This document shows positions 1-57,254 of a DNA stretch of 57,254 nucleotides, piece after piece. The DNA is taken from positions 1 to 57,254 of the forward strand of contig JAFGYE010000106.1 of NCBI GenBank assembly GCA_016936255.1, in the 5' to 3' direction. Position 1 is the stretch's first letter, and each line of letters opens with the position of its first letter. The DNA comes from Marinifilaceae bacterium. Lineage in GTDB: Bacteria > Bacteroidota > Bacteroidia > Bacteroidales > Marinifilaceae. The notes below the pieces were generated by a model. It did no database searches, had not been told where the DNA came from, and was given only the letters and a program-made list of their open reading frames with translations. Position numbers and translations under genes: made by a program.

Positions 1-59
1 ATTAAATTTTGACAGAGCCTAAATCGCTCTATAAAAATGAAAATTAAAAAATAGAATAA

Positions 60-923
60 AACTCTAGGATATCAGGGGTCAAAACAGAACCAATGTTACA
101 TAAAGGATTTTGTAATTTTTTAAGAAAATGTAGAGAATTAGATTTCTCTGTTAATGTACTAAGCAACTTAACTATCTTGACTGATGAAGTAATTGAAGAA
201 ATGAAATTAAATCCTCTTTTAGGTGTACAAACTTCATTATATTCAATGAACCCAGAAATACATGATTATATCACTCAAACTAAAGGAAGTTTTGAAAAAA
301 CAAAGAACTCAATTTTAAAGCTAATTGAGCAAGATATACCTTTGCAAATTAGTTGTCCAATATTAAAGCAGAATAAAAATTGTTGTACTGATGTTGTAAA
401 TTGGGCTAAGACTCAGGGAGTTTATGCTGGAGATGATTATATTATTATTGCTAGATACAATCATTCAACTCAGAACTTGGGTTGTCGCTTATCTATAGCT
501 GAGATAGAAGATGTTATAATTGAAAAATCTAAAATAGATAAAAACTATATTAAAAATATAAAAGCTGAAGCAGAACAAAATACAAATTATTCACCTGATG
601 ATTATGTTTGTAGTGTTTGTGAGTCTACATTATGTATTGCTGATAATGGTAATGTATATCCATGTGCAGGATGGCAAGATTATGTAGTTGGAAATATCCT
701 ACAAAATTCACTTCAAGAGATTTGGGAAAAATCTGAAAAAGTGAATTATTTAAGAAATCTACGCAAAAAAGAATTTCCTAAATGTTTAAAATGCCCAGAT
801 AAAGAATATTGTACGATGTGTATGGTTAGAAATGCCAATGAAGATCCTAATGGCGACCCTTTGGTTGTCAATGAATATTTCTGTGAGATAGCTAAATTAA
901 ATAAGAGGATAGCAGTTAATTAA
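60..923 (+). pseudogene. 5'-truncated radical SAM/SPASM-domain protein
   Basis: The reading frame opens just after an in-frame TAA at 57-59; the first ATG is at 93 and leaves 276 residues. The C-terminal half is a well-preserved SPASM domain: a Cys-rich stretch from about residue 172, a GNVYPC segment, then C-L-K-C-x5-C-x2-C and a late Cys, which normally bind auxiliary Fe-S clusters. The codons before the ATG read ISGVKTEP, which resembles the GGEP strand motif of radical SAM barrels, yet the CxxxCxxC cluster that binds the SAM-cleaving 4Fe-4S is absent, and no frame upstream within the window supplies it. Radical SAM/SPASM proteins modify peptides or act as anaerobic sulfatase maturases. 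I infer a remnant that lost its N-terminal third; a real short protein starting at 93 is less likely. The base composition is more AT-rich than that of the genes downstream. Confidence 0.7.
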
Positions 924-1560
924 TATTATTTCAAAACGTGGCCTAACATTTTGCATAAGTAATGGTAGCCGATGTGCTTGCATATCAAGATTTGACGGAA
1001 AACTATCATGCTATCTGCAACGACTCATACAATTTACCGTCAAGCCCCACAGGCCAGGCTCTCAGTCCGGCCTTTTTCCCGTCCAGCGAAAAAGATACCT
1101 TCCATGAGTTTCAGATGTCCCGTCCAGCGAAAAAGATGTCTTCTATGAGTTTCAGATATCCTGTCCAGCGGAAAAAAAGTCTTCTATGAGTTTCAGATAT
1201 CCCGTCCAGCGAAAAAAATATGTTTCATGAGCTTCAGATATTCCGTCCAATGAGAAAAATGGTTAGTGTGAACTTGTGTTAGGTATATATGTAAGTTGGT
1301 TAAATAAAATATGGAGTTGCTTATTTGAGGAGTTTAAAAAAAATGTTTTTAATGGGTGTTAATTATCTGTTAAGCTGATGAAATGGTTTAAATAAGGGGA
1401 TGGCTTTATCTTATATTGACTGGTATTGTTGATTGTTTTCTATTGTAATCTCTTTTTATTAGTGTTTTGTGTTGCTGCATTCATCCATAATTTATTGATT
1501 TATGTTTGTTTTTTAAAATATTATGGATAGCTTTAGTTTTCAATTTTTAACCAAACCCAA
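924..1560. other. Non-coding stretch of about 640 bases
   Basis: No convincing gene. The stretch 960-1077 is richer in GC than its surroundings and includes a weak hairpin (aggcc at 1051-1055 with ggcct at 1069-1073, followed by Ts). The 41-bp tandem repeat follows. From about 1264 to 1560 the sequence is plain AT-rich DNA. A short open frame over 962-1189 is an artefact of the repeat. Confidence 0.6.
1078..1262 (+). repeat. 41-bp tandem repeat, about 4.5 copies
   Basis: Units start at 1078, 1119, 1160, 1201 and 1242, exactly 41 bases apart. Each begins with a form of cccgtccagcgaaaaa and, in the four full copies, ends with atgagtttcagatat or a near variant; the last copy is partial and most diverged. 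The period is not a multiple of three, so it does not encode a protein repeat. The copies have drifted by point changes only. Function unknown. Confidence 0.9.
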
Positions 1561-2301
1561 ATGGAAATGAAAAAAATACATGCAAATGCAATTACCGATG
1601 AAGTTGCCGAAGCCTGCCAGGGCATAATAGAATTAAGTAAAAAATACCCCATAACAGAAGATGCGTACTACAGCATAACATTCGAAAAATTAACCGGGAT
1701 GTCGAACGAGTTAATTGGGAAGATGAATGCGGGTTGGTTGAATAGTGAATTAAAGGATAAGGATGAGGCACGTGATTTGGATCTGCGCGCCATTTTTTAT
1801 GAAGTAAAAGCCAAATGCATGTTCCGCCCCAGCGACGGTCAGGAAAAGGCCTTGCATGTAAAAGAAATTTTGGATCGTTGCGGGATGAAAATTGCCGAAG
1901 AATCGTACACCATAGAAAGTGCCGGAGTACGGGCCATGCTGAGCGATTTAAATGCGCCCGAATTGGAGGAATGTGTTCGGGCAATACCTGATTTAAAACA
2001 ATTGATGGATAATTTGGAGCAATCGCAGGCCGATTTTGATGTTTCGGCATCCAAATTAATCGAAGACAAAAACGAACGGGAAAATACCAAATCGGCATCG
2101 GTTGTTGCCCAGGAACTGAAGAGCATTATTAACAATGAGTTGTTGGGTTATTTAGGCGCAATGGCGAAGGCAAATCCTGCAAAATACAAGCCTTTTGCCG
2201 ATGTGGTAAATACATTGATTGAAACCGGCAATAACAAGCTGCGCGACCGTATGGCTGCTTTAAAGCGCAAAAAGGAAAAGATAAATTTGGAACAGAACTA
2301 A
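1561..2301 (+). CDS. DUF6261-like hypothetical protein
   Basis: A 246-residue soluble protein without signal peptide or membrane segment. It is rich in Lys and Glu and looks almost wholly helical, with a basic C-terminus (RMAALKRKKEK near residues 230-240). The overall character, including the N-terminal helix with AITDEVAEACQ and the C-terminal part mentioning YLGAMAKANP, resembles the Bacteroidota family DUF6261, whose role is unknown; that assignment is from memory and moderate. It stands alone between the tandem-repeat region and a terminator shared with murB. A second possible start lies two codons downstream (MKK). No partner gene suggests a function. Confidence 0.7.
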   Translation: MEMKKIHANAITDEVAEACQGIIELSKKYPITEDAYYSITFEKLTGMSNELIGKMNAGWLNSELKDKDEARDLDLRAIFYEVKAKCMFRPSDGQEKALHVKEILDRCGMKIAEESYTIESAGVRAMLSDLNAPELEECVRAIPDLKQLMDNLEQSQADFDVSASKLIEDKNERENTKSASVVAQELKSIINNELLGYLGAMAKANPAKYKPFADVVNTLIETGNNKLRDRMAALKRKKEKINLEQN

Positions 2302-2335
2302 AGAGAATTACTTGCAACTACATACAAACTGAAGC

Positions 2336-2371
2336 AAACCCCTTTGAACAATTGTCCGAAGGGGTTTTTTT
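2336..2371. terminator. Bidirectional terminator between the DUF6261-like gene and murB
   Basis: A 9-bp stem, aaacccctt (2336-2344) with aaggggttt (2359-2367), is followed by a T-run to 2371. It sits between two convergent genes. The plus orientation has the better U-tract. Confidence 0.8.
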
Positions 2372-2389
2372 ATGTGTTTGCATTTGCAA

Positions 2390-3403
2390 TTATACGGCAT
2401 TTACTTCCATTTCCAGTTTCACACCAAATTTGTAGAGCACCGATTTTCTGATTTCGTTGGCCAATTCGAGTATTTCAGATCCTTTTGCATGTCCAAGATT
2501 CACAATCACCAGTGCCTGATCTTTGTGAACACCGGCATCGCCGATTCGTTTGCCTTTCCAGCCGCATTGTTCAATTAGCCAGCCGGCGGCCAGTTTGCTT
2601 TGTGTTTCGTTTAGCTCATAAACAGGCATGTCTTCGTGCTTTGCTTTTAGCGCATCGGCTTCAGCTTTGGCAACCACAGGGTTTTTGAAAAAACTGCCTG
2701 CATTGCCCAGTACTTTTGGGTCGGGCAGTTTGCTTTCGCGGATTTTGATGATTACCTCGCGGATATTTTTCAGATTCACTTCATCGTAAGCTTCCAGTTC
2801 CCGGGCAATGGCGCCGTAATGAACTTTAAATTCGGCCTGTTTGCTGAATCGGAAGTTAACGTGGGTAATGATGAATTGATTTTTGTATTCGTTTTTAAAA
2901 ACGCTGTACCGATAGTCGAATTCGCAGTGCGCATTGCTGAAAGTTACTTTTTTGTTGCTCTCAATGGATATGGCTTCCACGCTTTCAATCACGTCTTTTA
3001 CCTCAACACCATAGGCTCCTATATTTTGAATGGGAGCTGCACCAACCACACCCGGAATCAGGGACAGATTTTCGATGCCCGATAAATGATTTTCAACACT
3101 CCAGGCTACAAATTCATCCCAATCTTCGTTGGCACCCACCTGCACCAAAACCGAATCATCATCTTCTTCACTAATTTTTATTCCCTTCACCTTTGGATGA
3201 ATCACCAGGCCGTTAAAGTCTTCGGTAAACAGAAGGTTGCTGCCGCCGCCCAGCAGTAAATACTGAATGTTAAGAATATCATTTTTGCTTAAAAAGTCTT
3301 GAATTTCTTCGACAGTATCAAATTCGAAAAAATATCTGGCATTGGCTTCTATGCCAAATGTGTTGTAATCTTTTAAAGAAACGTTTTTACGAAGAGAGGC
3401 CAT
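2390..3403 (-). CDS. murB: UDP-N-acetylenolpyruvoylglucosamine reductase
   Basis: MurB reduces UDP-N-acetylenolpyruvylglucosamine to UDP-MurNAc with NADPH and FAD, a cytoplasmic step of peptidoglycan synthesis. The 337-residue length matches the E. coli-type (type I) enzyme. Visible motifs are the FAD-binding GGGSNLLF (52-59), the loop IPGVVGAAPIQNIGAYG (116-132), YRYS (164-167), which is typical of type I, and GNAGSFFKNP (233-242), whose Ser237 is the expected proton donor. The end LEMEV carries the conserved C-terminal Glu. It starts at an ATG 45 bases downstream of the threonine-aldolase-family gene on the same strand, so the two may be cotranscribed, and ends at a shared terminator. Confidence 0.95.
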   Translation of the reverse strand: MASLRKNVSLKDYNTFGIEANARYFFEFDTVEEIQDFLSKNDILNIQYLLLGGGSNLLFTEDFNGLVIHPKVKGIKISEEDDDSVLVQVGANEDWDEFVAWSVENHLSGIENLSLIPGVVGAAPIQNIGAYGVEVKDVIESVEAISIESNKKVTFSNAHCEFDYRYSVFKNEYKNQFIITHVNFRFSKQAEFKVHYGAIARELEAYDEVNLKNIREVIIKIRESKLPDPKVLGNAGSFFKNPVVAKAEADALKAKHEDMPVYELNETQSKLAAGWLIEQCGWKGKRIGDAGVHKDQALVIVNLGHAKGSEILELANEIRKSVLYKFGVKLEMEVNAV

Positions 3404-3404
3404 G

Positions 3405-3442
3405 TTATCAGTTTTCAGTGAGCAGTAATCAGTTATTAGTGA
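3405..3442. repeat. Short interspersed cagtnatcagt-type repeat
   Basis: The spacer between murB and the next gene consists of iterated variants of atcagttttcagtgagcagt and aatcagttattagtgaa. Simple intergenic repeats of this ACTGATnACTG type recur in many Bacteroidota and cyanobacteria (recalled, not checked). No coding role. Confidence 0.5.
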
Positions 3443-3448
3443 ATGGTA

Positions 3449-4474
3449 TTAAAGAGTCTGTTTAAGAAGTTTTACAAAACCAAGAATATCATCTTCGGTG
3501 GTGTCGAAAGAGCACAGCCAGCGCACTTCGCCTGCCTGTTCATCCCAAACCCAAAAAAAGTATTCTTCCTGAAGTTGTTCAATTTTATCTTTAGGGACAA
3601 GTGCCCAAATGCCGTTGGCCTGAACCTTTTGGGTAATTTTTATCTGATCTATTTTTAGGACTTCCTGTTCGAGCAGTTTGGCCATTTTGTTGGCATGACG
3701 GGCTGTTTTCAGCCACAACCCGTTGGTGAGCATGGCATCGAACTGTGCACCGATGTATCTCATTTTAGAACAAAGCTGCATGCTTTGTTTGCGAACGTAT
3801 TTGGCTTCTTTCGATAGTTCCGGATTAAAAAAGATGACTGCTTCGCCCAGCATCATGCCGTTTTTGGTTCCCCCAAAACTGAGCACATCAACACCGGCAA
3901 GGGTGGTAAATTCTTTTACATCAACATCCAGACTTACAACAGCATTTGCCAGTCGTGCACCGTCCATATGAACGTACATGTTGTTGGCATGCGCCAAATC
4001 GCAGATGGCTTTCACTTCTTCGGGCGTATAAACAGTTCCCAGTTCGGTACATTGAGTAATCGAAATCATTTTTGGCTGGGAGTGATGCTCAAAACCAAAT
4101 CCGTGCAAATGCGGGAGAATTAATTCGGGCGATATTTTGCCGTCGGGTGTTTCAATAGGAATAACTTTACATCCTGTAAATTTATCCGGGGCACCGCACT
4201 CGTCAACCTGAATGTGAGCCGTTGCCGGACAAATAATGGAATGATAGGATTGGGTTAATGTTGAAAGACTAATAACATTGGCTCCGGTTCCGTTGAAGGC
4301 AAAGTATACATCAATATTGCTTCCAAACAGGGTTTTGAACTTTTCAATTGCGGCAGCTGTGTATGGATCTCCGCCGTAAGCCATTACATGACCTTGGTTC
4401 GAATTCTGAATAGCCTCCATTACCTCTGGCAATATTCCTGAAAAATTATCGCTTGCAAATCCTCTTTTATTCAT
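3449..4474 (-). CDS. Threonine-aldolase-family PLP-dependent lyase
   Basis: A 341-residue fold-type I PLP enzyme of the low-specificity L-threonine aldolase family, which cleaves threonine or allo-threonine to glycine and acetaldehyde in the cytoplasm. The PLP lysine is K204 in SFGGTKNGM; D171 in HMDGARL contacts the pyridine nitrogen; H87 in TAHIQVDE should stack on PLP; the N-terminus has the family's FASDNFSG and YGGDPYT. Length fits the family (about 330-345). It lies upstream of murB on the same strand and may share its transcript. The substrate preference (L-allo versus L-threo) cannot be read from sequence. Confidence 0.88.
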   Translation of the reverse strand: MNKRGFASDNFSGILPEVMEAIQNSNQGHVMAYGGDPYTAAAIEKFKTLFGSNIDVYFAFNGTGANVISLSTLTQSYHSIICPATAHIQVDECGAPDKFTGCKVIPIETPDGKISPELILPHLHGFGFEHHSQPKMISITQCTELGTVYTPEEVKAICDLAHANNMYVHMDGARLANAVVSLDVDVKEFTTLAGVDVLSFGGTKNGMMLGEAVIFFNPELSKEAKYVRKQSMQLCSKMRYIGAQFDAMLTNGLWLKTARHANKMAKLLEQEVLKIDQIKITQKVQANGIWALVPKDKIEQLQEEYFFWVWDEQAGEVRWLCSFDTTEDDILGFVKLLKQTL

Positions 4475-4689
4475 TTTCTATGCTTTTTTATCGAAGCATT
4501 AAAAGTAAACTTTATTCATTAAATATTTCGATAAAAAGTTTGAAAATGCTGTGCTGCCATTTAAAATACGAATGTTTTGCTTCTGCTTAATTCTCTGAGC
4601 GATTTTCCCGATGGGTGTTTCGGCAGAAAGAAAATGGGAACAAGCGTCTTGTAAATCAGTCTGATATCTCTTATCTAAAATCTGACAAT

Positions 4690-5235
4690 CTATTGCAAAA
4701 GAATTTTTATTTTTTGAAGTAAAACAGACAACTCGTCTGGTTTGGCTTCACCTTTGGTAAGGAACTGAATTTTACCTTCTTTATCGAGAAGGAAAAGGTA
4801 ACACAGCTTTTTGTCCTGAACATCAAAGCAGTCAAAATAAGGATTCAAAGATCCATAATAAGTCATTACATTTTGGTGCATTGGTTTAGCAATGCCGCTG
4901 CGCATTCCATTGTCGATATAATGCGACAGCCAATTGTAAAAGGAACTGATCATGGGCACTTCAATGTAACGGAAATCATTGTTGATGCTGAACTCTTTCA
5001 TAAGAGGTTTGGTCCAGGTGTCAATTTGGGCTTGAGTACCTCTTTTAAATGCAAGGATTAAAACGCTCACTTTTCCTTTGCAATGATCGGGAAGGGTGAT
5101 CATTTTAGAAGATAATAATTTGCCTTTTATCTCGGGAAAAAAATCTCCGGGTTTAAGTTTTTTACTATCCTGCGCACGCGCAACCGGGCTTACAAAAATA
5201 CTTAAGAGCAATGCAATTACAATAGATCTAATCAT
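4690..5235 (-). CDS. Secreted thioredoxin-like (ATP10-related) protein
   Basis: 181 residues with a clear signal peptide (residues 1-21, ending ARA before QDS). The mature part opens with KPGDFFPEIKGKLLSS and KGKVSVLILAFKRGTQ, and later has IDNGMRSGI and CYLFLLDKEGKIQF. This order recalls the thioredoxin-like fold of the ATP10 family, which helps assemble mitochondrial ATP synthase. No CxxC is present, so a thiol redox role is unlikely; the two Cys (in YFDCFD and KLCYLF) are far apart in sequence. It is probably periplasmic. Its start overlaps the end of the preceding small gene by 8 bases, so they are probably translationally coupled. Function is unproven. Confidence 0.7.
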   Translation of the reverse strand: MIRSIVIALLLSIFVSPVARAQDSKKLKPGDFFPEIKGKLLSSKMITLPDHCKGKVSVLILAFKRGTQAQIDTWTKPLMKEFSINNDFRYIEVPMISSFYNWLSHYIDNGMRSGIAKPMHQNVMTYYGSLNPYFDCFDVQDKKLCYLFLLDKEGKIQFLTKGEAKPDELSVLLQKIKILLQ

Positions 5236-5572
5236 TTGTTTTTTCTTGATAATAGTTTTGAAGAAGAGTCAGCGTATTCCTCGATATTTTCCACCTTTCG
5301 GTGATTTTAGCTTCTTTCATCTGGGATTTAATCAACTTGTAAAGTTCTTCAACCTGCTCATATTCTTTTGTGTCTTTTAAATAGGTCTTTGATTGTCCGA
5401 TGTATGTACCAGGACTACTTTCTACCAAGGGAGCCAGATTCACCCATTTTTTAGTTAATGTAAAAGTGAGTTTTGCTTTTAGTCCAAGATCAGCATTTCC
5501 AAGAACGAGATCACCATCTTTATTCAAGGACCAAAAGTATTTTTTTGGGTTTTTAAGTAATTGATCCAACAT
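5228..5572 (-). CDS. Small hypothetical protein upstream of the ATP10-like gene
   Basis: 114 residues, cytoplasmic by appearance, with no signal peptide or membrane segment. It has a beta-rich first half (NKDGDLVLGNADLGLKAK) and a helical second half (YEQVEELYKLIKSQMKEAK). I do not recognise a family. The ATG start and the 8-base overlap with the secreted ATP10-like gene indicate a two-gene operon transcribed leftward from the region near 5580-5680. Confidence 0.6.
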   Translation of the reverse strand: MLDQLLKNPKKYFWSLNKDGDLVLGNADLGLKAKLTFTLTKKWVNLAPLVESSPGTYIGQSKTYLKDTKEYEQVEELYKLIKSQMKEAKITERWKISRNTLTLLQNYYQEKTND

Positions 5573-5685
5573 GTCTTAAAAATTTTAATTTTACATTGAT
5601 GTTGTTGTAAGTTTGCCTATATAATTTATAAATTTTTTACAACTTTCGCAGGTAGTAAGGGCCATGAATTTTAAAGATAGTAAAA

Positions 5686-6558
5686 ATGATTTGTGATATT
5701 CAGTTTGGGAAATTAATGATTGTGTCGGATTTGCATGGCAATGGATTTGATTTCCGTCAGATATTGAAGGTTTACCGAAAATTAAAAAGCGAAGGGAAAG
5801 CGGATTATCTGGTTTTTCTGGGTGATTTAATTCATGCTTATCCCGGAAAGAGAAAGGATGAATCTTTGGAAATTATTCAGGAACTCATCAAAATGGGTGC
5901 AAATAAAAAGGGAAGCGGGGTAATCTGTTTGTTGGGAAACCATGAGTTTGTTCACATTTATCATATTCCCCTGCAGCGGGGACATTTGGAATTTACATCC
6001 TGGTTCGAGAACCGGATTCGAAAGAACAGGGAAGAGATTGTGCGTTTTTTTATGGATATGCCTTTTATGCTGAGAACCAAAGGGGGTGTTTTGGTAAACC
6101 ATACGGGAAGCTCAGATCGTTATGCCCAAACCAAAGGAATTGATTTAAATTGGTTCAAGCGGTATTCTCATGAAGGAGAATTTGTTGCGCACATTGAGAA
6201 CATCAACACCTATGATCCGCAGATTAGTTCCCTTTTTATGAAGACTGCAAAAGGGGATTATTTGTGGGATGTTTTAATGAATGGGAATGAACGGCAATAC
6301 GGAGAGGAGTATCTTGAGATGGTGGATGATTTGCTGCAGTTTGCAAGTGTGGATCGTGAAAATTCTCCCATGACAACACTGGTTAGCGGGCACATTGGGG
6401 TTGACTACGGAGCCGAAACAATCGGAAGCCGCAAACTGCGTTTGTGCAGCAGTGCCGGCTGCTTGCGCGATTTGGAAAAGAAATACCTGCTCATCGATGC
6501 CGAAAAGAGATATACCAATTCATTGGAACTGCTGGAATGCTGCTGCGATCTTTATTGA
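5686..6558 (+). CDS. Calcineurin-like metallophosphoesterase
   Basis: 290 residues with all five signature blocks of the metallophosphoesterase superfamily: SDLHGN (D15, H17), LGDLIH (D47), LGNHEF (N85, H86), VNHTG (H139) and SGHIG (H236). These bind two metal ions and hydrolyse phosphomono- or diesters. No signal peptide is evident. The sequence resembles the PrpE/diadenosine-tetraphosphatase-like side of the family more than nucleases, but the substrate cannot be inferred. The start is the ATG in taaaaatgatttg. The gene converges on the AraC gene with a 2-base gap between the stops. The C-terminus is Cys-rich (ECCCDLY). Confidence 0.85.
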   Translation: MICDIQFGKLMIVSDLHGNGFDFRQILKVYRKLKSEGKADYLVFLGDLIHAYPGKRKDESLEIIQELIKMGANKKGSGVICLLGNHEFVHIYHIPLQRGHLEFTSWFENRIRKNREEIVRFFMDMPFMLRTKGGVLVNHTGSSDRYAQTKGIDLNWFKRYSHEGEFVAHIENINTYDPQISSLFMKTAKGDYLWDVLMNGNERQYGEEYLEMVDDLLQFASVDRENSPMTTLVSGHIGVDYGAETIGSRKLRLCSSAGCLRDLEKKYLLIDAEKRYTNSLELLECCCDLY

Positions 6559-6560
6559 TT

Positions 6561-7439
6561 TTAGGATCGGAAAGCTTCCAGACTTTTTCCTCTTAGCTGA
6601 AGAGGTGATTTTCCTGTGGACAATTTAAATGTTTTGTTGAAGTAGGAGGGACTGTTGAATCCGCATTCGTAGGCAATCTGGGCCACGGTTAACCTTCCTT
6701 CGGCAAGAAGCTTTTTTGCATAATTAATACGCATTTCATTCAGGAATTCAGAAAAGGTTTTATTCGTTTTGCTTTTAAAAAAGCGGCAAAATGCTGTTTT
6801 ACTCATGTTGGCAATTTTGGCGGCTTCGTCCAATTCTATTTTTTGCTGAAAGTTTTTACTTACGTATTCATAAATCTGATACAGTTTTTGATTGTTTCTG
6901 TGCTGGAAAGTTTCTACAAAATTATCCGAAGCCAGATACTCCAGATCATCCGATAGAGCCAAAACCTGCAATATCTGCAGCAGTACAAGAATCCGCTGGG
7001 CGAATTCCGATGAATGAAGTGTTTTTAAATGCTGAATGATCTTGTATTTTGAACTGCCTTCAATCCGTACTCCCTGAAACGATTTGGTCAGGAACTTCTT
7101 AATTCGATACATTTCAGGCAATAGAAAGAACTCTTTGCCAAAACTATCCTCTTTAAAATGAACGACCCAGGCAATGGCCCGCAAATCATTTTCTTTTCGG
7201 TAGTAAGACTCATCGTTCTTCATTACATGAGGAGTGTTGGGCCCAATAAATATCAAATCACCATCTTTAAAATTGTCAATACAGTCGCCAACCACCAAAG
7301 TACCTCTGCTTTTTTCAATGTAGATCAATTCAAATTCGGGATGATGGTGCCACGGAACTTCAATGTGCGGTAAAACATCAATCTTAGACCGGAACGAATG
7401 CTCATTCTTTATCGGTATCTCTTCAAGTAGTAGCGACAT
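6561..7439 (-). CDS. AraC-family regulator with cupin sensor
   Basis: 292 residues. The N-terminal cupin (about 20-100) has the metal- or sugar-site pattern PWHHHPEFEL (His31-33) and GDLIFIGPNTPHVM. The C-terminal AraC domain (about 187-285) has two helix-turn-helix units, around EAAKIANMSKTAFCRFFK and VAQIAYECGFNSPSYFNKTF. It is divergent from the sugar permease/ROK kinase pair across 256 bases, so regulating that operon in response to a sugar is the simplest inference. Such regulators usually activate catabolic operons. Confidence 0.9.
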   Translation of the reverse strand: MSLLLEEIPIKNEHSFRSKIDVLPHIEVPWHHHPEFELIYIEKSRGTLVVGDCIDNFKDGDLIFIGPNTPHVMKNDESYYRKENDLRAIAWVVHFKEDSFGKEFFLLPEMYRIKKFLTKSFQGVRIEGSSKYKIIQHLKTLHSSEFAQRILVLLQILQVLALSDDLEYLASDNFVETFQHRNNQKLYQIYEYVSKNFQQKIELDEAAKIANMSKTAFCRFFKSKTNKTFSEFLNEMRINYAKKLLAEGRLTVAQIAYECGFNSPSYFNKTFKLSTGKSPLQLRGKSLEAFRS

Positions 7440-7672
7440 AGTTGTATTATTTTACCTGCTCTGTTTGCAGTTTTCTCAATAAAAGATAATATATTACCTG
7501 CTGTTTTTTGTGTTCACTTCGAATCGCAGATTAATATCTTTAAAAGCAGTACTTGTGTATTATTGCCTTTTGTTGTCGTTTATTATTAATAAAGTGTGAA
7601 TATAGTGCAATAAAATGATAAAATAGTAAAACTAATTCATAAGAAATTGAATGAGATTTGTAAACAGAAATA

Positions 7673-7682
7673 CAAACGATTG
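7673..7682. promoter_or_regulatory. LacI-like operator motif before the sugar MFS gene
   Basis: caaacgattg lies 13 bases before the start codon. Its reverse complement is identical to the core at 44662-44671 and differs at one base from the perfect palindrome at 43314-43323. A role as operator is inferred. Confidence 0.4.
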
Positions 7683-7695
7683 AAAAAATATAATT

Positions 7696-8928
7696 ATGGT
7701 CTCAATTAGTACGAATATTGGTAAGAGTAATTCCGGAGAAAAAGCTCAGGGAATGAACTATAAAGGAGCTTTAGCTCTGTTAACGTCTCTGTTTTTTATG
7801 TGGGGATTTTTGACTTGCATGAATGATATTTTAATTCCTCATTTAAAAGGATTGTTTGATTTGTCAATTACGCAGGCCATGCTTGTACAGTTTACCTTTT
7901 TTGGAGCCTATTTTTTAATGTCATTGCCGGCAGGTTGGATTATTGGAAAGATCGGTTATAAAATGGGAATTGTAACAGGATTGGGTATTGCTGCTATTGG
8001 TGCAGCATTGTTTTTTCCTGCAGCGGCATTCCTGTCTTACGGATTTTTTCTTTTTGCCTTGTTCGTGTTGGCTGTTGGGATTGTTATTCTTCAGGTGGCA
8101 GCAAATCCGTTTGTTGCAGAATTAGGTACGCCCGAAACGGCTTCAAGCCGCTTGAATCTTACTCAGGGATTTAATAGTCTGGGAACCACTGTTGCTCCAA
8201 TTTTTGGGGCTTATTTAATATTGGATAACACAAGTGTAGATATTGCAGGTAAGGCGGAAGCAGTTCAAATGCCATATGTTGGATTGGCAATTGCGCTGGC
8301 TGTTATTGCAGTGATTTTTGCATTGGTGAAATTGCCGAAAATTCAGGATGCTGAGGAAGAAAAAGCAGAGGGATCGGTATGGAAATTCAGACATTTAATT
8401 TTGGGTGCACTTGCCATTTTTACTTATGTTGGAGCAGAGGTTTCCATAGGAAGTGCTTTGGTAATGTATTTTGGAGACGAAGGATTGCACCTGTTTGGTG
8501 AAGCCGAAGCGGCCAGCTATGTTTCCGTATTTTGGGGCGGAGCAATGATCGGCAGGTTTATAGGATCAGCAATCATGCAAAAGGTATCGGCCTCAAAAGT
8601 ATTGGCTTTTAATTCTGTTATGGTTGTGGTTTTAGTTGTTGTTAGTATGCTTACTAACGGATATGTTGCCATGTGGAGTCTTGTTTTGGTAGGATTGTTT
8701 AACTCAATTATGTTTCCAACTATTTTTACCCTTGCAATTGATGGTTTGGGTAAATATACAAGTCAGGGTTCAGGTATTTTGTGTTTAGCGATTGTTGGTG
8801 GTGCAATAATTCCTATGATAATGGGAGTGCTGGCCGATAATTTTGGATTGCGTAATTCATTTGCATTAACCATTATCTGTTACGGATACATTTTATTCTA
8901 TGCCTTAAGGGGACATAAACACGCGTAA
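7696..8928 (+). CDS. Sugar:H+ symporter, FHS-type MFS (GluP/FucP-like)
   Basis: 410 residues, 12 predicted membrane helices. The first helix carries TSLFFMWGFLTCMNDILIPHLK, then FDLSITQAMLVQFTFFGAYF and LQVAANPFVAELGTPETASSRLNLTQGFNSLGTT, all characteristic of the fucose/glucose/galactose (FHS) branch of MFS. The enzyme pumps a hexose inward with a proton. An internal ATG at codon 20 (MNYKG) is an alternative start; the first ATG is kept because the sequence remains open. The downstream kinase starts 21 bases after its stop, so uptake and phosphorylation are coupled. The sugar is most likely glucose, galactose or another hexose, not determinable here. Confidence 0.88.
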   Translation: MVSISTNIGKSNSGEKAQGMNYKGALALLTSLFFMWGFLTCMNDILIPHLKGLFDLSITQAMLVQFTFFGAYFLMSLPAGWIIGKIGYKMGIVTGLGIAAIGAALFFPAAAFLSYGFFLFALFVLAVGIVILQVAANPFVAELGTPETASSRLNLTQGFNSLGTTVAPIFGAYLILDNTSVDIAGKAEAVQMPYVGLAIALAVIAVIFALVKLPKIQDAEEEKAEGSVWKFRHLILGALAIFTYVGAEVSIGSALVMYFGDEGLHLFGEAEAASYVSVFWGGAMIGRFIGSAIMQKVSASKVLAFNSVMVVVLVVVSMLTNGYVAMWSLVLVGLFNSIMFPTIFTLAIDGLGKYTSQGSGILCLAIVGGAIIPMIMGVLADNFGLRNSFALTIICYGYILFYALRGHKHA

Positions 8929-8949
8929 TTAATTATTTATTTTGTTGGG

Positions 8950-9900
8950 ATGAAGGAAGTTGCTTTAGGTATCGATATAGGTGGAACCAATACTGTTTTT
9001 GGCTGTATTGATTCAAAGGGGAATTGTTTGGCAACAGGGAGTCTGCCAACTCAAAAGCACGCGGCTATTGAGGATTATTTGAATGAGTTGTTTTTTGAGG
9101 TTGAATCTGCTATGAATGGATCAGCTGAAAAAATGCAAATTATTGGAGTTGGTATTGGTGCTCCAAATGCCAGTTTTTACACCGGAACTATTGAAAATGC
9201 TGCGAATTTGCGATGGAAGGGGTGTGTGCCTTTAGCCAGTTTGGTGAAAAAGAGAATTGATGTCCCGGTCATTATTACCAATGATGCCAATGCTGCGGCA
9301 ATGGGAGAAAAGGTTTTTGGTGCCGCAAAAGGAATGGATAATTTCATCGTGATTACTCTTGGTACCGGATTAGGAAGTGGAATTGTAGTAAATGGCGACT
9401 TGTTGTATGGCCACGATGGTTTTGCAGGTGAAGTTGGACATATGATTGTTCGCGCCAGCGGACGGGAATGTGGTTGTGGACGCAAAGGTTGTTTGGAAAC
9501 TTATGTGTCGGCAACAGGAGTTAAAAGAACTGTTTATAAGTTGCTGGCACGGCACATGGGCGATAGTGAGTTGAGAAATGTTCCATTTAGCAGGCTGACA
9601 GCAAAAATGGTTGCAGAAGCTGCCGGCAGAGGCGATTTGGTTGCAAAAGAAACATTTGAATATACTGCAAGAATGTTGGGAGAGGTTCTGGCTAATGTGG
9701 TTGCTGTAACCAGTCCTCAGGCAATCTTTCTATTTGGAGGATTGACAAAGGCTGGAGATATTCTCTTTAATCCGGTTGCAGAAACACTCGAAGAACAACT
9801 TCTTTCCATCTACAAAGGGAAAGTTAAAATATTAGCTTCCGGAATTGAGGATGATGCAGCGGTTTTAGGTGCAGCATCTTTAATCTGGAACAAAAGATAA
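8950..9900 (+). CDS. ROK-family sugar kinase (glucokinase-like)
   Basis: 316 residues. The ATP phosphate loop is DIGGTNT (9-15); the catalytic Asp112 is in ITNDANAAAMGE; EVGHM holds E161 and H164; and the zinc motif CGCGRKGC (174-181) with H164 completes the ROK signature. Such enzymes phosphorylate glucose, fructose, N-acetylglucosamine or N-acetylmannosamine with ATP. Pairing with an FHS permease points to a hexose taken up in free form. It could also handle the glucose released by maltose phosphorylase encoded near 47-49 kb. A strong terminator follows at once. Confidence 0.9.
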   Translation: MKEVALGIDIGGTNTVFGCIDSKGNCLATGSLPTQKHAAIEDYLNELFFEVESAMNGSAEKMQIIGVGIGAPNASFYTGTIENAANLRWKGCVPLASLVKKRIDVPVIITNDANAAAMGEKVFGAAKGMDNFIVITLGTGLGSGIVVNGDLLYGHDGFAGEVGHMIVRASGRECGCGRKGCLETYVSATGVKRTVYKLLARHMGDSELRNVPFSRLTAKMVAEAAGRGDLVAKETFEYTARMLGEVLANVVAVTSPQAIFLFGGLTKAGDILFNPVAETLEEQLLSIYKGKVKILASGIEDDAAVLGAASLIWNKR

Positions 9901-9938
9901 CCGATAGCTTTCAGGCTTAGTTTGAAAGTTAACCCCTC

Positions 9939-9966
9939 GTGCCTGCATTTATGCAGGCACTTTTTG
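9939..9966 (+). terminator. Terminator after the ROK kinase
   Basis: A perfect 10-bp stem, gtgcctgcat (9939-9948) and atgcaggcac (9951-9960), with a 2-base loop and a following T-run. Confidence 0.9.
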
Positions 9967-9967
9967 T

Positions 9968-10009
9968 TTGTAGAAATTGGTTCTACAATCTGTGGGAAAG
10001 ATTCCACAC
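9968..10009. other. Two further hairpins after the terminator
   Basis: ttgtagaa (9968-9975) pairs perfectly with ttctacaa (9981-9988) across five bases. It is followed by tgtgggaa and ttccaca (9991-10009) with a one-base bulge. Together with the terminator this makes three consecutive stem-loops. Role unknown. Confidence 0.5.
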
Positions 10010-10065
10010 ATATTTGCATGTTAAAAGTTGTGGAATTAAAAAATAAAATTTCCATGTGAGGTGTA

Positions 10066-10098
10066 TTGTACTGGTAATGAGCCGTTAATTTACTTTTG
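10066..10098 (+). promoter_or_regulatory. Bacteroidota-type promoter for the lipoprotein gene
   Basis: TACTTTTG at 10091-10098 matches the -7 consensus TAnnTTTG exactly, with TTG at 10066-10068 as a weak -33. The start of transcription would fall near 10105, leaving a leader of about 90 bases. Confidence 0.5.
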
Positions 10099-10192
10099 CG
10101 CGTTGAGTTTTAATTTGATTTTATTTCTGGCACAGATTTCTCATATTGATCTGTGAATTTGAATTGATGTAAACTTATTAAAATTAAAAATT

Positions 10193-11062
10193 ATGAGAAA
10201 GTTAGTATTTGCACTCCTGGTATTACCTCTATTTACAGCATGTAATCAGAAAGAATTAAAGCAATTGCGTGAGCAAAATGTTCAACTGACTCAAATGGCT
10301 CAGGAAAAAGATTCTACCATTGATGATTTTGTTGAATCGTTTGATGTTATTGCAGCTAATCTGGCAATCATTAAAGAGAAAGAAAATATTATTTCTGTTA
10401 GTGCAAGTGAGAATCCAAGTGTTGGAAAAAAAGCGCAAATTGTTACTGATTTAGGTCTGATTCGCGACCTTTTGGAAGAAAACAAAGCAAAGCTTGAAAG
10501 TCTGGATAAAAAATTGAATAACAGCTGGTACCAAAACTCAAAATTAAAGAAATTGGTGGCTGGTTTAAAAACACAAATTGAAGAAAAAGATCTTTCAATC
10601 AATGCGCTTTCTGAGCAGGTTGCACAGCTTAATGTTGAGGTTGAGAATTTGAACGGACAGGTAACTGATTTGAATGGTACTGTTGTTGCTTTAAATACTG
10701 AGAATGACAGCAAAGCTAAAACAATTGAAGAGCAAACGACCAATTTAAACACAGCACATTACGTAATTGGTGACATTAAAGAGCTGAAGCTGAAGCAGGT
10801 TGTAACAAGTACTGGTGGTATTTTAGGAATAGGAGCGACCAACAAGTTGAATCAGAAAATTAATCCTGAAAATTTCAACAATATCGATATTACTCAAACA
10901 ACGACTATTCCTGTATCTGGAAAGAAAGTTAGTTTAGTAACTTCTCACCCTAGCGATTCATACCGATTTGAAGGAACTGATAAAGAAATTGAAGCAATCA
11001 CTATCCTTGATCCTAATGAGTTCTGGAAAGCATCAAAATATTTAGTTGTTGCAGTGAAATAA
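10193..11062 (+). CDS. Coiled-coil lipoprotein
   Basis: 289 residues. The signal peptide ends in the lipobox LFTAC, making Cys17 the lipidated residue. The mature protein starts with a charged helix (KELKQLREQNVQLTQ) and has a long heptad-rich region at about 90-185, including SALSEQVAQLNVEVENLNGQ-like repeats. A globular C-terminal part follows (about 195-289; GGILGIGATNKLN, SSHP-like turns, ILDPNEFWKASKYLVV). It is likely periplasmic and anchored to a membrane. Similar lipoproteins are common in Bacteroidales with no fixed function. It is monocistronic: its own promoter-like element lies upstream and a terminator follows. Confidence 0.75.
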   Translation: MRKLVFALLVLPLFTACNQKELKQLREQNVQLTQMAQEKDSTIDDFVESFDVIAANLAIIKEKENIISVSASENPSVGKKAQIVTDLGLIRDLLEENKAKLESLDKKLNNSWYQNSKLKKLVAGLKTQIEEKDLSINALSEQVAQLNVEVENLNGQVTDLNGTVVALNTENDSKAKTIEEQTTNLNTAHYVIGDIKELKLKQVVTSTGGILGIGATNKLNQKINPENFNNIDITQTTTIPVSGKKVSLVTSHPSDSYRFEGTDKEIEAITILDPNEFWKASKYLVVAVK

Positions 11063-11087
11063 TACAAACAGAATAGCTTGGTTTTAA

Positions 11088-11115
11088 GCATCCCATTTTG
11101 GGGTGCTTTTTTTTT
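11088..11115 (+). terminator. Terminator after the coiled-coil lipoprotein
   Basis: The stem gcatccca (11088-11095) pairs with tggggtgc (11099-11106) with one G-T pair, followed by nine Ts. Confidence 0.85.
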
Positions 11116-11360
11116 GCGCAGATTTAGTCTTTATCGGCAAAAATACCTTGAGGTTTATCTAACCTGCCCAATGTGTAAATTAACTGATAGTATTATTTCT
11201 TTTGGGTAGGATATTGCCCGGTAATCAGCCAATTATCCTCATGTTGAGTTTATTAATTAGCTGGAATTTCGTAACTTATAAACAATCTTCTTGCCCCTAT
11301 AAAGTGTAGCTCTATACACTGTGCTGTTGATTTGTGTTGAAACGGAATAATTAAATACTT

Positions 11361-12647
11361 ATGTCTGATCTAGAACAAGGAATTCAAAATCATTTATTTG
11401 AATTGCAGTTAGAAATTGATGATATTTTTGCCAAAGGGCGCGATTCTGTAGTTTCGGAAGTTACCATTGGGCAAATATATGGTGGAATGCGTGGATTGAT
11501 TGCATTGGCCTGCAACACATCCTATGTTGATCCTTATTCCGGGCTTCATATTGGAGAGTATACTACAGATGAATTTTCGAATAAGTTGCCTGAAGAAATA
11601 TTTTTTCTCTTGTCTACCGGGAAATTTCCAGACAGGAAATCACTTGCAGATTTTCAAAATGATCTGAGTAAACGTGCCACAATACCTCAATATACCTGGG
11701 ATGTTTTGCGCAGTCTGCCTAAAGATACTCATCCAATGACCATGTTGAGTCTGGGTATTTTATCCATGGAAAATGAGTCTGTTTTTAAGAAGGAATACCA
11801 AAAGGGTTTAAAAAAGTCGGAATACTGGAAATATACTTTGGAGGATGCAATGAATATACTGGCAAAGTTACCAGGACTTGCTGCGGGGATCTATCGAATA
11901 AGGTTTGGCGATGGGAGTTTAATTCCTCATGATTCCGGTTTAAATTGGTCGGGTAATCTGGCACACATGCTTGGTGTTAATGATGATGAGGGATTTGCAG
12001 ATTTAATGCGTCTGTATCTGGTTTTGCATTGCGATCATGAAGGTGGGAACGTAAGTGCATTTACATCAAGAGTGGTAAATTCAGCTCTTTCGGATTTGTA
12101 TTATGCTGTTTCTGCAGGACTTAACGGCTTGGCAGGTCCGCTCCACGGATTGGCAAATCAGGAATGCCTTCGTTTTATTCTAAAAATTCACGATAAATTT
12201 GGGGCTGATCCGGATGAGGAAGTGTTGAGAGCATATATTCTGGATGTTTTAAATTCGGGTAAAGTGATTCCTGGTTACGGGCATGCTGTATTGCGGGTTA
12301 CAGATCCCCGATTCACAGCTTTTATGAAATTTGGGGAGGCGAATTGTGCGAATAATCATTGTTTTAAGATTGCAAAGAAACTTTTCTCGGTTGTTCCGGA
12401 TATATTAATGCATTACAAAGAAGGCAAAGTTGCCAATCCATGGCCAAATGTCGATGCGATGTCGGGTTCACTTCTGCATAATTACGGGTTGAATGAGTTC
12501 GATTTTTATACCGTTTTATTTGGTGTGTCCAGAGTCATGGGATTTTGTGCTCAGAATATCCTTGCCTTGGGATTAGGACAGCCGATTATCAGACCCAAAA
12601 GTGTTACCAACAGATGGGTGCTTGAAAAACTTACCGTACCCGGATAA
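11361..12647 (+). CDS. gltA: Citrate synthase, eukaryotic (mitochondrial) type
   Basis: 428 residues. It condenses acetyl-CoA with oxaloacetate to citrate, the first TCA step. The catalytic triad is H262 in NGLAGPLHGLANQE, H308 in VIPGYGHAVLR and D365 in NVDAMSG, with HCDHEGGN (H226) also present. These blocks follow the wording of mitochondrial citrate synthase rather than the NADH-inhibited Gram-negative type, so it is probably the dimeric form without NADH control. The N-terminus lacks a targeting sequence. It stands alone, about 300 bases after a terminator, with no other TCA gene nearby. A small inverted repeat (agtgta 11303-11308, tacact 11315-11320) lies upstream. Confidence 0.93.
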   Translation: MSDLEQGIQNHLFELQLEIDDIFAKGRDSVVSEVTIGQIYGGMRGLIALACNTSYVDPYSGLHIGEYTTDEFSNKLPEEIFFLLSTGKFPDRKSLADFQNDLSKRATIPQYTWDVLRSLPKDTHPMTMLSLGILSMENESVFKKEYQKGLKKSEYWKYTLEDAMNILAKLPGLAAGIYRIRFGDGSLIPHDSGLNWSGNLAHMLGVNDDEGFADLMRLYLVLHCDHEGGNVSAFTSRVVNSALSDLYYAVSAGLNGLAGPLHGLANQECLRFILKIHDKFGADPDEEVLRAYILDVLNSGKVIPGYGHAVLRVTDPRFTAFMKFGEANCANNHCFKIAKKLFSVVPDILMHYKEGKVANPWPNVDAMSGSLLHNYGLNEFDFYTVLFGVSRVMGFCAQNILALGLGQPIIRPKSVTNRWVLEKLTVPG

Positions 12648-12768
12648 ATGTGTTTCTCATTTGTCCTGTGTTTAATTCTGATAAATGTGCTATGATAGAA
12701 TTTGAATCAATTTAAATGGATTGGGATGACAATAAACTGAAAAAAACTAAAAATGATGCTATCGCTAA

Positions 12769-12798
12769 TTTCAGATTTCCTTAAAGTGATTATCTTTG
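12769..12798 (+). promoter_or_regulatory. Bacteroidota-type promoter for the ABC-F gene
   Basis: TATCTTTG at 12791-12798 fits TAnnTTTG exactly, with TTTC at 12769-12772 as the -33 element and an 18-base spacer. Transcription should start close to 12805, giving a leader of only about 15 bases. Confidence 0.6.
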
Positions 12799-12819
12799 CG
12801 GCTCATTTAAATTAAAGAG

Positions 12820-14457
12820 ATGATTAGTGTAGATGCTTTGGCGGTAGAATTTGGAGGAACCAATTTATTTAAAGACATTTCCTTTGTGATTAATGAAAAG
12901 GATAGAATTGCTTTAATGGGAAAAAACGGGGCTGGTAAATCTACTCTTTTGAAAATTATAGCAGGAGCCGAAAGTCCTTCCCGGGGAAGAGTTTCAAGTC
13001 CTAAGGATAAGGTGATTGCTTATTTGCCTCAGCATTTAATGACTGATAATACCCGTACGGTATTCGAAGAAACAGCTCAGGCTTTTGCTTCTATTTTCGA
13101 GATGGAGAAACAGATTGAGGAAATGAATGTGGAATTGGGTACGCGAACAGATTTTGAATCGGAAAGTTATTACAAGCTAATTGAGGATGTTTCTGCTTTA
13201 AGTGAAAAATACTATTCGATAGAAGAAATAAACTACGATTCGGAAGTTGAGAAAACACTGTTTGGATTGGGGTTTGTACGGGAAGATTTCACAAGACCAA
13301 CCAGCGAATTTAGTGGTGGTTGGAGAATGAGAATCGAATTGGCAAAAATTCTTTTGCAAAATCCAGATTTGATTCTTTTGGATGAGCCGACCAATCATTT
13401 GGATATTGAATCGATACAATGGTTAGAGGATTTCCTGATTAATTCAGGAAAAGCTGTTGTTATTATTTCTCACGACAGGGCTTTTGTTGATAAAATTACA
13501 ACCCGGACGATAGAAATTACAATGGGTAGAATTTACGATTACAAAGTAAATTACTCTCAATATTTAGAGCTTCGTAAGGAGCGGAGAGTTCATCAGCAAA
13601 AAGCATTTGATGAACAGCAAAAAATGATTGCAGACAATCAGACTTTTATCGACAGGTTTAAGGGGACGTATTCCAAAACACTGGCAGTTCAGTCGAGGGT
13701 GAAAATGCTCGAAAAACTCGATATTGTTGAGGTTGATGAAGAAGATAATTCAGCACTTCGTTTAAAATTTCCGCCATCGCCTCGTTCAGGAAATTATCCT
13801 GTAATTATGGAAGATGTTGAAAAAACTTACGGGGATCATACCGTATTTTCAGGTGTGAATTTTACAATACAAAGAGGAGAGAAACTTGCTTTTGTAGGGA
13901 AAAACGGAGAAGGGAAATCGACTTTGGTAAAAGCCATTATGCAGGAAATTGAGCATGGCGGAAACTTAACGCTTGGGCACAACACGATGATTGGTTATTT
14001 TGCTCAGAATCAGGCTTCGTTGATGGATGAAAACCTGACTGTCTTTCAAACCATTGATGATATTGCCAAGGGAGATATTCGAACAAAAATTAAAGATATA
14101 TTAGGCGCTTTCATGTTTGGAGGTGATAACTCTACAAAGAAGGTGAAAGTTCTGTCTGGCGGAGAAAAAACCAGATTGGCAATGATTAAATTGTTGCTGG
14201 AACCGGTGAATTTGCTGATTCTTGATGAGCCAACCAATCATTTGGATATGAAAACCAAAGATATTTTGAAAGCAGCCTTGAAAGAATTTGACGGAACTAT
14301 AATTCTGGTTTCTCACGATCGTGATTTTCTGGATGGTTTGGCCGAGAAAGTTTACGAATTTGGAAACAAGAAGGTGAAGGAACATTTGGGTGATATTTAC
14401 TCATTCCTGAGCAAGAAAAAAATGGAAAATTTAAACGAGCTGGAACGTAAAAACTAG
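12820..14457 (+). CDS. ABC-F family ATPase (ribosome-associated type)
   Basis: 545 residues with two ABC cassettes and no membrane segments. Walker A motifs are GKNGAGKST (34-42) and GKNGEGKST (360-368); signatures are FSGGWRMRIELAK and LSGGEKTRLAM; Walker B motifs are LILLDEPTNHLD and LLILDEPTNHLD. The linker between cassettes is helical and basic (LRKERRVHQQKAFDEQQK). ABC-F proteins bind the ribosomal E site and tune translation; some give antibiotic protection. This arrangement looks like a housekeeping YbiT/Uup-like member rather than a resistance determinant, but the interdomain arm would have to be compared. It has its own promoter-like element and terminator. Confidence 0.92.
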   Translation: MISVDALAVEFGGTNLFKDISFVINEKDRIALMGKNGAGKSTLLKIIAGAESPSRGRVSSPKDKVIAYLPQHLMTDNTRTVFEETAQAFASIFEMEKQIEEMNVELGTRTDFESESYYKLIEDVSALSEKYYSIEEINYDSEVEKTLFGLGFVREDFTRPTSEFSGGWRMRIELAKILLQNPDLILLDEPTNHLDIESIQWLEDFLINSGKAVVIISHDRAFVDKITTRTIEITMGRIYDYKVNYSQYLELRKERRVHQQKAFDEQQKMIADNQTFIDRFKGTYSKTLAVQSRVKMLEKLDIVEVDEEDNSALRLKFPPSPRSGNYPVIMEDVEKTYGDHTVFSGVNFTIQRGEKLAFVGKNGEGKSTLVKAIMQEIEHGGNLTLGHNTMIGYFAQNQASLMDENLTVFQTIDDIAKGDIRTKIKDILGAFMFGGDNSTKKVKVLSGGEKTRLAMIKLLLEPVNLLILDEPTNHLDMKTKDILKAALKEFDGTIILVSHDRDFLDGLAEKVYEFGNKKVKEHLGDIYSFLSKKKMENLNELERKN

Positions 14458-14481
14458 ATCTGTAAAGTACAATAATAGTGA

Positions 14482-14508
14482 AGAGACGCCAATGCGTCTC
14501 TTTTTTTT
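14482..14508 (+). terminator. Terminator after the ABC-F gene
   Basis: Stem agagacgc (14482-14489) and gcgtctct (14494-14501), four-base loop caat, then a T-run. Confidence 0.88.
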
Positions 14509-14520
14509 GTTGCATATTTT

Positions 14521-15060
14521 TTACTCTTGCAACCATAAAATTACCTTTTCACAATTTGGTTTTTCTTTTGGTGAAAGGACATCAACGAGCTTCCCATTTT
14601 CATCAATCAGGTATTTTTGGAAGTTCCATTTTATTTTCGAATCCATCACTCCATTTTTCGACTTTTGTGTCAGCCAGCTGTAAATTGGATGTATATCATT
14701 TCCTTTTACTGATATTTTCGACATCATGGGAAAGCTGACGCCATAATTCTTTGTGCAAAATTCTTTTATTTCTTCATCAGTTCCAGGTTCCTGCCAAAGG
14801 AAGTTATTGGCAGGAAAGCCTACAATTACAAAATCTTTATCCTGATATTCCTTGTATAAAGCCTCAAGTAATTCGTATTGAGGAGTCAATCCGCATTTAG
14901 ATGCCGTATTGACAATCATGATTTTTTTGCCCTTCAAATCAGCAAAACTAAATTCAGATCCATCAATAGCTGTAAGGGTAAATTGATGAATACTTTCTTG
15001 GGCAAAGCTCATAAAAGAAGTTGAGATAAGTAAAATGCTTATTGCAATTATTTTTCGCAT
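14521..15060 (-). CDS. Periplasmic glutathione-peroxidase-family protein
   Basis: 179 residues with a signal peptide (1-20, ending SFA before QES). The GPx triad is visible: C56 in NTASKCGLTPQY, Q90 in FPANNFLWQEPG and W145-N146 in KWNFQKY. The catalytic residue is Cys, not selenocysteine. Bacterial members usually reduce hydroperoxides with thioredoxin rather than glutathione. The export signal places it in the periplasm, which is less common than cytoplasmic GPx. It lies downstream of the C69 peptidase gene on the same strand, separated by a terminator, so it is probably transcribed on its own. Confidence 0.88.
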   Translation of the reverse strand: MRKIIAISILLISTSFMSFAQESIHQFTLTAIDGSEFSFADLKGKKIMIVNTASKCGLTPQYELLEALYKEYQDKDFVIVGFPANNFLWQEPGTDEEIKEFCTKNYGVSFPMMSKISVKGNDIHPIYSWLTQKSKNGVMDSKIKWNFQKYLIDENGKLVDVLSPKEKPNCEKVILWLQE

Positions 15061-15184
15061 ACCATGATTGTTTACGTTAACGATTCAACAATTTAATTCC
15101 TTTTTTGTTCGGAAACAAAATGAGGGATACCAATGCATTTTTATTTTACCGCGAACTCGCCTCAGTCTGTAATATTTAGGCCAC

Positions 15185-15212
15185 AAAAAAAGAGCAGCCA
15201 ACCGGTTGCTCT
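15185..15212 (-). terminator. Terminator after the C69 peptidase gene
   Basis: agagcagcc (15191-15199) pairs with ggttgctct (15204-15212) with one wobble. On the minus strand it is followed by a T-run (15185-15190). Confidence 0.75.
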
Positions 15213-15235
15213 TTCTCATTCAATATTTTATGATG

Positions 15236-16822
15236 TTAGAATTTTTCATCGTATTTGGTCCAGATTCCATCTCCAATTTTCCATGCTTTTTCAACCACTT
15301 CGTTTCCTAATTGAATGGTTCTGTTGGTAAGGAATTCAACTCTTTTTTTCTTACTCAAACTCATGAATTGTTCATCAATTTTCGACTGTTCTTCAAAATA
15401 GCTTTTTTGCAATGGAACAAACACCTTGTCAATATCGTGACGCATGTCGCCCCATCGCTGGGCAGATAATGTACCCAATCTGTTGAAAGCCCACCATGCT
15501 GAAGTACGGGTGTAACCTAATTTTCGGGCTTTTACTTTATAGCTTTCAGCTAAATCTGCAGATCCGGAATAAACCGGAATATAAATTGAGCTTGCCACAT
15601 TATCCTGCGCCAACCAAACAATTCCGCCAACTTCATCGGGCAGCCAATCACGACATTGAATGATTGTTGCATACATAGTATACCAGCGGGCTATGGTTCT
15701 TTCTCCCAGCTCATCCCATCCGCCATTTACACGAAACAATTTGTTCATATCGTAAGGCATAAAAGGATTTGCAAAAGGAGATATCACTTCGTTTCCGTCT
15801 TTATCTGCTTGTTTGATGTTTTTAACAAAGTTGTAAGGCGTTCCTTCGTAGTAATCTTTAAAGATCTCCACCAATTTATTCATTGTTATTTTTTCATCCG
15901 GTTTCACCGAAAAAGGATAATCTTTGTCGTTGGCATCCAAATTCAGGGAAGGAGCTGCCATTGAAAGTACCCGCCATTCTCTTCTTCGTGAAGCCAGAGA
16001 CAAACGACTCTCCGGTGCATAAGCGTAATTCCAGCGGAATGTTTCGCCTTCTTTCCACCATCCGTTTTCTTTGGCAACATCAAAAATATTCGCCGATGCC
16101 ATAAAATAATCCGGATTTTTTAAATCAATCTCTTTAATGGTGCTGGCGTTCGCATTTACCGAAATGTGATCGTTCGGAACTCGTTGAGCAACCCAAACGG
16201 CTCCTACTTTTCCTTTTCCCGGACCCACAACCTCAAAATGCCAAACCTCTTTTTTATCAGCAATGGTAAGACACTCACCATAATCGCGCCAACCGTATTT
16301 TTTTAGTAAATCATCAGCCAAACTAATTGCTTCTCTGGCTGATGAACATCTTTCCAGCATTAATTGCTGCAAACGCTGACAATCGATCAAACATTCTGTT
16401 GAGAATAATTCTTCATGGCCGCCAAACGTAGATTCACCAATAGCCAATTGCTTTTCGTTAATGCAAGGGTAGGCAGTATTTAAGAATTGGTAGGTTTTTT
16501 CTACCTGATCGATTTCTCCTATTTTTTTATGCTGATAAGTTGGCATTGCCAAACTATCGTAAGCAGAGCGTTCAAACAATTCGAATTTATTTCCTTTGTT
16601 GTGTTTTTTTGAGGGAACAACATTCATCCAGGCTCTTGTGCGGTGACTGTCATCGGTGTGAGATGTAATAACAGAGCCATCGATAGTAGCCATTTTTCCA
16701 ACCGTTATGGTGGTACATCCTTCCGGAACACCATTTTTCCAATCTGATTTGTCCTGAGCAATGGCAGAAAATGAAATTGACGCCATTAAAATGAACAGGC
16801 TCATTCTAAATTGTTTTTTCAT
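15236..16822 (-). CDS. Exported C69-family dipeptidase
   Basis: 528 residues with signal peptide (1-22, ending AIA before QDK). The family's Ntn-type cysteine is C36 in PEGCTTITVGK, followed by the standard TIDGSVITSHTDD and, further on, GESTFGG and the YGECLTIADKKEVWHFEV strand. C69 enzymes (dipeptidase A and secernin relatives) cleave dipeptides after self-processing to expose the Cys. The 13 residues between the signal peptide and C36 would have to be removed, as in other exported members. Location should be the periplasm. No operon partner is evident. Confidence 0.88.
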   Translation of the reverse strand: MKKQFRMSLFILMASISFSAIAQDKSDWKNGVPEGCTTITVGKMATIDGSVITSHTDDSHRTRAWMNVVPSKKHNKGNKFELFERSAYDSLAMPTYQHKKIGEIDQVEKTYQFLNTAYPCINEKQLAIGESTFGGHEELFSTECLIDCQRLQQLMLERCSSAREAISLADDLLKKYGWRDYGECLTIADKKEVWHFEVVGPGKGKVGAVWVAQRVPNDHISVNANASTIKEIDLKNPDYFMASANIFDVAKENGWWKEGETFRWNYAYAPESRLSLASRRREWRVLSMAAPSLNLDANDKDYPFSVKPDEKITMNKLVEIFKDYYEGTPYNFVKNIKQADKDGNEVISPFANPFMPYDMNKLFRVNGGWDELGERTIARWYTMYATIIQCRDWLPDEVGGIVWLAQDNVASSIYIPVYSGSADLAESYKVKARKLGYTRTSAWWAFNRLGTLSAQRWGDMRHDIDKVFVPLQKSYFEEQSKIDEQFMSLSKKKRVEFLTNRTIQLGNEVVEKAWKIGDGIWTKYDEKF

Positions 16823-16867
16823 AAGTTCGTGTTGTGTTGTTTAGCAATTGTGTTGTTTGTTCTTTTT

Positions 16868-17707
16868 TTATTTAGTGCCTTTCACTAAAAAAATGCCTGA
16901 ATCTTCAATGGTGATTAGTTTTTGTTTGTAGAGCAGGCCTACCGCTTTTTTGAAGTTCTTTTTACTCATATTTAAAAGGTGATAAATATCTTCAGGTGAA
17001 CTTTTGTCGTTTAAAGGAAGAAAACCATCTTCTTTTTTTAGCTGAGATAGAATTTGTTCTCCAGAATCAGGAATTTTGTTTTCATAACCTTGTTTTTGCA
17101 GGCTAACGTCTATTTTTCCGTCAGGTCTGATTTTTTTAATATATGCCTTACGCACATCTCCGCAACGAACAGGTTCAAATATTTCATTCTGATACAACAT
17201 TCCTAATGCATCGTTACTAATCAATACCTGATAGCCTAAATCATTCCTTCTTCCGATAAGAATTTCAACTTCGTCACCTTCAGTATACGAGGTTTCCACG
17301 TCTCTAAGTACATTCTCAATTTTTGCTGTTCCAACAATCCGGCCGGATGCATTATCCAGATACACAAATATTAAGTAAGAATAACCAACCTGCATGTTGT
17401 CCTTTTGCTCACTAAACGGCACAAACAAATCTTTAGCGATTCCCCAGTCGAGAAATGCGCCTAAATTATTGACTGTTTTCACCTTTAAGTAAGCAAATTC
17501 ACCTACGGTAGCATAGGGAATAAGAGTTGTTGCAATAATTCGATTTTCAGAATCACGATAGATAAATACTTTAATAGTATCATCCAATTGGGTTTTAGGA
17601 GGCACATATCTGGTAGGTAAAAGAATTAAAGATTCATCTTCTCCCTGTAAATACACTCCAAAATCGACTATTTTAGCAACTTTTAACGATGCAAACTGAC
17701 CAATCAT
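16868..17707 (-). CDS. cvfB: CvfB/YitL-like S1-domain RNA-binding protein
   Basis: 279 residues from the ATG at 17707 (MIGQFASLKV). A GTG 24 bases further out would add eight residues but CvfB proteins normally start with this short form. Three S1-like barrels are recognisable (around VAKIVDFGVYL, TVNNLGAFLDWGIAKDLFVPFSEQ and VKAYIKKI-like IRPDGKIDVSL). They are followed by a C-terminal winged helix (DIYHLLNMSKKNFKKAVGLLYKQKLI). CvfB binds RNA and influences virulence-factor or stress expression in Firmicutes; its Bacteroidota role is little studied. It lies 45 bases upstream of the C69 gene on the same strand. Confidence 0.85.
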   Translation of the reverse strand: MIGQFASLKVAKIVDFGVYLQGEDESLILLPTRYVPPKTQLDDTIKVFIYRDSENRIIATTLIPYATVGEFAYLKVKTVNNLGAFLDWGIAKDLFVPFSEQKDNMQVGYSYLIFVYLDNASGRIVGTAKIENVLRDVETSYTEGDEVEILIGRRNDLGYQVLISNDALGMLYQNEIFEPVRCGDVRKAYIKKIRPDGKIDVSLQKQGYENKIPDSGEQILSQLKKEDGFLPLNDKSSPEDIYHLLNMSKKNFKKAVGLLYKQKLITIEDSGIFLVKGTK

Positions 17708-17731
17708 ACTCACAATATTATATTTTATCAC

Positions 17732-18338
17732 TTTATCTGTATTGAATAAGAATCACTTACAGATGAAAGTGCGGTTTCACTACTCGAAAATTTAACACGG
17801 TAAATGTAAGCATCTTTTTACGAAATATTCGTTTGCATAGCCAATTCCCGAATTTCGAATTGAAAATGCTCTGCTCTATAAAATCTTCCTGGAAAAGAGC
17901 ATTGAATCTAACTGACTTTGCAGAATTTGGAGTGTTGTGCAGCAGGTTTGTGAAATCGAAAGAATTGCTTTGAGTATTTAAGCTCAGCGAATGCTTAACA
18001 GTAGATGTTATCAGTTAAATGTATGGCATTTTACAAGTGTATTTCTGTGAGTGCCGATTTCAGTACCATTTTAATGATTTGTCATGTGAAGATTGCAATT
18101 TTCGTTATCGATTGCAGCTTTTACTTGTTATTATTAAAGAAAAAAATCATTAATGTTATTGGGTGTAAACACCCATTAAACGAGGTATTGTACAACATAC
18201 AGCGAATAATACAGAAAAATTTCTCCAATGAAAAATTGTTTTTATTTTTGATGCAGAATTAAATCACATTGATTCGATTCCAATTTTAAGCAACTCTCTC
18301 GAGTAATAATTGGAGATAAAAAATTAACAAGTCAGGGT
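17732..18338. other. Intergenic region of about 600 bases with a perfect palindrome
   Basis: No credible gene; a weak open frame at 18005-18262 has no family features. A 16-base perfect palindrome, tgggtgt-aa-acaccca, is at 18160-18175, upstream of the double carboxyltransferase. TATTTTTG at 18243-18250 matches the -7 consensus but has no good -33 partner. Together they suggest a regulated promoter with a leader of about 80 bases. Confidence 0.5.
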
Positions 18339-21300
18339 ATGAAAAAAAGGAAGTTATTAGTTAGAGATCTTACATTAAGAGATGGTCAGCAATCTCTTTT
18401 TGCTACAAGAATGCCACAGGCAGAAATTGAAAAGGTATTACACCTATATAAGAAAGCCAATTTCTATGCAATGGAAGTTTGGGGTGGTGCAGTTCCTGAT
18501 TCAGTTATGCGATACCTTAATGAAGATCCATGGTATCGTTTGGAGTCGATTAAAAAAGTGATAGGCAATGTTTCCAAACTTACCGCTCTATCCCGTGGTC
18601 GTAACCTTTTTGGATATAGTCCATACCCGGAATCAGTAATTGAAGATTTCAATACTCAGGCAGTTAAGTCTGGATTGGGAATCATGCGTATTTTCGATTG
18701 TTTGAATGATATCGAAAACATGAAGTCTACTATTAAGTATGTGAAAGCAGCTGGTGGTATTGCTGATTGTGCAGTATGTTTTACTGTTGATTCTAAATTT
18801 CCTACTAAAAAAGAAGATCTTGAAAGATTAACTATAAAGAACCTTCCTGATCAAATTTTTGATCTGGACTACTTTGTAGATATGGCAAAAAAGCTTGAGG
18901 CTTTAGGTGCCGATATGATTTCATTAAAAGATATGGCTGGATTGGCTTCTCCTTCGTATGCAGGTCAAATCATCCGCCGGTTCAAAGAAGAATTAAGTAT
19001 CCCTGTGGATTTCCATTCTCACTCTACACCTGGTTACGGTTTGGCTTCTGCTCTTACTGCAATTATCAATGGCGTTGATATCATCGATACCAACATTATG
19101 AATTTTGCCGGTGGATCTGCTGCGCCAGCTTACGAATTAATCTACATTTTCTGTCAGAAATTAGGCATTGAATTGGATGGTGATGCAAAAACTGTTGTTG
19201 AGATCAACAAAATTCTGAAAGAAATTCGTTTGAATGCTTTGGCTGATGTTGATAGCTACAAGCAGTTCCCAATTGAATTTGATATTACAAAAGATAAATT
19301 GCCTGCCAACATCGATCAGTTATTCGATGATGCAATTAAGTTTGCTAATGCCGATCAGGAAGCAGAACTACTTGTTGCATGTCACGCAATTGAGGCATAT
19401 TTTAATTTCCCGGCTCCGAACCAAATGGTTAAGGATGCGGAAATTCCTGGAGGTATGTATACCAACATGCTTAACCAGCTGAAAGCTTTAGGTTTGGAAA
19501 CCCTGTTAGAGAGAGTGTTGGAAGTGGTACCGGTGGTTCGTTTGGACGCTGGCTGTCCGCCATTGGTAACCCCTTCTTCTCAAATCATTGGGGTACAGGC
19601 TGTAAATTGTGTAATTGATGAGAATTCAGGTCGTCCGTTTTATACCAACGTAAACAACCAGTTTTTTAATTTAGTAAAAGGAGAGTACGGAACAACTCCA
19701 ATTGAGATTGCTCCAGAATTCCGCAAGAAAATTACAGGAAAAGCTGAAAAATCAGCATACGATGTAGATGCTTATGTATCTCCTGAAAATCCAACATTGC
19801 CACAGTACGGAAACGTAAAATTGGCAATTGATAAAAAAGAATTCATGTTGCTTGAGTTGTTCCCATTGGTAGCTAAAGGCTATTTGGAAGGAAAACGTAA
19901 AGCAGAATTCGAAGCTCAAAGAGAGGCAAATCGTAAGAAAATTGCTGCTGAAAGGGCTGCAATCAAACGTACAGGTAAACTTAAGATTCGTGACCTTACC
20001 CTGCGTGATGGTCAGCAATCATTGTTTGCTACTCGTGTTCCTCAGGCCGAAATTGAAAAAGTTCTTCCGATGTATAAGGATGCTAACTTTTATGCTATGG
20101 AAGTATGGGGTGGTGCAATTCCTGATTCGGTAATGCGTTACCTGAACGAGGATCCATGGCACCGTTTGGAGTCAATTAAAGAAGTGATTGGTGATGTTTC
20201 CTATCTTACAGCTCTATCGCGTGGTAGAAACCTGTTCGGATATTCTCCATATCCTGAATCAGTAATCGAAGGTTTCAACAGAAATGCTGTGAAATCCGGT
20301 TTGGGTATCATGCGTATCTTCGACTGTTTGAATGATGTGAAGAACATGGAAACCACCATCAAATACATGAAAGAAGCCGGTGGTATTGCCGACTGTGCTG
20401 TTTGTTATACTGTTGATCCTAAATTTACAGGGAAACAAAGATGGAAAGCATTGCTATCCGGAAAGAGATTGCCTAAGAAGATTTTTGATGTAAATTACTT
20501 CCTGAACAAGGCAAAACAAATGGAAGCTTTGGGTGCTGATATGATTACCGTGAAAGATATGGCTGGATTGATTCCACCATCATTGTCAGGGAAGATTATC
20601 AGAAGAATGAAAAGTGAATTAAACGTGCCTATCGATTTCCATACTCACTGTACTCCGGGTTACGGTTTAGGTGCTGTTTTAATGGCAATTGTTAACGGTG
20701 TTGATATTGTAGATACCAACATTCTGAACTTTGCTGGTGGACCGGCTGCTCCGGCATTCGAAATTATTCAGATTTTTGCTGATAAGTTAGGTTTAGACAC
20801 TGGTGTGAATTTAGATGCTGTTGTTAAAATTAATGCTGAATTAAAGGGAATCCGCAGTCGGATTGCAGAATTCGATTCATACAAAATGTTCCCATTGGAA
20901 TTCGATATTACAGCTGATTATCTTCCAAAAGAGATTGATGCATTGTTCGATAAAGCGATTGAATTAGCAAAAGCAGATAAAGAAGCCGAATTGTTAGACG
21001 TTTGTAATGCTATCGATAAATTCTTCAACTTCCCGGCACCAAACGAAGAAGTGAAGGCTGCTGAGATTCCAGGAGGTATGTATACCAACATGTTGGCTCA
21101 GCTGAAAGGATTGGGATTGGAAGATTTGCTGCCAACAGTACTGTTAAAAGTACCGGAAGTACGTGTTGCTGCAGGTTGTCCTCCATTGGTTACTCCATCA
21201 TCACAAATCATTGGTGTTCAGGCAGTAAATTATGTGTTGGATGTGAACAGCGGCAAAGCTCCTTATACAAACGTAAACAACCAATTCTTTAACCTTGTGA

Positions 21301-21779
21301 AAGGTGAATATGGCGAAACTCCAATCAATATCGATCCGGAATACCGTCAGAAGATTTGCGGACAGCGAGATGCTACAGCTTTCGATGTAAGCAAATACAA
21401 ATCACCTGAGAATCCAATATTGGAAGAGTTTGGTGGCGTTAAGCTTGCTGAGAATGAGAAAGAAATGTTGTTGTTGGAATTGTTCCCAACTGTTGCAGGT
21501 CCTTTCCTGAAGAATCGCAAAGCGGATGCTTACTACGCAAAAGTAGAAGCTGAAGAGAATGAAAAACAAAGAATCATCGACGAGCAAAAAGCTGCTTACA
21601 AGGCAATTCCTGCTGAGGAAAAGCGAGCAATGCTTTTGAGAGGATTATATAGCTTGGGTGGAACTTCAGAGGAGGCGACTGGTGAGATTACTCAACCAGA
21701 AGAAAAAGAGTCTCGTTTAGATCTTAAAACCAAAGAAATGCTTAGCAGGATGAAACCTAAAAGCAAATTAGTAGGATAA
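18339..21779 (+). CDS. Tandem double carboxyltransferase (oxaloacetate decarboxylase alpha/5S type)
   Basis: 1146 residues made of two complete carboxyltransferase units. Active-site landmarks recur exactly 542 residues apart: LRDGQQS (D15, D557), the Lys that is carbamylated in this family within LKDMAGL or VKDMAGL (K197, K739), and the metal-binding HSH/HTH of DFHSHSTPGYG and DFHTHCTPGYG (H226/H228, H768/H770). CPPLVTPSSQIIGVQ is also in both. Over the first 150 aligned residues I count 22 differences (about 85% identity). Family members such as the 5S subunit of transcarboxylase, OadA and pyruvate carboxylase B move CO2 between pyruvate and biotin and normally contain one such unit (about 500-600 residues). 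A charged helical linker (about 505-542) joins the units. No biotin-attachment AMKM motif is present, so a separate biotinyl protein is required. Flanked by a palindrome upstream and a terminator downstream. Confidence 0.9.
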   Translation: MKKRKLLVRDLTLRDGQQSLFATRMPQAEIEKVLHLYKKANFYAMEVWGGAVPDSVMRYLNEDPWYRLESIKKVIGNVSKLTALSRGRNLFGYSPYPESVIEDFNTQAVKSGLGIMRIFDCLNDIENMKSTIKYVKAAGGIADCAVCFTVDSKFPTKKEDLERLTIKNLPDQIFDLDYFVDMAKKLEALGADMISLKDMAGLASPSYAGQIIRRFKEELSIPVDFHSHSTPGYGLASALTAIINGVDIIDTNIMNFAGGSAAPAYELIYIFCQKLGIELDGDAKTVVEINKILKEIRLNALADVDSYKQFPIEFDITKDKLPANIDQLFDDAIKFANADQEAELLVACHAIEAYFNFPAPNQMVKDAEIPGGMYTNMLNQLKALGLETLLERVLEVVPVVRLDAGCPPLVTPSSQIIGVQAVNCVIDENSGRPFYTNVNNQFFNLVKGEYGTTPIEIAPEFRKKITGKAEKSAYDVDAYVSPENPTLPQYGNVKLAIDKKEFMLLELFPLVAKGYLEGKRKAEFEAQREANRKKIAAERAAIKRTGKLKIRDLTLRDGQQSLFATRVPQAEIEKVLPMYKDANFYAMEVWGGAIPDSVMRYLNEDPWHRLESIKEVIGDVSYLTALSRGRNLFGYSPYPESVIEGFNRNAVKSGLGIMRIFDCLNDVKNMETTIKYMKEAGGIADCAVCYTVDPKFTGKQRWKALLSGKRLPKKIFDVNYFLNKAKQMEALGADMITVKDMAGLIPPSLSGKIIRRMKSELNVPIDFHTHCTPGYGLGAVLMAIVNGVDIVDTNILNFAGGPAAPAFEIIQIFADKLGLDTGVNLDAVVKINAELKGIRSRIAEFDSYKMFPLEFDITADYLPKEIDALFDKAIELAKADKEAELLDVCNAIDKFFNFPAPNEEVKAAEIPGGMYTNMLAQLKGLGLEDLLPTVLLKVPEVRVAAGCPPLVTPSSQIIGVQAVNYVLDVNSGKAPYTNVNNQFFNLVKGEYGETPINIDPEYRQKICGQRDATAFDVSKYKSPENPILEEFGGVKLAENEKEMLLLELFPTVAGPFLKNRKADAYYAKVEAEENEKQRIIDEQKAAYKAIPAEEKRAMLLRGLYSLGGTSEEATGEITQPEEKESRLDLKTKEMLSRMKPKSKLVG

Positions 21780-21807
21780 AGTTTTCTCTTTATATACGCA
21801 ACCTTAA

Positions 21808-21843
21808 AAAGTGCTGCTCTTCGGAGCTGCACTTTTTTTTTTT
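21808..21843 (+). terminator. Terminator after the double carboxyltransferase
   Basis: aaagtgctgctc (21808-21819), ttcg tetraloop, gagctgcacttt (21824-21835) with one internal mismatch, then a T-run. Confidence 0.9.
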
Positions 21844-21920
21844 GTTCATGACAAATGGTACTGCTGACGTTTTACTAATTGAGAAAGGATACTTTCTTGC
21901 CCTAGCACAACTATAGAGCT

Positions 21921-21960
21921 ACGACTGCAACAGTCGTGCTACTACGACTACAATGGTCGT
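21921..21960. repeat. Pair of short palindromes, acgactgcaacagtcgt type
   Basis: acgactg-caa-cagtcgt (21921-21937) and acgacta-caa-tggtcgt (21944-21960) are two 17-base hairpin units with a 23-base period. They resemble small interspersed palindromes seen in Bacteroidota intergenic DNA (recalled). Between here and 22080 I see no gene. Confidence 0.55.
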
Positions 21961-22082
21961 AAGTGAAGCACAAAAAGGTGAGTGTATTGATATTTTGTTT
22001 GTGTTTGGTTCATGCTATTGTAATTCAATGTTTTATGTGTTTGTTTTAAGGGGTGAGCTTTGTTTGCTGACAGGGGGAGCTG

Positions 22083-22113
22083 AAAAAGAGAGCCACACCG
22101 AAGTGAGACTCTC
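22083..22113 (-). terminator. Terminator of the ABC exporter operon
   Basis: gagagccacac (22088-22098) and gtgagactctc (22103-22113) pair with two mismatches. On the minus strand the stem is followed by five Ts. Confidence 0.6.
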
Positions 22114-22138
22114 ATTATATAGATTTGACTTGTGTATT

Positions 22139-24571
22139 CTATTCATATTTTAAAGCAAGTACGGGATCCTGACTTGCAGCCTTCCAGGTTTGGCAGCTTA
22201 CTGTTGCAATCGCAATAAAAAGTGCAATTACTCCCGATAAGGCAAATATCCACCAGCTCAATTCAATTTTATAGGCAAAGTTACTCAGCCAGTTAGATGC
22301 AGCATAGTAAGCGATTGGACAGGCAACAATAAAAGCGAGGGCTACCCATTTGGTGTATTCACTGATCAGTTGGATAAGTATTTCGAAAGCACCGGCACCA
22401 TTGGCTTTTTTTATGCCAATTTCTTTTGTTTTGTGCTGAATACTGAAGGACGAAAGGGCGAACATTCCTAAGCTTGATAGTAAAATCGACAGAAGGGCAA
22501 AAAGTATTAAGGCTTTCATCTCGTTGTATTGATTTCGATAAATTTCGGCATACATATCGCTGATGAATTCATATTTTAAAGGTTCATTTGGAAACAAATG
22601 ATTCCATTCTTTCTGAAGAACATCAATCGCCGTTTTTTTGTTTTGATCATCAATTTTAACAAAGAATGTCCCGTTAAATAACCTCTTGGAAGCCATTACA
22701 ATTGGTTCTTCTTTCGTAAACATGTTGTCGTAATGGATTGCATCTACAACTGCAATGATTTCTCCTTTGGCAAACATGTATGTGGCAATGAAATTGTATT
22801 TAAATTCTCTGCCAATTACATCCTCTGGATTGCTAAATCCCAGCATTTCTACTGCAGCCATGTTTAAAATGTATTGTTCATTAAATCCTGCATGATTGGT
22901 TTCGTATTCTTTAAGATTTTTTCCTGCTATTTCAAGATTTGGGTTGATTGCTATTTTTTCCCATTCTTGCGTTGAAGTAGGTCCCATCTTTAGATTTCCT
23001 GCAATTGACTTTATGTTGAAAAGAGTAAAGAAATCTTCATCAATGGTTAGAATGGTTAATCGTAAATCTTTATCATTTTCAACACCTTCCATTTCGAATC
23101 CGTATTTAAAAGGAGCAATACTTCCGGGAGGCACTGTAGAAGCACTAACCGATAATATTTCAGGGTGTTTTAAAGCCATTTCCTTGAAGATATCATATTT
23201 TTCAAGGGCAACATAAGGTACCTCAGGAAGAACGAGAACTGATCTGTCTCCGTTTCCCAAATGATTTTTATTGACATATGAAATCTGATTGTATAGAATC
23301 AGGGTGAGAATTAAGGCTGAAATGGATAAGATAAATTGAAATAGGAGTGAAAACTCGAATTTTTTGGATCCTTGATCGGGCACCTTGCAGAGATCGGGTG
23401 ATAAACCTGTTATATACAAAGGAAGTAAGGCAAGAATACCAAATGCGGTCAAAAATAGAAGTGAAGAAATTAATACTGCAGTGTAAGCTATTTCCAACTG
23501 ATATTCGAAATGAGTTGCCTGATTAAAATTGAAGGCTAAAAAAGCGCCGATTCCAATTGCGATAATACTTTGTGCAATTGATCTTACAAAGAGGAGTTGT
23601 GAAAGATTCAAAATTGAAGCTCCGTTCACCATTCGAATTTTGAAATCTTTACTGCTGTTTATAAACTGTACAAAGTTTAAATTCGAATAATTAATGATCA
23701 CAATTAAAAGGATAATTACAGCGCCTGCAATTAGAATGATCAAAGAACTAATATTTCCTGTCTCACTTAGCTCATCTCTTTGGTGACTTTTTAGGTGAAT
23801 ATCTTTTAGAGGTAAAAGTTTAAAGCTTGGAGCCAGCTCTCCTTCTTTAACATTTTTAGACCAATAGTTATTAATTGAAATCAAGAGTTCAGGTGCGGAA
23901 GTTTTTTCATGCAAAAGCAGATAGGTATAATAGCCTCCGTAGTTTTCTTTCATTTCTTTTAACGATCTTGAAAGCAGTATTTCAGGTCTAAAGTGGGAGT
24001 TGGTAGGTGTATCCTCTAAAATCGCAGTTATCGTAAACGTTTTATCTTCAGTATAAGGCTCTTTTATAGTGATTTCTTTTCCTATAACATCTGTACTGCC
24101 AAAATAGTTAAGTGCTGTAGCGGCACTAATTACCGCTTCGTTAGGCTTTTTTAGAAGTGTATTTCTATTTCCTTTTTCTACTCGAAAATCAAAAACTTCA
24201 AAGAACGTTTCGTTTGTATAGTAAATGTTTTCAGGGGAAAACTCATTTTTCTCAACTTGAATTTTTACATGCCATAAATTGCCAATAAATGCAATTTTTT
24301 TAATGGAAGGGAAACGGTCATAGAAACTTACGATATAGTTTTTATCGATAGAGGCAGAACTGATATCATCAGTTTCATCAAGAATGTTTGCTCTTCCAGG
24401 TTTGTCAATCTGAATTCTGTAAATGTTATCTGCTTTGGTATGAAATTTATCGAAAGAGAGTTCTTTTTGAGTGTATGAGAAAACAATAAGAACAACAGCA
24501 AAGGCAATTGCAATGCCTATGATATTAATCGAAAACCATTTTTTGTTTTTGTTGATGTAATTGAAAACCAT
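22139..24571 (-). CDS. FtsX/MacB-like ABC transporter permease
   Basis: 810 residues with the layout typical of large Bacteroidota MacB-type permeases: an N-terminal membrane helix, a periplasmic MacB core domain, a bundle of helices near the middle, a second periplasmic domain and three C-terminal FtsX helices. The end carries the recurring motif WKAASQDPVLALKYE, and LLSSLGMFALSSFSIQHKTKEIGIKKANGA lies before the last helices. Proteins of this class are mechanotransmitting exporters of peptides, lipoproteins or antimicrobials rather than importers. The ATPase gene lies 17 bases upstream on the same strand, and the pair is divergent from an NtrC-type regulator and kinase. Substrate unknown. 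Confidence 0.88.
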   Translation of the reverse strand: MVFNYINKNKKWFSINIIGIAIAFAVVLIVFSYTQKELSFDKFHTKADNIYRIQIDKPGRANILDETDDISSASIDKNYIVSFYDRFPSIKKIAFIGNLWHVKIQVEKNEFSPENIYYTNETFFEVFDFRVEKGNRNTLLKKPNEAVISAATALNYFGSTDVIGKEITIKEPYTEDKTFTITAILEDTPTNSHFRPEILLSRSLKEMKENYGGYYTYLLLHEKTSAPELLISINNYWSKNVKEGELAPSFKLLPLKDIHLKSHQRDELSETGNISSLIILIAGAVIILLIVIINYSNLNFVQFINSSKDFKIRMVNGASILNLSQLLFVRSIAQSIIAIGIGAFLAFNFNQATHFEYQLEIAYTAVLISSLLFLTAFGILALLPLYITGLSPDLCKVPDQGSKKFEFSLLFQFILSISALILTLILYNQISYVNKNHLGNGDRSVLVLPEVPYVALEKYDIFKEMALKHPEILSVSASTVPPGSIAPFKYGFEMEGVENDKDLRLTILTIDEDFFTLFNIKSIAGNLKMGPTSTQEWEKIAINPNLEIAGKNLKEYETNHAGFNEQYILNMAAVEMLGFSNPEDVIGREFKYNFIATYMFAKGEIIAVVDAIHYDNMFTKEEPIVMASKRLFNGTFFVKIDDQNKKTAIDVLQKEWNHLFPNEPLKYEFISDMYAEIYRNQYNEMKALILFALLSILLSSLGMFALSSFSIQHKTKEIGIKKANGAGAFEILIQLISEYTKWVALAFIVACPIAYYAASNWLSNFAYKIELSWWIFALSGVIALFIAIATVSCQTWKAASQDPVLALKYE

Positions 24572-24588
24572 AGTTTTAGTGTTGAGGA

Positions 24589-25287
24589 TTAGAAATTAAT
24601 GCCGGCCATTTTTTTTGCGGTACTTTCTGCAGCAATTTCGCCATCGAAAAGGCGAATTACCCTGTGTGCAAATTCTGCATCTCTTTCCGAGTGAGTAACC
24701 ATCACTATTGTGGTTCCTTCATTATTTAATTCACTCAATAAATTCATCACCTCCAATCCTGTTTTTGAATCCAGATTACCAGTAGGCTCATCAGCAAGAA
24801 GCAGTTTTGGATTGGCTGCAATTGCTCGTGCAATAGCAACTCTCTGTTGCTGACCACCTGATAACTGCTGTGGATAATGGTTCCTTCTGTGTCCGATTTT
24901 CATTCGATCCAACATTTCCAAAACACGCGCTTTTTTATCTGCTGATTTAATATTTAAATAATTAAGCGGCAGTTCAACATTCCGGTAAACATTTAATTCA
25001 TCAATCAGGTTAAAGCTTTGGAATACAAAATTGATATTTCCTTTTCTGATTTTGTTGCGTTGTTTTTCTTTTTGAGATCCAACTTCCCGGTTGTTAAAAT
25101 AATACTTTCCTTCTGATGGACTATCCAACATTCCCATAATGTTGAGCAAGGTTGATTTGCCGCAACCCGAAGGTCCCATGATGGCAACAAATTCACCTTG
25201 CTTTATTTCCAGTTGAATATTGTTTAGGGCAGTGGTTTCAACCTCTTCAGTTCGAAAGGTTTTGCTTAAATTTTCAATTTTTATCAT
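24589..25287 (-). CDS. ABC transporter ATPase, MacB/LolD type
   Basis: 232 residues. Walker A is GPSGCGKST (38-46), the signature is LSGGQQQRVAIARAIA, and Walker B with the MacB/LolD hallmark is LLADEPTGNLD. It supplies ATP hydrolysis for the FtsX-like permease encoded 17 bases downstream. The upstream intergenic region holds a sigma-54-like element and an 11-bp inverted repeat, consistent with control by the adjacent NtrC-type regulator. Confidence 0.93.
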   Translation of the reverse strand: MIKIENLSKTFRTEEVETTALNNIQLEIKQGEFVAIMGPSGCGKSTLLNIMGMLDSPSEGKYYFNNREVGSQKEKQRNKIRKGNINFVFQSFNLIDELNVYRNVELPLNYLNIKSADKKARVLEMLDRMKIGHRRNHYPQQLSGGQQQRVAIARAIAANPKLLLADEPTGNLDSKTGLEVMNLLSELNNEGTTIVMVTHSERDAEFAHRVIRLFDGEIAAESTAKKMAGINF

Positions 25288-25318
25288 GTTAATCAGATTA
25301 GTAATACAATTGTAATGG

Positions 25319-25357
25319 TTTCATACTATAAACACAAACGAATTAAATAGTATGAAA
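25319..25357. promoter_or_regulatory. 11-bp inverted repeat between the ABC and two-component operons
   Basis: tttcatactat (25319-25329) and atagtatgaaa (25347-25357) are perfect inverted repeats around 17 bases. They are a plausible binding site for the divergently encoded Fis-type regulator. Confidence 0.5.
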
Positions 25358-25392
25358 TTTAATAGACTTGCTTTATTATTGGTGTTTTGTCG

Positions 25393-25407
25393 CCAATTAT
25401 TGTGCCT
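25393..25407 (-). promoter_or_regulatory. Sigma-54-like promoter before the ABC exporter
   Basis: On the minus strand the sequence reads aggcac-aataa-ttgg, matching TGGCAC-N5-TTGC at 8 of 10 defined bases and with correct GG-to-G spacing. The last C of the -12 box is replaced by G, which weakens it. It lies 106 bases before the ATPase start. Confidence 0.4.
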
Positions 25408-25568
25408 GTTGTAAATTCTTTCAGATAATCAGGTTGTTAGTTTGTTTTGGGTGATATTTTCCTGAACTAAATTGTAAATAAATTTTATTGTTAGTGTATA
25501 GTTTCTTTACAATTGATAGACTTGTTAGGGAAGGTTTTTTACATTTGAAAAAACATTAAAATAAAATT

Positions 25569-26933
25569 ATGTCCAAAGGTAAGGTGTTAGTAGCAGATGA
25601 TCATAAAAGGGTGTTAACCGCTTTGCAGATTTTGCTTCAAGATGAATTTGAAGAAGTACAGACTTTAGCAAATCCTAATTCTTTGCTTTTTACTTTAGAA
25701 ACCAATCAATTTGATATCATTCTTTTGGATATGAATTTTTCAGCAGGTGTGAATACTGGTAATGAAGGTTTTTTTTGGTTGAATAAAATCTTGGAGAAAT
25801 ATCCAGACATGGTCGTTGTTCTACTCACAGCTTATGGAGATATAGAGTTAGCTGTGAAGGCTATGAAAGTGGGAGCAAGCGATTTTATTTTAAAGCCATG
25901 GGATAATAACAAACTGATTAATACGCTAAGAACGGCATTGCAGCTTCGTCGATCGAAACAGAGAATTGTGCAGTTGGAGATCGAGAAAGAGGAGTTGGCA
26001 CGAGAAATTAATCAACCGGTAACAAGAATGATTGGTCGTTCGAAATTGATGCTTGAAATGCATCGGATTATCGAAAAGGTAGCATGTACTGATGCTAATG
26101 TATTAATTTTTGGAGAACATGGAACCGGAAAAGAGTTGATTGCGAGAGAATTGCATCTAAAATCGAAAAGATGCAAAGCTGTTTTTATCACAGTCGATAT
26201 GGGAGCCATTACGGAATCATTATTTGAGAGTGAACTTTTTGGACATGAGAAAGGTGCTTTTACCGATGCACGGGAGAGTAGGATCGGCCGATTTGAAATA
26301 GCTTCTGGTGGTACACTGTTTTTGGACGAAATAGGTAACCTTTCTATGCCGATGCAAGCCAAGTTACTAAGTGCATTGCAAACACGCAAAATTATTCGTT
26401 TGGGTGATAATCAGGTTCGTGACATAGATATCCGATTGATTTGTGCAAGCAATAAGAATTTGATACAGATGGTATTGAACGGAGAGTTTCGGGAGGATTT
26501 ATTGTATCGAATAAATACCATTCAAATCGACGTGCCTGAGTTGAGAAATAGAAATGGTGATGTTGCTGTGTTGGCAGAATATTACCTGAGAAAATATGCG
26601 GTGAAATACAATAAGCAAAATCTGCGGTTTGCTAAAAATACGATTGAGAAACTAATGAAGTATTCTTGGCCGGGAAACGTCAGGGAGTTGCAGCACACAA
26701 TTGAAAAGGCGGTGATTTTAACCGATAATTCGGAATTGTTAGCCGAAGAGTTTCTTTTTAAAGAGAGACAAATTAATGAAATGAAAAATGAAGCTGTTTC
26801 ATTTGAGGAGATGGAAAAGCAATTGATTCGATCTGCAATGGACAGACATAAAGGAAATATGAGTCAGATTTCAAAGGAATTAGGAGTAACGCGTCCAACC
26901 TTATATCATAAAATTAAAAAGTATGATTTATAA
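25569..26933 (+). CDS. NtrC-type sigma-54 response regulator
   Basis: 454 residues in three parts. The receiver (1-125) has acidic pocket ADD (D10, D11) and phosphoacceptor D54 in ILLDMNF. The AAA+ domain has Walker A GEHGTGKE (182-189), a GAFTDA loop (229-234) in place of GAFTGA, and Walker B-like GTLFLDEIGNLS. The C-terminal Fis-type HTH is NMSQISKELGVTRPTLYHKI. The GAFTGA loop contacts sigma-54; the D variant appears in other Bacteroidota regulators (recalled). It overlaps the kinase gene by 11 bases and lies divergent from the ABC exporter. A possible -7 element, TACATTTG, is at 25540-25547. Confidence 0.92.
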   Translation: MSKGKVLVADDHKRVLTALQILLQDEFEEVQTLANPNSLLFTLETNQFDIILLDMNFSAGVNTGNEGFFWLNKILEKYPDMVVVLLTAYGDIELAVKAMKVGASDFILKPWDNNKLINTLRTALQLRRSKQRIVQLEIEKEELAREINQPVTRMIGRSKLMLEMHRIIEKVACTDANVLIFGEHGTGKELIARELHLKSKRCKAVFITVDMGAITESLFESELFGHEKGAFTDARESRIGRFEIASGGTLFLDEIGNLSMPMQAKLLSALQTRKIIRLGDNQVRDIDIRLICASNKNLIQMVLNGEFREDLLYRINTIQIDVPELRNRNGDVAVLAEYYLRKYAVKYNKQNLRFAKNTIEKLMKYSWPGNVRELQHTIEKAVILTDNSELLAEEFLFKERQINEMKNEAVSFEEMEKQLIRSAMDRHKGNMSQISKELGVTRPTLYHKIKKYDL

Positions 26934-28287
26934 AAAATTGCAGGTTCAGATCATTGTGCGGATTATTGGAATTGTTTTTCTTTCATTTCTTTTTGGCTGG
27001 TTGCTTTGGGCAAGTAATTATTTAAATTTATCTATTGTTGTATTTGTTCTTATTTGCTGGCAAGTTGTTAAATTGATCTATTTTTTAAATTCTACGAACC
27101 GCTTGTTAAGTCAGTTTTTTTTATCTGTAAAGAATGAAGATTCTACTCTTAAGATTCCAAAAACATTTGAAGGAAAATCATTTCGGGAACTTCGCGTAAG
27201 TATGCAGAATGTTAATCAAATAATTAAAGATTTACGATTGAAATATCAGCAAAAAGAGATTGTAAGTAATGCAATCATTGAGAATGCAGCTGTTGGAATA
27301 CTTACGCTTACCTCTGCAGAAATGGTTGAATGTATTAATCGAAAAGGACGTGAGTTACTTGGGGTACATCATTTGGTTAATATCAAAGCCCTGTTAAAAT
27401 CAGATGCTAAATTGGTATCTCTTTTTCAACAAATAAAATCGGGGGAGAATCGCATTATTGAAACACAGGTTAACCAAACTAAAATGCATTTGTTGGTTAA
27501 TTGCAGCGCATTGGTATTAGGTAAAGAAAGGTATAAATTACTTTCTTTTACGGATATTAAGAATCAGCTGGATGCAAAAGAATTGGAGTCGTGGCAGAGC
27601 TTGATTAATGTTCTGACTCATGAAATAATGAATTCGGTATCTCCCTTAACCTGCTTGTCGGAAAATCTGGAAAAAAGCTATAAAGAGATGAATTCCGGCA
27701 CATTGATTTCGGAGAAAATGCTGACTAAAACTCAAACAGGGTTGCGGGTAATTAAGGAGCAAGGAGAGGGCTTAATGCATTTTGTTGAAGCGTACCGCGA
27801 ATTGTCCCGAATACCAAAACCACAAATAAAAGAAGTCGCAGTGAATCATTTGTTTGAGCATGTAAAAGAACTCCTTTGTTTGTATGAGGATACTAATATC
27901 AACTATCAGTTTGCGATTTTTGATGAGAATTTATTTATTGATATTGATGAGAAACTGATTGTTCAGGTGATGGTTAACCTGATTAAAAATGCTCAGTTTG
28001 CAATAGATGAGAATGGTGTAATTAAAATTGAAGCCAAAACTAATGAGGAGGGATTTATCCAAATATTAATTACTGATAATGGTTCAGGTATTAAATCTGA
28101 AGACATTCCGAATGTTTTCATTCCATTTTTCACAACAAAGGAGAATGGTTCTGGCATAGGTTTACCAATTGCAAGATCTGTTATGCGTTTGCATGATGGC
28201 AAAATTAGCCTTGAGTCTGTTTACGGCCAAGGCACAAGAGTATTGATTGAATTTCGGAAACCAATTAAGGAAGTAACCAACGGGTAG
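26923..28287 (+). CDS. Sensor histidine kinase, partner of the NtrC-type regulator
   Basis: 454 residues. Two membrane helices lie near 10-29 and 35-54 with only a few residues between them, so there is almost no periplasmic sensor; the signal is probably membrane- or cytoplasm-borne. A PAS-like domain (about 100-215) precedes the H-box LTHEIMNSVSPL (H233). The ATPase lobe has N box NLIKNAQFAI, G1 DNGSGI, F box FIPFFTT and G2 GSGIGLPIA. The 11-base overlap with the regulator means coupled translation. Its signal probably relates to envelope stress or the exported substrate, which is inference from context only. Confidence 0.92.
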   Translation: MIYKKLQVQIIVRIIGIVFLSFLFGWLLWASNYLNLSIVVFVLICWQVVKLIYFLNSTNRLLSQFFLSVKNEDSTLKIPKTFEGKSFRELRVSMQNVNQIIKDLRLKYQQKEIVSNAIIENAAVGILTLTSAEMVECINRKGRELLGVHHLVNIKALLKSDAKLVSLFQQIKSGENRIIETQVNQTKMHLLVNCSALVLGKERYKLLSFTDIKNQLDAKELESWQSLINVLTHEIMNSVSPLTCLSENLEKSYKEMNSGTLISEKMLTKTQTGLRVIKEQGEGLMHFVEAYRELSRIPKPQIKEVAVNHLFEHVKELLCLYEDTNINYQFAIFDENLFIDIDEKLIVQVMVNLIKNAQFAIDENGVIKIEAKTNEEGFIQILITDNGSGIKSEDIPNVFIPFFTTKENGSGIGLPIARSVMRLHDGKISLESVYGQGTRVLIEFRKPIKEVTNG

Positions 28288-28410
28288 ATAATTGTATCCG
28301 GGTTTAGTGTTGGGTTAACTGTCATAAATATCTATTTAAAATAGGTGTAAATTGATAATAAATTGATCTGCTGGGACTGGAGTATGTTAAAATTATGATA
28401 TTTTAGAGGA

Positions 28411-30858
28411 ATGGAAGAACAAAGGGCATTACGGGTTGAAATATTGGAAATGTTGTATAAGGGTGAATCCGAATCAGCAATTCTGAATGAATTGGTGCTT
28501 AGGGCTCAACGAATTGCAGCAGGCTCTATCTGTTCAATATTATGTGTTGATGAGGATGAAAAGTACTTGTTGTTGGGAGCAGCCCCGGATATGCCTGATT
28601 TCTACAATAAAGCAGTTCACGGTATTCCTATCGGATATGGAATAGGATCGTGCGGAACTGCCGCTTTTACTGGCGAAAGAGTTATTGTTGAAGATATTAA
28701 TACACATCCTTATTGGAAAGATGTTAAAGCTCTTGCACAGAAAGCAAATTTGGGATCTTGTTGGTCGGAACCTATTAAAGATGCTTCGGGTAAGATTTTG
28801 GGGACTTTTGCGATTTATCATCGTACGCCAAATTTGCCAAATTCGAAGGATATTGAATTTATTTCAGAACTATCTGGTCTGACTGCAATTGTACTTGATC
28901 GAGGTAAAATTATTAGACAATTGGCAGAGAGCGAAAGTAAATATAAAACTTTAGCGGATGCCAGTAATGAGGCTGTTTTTATTGTTGATGAGGATAAGAT
29001 TGTTGAAATAAATACTCGGGCTGAAATAATGACTGGGTATTCTGAATTGGAATTAACAGGTGTTTCTATTTTTAGTTTTATTGAGAAAGAGCACTGGATC
29101 GTTTCGCTTGATGAAAAATCTAGAAATTTTCGCCATAGAATTCAAGCGATCGGCACTAAAAAAGATGGTTCAAAGATAGATGTGGTTGTTCGAATTATGA
29201 ATTCTATATTTAAAGGCAAGGTTATATGTTTGTTATCCATTCGTGATGTTACCAATTATAAAAATACCAAGACCGAATTACTTAAATTATCGCAATCAGT
29301 TATTCAAAGTCCGGTATCTGTAGTGATTACAAATTACGAAGGGGATATAGAGTATGTAAACCCGAAATTTAATGATCTCACGGGTTATTCTTTGGAAGAG
29401 GTGATAGGAGAGAATCCTAGCATTTTAAGTTCTGGAAAAAACAATAGAGATTTGTATGAGTTAATGTGGAAAACCATTAAGTCGGGTAATGTGTGGAGGG
29501 GAGAATTTCAGAATAAGAAAAAAAGCGGAGAATTGTTTTGGGAATTTGCAACAATATCACCAATAAAGGATGATAAAGGGCAGATTATTAATTTTACTGC
29601 TGTTAAAGAAGATATTACCGAACGGAAGAGACAAGAACAAATTCAGAAGATCATATTGAACATTTCAAACGCTGTTTTTTCTCAAGATACACTGTTTGAA
29701 TTTATTCAGTTTATCAGGTTAGAGTTGTCTTCTATAATTGATACAACAAACTTTTTTGTTGCATTGTATGATGATAAAACTGAAATGTTTAGTTTGCCTT
29801 TTCATGATGATCAATATGATTCGTTCGAGAAATTCCCTAAAGGCAAGACTATTTCTGGTTGGGTTGTGGATCATGAAGCAGCACTTTTGGCAACAGCTGA
29901 AGAATTGGAAGAGTTGGAGGCAAAAGGAGAAGTCAAGCTTAAGGGTGAACCTTCCAAAATTTGGCTTGGAATGCCTCTAAAGGGAAAAGAAAAGGTGATT
30001 GGTGTTCTGGTTATTCAAAGTTACGAAGACGAGAATGTTGTTACCGAGGAAGATAAGAGAATGCTTGAATTAATTTCGCATCAAATTAGTATTTCTATTG
30101 AGCAAAAACGAACCGAACAGGAATTGCATAAAGCTTTACGAGATGCAACTGAAGCGGATCGTTTAAAGTCTGTTTTTTTAGCCACCATGTCGCACGAATT
30201 ACGCACCCCTTTAAATGCCGTAATTGGCTTTTCGGAATTAGTCGATAATGACACAGATATTGATACCGCAGTTGAATTTTGCAAAATGATTCATCAGAGC
30301 GGTCACAATTTGTTAAACATTGTTGAAGATCTGTTTGATATTAGTCTAATACAATCGGGTGCTATTAAAATTAAGCAGGAAGATTACGGGCTCTTAAATT
30401 TGTTTTATGAAATTGATGCTGTCATTAAGGTTGAGAGGAATGTGCTTGGAAAGGAACATATTGAATTGATATTAAACATTCCGCCTAAATTTTCAGATTT
30501 TTTTATTAAGACAGATCCGCATCGGTTCAAACAGGTATTATTGAATTTATTAAAAAATGCTTTAAAGTTTACTGAAAAAGGAAGTATCGAATATGGCGTT
30601 ATAGATCGTGATATGAATCCAGGAGCATTTCTTCAATTTTTTGTGAAGGATACAGGAATTGGAATTCCGGATGAAGTACAGGAAAGTATTTTTGGTCTGT
30701 TTAGGCAGGCTAATGAAAAGCTTTCGAGGAAGTATAATGGCGTTGGAATCGGATTATCTATTTCAAAGAGTTTAACTGAATTATTGGGAGGTAAAATTTG
30801 GTTTGATTCAACACTTGGAGAAGGGGCTACTTTTTATTTTACACATCCCATCAAATAA
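28411..30858 (+). CDS. Soluble GAF-PAS-PAS-GAF histidine kinase
   Basis: 815 residues with no membrane segment. Order: GAF 1 (about 20-165, with SCGTAAFTGERVIVEDI), PAS 1 (about 175-290), PAS 2 (about 295-405, with YVNPKFNDLTGYS and GEFQNKKKSGELFWE), GAF 2 (about 415-570) and a short coiled coil. Then comes the HisKA/HATPase core with MSHELRTPLNAVIGF (H595), NLLKNALKFT, DTGIGIP and GVGIGLSIS. No receiver domain is fused, so the partner is elsewhere. It starts 123 bases after the previous kinase and may be cotranscribed with it. Ligands of the GAF domains cannot be inferred. Confidence 0.9.
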   Translation: MEEQRALRVEILEMLYKGESESAILNELVLRAQRIAAGSICSILCVDEDEKYLLLGAAPDMPDFYNKAVHGIPIGYGIGSCGTAAFTGERVIVEDINTHPYWKDVKALAQKANLGSCWSEPIKDASGKILGTFAIYHRTPNLPNSKDIEFISELSGLTAIVLDRGKIIRQLAESESKYKTLADASNEAVFIVDEDKIVEINTRAEIMTGYSELELTGVSIFSFIEKEHWIVSLDEKSRNFRHRIQAIGTKKDGSKIDVVVRIMNSIFKGKVICLLSIRDVTNYKNTKTELLKLSQSVIQSPVSVVITNYEGDIEYVNPKFNDLTGYSLEEVIGENPSILSSGKNNRDLYELMWKTIKSGNVWRGEFQNKKKSGELFWEFATISPIKDDKGQIINFTAVKEDITERKRQEQIQKIILNISNAVFSQDTLFEFIQFIRLELSSIIDTTNFFVALYDDKTEMFSLPFHDDQYDSFEKFPKGKTISGWVVDHEAALLATAEELEELEAKGEVKLKGEPSKIWLGMPLKGKEKVIGVLVIQSYEDENVVTEEDKRMLELISHQISISIEQKRTEQELHKALRDATEADRLKSVFLATMSHELRTPLNAVIGFSELVDNDTDIDTAVEFCKMIHQSGHNLLNIVEDLFDISLIQSGAIKIKQEDYGLLNLFYEIDAVIKVERNVLGKEHIELILNIPPKFSDFFIKTDPHRFKQVLLNLLKNALKFTEKGSIEYGVIDRDMNPGAFLQFFVKDTGIGIPDEVQESIFGLFRQANEKLSRKYNGVGIGLSISKSLTELLGGKIWFDSTLGEGATFYFTHPIK

Positions 30859-31045
30859 GCTAAAACCATTTAACAACAGGATTAAAATTCTTTAGTTCTT
30901 TCATTGGTTATTTTCCATTAAGCTTTTTTAACCAATTTTAGCATGCAGTTCGTCAAACTATCAGCCTGATAATAAAACAAATGCTCCTCAAAAATCGTAA
31001 TTTAGATGGTAGGGTATTATTTTATTTAGCTTTAAACTTATAGCC

Positions 31046-32449
31046 ATGACATTGCATAAATACATCCGCACAATCGGTAGGTGTTTGTTGTCGCTTGCCT
31101 TCATTTGTTTTAGTGTTTTACCAGTTAAAAGTCAGAAACAATTGCCTGATAAAAATGGAGAGTTGATTTTGATTGATTCATTGGAAATTACTCAGGCAAC
31201 CCAAGAAAATCAGATACCAATTGGTTTATTCGCATATAATAAATGGGTTGATCTGAATGAAAACGGGCTTGTTGAAAGTAATGAGTTTTTTGGGTTAGGG
31301 AAGGTGTTATTTTCGAAAGGTGAAGCCATTAGTGTCTCTTTAAATGATCAAGATCTGAGCGAAGGTTCAAACCTGAAACTTAGAATTTGGGATACCAGTG
31401 GTAATTTGATTCGTACAATTAAAAAAACTTACACTTCAACTTCCTTATTTACTTATTCTGGTTTCGATTCATTTTTGCCCGTTGGGAATTATATTTTTAC
31501 CATTAATCCGGAGGAAACGGGAACGACCTACCAAATTCGTTTTTCTTTAAAAGAGCCAAATGGAAATACTTACGCCCAAATTCGCAAAAAACTACTTCCT
31601 GAAAACCTGCATATTTTTAGGATGTGGATAGATGAGGATGGAGATATGAAATTGGATAGCTCAGAAGTGTTTGCATTGAATCAGAAAGAATACTTTTTAG
31701 GCGATGTAAATTTTGAGTTGGGTTTAAATCTTTCTTCAAGTACCAGGCAAGTTGTTTATCAGGTTTGGGATGCTCAGCATCAGTTGCTCAGCATGAATAT
31801 TTCTAAATTGGACAGCTTGCAGCATTATACAATGAATGAGGATACTCTTCGTAAGGGAAACGATTTTTTAAAGGTCTTTCATGTTGCTCCGGCAGGTGAT
31901 TATTTAATAACAGCTTCGGTTGCAGGAGAGAAGGTGAAACAATATCAGATTCCGATTCAGATAATAGATACAACTAAGATTGCTGATTCAGAACCAACAG
32001 TAGAGGTCGAACAACTTACAAAAGAAGATACCGTATCTTCAGTACCGAAAATAAAAATGGGAACCTCTGAGAATGTGGATAATTTAGCCCCTGAATTCAA
32101 AAAAGGGCAGGAGGGATTTTTTCTGTTTACAGGATTTATTGATTTGAATGAGAACAATGTTCAGGATAGAGAAGAGTTTATGGGAGCTGATCAGGATTAT
32201 TATTATTCTGAATCGGAAAATGTATTTGTCCAATTCCATTTGAGACAATTTTTTAATACGACATTAAAATTACAATTGTTAGATGGTGAGAAGCAGTTGG
32301 TAAAAGAACAAATCGGCAAATACAGTGATTCTCCATTCGTATTTAAAGTTTCAATGCCCGATGATCCATTGATTCCAGGAGATTATCAATTACTGATGAT
32401 TCCCGTTGGTTCGGAAATAAAATATCAATTGGAACTGACAATTAAATAG
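31046..32449 (+). CDS. Secreted three-repeat protein with EF-hand-like loops
   Basis: 467 residues with a signal peptide (about 1-30, ending VKSQ). Three repeats of a beta-rich domain each begin with an aromatic strand, a 12-residue acidic loop and a Glu/Phe strand. The loops are 69-80 (DLNENGLVESNE), 196-207 (DEDGDMKLDSSE) and 366-377 (DLNENNVQDREE). All have the EF-hand pattern with acidic or Asn ligands at 1, 3 and 5 and Glu at 12; the first also has Gly at 6. A Thr/Glu/Val-rich linker (about 308-350) precedes repeat 3. I do not recognise a named family. It lacks a lipobox and a T9SS sorting domain, so it is periplasmic or released. It converges on the T9SS amylase across a shared terminator. 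Confidence 0.8.
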   Translation: MTLHKYIRTIGRCLLSLAFICFSVLPVKSQKQLPDKNGELILIDSLEITQATQENQIPIGLFAYNKWVDLNENGLVESNEFFGLGKVLFSKGEAISVSLNDQDLSEGSNLKLRIWDTSGNLIRTIKKTYTSTSLFTYSGFDSFLPVGNYIFTINPEETGTTYQIRFSLKEPNGNTYAQIRKKLLPENLHIFRMWIDEDGDMKLDSSEVFALNQKEYFLGDVNFELGLNLSSSTRQVVYQVWDAQHQLLSMNISKLDSLQHYTMNEDTLRKGNDFLKVFHVAPAGDYLITASVAGEKVKQYQIPIQIIDTTKIADSEPTVEVEQLTKEDTVSSVPKIKMGTSENVDNLAPEFKKGQEGFFLFTGFIDLNENNVQDREEFMGADQDYYYSESENVFVQFHLRQFFNTTLKLQLLDGEKQLVKEQIGKYSDSPFVFKVSMPDDPLIPGDYQLLMIPVGSEIKYQLELTIK

Positions 32450-32450
32450 T

Positions 32451-32486
32451 CAAAAATCCCGCTTTTGGAGTTCCAAAAGCGGGATT
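32451..32486. terminator. Strong terminator between convergent genes
   Basis: A perfect 15-bp stem, aatcccgcttttgga (32455-32469) and tccaaaagcgggatt (32472-32486), with a 2-base loop. The T-run lies on the minus side, so it mainly ends the amylase transcript, but the stem could act in both directions. Confidence 0.85.
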
Positions 32487-32520
32487 CTATCAAATCTATA
32501 AACTATTGAAAAAAAGCTGT

Positions 32521-35500
32521 TTATTGCTTTGTTATTTTTTTGCTCAGCTTCGATCCGTCTTCCATTTCAAATACTAAAATGTAAGTTCCTTTAGTAAGAT
32601 TATTCAAGTTTAAATCTGCCGATTCATTTGGCATATTTAGAGCTAGAATTGCTTTCCCTGATAAATCAAAAAGCTGTAATCTATTTACTTGTTTTAGATT
32701 TTCAAGATGAAGAATATCACGAACCGGATTTGGATACAGGCGTAATTCTTTGTTTAAAATATCATTAATCCCGGTTGAGTAGGTGATTTCTTCACTGTAT
32801 GAACTGTAAACGATATTGCCTTGAAGTAATTCGCCTGTTTGTGCAACCGGTGTTACCGAAAAGCGAATAAAATTTCCCCGGTCGGCTCTAACAAGTGTGT
32901 AGCTTAGAGTATTGGCTCCGCTAATAAGCGTTTCATTCGTTCCATTCGGATCTTCACCTCTGTACCATTTGTAAATTGAACTACCTTCCGGATCATTATT
33001 AATATCAGTATAAGTATAATTTGCCGTTAGGGTTTCATCCTCTCGGAAAGTCCCGCTAATACTTGTGTTTGAAGCAATAGGTGCAGATTTCACATCAGGA
33101 ACCGAAAGTTGTTTGGTTGTGTAAATATGATATTCTCCGGCTTCAAGATCAATAAATGCATTAACATTATTCACAGTAATTGCTTGCCCGCTAAAATAAT
33201 CATACCATGTACCGGTTTTACTGAAATTAGGATCAATACTTCTTAGCTTAAGGTCGAAATTTCCAATTACCCTAACATCCATATCAGAATGATTGATTTC
33301 AATCCGTTTTAAAACCGTATTTGTATTGAGTGTGAAATCCTCAGATTCAAAAGCAATTTCTTCTTTTTTCAGTTTAATAAGAGCAGAGAATACTTCGTAC
33401 AGTCTTTTTCTATTCGGATCATCCTGATATTCCCAGTGAATTGGTTTTTTGCCAACCCGACCATTTTCATCAATCGAGACATCGTAACCCAATTCTTCAA
33501 ATTGCCACATCATTTTGGGACCCGGCACGGTAAAGAAAAAAGTAGATGCAGCTTCAACTCTCGATAGGGCGGTATTTAGGTTTGTTACATTATAATCACC
33601 TAGAGCAGCTCCATAGGTAAGATTACGATACATCATGCGCTCTTCGTCATGACTTTCCATATAATTCACCAATTTTGGGCCGGTCCATTGCCTCTCTTTC
33701 CATGAATACCAATTGAAATCAGAAGAATATCCCATGGAAGCTTCGCTGTATTCATGATTGGCATTTCCCCAAAGCATGATTCCATGAGCTGCCAGTTCTT
33801 TTTCTTCCGCATTATCGGATAAATGTTCGAAAATCACCACGGCGTTCGATTTAACGTTCCAAATTGCGGTCGACATCCTTTTTAGTATTTCAATACGCTC
33901 AGGATCGTACTGTCCTCCCCAAGGATCGGTTGTGTTGCTGTGTAGTGTGTTTGAAAATCCTTTGGTAAAATCGAAACGAAATCCATCAATGTGATATTCA
34001 TTCATCCAATAGGTATTAATCCGATCCACTAACTTTTGTGTCGCCGTACTTGTGTGATTAATATCGTATCCCCATTGTGCTTCTGTATTTTCGAAATTGC
34101 TGGTGACATTGTACCATGGATTATCTGTAGTTGGTTTTGAACCATCAAAGTACATGCGTAAAAATGGAGATTGTCCGTAAGTATGATTCAATACCATATC
34201 CATATAAACAGCTATTCCTCTGTTGTGACATTCATCTACAAATGCTTTGTAGTCATCTTTTGTTCCATAGGCTTTATCCGGAGCAAAATAAAAGGAAGGA
34301 TTGTATCCCCAGGAATCATTTCCTTCGAATTCGTTAAATGGCATCAATTCAATTGCATTAACGCCAAGTCTTTCCAAATAATCTAATGTGTCTTTAACTG
34401 TTTTAATATCACCAGTGGCAGTAAAATCACGAATGTGTAATTCGTAAACTACTAAGTCTTCTTTTAAAGGCGGAGTAAATTGTGCATCGGACCATGTATA
34501 AGTGGTTTGTGCTGTTTGGAAGACACTGGCAATTTCGCTTGTTTTATCAGTAGGATAGGGAATCAAATTTGGATAGGTTGTACTCGAAATGTATTTATCA
34601 TTCCAAGGATCAAGTACTTTATCGGCATAAGGATCTGCAATTTTGATAGTCCCGTCGATAACATACTGGAAAATATATTCTTTTCCTGCAGTTAAATTGT
34701 CGAGAGTAATCCAAAAATAGTCTCCGTCTTTTTTCATTTGATAGTTGTTGTCAAACTTCCAATTATTGAAATCACCTATAATAAAAACATATTCTTTATT
34801 CGGTGCGTAAAGTGATAAACTTACGGTTGTATTGTCAATGTAATTGATTCCATCTTTAAGACCAACAGGCTTTGTTGCTGTTGGTGTATCCTCTTTTAGA
34901 ACGATATTTACTGTATCTCTTGCTTCCTCACCGCTTGCAGTTGCAACAGCAATTAATTGGTGATTGCCTGTGGCATTTGGAGTATAGGAATAATTCAATT
35001 GGGTTGACGAGGTGGAAGTCATGCTTACGCCATCGATTAGCAACTCTAAATTATCACTAGCTTCAGAATTTGCCGTAATCAATACTGATTCATTTTTTCC
35101 AAAAATGGCATTGTCAACTGGTTTTGCGAATTCAACATTGAGTCCACCTTCGCTTAAGTCAACAAATATGTCTGTTCCTCCGTCTCCTTTTCCTTCTTTC
35201 GAATTGTCAGAACTCCTAAAAACGAAAGCCATTTTTAATATTTTTTCACCACTTGTTACGCCGTAATATTCGCGAATGTCAGGTGTAATACTTAATTGCC
35301 ACTTGTTATTGCCAAGTGATGTTAGTTTGTATTTTTCGCTGTTGTCTCCCCAGGTTGGGGCATATTTCCAATCACTGGTAGAAGTGCTTTGGTCAGTAAT
35401 TACACCTGTATGAGCATATACATCGCCGGTGTAATCCAGTAATCCTGCTGTACCCAATGAGGCATCAAAGGTTATGCTTACAGATTTATCTTCGGTAGGA

Positions 35501-35589
35501 AAGCTTGGATCTGAAATAATTATCTGTCCAATACCGATTGAAGGGATTAGCAGAAGAAAAGAAAGGAGATATGTGTATAGTTTCTTCAT
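32521..35589 (-). CDS. T9SS-exported GH13 alpha-amylase-family enzyme
   Basis: 1022 residues. Signal peptide 1-21; an N-terminal beta domain (about 22-150); an Ig-like domain (about 155-235); a CBM48-like domain (about 255-340, FIIGDFNNW). The GH13 barrel follows, with nucleophile D540 (GFRFDFTKG), acid/base E588 (IFEHLSD) and D648 (ESHDEER). After a C-terminal beta domain and an Ig-like module, residues 945-1022 form a type A T9SS sorting domain (LRLYPNPVRDILHL and GTYILVFEMEDG). It should act outside the cell as the SusG counterpart, cutting starch before SusCD uptake. It is last in the minus arm, 90 bases after the SusF-like gene and behind a hairpin, so its expression may depend on readthrough. 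Confidence 0.93.
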   Translation of the reverse strand: MKKLYTYLLSFLLLIPSIGIGQIIISDPSFPTEDKSVSITFDASLGTAGLLDYTGDVYAHTGVITDQSTSTSDWKYAPTWGDNSEKYKLTSLGNNKWQLSITPDIREYYGVTSGEKILKMAFVFRSSDNSKEGKGDGGTDIFVDLSEGGLNVEFAKPVDNAIFGKNESVLITANSEASDNLELLIDGVSMTSTSSTQLNYSYTPNATGNHQLIAVATASGEEARDTVNIVLKEDTPTATKPVGLKDGINYIDNTTVSLSLYAPNKEYVFIIGDFNNWKFDNNYQMKKDGDYFWITLDNLTAGKEYIFQYVIDGTIKIADPYADKVLDPWNDKYISSTTYPNLIPYPTDKTSEIASVFQTAQTTYTWSDAQFTPPLKEDLVVYELHIRDFTATGDIKTVKDTLDYLERLGVNAIELMPFNEFEGNDSWGYNPSFYFAPDKAYGTKDDYKAFVDECHNRGIAVYMDMVLNHTYGQSPFLRMYFDGSKPTTDNPWYNVTSNFENTEAQWGYDINHTSTATQKLVDRINTYWMNEYHIDGFRFDFTKGFSNTLHSNTTDPWGGQYDPERIEILKRMSTAIWNVKSNAVVIFEHLSDNAEEKELAAHGIMLWGNANHEYSEASMGYSSDFNWYSWKERQWTGPKLVNYMESHDEERMMYRNLTYGAALGDYNVTNLNTALSRVEAASTFFFTVPGPKMMWQFEELGYDVSIDENGRVGKKPIHWEYQDDPNRKRLYEVFSALIKLKKEEIAFESEDFTLNTNTVLKRIEINHSDMDVRVIGNFDLKLRSIDPNFSKTGTWYDYFSGQAITVNNVNAFIDLEAGEYHIYTTKQLSVPDVKSAPIASNTSISGTFREDETLTANYTYTDINNDPEGSSIYKWYRGEDPNGTNETLISGANTLSYTLVRADRGNFIRFSVTPVAQTGELLQGNIVYSSYSEEITYSTGINDILNKELRLYPNPVRDILHLENLKQVNRLQLFDLSGKAILALNMPNESADLNLNNLTKGTYILVFEMEDGSKLSKKITKQ

Positions 35590-35639
35590 AGTAATTTTGT
35601 TTCTAGATCAAACCTTAAAAAAATGATAGTGTAATTTGT

Positions 35640-35669
35640 AAAAAGAGCATACCGAAGTATGCTCTTTTT
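35640..35669 (-). terminator. Hairpin between the SusF-like and amylase genes
   Basis: aaaaagagcatac (35640-35652), cgaa loop, gtatgctcttttt (35657-35669). On the minus strand the stem is followed by T-rich sequence. It lies inside the gene order of the arm, so it may act as an attenuator. Confidence 0.75.
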
Positions 35670-35679
35670 TTAAGAAATA

Positions 35680-37422
35680 TTATTCGAAAATTCCAGATCC
35701 TGTACTGAAATTTAGTTTTACTTTTTGACCTGTTGTGATAGGGGCTGCAGGTAAATCATTTCCCGTACCTCTGTACTCAATTATACCAGATAATACACTA
35801 AACTCTGCCTGCCACCAATCAACAGGATTGCCGTCAGCGTTAGTTAAAGTAGTAGCTGTTACATACATTCTTGCATTATCATCTGCTACGGCAGCCGGAG
35901 AAACAAGAATCTTAGTATCTCCTGCATCAGGAGTAAACAGGAATTGTCCGCCATCCCAATTTCCAAATGCAGTACCCTGAGCATAGATAACAGGATCGGT
36001 TATTTGAATCGTATTAGTTAAAAGATTTACAACAATCATTTTATAACCAACAGCTCCGCTAGGTATGTTATCTCCACCTTTACTCCATACGCCATCAGCA
36101 TCTGCTGTATCGCCGGTTTTTCCGAATTGAGCACCATCCCAGGCTTTAGCTGCATTAAATTTTAACTCAGTACCAGCATCAAACCAAGCAATTTTCCAGA
36201 AAAGATGTGGGTTACTGTGAACCGGAATCATTTCCATTACTGCGGCATTATTCCAATCCCAATCTGGAACAAAGCTGCCATTGATGTATAATTTGGTAGG
36301 AAAAACTGGTACTGCTTCAATTGTATATATTCCTTTATTAAGATCTAAAGTAATAGTATATGCCTTATCAGCACCGTCAAAAGCAATGTTGTTATTCTTA
36401 CCCTTTGGAGCTAGAATACCAGAATTACCATCACTATCAGCATCGGCCCAGTCCAGACCATCCCAATTTTGCTGATTAATAAATTTAAAATTGGCTCCAT
36501 CTTTCAGGGTAACTTCAAGAGTATATACTCCTTCTGATTTTCTTGTCATTTCAGGAGATGCTCCCGGATTCCATTCCGGATCAGTAGTATTGTATGCACC
36601 TACCAAGTATATATTTGGATAATCATAAGTATATACTGATCCATTTTCGTATGGAGCAATTGTTAAATTACTGTTTGTAAAATCAGCTGTAACGGCATAC
36701 CATCCTGTTTCTCCTGTAAATTTGAAATTTCCGGCATCATCTCCTGCAGCCTCAATGTTTTCAGATCGAGTGGCAAATTTGGCGAAGTTATAATCATAAC
36801 CGTCGCTTGCTTGCTTCTCCGAAAACTTAAATAAACCATCTTTTGTAAGTTTCAGATACTTCGTAAAGATGTTATCTGCACCATATGCTTTTAAGGCATC
36901 TGTAACTTTAGACGAAGCTGTAGCTGAACCAAAGATATATAAATCAGTAGGAATAGGTACATCCAAATAAGGAGTCACCTTCATTGTAAACGAAGCAGTG
37001 TACAAATTATCAAGATCCTCGTTAGCAAAGGCTCTAATTCTGACTTCGAGCTCTACTTTTTTTGCAGGTGCATATCTGTTAGATATTAGAGTATTTAAAC
37101 CGCCAACAGTAATTGGTGTTGTAGTTGCAGATACCCGATCAAACTCTAAGGCATTTTTAAATTCATTACCTACAGTATCAACTTGAACATAATATCTCAC
37201 TCCAATAGGATCAGTATATGTAGCTGCTGACCAACTTAATTCGATTATGGTTTCTTTTTCATTCTTTTTCTCAAGGACCAAATCGATATCTTCGTTTATT
37301 TCTGCTAGTACCGGGGCAGTTCCTTGAACTGGCTCAGTTACATTTGGCGTTTCAAAATCGTCTTCGCAAGCAATAAAGAAAACAGCCAATAGTGATATAA
37401 ATAAATATTTAAGATTCTTCAT
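35680..37422 (-). CDS. SusF/SusE-like starch-binding surface lipoprotein
   Basis: 580 residues. The signal peptide ends with FFIAC, making Cys19 the lipid site. EDD follows at once, which matches the acidic export signal that sends Bacteroidota lipoproteins to the surface. An Ig-like N-terminal domain is followed by about four SusE/F-type beta domains, each with Trp/Tyr-rich faces (WNPGASPEMTRK, WDGLDWADADSDG, WDWNNAAVMEM, FGNWDGGQFLF). Such domains grip alpha-glucan helices and raise local substrate for the amylase. The last domain has a WWQAEF-type segment matched by WWHAEF in the neighbouring protein, showing common origin. It follows the SusE-like gene by 2 bases. Confidence 0.88.
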   Translation of the reverse strand: MKNLKYLFISLLAVFFIACEDDFETPNVTEPVQGTAPVLAEINEDIDLVLEKKNEKETIIELSWSAATYTDPIGVRYYVQVDTVGNEFKNALEFDRVSATTTPITVGGLNTLISNRYAPAKKVELEVRIRAFANEDLDNLYTASFTMKVTPYLDVPIPTDLYIFGSATASSKVTDALKAYGADNIFTKYLKLTKDGLFKFSEKQASDGYDYNFAKFATRSENIEAAGDDAGNFKFTGETGWYAVTADFTNSNLTIAPYENGSVYTYDYPNIYLVGAYNTTDPEWNPGASPEMTRKSEGVYTLEVTLKDGANFKFINQQNWDGLDWADADSDGNSGILAPKGKNNNIAFDGADKAYTITLDLNKGIYTIEAVPVFPTKLYINGSFVPDWDWNNAAVMEMIPVHSNPHLFWKIAWFDAGTELKFNAAKAWDGAQFGKTGDTADADGVWSKGGDNIPSGAVGYKMIVVNLLTNTIQITDPVIYAQGTAFGNWDGGQFLFTPDAGDTKILVSPAAVADDNARMYVTATTLTNADGNPVDWWQAEFSVLSGIIEYRGTGNDLPAAPITTGQKVKLNFSTGSGIFE

Positions 37423-37424
37423 TT

Positions 37425-38510
37425 TTATTCAATTTTACCAGTTTGATTAATAAAGTCGAGCACAATTGTTTGCTGACCTGCGTTAATATTAACTCTTTCC
37501 TGATCACCACCGTCTGCTCTGTATGCAATTTTTCCATTAAAGAATATGAATTCTGCATGCCACCATTCGCCAATGTATGGATGTGTTACATGAAGTCTTA
37601 ATTCTGCAGCTGAAAAATTGTCTTTAGTTAAATACATCGTCTTGTTTTCAGCATCCAACTTAAACTTATTTTCAGGTACAACAGAACTGGTAGGCCATCC
37701 ACCAACGGCATCTCCACAAACATAAACACTTGCAGGCTCAATCAACAGCTTATTATTCGCCATATCTACACCAACGGTATAGTATCCTGCTGTTCCTGGT
37801 ACAGGTATATCTTCACCTCTGTTGTCAACTGTTCCTAAAGTATACTCTCCATTAACAGCATCTCCAATTTTTCCAATAACACCTTTGTAGTTTTCATCAG
37901 AGCACAACTTGAAAGTACCGGTAGCTTCCATCCATACGATAGTCCAAGAGTCATCAGGTTCACTGTTGACTTTAATAAATTTAAGCTTGTTGTTCTGTGC
38001 AACGCGTCCTACACCATCACCAAACAGATAGAAAGTATTTGGAGCAAATAGAATATCCAAATAAGGAGTTGTTGTAAAGTTTATCACTGTAGAGTATTGT
38101 GTTTCAACACCATTAAGAGAGTTGGTCATTACCCTTGCATAAACTGTGGCTTCCACATCTACAGGTAATTCGAGTGATTCTGTAAGGAGTTCATTAATAG
38201 CTCCTACTGTAAATGTGAAAGCATTTTCAGATGCGGCAATATTAAAACTAACAGCTTTAGAAAAATCAGCTGTAGTTGAAAATTGAAGAGTATCCGTTAC
38301 AACAATATCTACGCCATATGATGCAGGAGTATAGGATACCTGAATAGTCTCTGATTTTGTAGCCTTAGAAATGGCCAAAGTCTCACCAAAACCTACAATA
38401 TTTGTTACAGGTACATACTCTAAATCATTTAATTTCAAAATATCATCATCCTCGCACGAAGAAAAGCCTACTGCGAGAAGTAATATTAGTAAGTATTTTA
38501 TATTTTTCAT
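37425..38510 (-). CDS. SusE-like surface lipoprotein
   Basis: 361 residues from the ATG at 38510; the frame is open 19 codons further, but the lipoprotein signal begins here. The signal peptide ends GFSSC (Cys19) followed by EDDD, the surface-export pattern. An Ig-like domain (about 25-165) is followed by two SusE/F-type domains. The longer neighbour contains two more, so the pair parallels SusE and SusF. It lies 19 bases after susD and 2 bases before the SusF-like gene, tightly operonic. Role: surface binding of maltooligosaccharides and size selection for the porter, inferred from the Sus system. Confidence 0.87.
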   Translation of the reverse strand: MKNIKYLLILLLAVGFSSCEDDDILKLNDLEYVPVTNIVGFGETLAISKATKSETIQVSYTPASYGVDIVVTDTLQFSTTADFSKAVSFNIAASENAFTFTVGAINELLTESLELPVDVEATVYARVMTNSLNGVETQYSTVINFTTTPYLDILFAPNTFYLFGDGVGRVAQNNKLKFIKVNSEPDDSWTIVWMEATGTFKLCSDENYKGVIGKIGDAVNGEYTLGTVDNRGEDIPVPGTAGYYTVGVDMANNKLLIEPASVYVCGDAVGGWPTSSVVPENKFKLDAENKTMYLTKDNFSAAELRLHVTHPYIGEWWHAEFIFFNGKIAYRADGGDQERVNINAGQQTIVLDFINQTGKIE

Positions 38511-38529
38511 AGTGTATCTTTTTAATCTA

Positions 38530-40095
38530 TTAATAACCTGAGATATTCGACAGATTAGGATTCGCATTTATATCCGATGATGGAATAGGGAATACATTGT
38601 ATTTTGCATCCGTAGCTTTTCCGTCTGCAACAGCTCCTTTCCAGGGCCAGTTGTACGTTCCATTTGTTAATTTACCAAATCTAACAAGGTCGGTTCTTCT
38701 CTGACACTCCCAGTATAACTCACGTCCTCTTTCGTCAAGAATAAAATCTAAGGTTAAATCAGATTCTGTTATATTTCCTGAAGTACTTCCATATGCTCTT
38801 TCTCTAAGTTCGTTGATATAATCAACAGCAGTTTCCATATTTCCACCTGTACCACCTCGGACTACAGCTTCAGCATACGTCAAATAGAAATCTGCCAATC
38901 TGTAAAGTGGAAAATCAGTATCAGGAAACGATAGGTTTGAACCAACAGCTCCGGTTGAAGTAATGTTTTTGAACTTACGGAGAGCATATCCATCTCTAAA
39001 GTTGAAGATGTCTTCTATTTCAAGATTTTGCCCATCCGTATAAAACATTCCTCTTTTATCTGTTCCTGTAACGTCAGGGAAAAGGTTTACAAAAGATTTT
39101 GTGGTTCTGTTACCACCCCATCCACCATCAATACCAGATTCGCTTGCAGGCATATCACCTCCAACAGTAGAGTGAAGTAAGAATGTCATACCACCCCATG
39201 TTTGAGTGCTGTTACCATCAGATGTTATTGGGAAAATAATCTCATTAGTTCTTAAATGATTATCAGCTAAGAATAGGTTCGCATAATCTGATTCAAGAGA
39301 ATATCCCCCTCCAATAATTTTGTTGCAATAGGTAATTGCCTCAGTATATTTAGGTACTCCAATATAAACTTCTGCGTTTAAGTACAATTTAGCAAGAATT
39401 GCCCATGCTAAACCTTTATCAGCTCTACCATATTCATTTGTTCCGGGATCAGCTAATTCCGTCTCAATTCCTGTAAGTTCAGACTCGATATAATCAAATA
39501 TTTGTTGTTGTGTAGCCATCTCAGGGAAGAAGAAAGAACCAATCTCATCTTCTTCTGTAACAAATGGACCACGTCCAAACATATCTAGCAAATGGTAATA
39601 ACTCAAGGCTCTTAATGCTTTAGCTTCATCGCTGAAAGCTTTGTATTCTGATTGACCATTGGTTAGTTTTATCAGATTATTACAGTAGGTTATTTGAAGA
39701 GTAATCCGATAATACATAGCTGTAACAAACTCATTTGAAGTCGTCCAATCCTGATCATGCAGATCTCTTAAGTTACCATCATTCCAAGCACAAATTGCTT
39801 CGTCAGTTGGTAGCTCCTGATGATTCCACAATAGTCTTAAATAAGATGAAAAACCACCATTGATACTACTGATATCCTGATCTGAATCAACACCTGTTTG
39901 ACCTCCTAAGATTAAGCCTGCATAACATTTTGCTAAAAGCTCTTTATATGATTCAGCATCAGTCAAAACAGTCTCTGCAGTTTTTATATCCTCATCAAGA
40001 GGTTCTGTATTCAAATCATCTGTACACGATACAAATGCAAATAATAATGCAAATGCAATCATGATATAATTTGTTTTATAATATCTCTTATTCAT
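38530..40095 (-). CDS. susD: SusD-family starch-binding lipoprotein
   Basis: 521 residues from the ATG at 40095; the frame is open six codons further but the signal sequence starts at MNKRYYK. Lipobox FVSC gives Cys24. SusD family features are the helical TPR-like scaffold, with conserved AEAVVRGG, INELRERAYG and LDERGRELYWECQRRTDLVRFG near the C-terminus. It forms the hinged lid over the SusC pore and binds incoming oligosaccharide at the cell surface. It lies 18 bases after the susC stop. Given the neighbours the ligand should be an alpha-glucan. Confidence 0.93.
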   Translation of the reverse strand: MNKRYYKTNYIMIAFALLFAFVSCTDDLNTEPLDEDIKTAETVLTDAESYKELLAKCYAGLILGGQTGVDSDQDISSINGGFSSYLRLLWNHQELPTDEAICAWNDGNLRDLHDQDWTTSNEFVTAMYYRITLQITYCNNLIKLTNGQSEYKAFSDEAKALRALSYYHLLDMFGRGPFVTEEDEIGSFFFPEMATQQQIFDYIESELTGIETELADPGTNEYGRADKGLAWAILAKLYLNAEVYIGVPKYTEAITYCNKIIGGGYSLESDYANLFLADNHLRTNEIIFPITSDGNSTQTWGGMTFLLHSTVGGDMPASESGIDGGWGGNRTTKSFVNLFPDVTGTDKRGMFYTDGQNLEIEDIFNFRDGYALRKFKNITSTGAVGSNLSFPDTDFPLYRLADFYLTYAEAVVRGGTGGNMETAVDYINELRERAYGSTSGNITESDLTLDFILDERGRELYWECQRRTDLVRFGKLTNGTYNWPWKGAVADGKATDAKYNVFPIPSSDINANPNLSNISGY

Positions 40096-40113
40096 AATTA
40101 AAACATTTATCAA

Positions 40114-43086
40114 TTAAAAATTCACATTTAATCCAAACAAGAAGGTTCTTGGTCTTGGATATACATCATTGTCAATTCCTCCGTTTACTTCAGGATCTAA
40201 TCCACTGTAATCGGTTATTACAATAGCATTTTGAACTGTGGCAAATGCTCTGGCGTTAAAATCAAAACCTAAAAGAGGTTTTAAAATTTTTGTAAAGTTA
40301 TAGCCTAGAGTTATATTATCTATTCTAAAGAATGATGCATCCTCAAGGAAATAATCAGAATATTGTTGTGCTGTCTCAAACTTTGATTTGTTGATTTCTG
40401 CAGGCATGTTTGTTAAGTACTCATTTACAGTCATCTCTTGGTAACGACCTCCTACTATAACATTGTTGTACATTTGTCCACCAATCCCAATTCTACCATT
40501 AAATCCAAAATCAAAATCTTTGTATTTGATGTTCGAAGAAAAACCTATATTATAATCCTGTGCAGGATCTTTCGCATAGTATTTATCGGCTGTTGTGATT
40601 TCTCCATCTTTATTTCTATCTACATAAAGACCTTCAATCGGTTTTCCGTTAGCATTATATACTTGCTCGTATACATAGAAAGTGTTTAATGAGTGCCCAA
40701 CTGCATTGATTTGGATATTATTACCAACACCTACACCACTAATACCACCTGTTTCAACTCCTCTGTAGTCAGGATCGTCATAATTTGTCAAACGGGTGAT
40801 CTCATTCTTGTTATAAGCAAGGTTGAAACCAACTTCCCAAAACAAATCTTCTTTATCCAATACAATTGCATTGATAGAGAATTCAAATCCATTATTTTCC
40901 AAATCACCAACATTTGTTAATAATCTGTCAGTAAAGTTTGTTCCTGCTGGTACTGGAATTGTATTTAACAGATCTTCAGTTTTTCGTTTATATACATCGA
41001 ATGAACCATTAATTCTGCTGTTGAATAGTCCAAAATCGAAACCTGCATTATACGTTGTGGTTTTCTCCCACTGTAAGCCTTCGTCGTATCCATCTGGTCT
41101 GATTAAAGTATAAAACTGATTACCGAATTGATATCTTGTTCTTGAATCACTTAATCGATAAGTTCCCATGTATGGGTAGTCGCCACTATTTAATTCCTGC
41201 TGACCTGTTATACCGTAACCTAAACGGACTTTAGCATTACTTACCACATCGATATTTTTAAGAAATGATTCTTCGCTCATTCTCCAGGCAAAAGCTGCTG
41301 AAGGAAAAGTACCCCATCTGTTGTCTTTGTGGAATCTTGAGGAACCATCTTTACGCAATGTAGCTGTTACGATATATTTATCCTTAAATGTATAGTTGGC
41401 TCTACCGAAGAATGAAACCAAGTAGTTCTCTGTTTCATTTTTAGAGTCTTCTATTGTTGTATTAGTTCTGTCAATCTCGAAAGCTGAAGACTTTGACCAG
41501 AAATGCTGCCACTCATAACCTCCCATTACATTGATTTTACTACTCAATGATGGAAGATCTTTATTATAAGTAAGATAAAAATCTACTAGTTCATTCTTTT
41601 TCTCTTGAGTATAATCTCTTTTTACTCCTGTAGAAGAAGCTCTTACCCATGAGGCATCCAAATCAGTATTTACATCACCATCACTATCAGAATAGTCATA
41701 GCCTAATTTCATACTTGCTTTTAAATCTGGAAGGAAATGTAATTTGTAATCAGCTTGAAAATCTGCGATTACTCTTGATACATTAGATTTATCATCTTTT
41801 TGTTGCAATTGAGCAACAGGATTTCGAGTTCCATTTACGTTTCGTGAACCATCACTCATTAACCAGGTTGTATACCCTCCGTAAATACCTGTTTTATTAA
41901 AAACAGATTGAGTGGGGTCCATGCGCAAAGCACTTCCTATGGCACCTTTATCAGCAAATTGATTTTCAATTACCATATATTTAACACCAACATTTATCTT
42001 TAAATGGTCATCTAAAAAGCTAGGGTTAACATTTAAAGTTCCTGTGGTTCTTTGCATTTCAGAAGTTTGCAAAATACCTTTCTGGTCAGTGTAACCAGCC
42101 GAAACTCTAAATGGGATGTCTTTGTATGAACCTGAAATTCCAATATTGTGCTCATGTCCTGTTGCATCTCTATATATTTCATCTTGCCAGTCTGTAGAAG
42201 CTTTACCCAATAATGCTGGGTTCACTGAAGAATTATTTACAGCCCTTTCAGTCACTAACGTTCTATACTCATCAGCACTTAAAACATCTATAGTCTCTTT
42301 GATTTTACCGATTGAAAATTTAGAGTCATAGGTAACTTTTATTTTTTGTCCTGCTTTTCCTTTTTTAGTTGTAATCAAAATTACACCATTGGAAGCACGT
42401 GATCCGTAAATAGCAGTTGCTGATGCATCTTTTAATACAGTAAAGGTTTCAATATCATTAGGATTTAATGAACTTAAAACATTACTCATTCCATCAATAG
42501 CCCTGTTATCTAACGGCATTCCATCAATTACAATTAATGGATCGTTACTTGCGGACATTGAAGAACCTCCACGAATTCTAATTGTTGATGCTGAACCAGG
42601 AGCACCTCCATCATTTACGATCTGTACACCAGCAATTTTACCCACAATTAAATCTTGTGGAGAACTGGTTGTTCCTTGGTTAAAATCATCTGATTTAACT
42701 GTAAAGACCGATCCTGTTGCATCTTCTTTTCTTACTTGACCATATCCAACAATTACAATTTCGGAAAGGTTTTCGGTTTCAATACTTAAAATTACATTAA
42801 TTTGAGATTGTGAACCAACGACAATCTCTTGAGAACGATATCCTACAAAAGAATAAATAATAGTTGCATTGGCATCTACACTTAGCGTGTATTTTCCGTC
42901 AATGTCGGTAGTTGTGCCTATAGTTGTGCCTTTTACAACTATTGAAACACCAGGAATTCCCATGCCATCGTTTGCATCGGTAACTAAACCAGTAACTACT
43001 TTTTCCTGTGCATTTATAATGGTAAATGAAAATACCATAATCAGCATAAGAAGTAGTTTTCTAAGTCTACTAATGTTAAGTTCCAT
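40114..43086 (-). CDS. susC: SusC-family TonB-dependent outer-membrane porter
   Basis: 990 residues. Signal peptide (about 1-26, ending INA before QEK), then a carboxypeptidase-regulatory-like domain (about 28-105), TonB box-like EIVIVGYGQ, plug domain (IRIRGGSSMSASNDPLIVIDG) and a C-terminal 22-strand barrel ending in FLFGLNVNF. It imports maltooligosaccharides across the outer membrane with SusD as lid, powered by TonB. It is the first gene of the minus arm; the upstream region holds a -7 box at 43238-43245 and LacI-like operators at 43301-43324, leaving a leader of about 145 bases. Confidence 0.94.
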   Translation of the reverse strand: MELNISRLRKLLLMLIMVFSFTIINAQEKVVTGLVTDANDGMGIPGVSIVVKGTTIGTTTDIDGKYTLSVDANATIIYSFVGYRSQEIVVGSQSQINVILSIETENLSEIVIVGYGQVRKEDATGSVFTVKSDDFNQGTTSSPQDLIVGKIAGVQIVNDGGAPGSASTIRIRGGSSMSASNDPLIVIDGMPLDNRAIDGMSNVLSSLNPNDIETFTVLKDASATAIYGSRASNGVILITTKKGKAGQKIKVTYDSKFSIGKIKETIDVLSADEYRTLVTERAVNNSSVNPALLGKASTDWQDEIYRDATGHEHNIGISGSYKDIPFRVSAGYTDQKGILQTSEMQRTTGTLNVNPSFLDDHLKINVGVKYMVIENQFADKGAIGSALRMDPTQSVFNKTGIYGGYTTWLMSDGSRNVNGTRNPVAQLQQKDDKSNVSRVIADFQADYKLHFLPDLKASMKLGYDYSDSDGDVNTDLDASWVRASSTGVKRDYTQEKKNELVDFYLTYNKDLPSLSSKINVMGGYEWQHFWSKSSAFEIDRTNTTIEDSKNETENYLVSFFGRANYTFKDKYIVTATLRKDGSSRFHKDNRWGTFPSAAFAWRMSEESFLKNIDVVSNAKVRLGYGITGQQELNSGDYPYMGTYRLSDSRTRYQFGNQFYTLIRPDGYDEGLQWEKTTTYNAGFDFGLFNSRINGSFDVYKRKTEDLLNTIPVPAGTNFTDRLLTNVGDLENNGFEFSINAIVLDKEDLFWEVGFNLAYNKNEITRLTNYDDPDYRGVETGGISGVGVGNNIQINAVGHSLNTFYVYEQVYNANGKPIEGLYVDRNKDGEITTADKYYAKDPAQDYNIGFSSNIKYKDFDFGFNGRIGIGGQMYNNVIVGGRYQEMTVNEYLTNMPAEINKSKFETAQQYSDYFLEDASFFRIDNITLGYNFTKILKPLLGFDFNARAFATVQNAIVITDYSGLDPEVNGGIDNDVYPRPRTFLFGLNVNF

Positions 43087-43237
43087 AAATTAGAAATTTA
43101 AGATAAATTAGAAATTAGTTAATTTGTTAAGGTGTTTTAGATAAAAATATGAACTCGTGTTTCCGACTTGGGTTCTTCCTTTTTTTAGCTTTCTAAAATT
43201 ACCCTAACGTTAAGTTAGCCTTAATTCATTCTGTAAT

Positions 43238-43245
43238 CAAAGATA
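43238..43245 (-). promoter_or_regulatory. -7 element of the susC promoter
   Basis: On the minus strand it reads TATCTTTG, an exact TAnnTTTG. No clear -33 TTTG is found at the usual distance, so an activator may be needed. The operator repeats lie about 55-80 bases upstream. Confidence 0.45.
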
Positions 43246-43300
43246 AATGTTGATGGATTTTTCTTGTAAATGATTGATGGTTAAGTGTAAATAAATCATC

Positions 43301-43324
43301 GCAAACGTCACCGCAAACGTTTGA
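43301..43324. promoter_or_regulatory. LacI-type operator in the susC-lacI interval
   Basis: gcaaacgt at 43301 is followed at 43313 by gcaaacgtttga, whose core caaacgtttg (43314-43323) is a perfect palindrome with a central CG, as LacI/GalR operators have. The half site and full site are 12 bases apart, about one helical turn. It probably binds the regulator encoded at 43511. Confidence 0.65.
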
Positions 43325-43510
43325 TATTTACATATGGATATAAATTGATAATATCTGAACAATTTCCAATCAAACTTATGGGTTTGTTTAATTTTTTCTA
43401 TATTTACAAAGCTTGTTTCAAGTATGGTTGGAATGCGTAGATTATTCTTAATCATCTTGTTACTTTTTTTTCTATAAGGGTGTTAGCATCTATTAATATA
43501 CAAATTTTAT

Positions 43511-44530
43511 ATGAGAAGCGGGCAAGTAACAATTAAAGATATAGCCAAAGAATTAGGAATTTCTGCCTCCACTGTTTCAAGAGCACTTAAAGATCATCCT
43601 GATATTAGTAATAAAACTAAGGAGGCTGTTAATGAACTTGCTAAAGAATGGCATTACAAACCAAATGCTGTAGCTCTAAGTTTACGAAACAGCAAAACAA
43701 ATATTATAGGTGTTATTATTCCTGAAATTGTTCATCATTTTTTTTCTTCAGTAATTAGTGGAATAGAAGATATTGCCTCAAAAGCTGGATACAACGTGAT
43801 GATTTTTCAATCAAATGAGTCCTATATAAGAGAGATGGCTAATGTGCAGGCATTGCTTTCGAGTCGTGTTGATGGAGTTTTGGTTTCCATGTCAAAGGAA
43901 ACAAAAGATCACAGTCATTTTCAAGAATTAAGGAATAATGGCATTCCAATCGTATTTTTTGATCGTGTTTGTAATGATTTGTCATCAGATAATGTAATTG
44001 TAGATGATTTTGCAGGTGCTTTTGCTGCAGTAGAACATTTAATTAAAATAGGATGTAGAAGAATTGCGCATTTATCGGCACCTCAGCATATGTTATTGGC
44101 TCAGAATAGGCAGAAAGGGTACCGTCAGGCCATGTTAAAACACAAAATTCCAATCGATGAAAATTTAATTGTTAAGTGTGACAGCTTTGATGAGGCAATT
44201 CTAAAAACGCCTGATTTGCTTGCTTTACCTGAGCCTCCTGATGCTATATTTGCAGTGAATGAATTAACTGCCGCCGGTTCACTTTTGATGGTGAAAAAGT
44301 TAGGTTTAAGAGTTCCTGAGGATATTTCCATTGTTGGGTTTACCGACGGAGTGGTTTCCCGTATCACGGATCCTTCACTAACAACTCTTGAACAACATGG
44401 TTTTGAGATCGGTTTGAAAGCTGCAGAGCTGATTGTGGAAAGAATTTCTGCAGGAGATATGGATTACGAGCCTGTCACAAAAGTTGTTAAAACCAATTTG
44501 ATTGTAAGAGGATCAACAAGACAGATATAA
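43511..44530 (+). CDS. LacI-family transcriptional regulator of the alpha-glucan locus
   Basis: 339 residues. The N-terminal HTH and hinge read TIKDIAKELGISASTVSRAL and YKPNAVALSLR; the rest is a periplasmic-binding-protein-like sensor (IIGVIIPEIVHHFFS, VDGVLVSM, DAIFAVNELTAAGSL, VGFTDG). It lies between the divergent susC and MFS arms, and palindromic operators are found on both sides. The ligand is probably maltose, glucose or a maltodextrin. In Bacteroidota, LacI proteins at such loci can repress or activate; the operator placement upstream of the -7 box of susC favours activation there, which is inference. Confidence 0.9.
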   Translation: MRSGQVTIKDIAKELGISASTVSRALKDHPDISNKTKEAVNELAKEWHYKPNAVALSLRNSKTNIIGVIIPEIVHHFFSSVISGIEDIASKAGYNVMIFQSNESYIREMANVQALLSSRVDGVLVSMSKETKDHSHFQELRNNGIPIVFFDRVCNDLSSDNVIVDDFAGAFAAVEHLIKIGCRRIAHLSAPQHMLLAQNRQKGYRQAMLKHKIPIDENLIVKCDSFDEAILKTPDLLALPEPPDAIFAVNELTAAGSLLMVKKLGLRVPEDISIVGFTDGVVSRITDPSLTTLEQHGFEIGLKAAELIVERISAGDMDYEPVTKVVKTNLIVRGSTRQI

Positions 44531-44551
44531 TAATTATATACTGATGTGTAA

Positions 44552-44577
44552 AAAAGTTGCTTTGTGCAGCTTTTTTT
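44552..44577 (+). terminator. Terminator after the lacI-family gene
   Basis: aaaagttgc (44552-44560) pairs with gcagctttt (44566-44574) with one wobble, then Ts. Confidence 0.75.
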
Positions 44578-44660
44578 GTCTGTTAGAAGGGGGTATTTTT
44601 ATGAAATAAGATGTGAATTTATCATGAATTGAATAAAAACAGTTTTTTTTTGAATTCATT

Positions 44661-44672
44661 GCAATCGTTTGT
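44661..44672. promoter_or_regulatory. LacI-like operator upstream of the MFS/mapA arm
   Basis: gcaatcgtttgt matches gcaaacgtttga (43313) at 10 of 12 bases. It lies 57 bases upstream of the -33 element of the plus-arm promoter. Confidence 0.5.
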
Positions 44673-44728
44673 TATGGGTTGTTAAGCCTGTTTTTACTGA
44701 CTGTTTGAAATTTTCAGCTTGAAGTTGT

Positions 44729-44760
44729 TTTGACATATTGTATTTTTTTCTCTACTTTTG
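44729..44760 (+). promoter_or_regulatory. Bacteroidota-type promoter of the plus arm
   Basis: TTTG (44729-44732), 20-base spacer, TACTTTTG (44753-44760): both the -33 and the -7 consensus are exact. Transcription would start near 44766. Confidence 0.75.
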
Positions 44761-44766
44761 ACGGTG

Positions 44767-45094
44767 GAGGGAAACCTCTTTTCCGACTTAATTTACATTA
44801 CTTCCTTATTAATATGATCTCATTTCCTGATAAAATGATGGAAATTATACAGATCTACTATTTGTTTAACACGTACAATGTGTTGAATAATTAAGTTAGT
44901 CCTTATACAACACAGATTAATGTGATTTGTACCAGGATCTATTTTTCCAAAATTTTATTTGAACCAGAATTGTTTGTTGAATTGCTCATTATTGAGTAGT
45001 CTGATCCTTATGTTTATGGATCAAATTAAAAAACAGTTTATGATTTTAATTAAATCGTCAACCCATTCATAGGAAGAACATAATTAACTAACAA
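44767..45094 (+). other. Long untranslated leader before the MFS gene
   Basis: About 330 bases separate the inferred start of transcription from the ATG. No gene is seen. Small inverted repeats occur (aacac/gtgtt near 44868-44885; tgatcc 45002-45007 with ggatca 45018-45023). I cannot match it to a known riboswitch. Confidence 0.45.
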
Positions 45095-46492
45095 ATGAAA
45101 AAACAGCCTCGATTAAGTTTTTGGCAAATCTGGAACGTCAGTTTCGGATTCTTAGGAATACAGATGGGATTTGCTTTACAAGGAGCAAACGTAAGCCGTG
45201 TGTTATCAAGTTTAGGAGCAGATTTGCATCATTTATCTCTATTTTGGTTGGCAGCACCCGTTATGGGATTAATTGTTCAGCCAATTGTTGGAGGTGCAAG
45301 TGATCGAACCTGGAACCGCTTTGGTCGAAGAGGTCCTTACATTTTGGGAGGTGCTATAGTTGCAGCTTTGGCAATGTTTTTTATGCCTAATGCAGGTATA
45401 GCGGTTAAAATTATGCCGCCTCTTGTATTTGGTGCAGTGATGTTCGCTTTAATGGATGGGTCGTTCAATATTACGATGCAACCATTTAGAGCGCTTGTTG
45501 CTGATATGACTCCGGAAGAACAAAGAAATGCAGGATATTCAATTCAGAGCTTTTTGATTAACACGGGGGCTGTACTCGGATCTATTTTGCCATTTGTTTT
45601 AACCAATGTGATGGGAGTTAGTAATGTTGATCCAGATGGAGGAGTACCTTCATCAGTTATCTGGTCATTTTATATTGGTGGCGGTATGTTACTGTTATCA
45701 GTAATTTGGACTGTTTTCCGAACAAAGGAATATCCACCGCAAGAATATGCAGACTATAAAGGCTTGGAAATTCTATCAAAGGAAAAAAAGAAGAAAGGTA
45801 CTTTGTCGGGATTCTTTAAATTATTGAAAGAAACTCCAAAAACCATGATGCAATTAGCTGTAGTTCAGTTCTTTTCGTGGTTTTCTCTTTATTTGATGTG
45901 GGTATATACAACCTACGCTTTGGCGCAGCATTCCTGGGGATGTCCAATCACTGATGTAAAATCAGAATCGTTTCAGGATGCAGGAGATTGGGTTGGAATT
46001 TTGTTTGCAGGCTATAGTTTGTTTGCGGCAATATTTTCAATTTTAATGTCCAGGTTGGCGAATCGGTTTGGCAGGAAAACAGTGTATTCTTTAGCCTTGT
46101 TTTTGGGGGGAGTAGGTTTCTTATCAACTTACCTATTTAGCGGAGGCGATTTAATTCATTTAAATCTTTTAATAACTGAAGTTGATGTGCCATCGAGTGC
46201 TGCTTTGTGGATGATTCCAATGGTGGGGGTAGGAATAGCATGGGCCGCAATTTTAGCGATGCCATACTCTATTTTATCGGACTCTTTACCTGCTGACAAA
46301 ATGGGGGTGTATATGGGGATTTTCAATTTCACAATTGCAGGACCTCAGATTATTAGTGGAATAATTGCTGGTGAGATTTTAAGATACTTTTTCAACGGTG
46401 AGGCAATTTACATTATGGTGATCGCCGGGATATCAATGTTGTTAGGGGCAGTTGCTGTCACTTTCGTTAAGCAAAATAAAGCTGTTAATTAA
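45095..46492 (+). CDS. MFS disaccharide (maltose-type) permease
   Basis: 465 residues, 12 membrane helices. The N-terminal part WNVSFGFLGIQMGFALQGANVSRVL and the loop GGASDRTWNRFGRRGPYILGG are those of the GPH/SLC45-like sugar transporters found with maltose phosphorylase genes in Bacteroidota. The sequence RFGRRGPY corresponds to the MFS loop 2-3 motif. It is expected to move maltose or small maltodextrins from periplasm to cytoplasm with a proton. First gene of the plus arm; the pgmB start codon lies 15 bases after its stop. Confidence 0.87.
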   Translation: MKKQPRLSFWQIWNVSFGFLGIQMGFALQGANVSRVLSSLGADLHHLSLFWLAAPVMGLIVQPIVGGASDRTWNRFGRRGPYILGGAIVAALAMFFMPNAGIAVKIMPPLVFGAVMFALMDGSFNITMQPFRALVADMTPEEQRNAGYSIQSFLINTGAVLGSILPFVLTNVMGVSNVDPDGGVPSSVIWSFYIGGGMLLLSVIWTVFRTKEYPPQEYADYKGLEILSKEKKKKGTLSGFFKLLKETPKTMMQLAVVQFFSWFSLYLMWVYTTYALAQHSWGCPITDVKSESFQDAGDWVGILFAGYSLFAAIFSILMSRLANRFGRKTVYSLALFLGGVGFLSTYLFSGGDLIHLNLLITEVDVPSSAALWMIPMVGVGIAWAAILAMPYSILSDSLPADKMGVYMGIFNFTIAGPQIISGIIAGEILRYFFNGEAIYIMVIAGISMLLGAVAVTFVKQNKAVN

Positions 46493-46507
46493 TAATATTT
46501 GTTTGAA

Positions 46508-47155
46508 ATGGGAACAATTAGTGCATGTATATTTGATTTAGATGGAGTAGTGGTTGATACGGCGAAGTATCATTATATCGCATGGAAAAGTATAGCAAAT
46601 GAGTTAGGTTTTGACTTTACTGAAGAAGATAATGAGAGGTTAAAAGGAGTGAGCCGAATGACCTCTTTGGATATACTTCTTTCGATTGGCGGGGTTGAGC
46701 TCGATCAGGAAACTAAACTTAAATTGGCCGATAAGAAAAACAAAAACTATTTGGAGTACATTCTTAGAATGACTCCTGATGAAATTCTTCCTGGAGTGAA
46801 AGAATTTATGAATGAACTAAAATCCAATGGAGTGAAGATTGCTTTGGGATCTGCAAGTAAAAATGCGATGACTATTCTCAATCAATTAGAACTTACCAAT
46901 TATTTTGATGTAGTAGTTGATGGAACTCATGTGAGTAATGCAAAACCTGATCCGGAAGTATTTCTAAAAGGTGCAGAGCTTCTCAACGTAGTACCATCGG
47001 AGTGTGTCGTTTTTGAGGATGCAGAGGCAGGAGTAGAAGCGGCAATTAATGGCCAAATGAAGTGTGTAGGAATCGGTTCTCCCGAAGTGTTAGGGAAAGC
47101 AAATATGGTTGTTCCGGGTTTTGTGGGATTTTCCATTAGTCAATTGAACTTTTAA
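46508..47155 (+). CDS. pgmB: Beta-phosphoglucomutase
   Basis: 215 residues from the ATG at 46508; an in-frame TTG three codons earlier is not needed. HAD-superfamily motifs are FDLDGVVVDT (nucleophile and acid/base Asp pair), the GSASKN threonine/serine motif, and VFEDAEAGVEAA with the metal Asp. KGVSRMTSLDILL in the cap is typical of PgmB. It converts beta-glucose-1-phosphate to glucose-6-phosphate, which only makes sense beside an inverting phosphorylase such as the GH65 enzyme encoded next. Confidence 0.93.
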   Translation: MGTISACIFDLDGVVVDTAKYHYIAWKSIANELGFDFTEEDNERLKGVSRMTSLDILLSIGGVELDQETKLKLADKKNKNYLEYILRMTPDEILPGVKEFMNELKSNGVKIALGSASKNAMTILNQLELTNYFDVVVDGTHVSNAKPDPEVFLKGAELLNVVPSECVVFEDAEAGVEAAINGQMKCVGIGSPEVLGKANMVVPGFVGFSISQLNF

Positions 47156-47191
47156 GCGAATAGGTAGGATTATTTTTAAAAGGAAATCAAC

Positions 47192-49504
47192 ATGAATGAA
47201 TATTTAAAACACGATGAGTGGTGTATTATCGAGGAAGGATTTAATCCTGAGAACCATCGCGCATCCGAAAGCATATTTAGTCTTGGTAATGGCAACATGG
47301 GGCAAAGAGCCATGTTTGAAGAAACTTACTCGGGCAAAACATTACAGGGAACTTATATCGCTGGAGTTTATTATCCTGATAAAACCAGAGTGGGTTGGTG
47401 GAAAAACGGTTATCCGGAATATTTCGCTAAAGTATTGAATGCGCCAAACTGGATTGGAATTGATGTAAAGATTAATGACGAAACGCTTGATCTTGCCATG
47501 TGTAAGGTAAGTGGTTTTGTTCGCACATTAAATATGCAGGAAGGTGTTTTGATGCGTTCATTTGTTGCCGAAATGTCGAATGGAAACCAAATTAAGGTAG
47601 ACACAAAACGTTTTTTAAGCATTGTAACTTCTGAAGTCGGAGCAATTCGATATTCAGTTACTGCTTTAAATTTCGATGGAAAGATTAGTTTCAATCCATA
47701 CCTTGATGCTGATGTGGCTAATGAGGATTCGAACTACGATGAGAAGTTTTGGGATGTATTATCATGCAAATCCGTAAAGGGGGAAGCTTCAATAACGGCT
47801 AAAACCAAGAAGTTGGATTTTCATGTTTGTATAGGTATGAAATATGACGTATACAAAGATGGGCAGAAACTGGAAATGGCACCTTCTGTAAATGAAGAAG
47901 CTAAATACGTATCCAATACAGTAGAATTTGACATTCGAAAAGGAGAGAAACTAACTATTTATAAATATGCAGGTGTTTTAAGTTCCTTAAATCATAACAA
48001 AGCAGAAATACAAGCTGATGCTCAAAATGTTGTTGCAGAAGCATACAATAAAGGATATGATTCCCTTTTAGAGGAACATGTTGCTGCGTGGGCAGGCAAA
48101 TGGGCGAACAGTGATATTACCATTGAAGGTGATGTTGCAGCACAGCAAGCCATTCGTTTCAATATTTTTCAATTGAATCAGACCTATACCGGCGAAGACG
48201 AAAGATTGAACATTGGTCCTAAAGGTTTTACAGGAGAGAAGTATGGAGGAAGTACTTACTGGGATACAGAAGCTTACTGCGTTCCTTTCTACCTAAGCAC
48301 ATCAAAACCTGAGGTGACCCGTAACCTGTTGATTTACCGTCATAAACAATTGCAAAAAGCAATTGAGAATGCAGCAAAATTAGGATTTAGCAATGGAGCA
48401 GCTTTGTATCCAATGGTAACAATGAACGGGGAAGAGTGTCACAACGAGTGGGAGATTACTTTCGAGGAAATTCACCGTAACGGAGCTATCGCATTTGCCA
48501 TTTATAACTACATCCGTCACACAGATGACAAAAAATATTTGGAAGAATATGGTTTGGATGTACTAATTGGTATTTCAAGATTCTGGAGTCAGCGGGTTAA
48601 CTATTCCCAGGCGAAGAAGAAATATGTGATGCTTGGTGTTACCGGACCAAACGAATACGAAAATAACATCAACAACAACTGGTACACAAGTACCATTGCG
48701 AATTGGTGTATGAAATATACTCAGGAAGCTATGGCTCATGTTAAGGAGACAAATTCCGGTCGCTTTGCTGAGATTATGAACAATCTAAAATTCGATTTTG
48801 ATACTGAAACCGCAAAGTGGAATGATATAATTGACAACATGTACTATCCGGTTGATGAGGAAACAGGAGTATTTCTGCAACAGGATGGCTATATGGATAA
48901 AGAACAGATTCTGGCTTCTGATTTAGATCCAAAAGTACGTCCGATCAATCAGCATTGGTCATGGGATAGAATCCTGCGGTCATGTTTCATCAAACAAGCT
49001 GATGTTTTGCAAGGTGTTTATTTGTTTGAAGATCAGTTTGACGAGGAAACGATTAAAAAGAATTATCAATTCTACGAGCCCAGAACTTTGCATGAATCTT
49101 CACTTTCTCCATGTATTCACTCCATTTTAGCGTCAAAAATTGGTGATATTGAAGGTGCTTATGATTTGTATTTAAGAACTTCCCGTTTGGATATTGACGA
49201 TTACAATCATGAAGTGCACGAAGGATTACACATTACAAGCATGGCAGGAACATGGATGTCGATTGTTGAAGGTTTTGGTGGAATGAGAGTATCGAACGGA
49301 CAATTGATATTTAAGCCATTAATCCCTAAAGAATGGAAATCATATTCATTTAAGGTTCGATTCAGAGGTAATCTTTTAAATGTAAGAGTTGCTGCTGATG
49401 AAGTTGGCGTTATTAATGAAGAAGGTGAGGATATTTCCTTATTCCTTATTGATGATGAATACGTAATTGAAAAGAACAGCAGCTTGGTTATTGAGCGCGC
49501 TTAA
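47192..49504 (+). CDS. mapA: GH65 maltose phosphorylase
   Basis: 770 residues. It splits maltose with phosphate into glucose and beta-glucose-1-phosphate in the cytoplasm. Catalytic acid E488 lies in VTGPNEYENNINNNWY, matching the known Glu near 487 of the Lactobacillus enzyme. HNEWEITFEEIHRNGA and the phosphate-binding LHESSLSPCIHSI are present, and the middle part has GGSTYWDTEAYCVPFY. No signal peptide. Trehalose or kojibiose phosphorylases share the fold, but HEWEITFEEIHRN and the PgmB/MFS neighbours favour maltose. A strong hairpin follows the gene. Confidence 0.93.
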   Translation: MNEYLKHDEWCIIEEGFNPENHRASESIFSLGNGNMGQRAMFEETYSGKTLQGTYIAGVYYPDKTRVGWWKNGYPEYFAKVLNAPNWIGIDVKINDETLDLAMCKVSGFVRTLNMQEGVLMRSFVAEMSNGNQIKVDTKRFLSIVTSEVGAIRYSVTALNFDGKISFNPYLDADVANEDSNYDEKFWDVLSCKSVKGEASITAKTKKLDFHVCIGMKYDVYKDGQKLEMAPSVNEEAKYVSNTVEFDIRKGEKLTIYKYAGVLSSLNHNKAEIQADAQNVVAEAYNKGYDSLLEEHVAAWAGKWANSDITIEGDVAAQQAIRFNIFQLNQTYTGEDERLNIGPKGFTGEKYGGSTYWDTEAYCVPFYLSTSKPEVTRNLLIYRHKQLQKAIENAAKLGFSNGAALYPMVTMNGEECHNEWEITFEEIHRNGAIAFAIYNYIRHTDDKKYLEEYGLDVLIGISRFWSQRVNYSQAKKKYVMLGVTGPNEYENNINNNWYTSTIANWCMKYTQEAMAHVKETNSGRFAEIMNNLKFDFDTETAKWNDIIDNMYYPVDEETGVFLQQDGYMDKEQILASDLDPKVRPINQHWSWDRILRSCFIKQADVLQGVYLFEDQFDEETIKKNYQFYEPRTLHESSLSPCIHSILASKIGDIEGAYDLYLRTSRLDIDDYNHEVHEGLHITSMAGTWMSIVEGFGGMRVSNGQLIFKPLIPKEWKSYSFKVRFRGNLLNVRVAADEVGVINEEGEDISLFLIDDEYVIEKNSSLVIERA

Positions 49505-49520
49505 ATTATGGCATGAATAG

Positions 49521-49557
49521 TTCAGGATAAGGGGGATTCCTCTTATCCTGAATTTTT
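49521..49557 (+). terminator. Terminator-like hairpin between mapA and the SusA-like gene
   Basis: ttcaggataag (49521-49531) and cttatcctgaa (49542-49552) form a perfect 11-bp stem, followed by five Ts. Only 22 bases separate it from the next ATG, leaving no room for a separate promoter, so downstream expression needs readthrough. Confidence 0.8.
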
Positions 49558-49579
49558 ACCAAGTTTTAATTTTTATTGT

Positions 49580-51433
49580 ATGAGAACTTTTTTGATTTCC
49601 TTATTGATGGTTTCATTTTTTAGTTTTTTCTCTTTTGCCGATAAGGTGAAAATTGAAAGAGTGGAGCCAATGTTTTGGTGGGTGGATATGAAAAATCCAA
49701 ATTTACAACTTTTGGTTCATGGTGAAAATATTTCGAAATATGATGTTTCGATGAATTATCCGGGAGTTACAATTGAAAGGATGATAAAGACGGATAAACC
49801 CAATTATTTGTTTGTAAATCTGCTGATTAAAAAAGGAACGAAAGCGGGGCGTTTCGACCTTGTTTTTTCGGAGAAAGGCAAAAAGAAAGCAAGTTACTCG
49901 TATGAATTGAAAGCCAGAAATGAAAATTCAGCCAATAGGAAAGGCTACGATGCATCGGATGTGGTTTATTTAATTATGCCGGATCGATTTGCAAATGGAG
50001 ATCCAAAGAATGATTCGGTTGAAGGAATGGAGGATAAATTGGATCGTGAAAATCCTGACGGTCGTCATGGTGGCGACATTCAGGGAATCATTGACCATTT
50101 AGATTATTTGCAGGAGCTTGGTATTACTGCAATTTGGAATACTCCATTAATGGAAGATAATGAACCAACAACATCTTACCATACTTATGCAATATCCGAT
50201 TATTACAAAATAGATGCCCGTTACGGAAGTAACGAGGATTATGCCCGATTATCTGCGGAAGCAAAAAAGCGAGGAATTAAAATTATTATGGATGTGGTAA
50301 CCAACCATTGCGCTTCGGCTCATTGGTGGATGAACGACCTGCCTTCAAGCGATTGGGTTCATGTATTTCCTGAATACACCCAATCCAATCATCGCAAGAG
50401 TACAACGAATGATCCATATGTTTCCAAAGTAGACTACGACAAGAATTTTAATGGATGGTTTGATACAAGTATGCCGGATTTAAATCAAAAAAACGATTTG
50501 CTGATTAACTATTTTATTCAGAATACCATTTGGTGGATAGAATATGCCGATTTAGGCGGGATCAGAGTAGATACTTATCCTTACAACGACAAAGATGCCA
50601 TGGCGGTTTATTCAGGCTCAATTATGGAAGAGTATCCCAACCTAAATATTGTTGGAGAAACCTGGTTAAGTTCGCCTGCCGAGATTGCTTACTGGCAGAA
50701 AGATGCAGTAAATCACGATGCTTACAATTCGAACTTGCCTTGCGTAATGGATTTTTCTTTGTTTGATGCCATGACAAAAGCTCTTAATGAAAACGAAGGA
50801 TGGAATACCGGATTGGTTCGTCTGTACAATTCCCTTGCTTTTGATTACTTATATCCGCACACAGACAACTTATTTATTTTTGCTGAGAATCACGATACAG
50901 ACCATATCATGTCGGTTTTGGGTGGCGACATACAGAAATACAAAAAATTGATGACTTTCCTGCTTACAACTCGTGGAATTCCTCAACTTTATGTGGGAAC
51001 CGAAATCTTGCTGGAAGGCAAAAAGAGCGATGGCGATGGTAAAATGCGTGTTGATTTTCCCGGAGGATGGGAAGGTGATGAGAGAAATGCATTTAGCGCA
51101 GAAGGACGAACTTCAAAAGAGAATGAAGCTTTCGGTTTTTTAAAGAAATTATTGAACTGGAGAAAACAAAATCCGGTTATCCACACTGGAAAATTGATGC
51201 ATTACGTTCCCGAAAATGATACTTACGTTTATTTCAGAAGCAATGCTGAAAAAACAGTAATGGTAGTGATTAACCAGAACGAAAGTACGCAGGAATTGAA
51301 TCTGGCGAGATTTGCAGAAAGTTTGGGAACATTCACTTCTGGAAAAGATGTGATTAGTGAAAAAGAGTTTGATTTGTTAAAAGGCAGTATTTCTTTAGCA
51401 CCAAATACTTCAGTTATATTAGAATTAAAATAA
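49580..51433 (+). CDS. Periplasmic GH13 neopullulanase/cyclomaltodextrinase (SusA-like)
   Basis: 617 residues with signal peptide (1-20, ending SFA) and no lipobox. An N-terminal Ig-like domain (about 22-112) of the cyclomaltodextrinase type is followed by the GH13 barrel: D331 in GGIRVDTYPY, E360 in VGETW and D439 in FAENHDTDH. A C-terminal beta domain ends the protein. The layout and length match SusA, which degrades imported maltooligosaccharides and cyclodextrins in the periplasm. It is the first glycosidase of the plus arm, behind a hairpin; an inverted repeat lies just downstream. Confidence 0.92.
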   Translation: MRTFLISLLMVSFFSFFSFADKVKIERVEPMFWWVDMKNPNLQLLVHGENISKYDVSMNYPGVTIERMIKTDKPNYLFVNLLIKKGTKAGRFDLVFSEKGKKKASYSYELKARNENSANRKGYDASDVVYLIMPDRFANGDPKNDSVEGMEDKLDRENPDGRHGGDIQGIIDHLDYLQELGITAIWNTPLMEDNEPTTSYHTYAISDYYKIDARYGSNEDYARLSAEAKKRGIKIIMDVVTNHCASAHWWMNDLPSSDWVHVFPEYTQSNHRKSTTNDPYVSKVDYDKNFNGWFDTSMPDLNQKNDLLINYFIQNTIWWIEYADLGGIRVDTYPYNDKDAMAVYSGSIMEEYPNLNIVGETWLSSPAEIAYWQKDAVNHDAYNSNLPCVMDFSLFDAMTKALNENEGWNTGLVRLYNSLAFDYLYPHTDNLFIFAENHDTDHIMSVLGGDIQKYKKLMTFLLTTRGIPQLYVGTEILLEGKKSDGDGKMRVDFPGGWEGDERNAFSAEGRTSKENEAFGFLKKLLNWRKQNPVIHTGKLMHYVPENDTYVYFRSNAEKTVMVVINQNESTQELNLARFAESLGTFTSGKDVISEKEFDLLKGSISLAPNTSVILELK

Positions 51434-51435
51434 GT

Positions 51436-51451
51436 GTGATCAGGTGATCAC
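51436..51451. other. Inverted repeat in the SusA-like/GH31 spacer
   Basis: gtgatca-gg-tgatcac is a perfect 7-bp inverted repeat, and ggtgatcacc within it is itself palindromic. It fills part of a 39-base spacer. It may be an mRNA hairpin or a protein site. Confidence 0.5.
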
Positions 51452-51472
51452 CGGAATAACCAACCTCTGAAT

Positions 51473-53878
51473 ATGAGTAAAAGAATTGTTTTGCGGATTT
51501 CCATTTTATTGATTGTTGCCCTTGCGTCTTTTTCCGCATTTGCACAAAACAGTCAACGGGTTTATCAATCGCATAGATTGAATGGCAGCCAATTGGTACT
51601 TATTGCCAATGATGGCAGTTATGAAATTCAGTTTTACAATCAAAACATTGTAGAAACGGCTTTTATCCCAAAAGGGGAAACAGATAAAGGTGAATCACAT
51701 GCTGTAGTTTTGCGACCAGAACAGACTTCTGTTACTTTGGTTGAAAAGGAGAATGAATTACAATTCCTGTCTAAGGGAATGAATGTTACTGTTTCAAAAT
51801 CTCCTTTTGATATCAGCTACAGTTATAAAGGCAGACAGTTGCTCTCTGAAAAAGAAGGATACATTAAAACGGATAGTACTGAGAATATTGATTTTACAAT
51901 TGATAAGGATGAGGTTTTATTTGGTGGAGGTGCACGTGTTTTAGGCATGAACCGCCGTGGATACCGGCTGCAATTATACAATCGGGCTCATTATGGATAC
52001 GGAACTCATTCTGAATTGATGAACTACACCATGCCTTTGGTGATTTCTTCGAAAATGTATGCGGTACATTTCGACAATGCACCTATTGGTTATTTGGATT
52101 TAGATAGTAAAAAAACAAATACCCTGCGATACGAAAGCATCAGTGGAAGAAAAGTATATCAGGTAATTGCTTCGGATACCTGGGAGGGTTTTACCTATGA
52201 ATTTACAAACTTAACTGGCCGTCAGCCTATGCTTCCCCGTTGGAGTTTTGGCAATTTTTCGAGCCGATTCGGATATCATTCTGAGAGGGAATGCAGAGCA
52301 ACTATCGATCAGTTTTTGAAGGACTCCATTCCTGTGGATGCGATTATTCTGGATTTGTTCTGGTTTGGGAAAGAGATGAAAGGGGAGATGGGAAATCTGG
52401 CATTTGAACGTGATTCATTTCCAACACCCGAAAAAATGATTGCCGATTTGGATGCTAAAGGAGTCAAAACAATTCTGATTACTGAGCCATTTATTTTGAC
52501 CACTTCAAAACGATGGGAAGAGGCTGTGAAGGAAGAAGTTTTGGGAACAGATTCTATTGGGAATCCTTATACATACGATTTTTATTTTGGCAACACCGGA
52601 TTGGTTGATGTGTTTAAGCCGAAAGCAATTGATTGGTTTTGGAATATTTACAAAGGATTGGCCAACAAAGGAGTTGCCGGTTGGTGGGGCGATTTGGGCG
52701 AACCGGAAGTTCATCCGGCAGGATTTCTGCATGTAAACGGATCGGCTGATGAGGTGCACAATATTTACGGTCATTACTGGGCGAAATTGGTTTACGAAGG
52801 TTATCAGAAAGACTTTCCCAATCAACGTCCGTTCATTTTGATGAGAGCTGGTGCCGTTGGATCGCAGCGGTACGGAATGGTGCCATGGACCGGTGATGTG
52901 AGTCGCTCGTGGGATGGTTTAAAGCCTCAAACCGAAATATCACTGCAAATGGGACTGCAGGGAATTCCATATATGCACTCCGATTTGGGAGGTTTTGCAG
53001 GTGATAATTTAGATGATGAGTTGTACACGCGATGGTTGCAGTATGGTGTTTTTCAAGCCATATTCCGTCCGCATGCACAGGAAGCAGTTCCTTCGGAACC
53101 TGTGTTTCGCGAAGCAAAAACCAAAGCATTGGCAAAAAAATCAATTCAATTGAGATACCAGTTAATGCCTTACAATTATACCATTGCCTTCGATAATAAC
53201 CAGACTGGCTTGCCCTTAATGCGTCCATTGTTTTTCGAGGAGCAAAATAACAAGGAATTGCTATCTGTTTCGGATACCTACTTGTGGGGAGATGCGTTTT
53301 TAGTTTCAACCATTACTGATGCTGGCCTAAAAGAGAAAGAAGTTTATATGCCTGCCAATTCGGTTTGGTTTGATTTTGTGTTGGAACAGAAATATGATGG
53401 AGGAAAAAGCTACATCATTACAACCGAAGAAGATCATATTCCTGTTTTTGTGCGTGGAGGTTCTTTTGTGCCAATGATTAAAGGAATGCAAAATACCAAA
53501 ACATATTCTTTGAAGAACCTGGAATTGAATTACTATCACGATAAATCTGTTGAGGGAAGTAAGGGACATTTGTACAACGATGATGGAGTAACTCCTGATG
53601 CATATAAAAAGGGAGAGTATGAAATGCTGAATTTTACATCTAAGACTTCCAAATCGAAATTGCAGATTGCTGTTAATACTGAAACCGGAAGTAATTACAA
53701 GTCTGTCAAAAAGAATATCAATTGGGTTATTCACAATATCGAAAAGCAACCAAAGAAAGTATCCTTAGGAAAAAAATCTACAGATTTTATCTGGGATAAG
53801 GAATCAAAAACACTCCGCTTTACCGGAGAGGTTAAATCAAAAGAGAATCAATCTATTACGATAAAATTAGCTAGATAA
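51473..53878 (+). CDS. GH31 alpha-glucosidase
   Basis: 801 residues with signal peptide (1-24, ending AFA before QNS). Order: N-terminal galactose-mutarotase-like domain, barrel, and C-terminal beta domains. Nucleophile D407 is in GWWGDLGEPE and acid/base D475 in PWTGDVSRSWDG. It releases terminal alpha-glucose from maltodextrins in the periplasm; alpha-1,6 or other specificity cannot be excluded. The classic Bacteroides Sus cluster uses a GH97 (SusB) for this step, so GH31 is a substitution. Its stop overlaps the next gene's ATG by one base (taATG). Confidence 0.92.
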   Translation: MSKRIVLRISILLIVALASFSAFAQNSQRVYQSHRLNGSQLVLIANDGSYEIQFYNQNIVETAFIPKGETDKGESHAVVLRPEQTSVTLVEKENELQFLSKGMNVTVSKSPFDISYSYKGRQLLSEKEGYIKTDSTENIDFTIDKDEVLFGGGARVLGMNRRGYRLQLYNRAHYGYGTHSELMNYTMPLVISSKMYAVHFDNAPIGYLDLDSKKTNTLRYESISGRKVYQVIASDTWEGFTYEFTNLTGRQPMLPRWSFGNFSSRFGYHSERECRATIDQFLKDSIPVDAIILDLFWFGKEMKGEMGNLAFERDSFPTPEKMIADLDAKGVKTILITEPFILTTSKRWEEAVKEEVLGTDSIGNPYTYDFYFGNTGLVDVFKPKAIDWFWNIYKGLANKGVAGWWGDLGEPEVHPAGFLHVNGSADEVHNIYGHYWAKLVYEGYQKDFPNQRPFILMRAGAVGSQRYGMVPWTGDVSRSWDGLKPQTEISLQMGLQGIPYMHSDLGGFAGDNLDDELYTRWLQYGVFQAIFRPHAQEAVPSEPVFREAKTKALAKKSIQLRYQLMPYNYTIAFDNNQTGLPLMRPLFFEEQNNKELLSVSDTYLWGDAFLVSTITDAGLKEKEVYMPANSVWFDFVLEQKYDGGKSYIITTEEDHIPVFVRGGSFVPMIKGMQNTKTYSLKNLELNYYHDKSVEGSKGHLYNDDGVTPDAYKKGEYEMLNFTSKTSKSKLQIAVNTETGSNYKSVKKNINWVIHNIEKQPKKVSLGKKSTDFIWDKESKTLRFTGEVKSKENQSITIKLAR

Positions 53879-55530
53879 TGAAGAAATTAGGATACAGCCT
53901 ATTTGTAGTATTGTTTTTTTTGCTGTCGGCTTGTTCAACATCCGAAAAGCAAATTGCAGATGCCGACAAGCCATTTGTATGGGAGGGAGCTAATTTGTAC
54001 TTTTTGCTGACAGATCGTTTTTGCAACGGCACTACCGATAATGATGTGAATTTTGAGCGTGAATTGCCTACCGGAAAGCTAAGAGGTTTTGAAGGTGGTG
54101 ATATCAAGGGAATCACACAGAAAATAAAAGAAGGATATTTTAATGATCTGGGAATTAACGCCATTTGGTTTACACCGGTAACAGAGCAGATTCACGGATC
54201 GGTTGATGAGGGAACAGGAAATACCTATGGTTTTCATGGATATTGGGCCAAAGACTGGACTGCTTTGGATCCGAATTTTGGAACGATGGAAGACTTGGCT
54301 GAATTGGTAGAGCTTGCTCATGCCAATGGAATCCGAATTGTAATGGATGCGGTAATTAATCACACAGGACCGGCAACAGAGACCGACCCGGCCTGGGAAA
54401 AAGAATGGGTGAGAACCGGCCCAACCTGCACATATCAGAACTTTAAAACAACAACTGAATGTACGTTAACTGACAATCTGCCTGATATTAAAACCGAGAG
54501 TACAGAGGAAGTAACCATTCCTGAAAGCTTGGTTGAGAAGTGGAAGAATGAAGGCAGGTACGAGCAGGAAATGAAAGAACTGGATGAGTTCTTTGCCCGC
54601 ACGGGATATCCTCGTACACCAAAATATCACATGATTAAATGGTTGTGCGATTACATCATCGAGTTTGGTATTGACGGTTACCGTTCCGATACAGTGAAGC
54701 ACACGGATGAAAATGTTTGGGGTGATTTTCGCAAAGAGTGCGAATATGCATTTCAGCTGTGGAAGGAAAATAACCCTGAAAAAGTAATGGACAACAACGA
54801 ATTTTATTCCGTTGCAGAAGTTTATGGATACAGTATCAGTAACAAATTTGCTTATGATTTTGGCGATAAACAGGTGAATTATTATGCCAATGGATTTACT
54901 GATTTAATCAATTTCGAATTTAAATACAACGCATTATCGAACTACGAAGAATTGTTCTCGAAATACTCTGAAATATTAAATGGTGACTTAAAAGGTTATG
55001 GAGTTTTAAATTACCTGACATCTCATGATGACGGATCACCATTCGATCAGAAAAGAGAAAAAAGCATTGAATCGGCAAATAAATTGTTGTTGTGCCCTGG
55101 AACTTCGCAGGTGTATTATGGCGATGAAACAGCCAGATCACTGATAATAGAAGGAACTGTTGGCGATGCAACTTTACGTTCGTGTATGAATTGGGAAGCG
55201 GTAAAAACTGATGAGCACACACAAGCCGTATTGGCTCACTGGCAAAAGCTTGGCAGATTCCGAAGAGATCATCCGGCAGTTGGAGCAGGAGTCCATAAAA
55301 AGATTAGCGAAAAGCCTTATTTGTTCAGCAGAACATTTGGTAATTCTGAATTGCAGGATCAGGTGTTTGTAGGATTGGATTTACCAAAAGGGAAAAAGGT
55401 ATTGCCAATGGCAGATTTAGAGGATGGAACCAAATTATGTGATGCATATTCCGGTAAAAAAGTGAAAGTGAAAAACGGAAAAGTAAGCATTGATACCGAA
55501 TACGATATTGTATTATTGGAGTTGTTGTAA
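53878..55530 (+). CDS. GH13 alpha-amylase lipoprotein (MalS-like)
   Basis: 550 residues. Lipobox LLSAC gives Cys19, followed by STSEKQ without the acidic export signal, so it is likely held in the periplasm. The barrel starts NLYFLLTDRF; catalytic residues are D271 (IDGYRSDTVKH), E314 (SVAEVYG) and D384 (TSHDDG). The GIDGYRxDTVKH segment and the loop with paired Cys (TCTYQNFKTTTECT) recall E. coli MalS (GH13_19-like). Translation is coupled to the GH31 gene by the taATG overlap. Role: endo- or exo-cleavage of imported maltodextrins. Confidence 0.9.
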   Translation: MKKLGYSLFVVLFFLLSACSTSEKQIADADKPFVWEGANLYFLLTDRFCNGTTDNDVNFERELPTGKLRGFEGGDIKGITQKIKEGYFNDLGINAIWFTPVTEQIHGSVDEGTGNTYGFHGYWAKDWTALDPNFGTMEDLAELVELAHANGIRIVMDAVINHTGPATETDPAWEKEWVRTGPTCTYQNFKTTTECTLTDNLPDIKTESTEEVTIPESLVEKWKNEGRYEQEMKELDEFFARTGYPRTPKYHMIKWLCDYIIEFGIDGYRSDTVKHTDENVWGDFRKECEYAFQLWKENNPEKVMDNNEFYSVAEVYGYSISNKFAYDFGDKQVNYYANGFTDLINFEFKYNALSNYEELFSKYSEILNGDLKGYGVLNYLTSHDDGSPFDQKREKSIESANKLLLCPGTSQVYYGDETARSLIIEGTVGDATLRSCMNWEAVKTDEHTQAVLAHWQKLGRFRRDHPAVGAGVHKKISEKPYLFSRTFGNSELQDQVFVGLDLPKGKKVLPMADLEDGTKLCDAYSGKKVKVKNGKVSIDTEYDIVLLELL

Positions 55531-55542
55531 TTATTCATACAA

Positions 55543-55626
55543 TCACCCCAAACCCCTAAAGGGGCTTTTAAAAAAATGTTAATGTAACAAATTGGGTAAA
55601 GTCCCCTTTAGGGGATTTAGGGGTGA
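55543..55626. repeat. Interspersed inverted repeat, ccccnaaa...ggggatttagggg type
   Basis: tcaccccaaacccctaaagggg (55543-55564) faces cccctttaggggatttaggggtga (55603-55626) with two extra bases and near-perfect pairing, around 38 bases. Intergenic elements with gtcccctttaggggatttagggg recur widely in Bacteroidota genomes (recalled). It could act as a terminator or an mRNA-end stabiliser between the two amylase genes. Confidence 0.65.
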
Positions 55627-55654
55627 AAAGAAGAGTTACATTATTTATGTTTTT

Positions 55655-55720
55655 TCACAAAGAACACGAAGTACAATACAAAGTATCTCTTTGAATTCCT
55701 TTGAGTCCTTCGTGGTTAAT
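55655..55720. repeat. Second interspersed element, cacaaagaacacgaag...ccttcgtggttaa
   Basis: Arms aacacgaag (55663-55671) and cttcgtggtt (55708-55717) form an imperfect palindrome around ctttga-rich sequence. It resembles a known Bacteroidota intergenic repeat (recalled) and is directly beside the previous element and upstream of the last gene. Confidence 0.5.
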
Positions 55721-55750
55721 TTGAAAACTAATCATCTTAATAAAATAGTA

Positions 55751-57127
55751 ATGAAGCGAATTTATCAGATTGTTTTATGCATGGCCTTGCTAACAGGAAT
55801 GTTGGTAGGATGTCAAAATAAGCCAGCCGCAAAAGCTGTTGCTGAAGAAGTAAAAGTTGAAAAACCACTGGCGTGGACCCGAAATGCAAATATCTACGAA
55901 GTGAACATTCGTCAGTACACTCCTGAAGGAACTATCAATGCCTTTGTTGAGCACATGCCTCGTTTAAAGGAAATGGGTGTTGATATTCTTTGGGTGATGC
56001 CGGTATTTCCTATCTCTGAAAAGAATCGTAAAGGAAGTATGGGAAGCTATTACGCTGTGGCGGATTATCGCGCAGTGAATCCTGAATTTGGAACCATGGA
56101 TGATTTGAAAAACATGGTAAACAAAGCTCATGAAATGGGAATGCATGTTATTTTAGACTGGGTTGCCAATCATACTGGCTGGGACAATATTCTAATGACT
56201 GAGCATCCTGATTTTTACACAAAAAATGAAGCAGGAGAAATAGTTATTCCGGAAGGAACCGATTGGTCGGATACTGCAGACTTGAACTACGACAACAATG
56301 AACTGCGTGAGTACATGATCGGATCCTTAAAATATTGGATTGAGAATGCTGACGTTGATGGATTCCGATGCGATGTAGCAGGAATGGTTCCTACTGATTT
56401 TTGGGAGAAAGCCCGTAAAGATTTAGACGCAATCAAGCCTGTATTCATGTTGGCAGAAGATGGTGGTCACGAATTAGTAGAGAATGCATTTGATATGGGT
56501 TATGGATGGGATTTTCACCACATCATGAATGACATTGCAAAAGGAGAAAAAAATGCAAATGATATTGAGGCTTTCTTTGCTAAAGTTGATACCATTTTCC
56601 CTGCTGATTCTTATACGATGAACTTCATTACCAATCACGATGAAAACTCTTGGAACGGTACCGTCAAAGAAAGAATGGGCGATGCAGGAAACACTTTTGC
56701 AGTATTAACTTTCACCATGCCGGGAATGCCTTTGATTTACAGCGGACAGGAAGCAGGAATGGCAAAGAGATTAAGATTCTTTGAGAAGGATACAATTGAT
56801 TGGAGCAATAAAACATTGGAGCCTTTTTACAAGAAATTACTTAGCTTGAAAAGCAATAATAAGGCACTGCAGAATGGAATAAAAGGGGGTAAGATTGTTC
56901 GTATTTCTTCCGACAAGAATGAAGAGGTTTATGCTTTCGTTCGTGAAGCCGAAGGTGATAAAGTTTTGGTCGTATTGAATTTAACTGCTGAAGCTCAGGA
57001 AGTAACTCTTTCATCGGAAGCATTAGCGGGCGATTACAAGGAATACTTTAGTAATGAAGAAGCAAAGTTTACTACAGAAGAGAAAATGTCTCTTAAAGCT
57101 TGGGAATACAAAGTGTACGTAAAATAA
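55751..57127 (+). CDS. GH13 alpha-amylase lipoprotein
   Basis: 458 residues from the ATG at 55751; the frame is open further upstream but the interspersed repeats occupy that stretch and the lipoprotein signal starts here. Lipobox LVGC gives Cys21 (then QNKPAA). The GH13 barrel has D208 (DGFRCDVAGM), E236 (MLAEDGG) and D297 (ITNHDENSW); YSGQEAGM and a short C-terminal beta domain follow. It has no acidic surface-export signal, so a periplasmic face is likely. Compact amylases of this kind cleave alpha-1,4-glucans or transfer maltosyl units; which cannot be told. Last gene of the arm in this window. Confidence 0.9.
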   Translation: MKRIYQIVLCMALLTGMLVGCQNKPAAKAVAEEVKVEKPLAWTRNANIYEVNIRQYTPEGTINAFVEHMPRLKEMGVDILWVMPVFPISEKNRKGSMGSYYAVADYRAVNPEFGTMDDLKNMVNKAHEMGMHVILDWVANHTGWDNILMTEHPDFYTKNEAGEIVIPEGTDWSDTADLNYDNNELREYMIGSLKYWIENADVDGFRCDVAGMVPTDFWEKARKDLDAIKPVFMLAEDGGHELVENAFDMGYGWDFHHIMNDIAKGEKNANDIEAFFAKVDTIFPADSYTMNFITNHDENSWNGTVKERMGDAGNTFAVLTFTMPGMPLIYSGQEAGMAKRLRFFEKDTIDWSNKTLEPFYKKLLSLKSNNKALQNGIKGGKIVRISSDKNEEVYAFVREAEGDKVLVVLNLTAEAQEVTLSSEALAGDYKEYFSNEEAKFTTEEKMSLKAWEYKVYVK

Positions 57128-57172
57128 GCAAGACCGATTTCCGATGTTTCGGAAACCAGATACCCCAGTGAA

Positions 57173-57204
57173 AGAGGCTGTCTCAAATGAGATAGTCTCT
57201 TTTT
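57173..57204 (+). terminator. Terminator after the last amylase gene
   Basis: agaggctgtctc (57173-57184), loop aaat, gagatagtctct (57189-57200) with two wobbles, then Ts. A second small hairpin (tttccga 57138-57144, tcggaaa 57149-57155) precedes it. The last 50 bases of the window hold no feature; an ATG ends it at 57252-57254. Confidence 0.8.
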
Positions 57205-57254
57205 CGTTTTATAGTTTTTTATATTTATCACTGATTTCTTATTTTAGAGATATG

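Follow-up and report, generated by a model that had tools for sequence, protein, structure and literature searches.

A tandem carboxyltransferase gene of Marinifilaceae and its candidate transcarboxylase partners

The tandem gene and its two units

The window analyzed here, a stretch of 57,254 nucleotides on contig JAFGYE010000106.1 of a Marinifilaceae bacterium (GCA_016936255.1), carries on its forward strand a gene in which two carboxyltransferase (CT) units are joined head to tail. Its features are as follows.

18339..21779, + strand: tandem CT gene, 1146 aa, whose sole match in its own genome at E<=0.001 is itself
18339..19862, + strand: unit 1, residues 1-508, a TIM-barrel CT plus helical domain with R14, D15, Q18, R117, K197, H226, H228 and T411
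19863..19976, + strand: linker, residues 509-546, modelled as a single long helix (509-540), without the tail motif of short single CTs
19977..21602, + strand: unit 2, residues 547-1088, a second CT with R556, D557, Q560, R659, K739, H768, H770 and T952
21606..21650, + strand: C-terminal tail motif, residues 1090-1104, common to single CTs without a biotin domain

The frame runs from an ATG at 18339 to a stop that ends at 21779, with no internal stop. In BLASTP its halves share 361 of 526 aligned columns (69% identity, 82% positives), with a single gap position, bearing out an earlier sequence-only reading of two full CT units in one 1146-residue protein. Catalytic pairs recur exactly 542 residues apart (D15/D557, K197/K739, H226/H768, H228/H770, R14/R556, Q18/Q560 and R117/R659), and residues 5-154 are identical to unit 2 at that offset at 128 of 150 positions (85%). 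Both regularities had been noticed before, the former for the first four pairs. The accompanying statement that there is no net insertion has to be corrected, as unit 2 is one residue shorter at a single gap near residue 297, and T411 pairs with T952 at an offset of 541.

In CTs of the pyruvate type, catalytic roles belong to an Arg/Asp/Gln set, a further Arg, a Lys, an HxH motif and a Thr. All eight of these positions are invariant in both halves of all 26 distinct tandem proteins; in the window's protein they align with those of the solved structures 5ks8 and 2nx9 in both halves, and with those of 1rqb in the second half. Pfam finds HMGL-like and PYC_OADA in the tandem CT, two stretches of each, and no biotin domain; the biotin motif [AVCSE]MK[MLV] is absent from the whole protein. 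Both units thus look catalytically intact and neither has a biotin motif, as had been proposed. The tandem protein has the HMGL-like barrel with PYC_OADA, the fold match and the catalytic residues of a pyruvate/oxaloacetate-type biotin CT, and the doubled enzyme itself is well supported.

An AlphaFold2 model built from 30 sequences (mean pLDDT 83.5, pTM 0.67) contains two complete CT folds linked by helix 509-540. The 5S subunit of the known transcarboxylase is a dimer, as are related CTs, so a fused CT pair would fit. Together with the model, this makes the earlier suggestion of a covalent dimer plausible.

Upstream of the tandem gene lies an 85-aa open reading frame (18005-18262) without a Pfam or NCBIfam match at E<=0.001. 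The genes nearby encode a CvfB-like protein, a C69 peptidase, an ABC exporter and a two-component system, none with an evident link to the tandem CT. When 44 stretches, some showing the same place twice, were set side by side, no neighbor was common to all CT groups; neighbors were shared by close relatives only, and gene neighborhood was set aside as a guide to function. Elsewhere in the window, positions 12820-14457 encode an ABC-F ATPase that scores above the NCBIfam cut-off of a ribosomal protection-like ABC-F model, and positions 31046-32449 hold a 467-aa open reading frame without a Pfam match at E<=1e-8. Among the part of the open reading frames scanned, those at 32521-57127 include starch-type utilization genes (SusC/SusD, two GH13, GH31, GH65, LacI and MFS).

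Single relatives and candidate partners

Among 84 distinct single CT units, 38 have a biotin motif near the C-terminus and 46 have none. An initial rough sort had given 39 biotin-fused and 45 other units, one of them, L103, being misplaced among the former although it lacks the motif. By that sort, and with a loosened pattern, the C-terminal tail motif occurs in 42/45 units sorted as biotin-free, 25/26 tandem C-halves, 0/26 tandem N-halves and 2/39 of the remaining units; a stricter pattern gives 27/45, 21/26, 0/26 and 0/39. The two carriers among the 39 are L103, truly biotin-free, and a second unit that looks like a chance match. In all five single-CT genomes of the family that were checked, one open frame encodes both the CT and a Pfam biotin domain. 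As a separate observation, six single CTs of Rikenellaceae and their kin (L168, L171, L173, L174, L175 and L179) have two C-terminal biotin motifs, 87-89 residues apart.

The window's genome holds five PF01039 carboxyl-transferase genes. One of these, P0003 on contig C96, is an acyl-CoA CT of the type that we label 12S-like; it is followed by a free 102-aa biotin protein (P0004), and the pair is unlinked to the tandem gene. By score, P0003 is closer to propionyl-CoA carboxylase beta (1vrg, 691 bits) than to 12S (1on3, 596 bits). Its identity is about 51-56% with the remaining full-length MmdA/PccB-type CTs compared, 32% with a 535-aa one on C58, and 74-84% with its relatives among the matches listed in the order census. 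No biotin carboxylase match was found on C96. The best NCBIfam match of the 102-aa protein is the PycB biotin domain, at a score below that model's whole-protein cut-off, and its best PDB matches are the biotin domains of pyruvate carboxylases.

The 12S-like gene is present in 52 of the 56 genomes of the family, whatever their CT type and including genomes without a CT match, as well as in 22/22 tandem genomes of the family and 2/2 tandem genomes of the order census. A small biotin-motif protein follows it in 30/30 loci read; for all further genomes the counts refer to the 12S-like gene itself. Across Bacteroidales it occurs in 246/393 genomes, being found in 70/99 CT-positive versus 176/294 CT-negative genomes (p 0.056, kinship not controlled). 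The association is sharper for short single CTs, defined as open frames under 612 aa: 51/55 of their genomes have the 12S-like gene versus 176/294 CT-negative ones (Fisher p 4e-7), in a split by CT length that was chosen after seeing the data and with kinship uncontrolled. These length classes are rough. The short class includes possibly cut frames (G289 and G306 at contig ends; G160 and G342 in a family that also has long ones), without which a hand count gives 48/51, and the long class includes some CTs without a biotin motif (L101, L108). Genomes with long CTs have the 12S-like gene in 17/42 cases, more rarely than CT-negative genomes do (p 0.02).

A biotin carboxylase domain was not found in 43 of the 80 CT-positive Bacteroidales genomes examined (80 of 99). 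It was not found in 22/55 short-CT genomes; 18 of these 22 have the 12S-like gene, of which 13 are at least 90% complete and one, G342, may have a cut CT frame. Therefore, the CT of these 22 genomes cannot be half of a pyruvate carboxylase. Since nothing found there loads biotin with ATP, the CT should trade carboxyl groups with a decarboxylase or a second CT. The natural candidate partner would be the 12S-like protein together with its biotin protein, giving the composition of a transcarboxylase.

The reading that we favor, tentatively and at somewhat less than even confidence, is that the tandem protein is a covalent CT dimer serving as the pyruvate/oxaloacetate subunit of a dispersed transcarboxylase, together with the 12S-like protein and the 102-aa biotin protein. 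We infer the dimer geometry, the activity of both sites, the partner, the substrate and the direction. Each half would be a working CT barrel for carboxyl transfer between carboxybiotin and pyruvate/oxaloacetate; once fused, the usual CT dimer would be covalent and have one C-terminal tail per pair. Biotin would be supplied on a separate small carrier, most likely the 102-aa protein beside the 12S-like CT. The 12S-like protein may load this biotin from methylmalonyl-CoA, and either tandem half may unload it onto pyruvate, yielding propionyl-CoA and oxaloacetate without ATP. A transcarboxylase shuttle had been suggested before, and it gains indirect support here, with the second substrate assigned to a separate 12S-like protein with its free biotin protein rather than to one of the halves. 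A transcarboxylase is disfavored by the weakness of the association overall, by the lack of linkage between the genes, and by the AccC and MmdA systems of the genome itself.

Published work gives some metabolic background. According to an excerpt of PMC5760507, Labilibaculum ferments glucose to formate, acetate and succinate, along with some propionate that probably arises via the methylmalonyl-CoA pathway, and an excerpt of PMC9765461 reports deep-sea expression of mmdAC and pccB by Marinifilaceae. For the gut genomes surveyed in PMC9403272, the excerpted text places transcarboxylase in two actinobacterial genera only and states that none of the genomes combined two of the three methylmalonyl-CoA-to-propionyl-CoA enzymes; the window's genome would have two.

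The tandem CT may instead belong to an oxaloacetate decarboxylase, passing the carboxyl of oxaloacetate on to a free biotin carrier that the Na+-pump beta subunit OadB would decarboxylate; we regard this as unlikely. OadA is about as close a homologue of the tandem as are 5S and PycB, and the same genome has, besides the 12S-like pair, an operon for a methylmalonyl-CoA decarboxylase of the Na+-pump type, in which OAD_beta and OAD_gamma are accompanied by an MmdA-type CT and a biotin protein of 140 aa. However, this operon has its own CT, which is not of the tandem's kind, the fused biotin domain of OadA is missing from the tandem, and the short single homologues go with the 12S-like gene (51/55).

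There is a similarly small chance of a split pyruvate carboxylase, in which an AccC-type biotin carboxylase would load a free biotin protein and the tandem would carboxylate pyruvate. The best NCBIfam score of the tandem is indeed to PycB, and no other pyruvate-type CT was found in its genome in a search at E<=0.001. Of the three biotin carboxylase domains in this genome, one is in a 668-aa frame and two are AccC-type proteins, on C28 and C113, but both AccC-type genes adjoin their own CT and biotin protein. Single homologues, moreover, occur in genomes without a biotin carboxylase domain (43/80), which tells less against this reading in the tandem genomes, as they do have AccC.

Divergence, distribution and origin of the halves

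Both halves are under similarly strong purifying selection (dN/dS 0.02-0.08 in each, from six genes in 15 pairs, with the C-half undefined in 2 pairs). They are fixed (>=25/26) for different residues in 21/538 columns. Two of these differences, A203/I745 and S227/T769, adjoin the active site. Position 203 is A in 26/26 N-halves and I in 26/26 C-halves, and is I or V in 84/84 singles. Within the HxH motif, position 227 is S in 25/26 N-halves and T in 26/26 C-halves and 84/84 singles; the motif accordingly reads HSH in unit 1 of 25/26 tandems and HTH in unit 2 of 26/26 and in all the singles. These changes, and the tail motif kept by the second half only, would suit halves that are specialized, one acting on pyruvate and its counterpart on another keto acid or with another biotin protein. 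Different donors and acceptors for each half, raised in the sequence-only reading, thereby find some slight support, with a few of the 21 differences near the active site. Against this stand the identity of all eight catalytic residues, the similar dN/dS of the halves, and the four/four split between N- and C-half of the eight fixed differences in which the 84 singles clearly side with one half. We consider specialization improbable.

In Marinifilaceae, the window's family, 22/56 genomes have the full tandem, 25/56 a single unit and 9/56 no match (E<=1e-100). The tandem genomes are spread over six genus codes, which include Labilibaculum, Marinifilum and Ancylomarina, and none of the six also shows the close single form. 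Within the window's genus the tandem occurs in 8/9 genomes, the ninth being 63% complete. Eight tandem genomes of other genera have a second, canonical-looking CT (36-38% identity); the window's genome has none. Three one-contig assemblies carry the full tandem: G004, G013 and G071, the last assigned to the window's species, with 100% identity. Assembly error near the junction or a recent duplication is therefore given practically no weight, the tandem being full-length in 22/56 family genomes, three of them on single contigs, and its halves being 69% identical and each clustering across genera.

Outside the family the tandem is rare. A scan of named genomes, resting on the best 80 of 195 related stretches, kept 75 loci, 55 single and 20 tandem; 19 of the tandem loci are from Marinifilaceae and one (L126) is from Prolixibacteraceae bacterium JC049. 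In the order census of Bacteroidales, 99/393 genomes have a CT match at E<=1e-150; 97 of these 99 are single, with or without a fused biotin domain, and the tandem is found in two, the window's own genome and G192 of another family (G192:C42:103963-107271). The window's own is the only tandem among the 6/395 matching genomes of the class census (E<=1e-150) and the 5/395 of the phylum census (E<=1e-100). Shared ancestry, transfer or a second fusion may lie behind the tandems of JC049 and G192. We also note a record titled Neomarinimicrobiota (L152) with a single CT of the same family, which may reflect transfer or mis-binning. The fused form, whose novelty was said beforehand to fall if it proved common and documented, is thus usual in six genus-level groups of one family, but a search of the literature, in excerpts rather than full texts, found no description of a tandem CT.

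Trees took in 10/26 distinct tandems, 5/39 singles of the biotin-fused type and 44/45 of the other type; L108 was kept out for its long branch, and the cut-off duplicate loci L053, L054, L055, L060 and L067 were excluded from the set. In a tree of 69 units, the N-halves of Marinifilaceae, JC049 and G192 are sister to the C-halves of Marinifilaceae and JC049 (support 100/98), and the G192 C-half is placed among singles with moderate support. That placement suggested a separate second fusion in G192, which was set aside because topology tests allow all tandem halves to form a single clade (p 0.57) and likewise allow one for the tandem C-halves (p 0.19), so that the trees are compatible with one origin or with two. 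The best explanation of the tandem CT is an old in-frame tandem duplication of the biotin-domain-free single CT of other Bacteroidales.

A wider proposal is that Bacteroidales possess an unrecognized, genetically dispersed and ATP-free transcarboxylase, made of a 12S-like CT, a small free biotin protein and a pyruvate-type CT, and that marine Marinifilaceae have joined both CT subunits of its dimer in a single asymmetric chain, with divergence beginning at the first active site. Taken as a whole this is doubtful. The analysis of partners suggests an ATP-free route, open to testing, that would connect methylmalonyl-CoA with oxaloacetate in those Bacteroidales that form propionate. As a natural covalent CT pair, the tandem would also allow the active sites of the usual dimer to be mutated singly, a direct test of cooperation in CT dimers.

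Comparison with known carboxyltransferases

The form is unusual, as the sequence-only reading held, in having two units where OadA, PycB and 5S each have one. Transcarboxylase 5S of Propionibacterium shermanii (1rqb/1rqh) is the best Foldseek match of the tandem model, with a TM of 0.81-0.83 by target over about one unit; PycB and OadA are close behind, again about one unit at a time. The fold is shared with 5S and the catalytic residues are the same where aligned, and 5S, like the tandem, has no biotin domain. In contrast to the two units of the tandem, 5S is a single one, at 28% identity, and the tandem scores 564.6 bits against the 5S equivalog PRK12330, below its cut-off of 827. Residues 150-176 and 297-362, common to all the CT groups studied here, meet gaps or stretches that do not align in 5S, and the same holds for PycB and OadA.

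Pyruvate carboxylase subunit B of Methylobacillus flagellatus (5ks8) gives the best sequence score among solved structures, and PycB is the top NCBIfam model (767 bits versus a cut-off of 402, with two copies summed). PycB has a single unit, ends in a biotin domain and works with a biotin carboxylase; the tandem lacks that C-terminal domain. The CT fold and residues of oxaloacetate decarboxylase alpha from Vibrio cholerae (OadA, 2nx9) are also those of the tandem. OadA is one unit, the full protein having a biotin domain and the partners OadB and OadG, whereas the tandem has no biotin domain and scores 679 bits against TIGR01108, below the cut-off of 756.5.

A transcarboxylase fusion in Giardia reportedly joins unlike domains, in contrast to the two copies of one CT that are fused in the tandem. 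That domain fusion and fission can both occur in a biotin enzyme is indicated for the Giardia protein by the title of Jordan 2003, as cited in PMC3199775.
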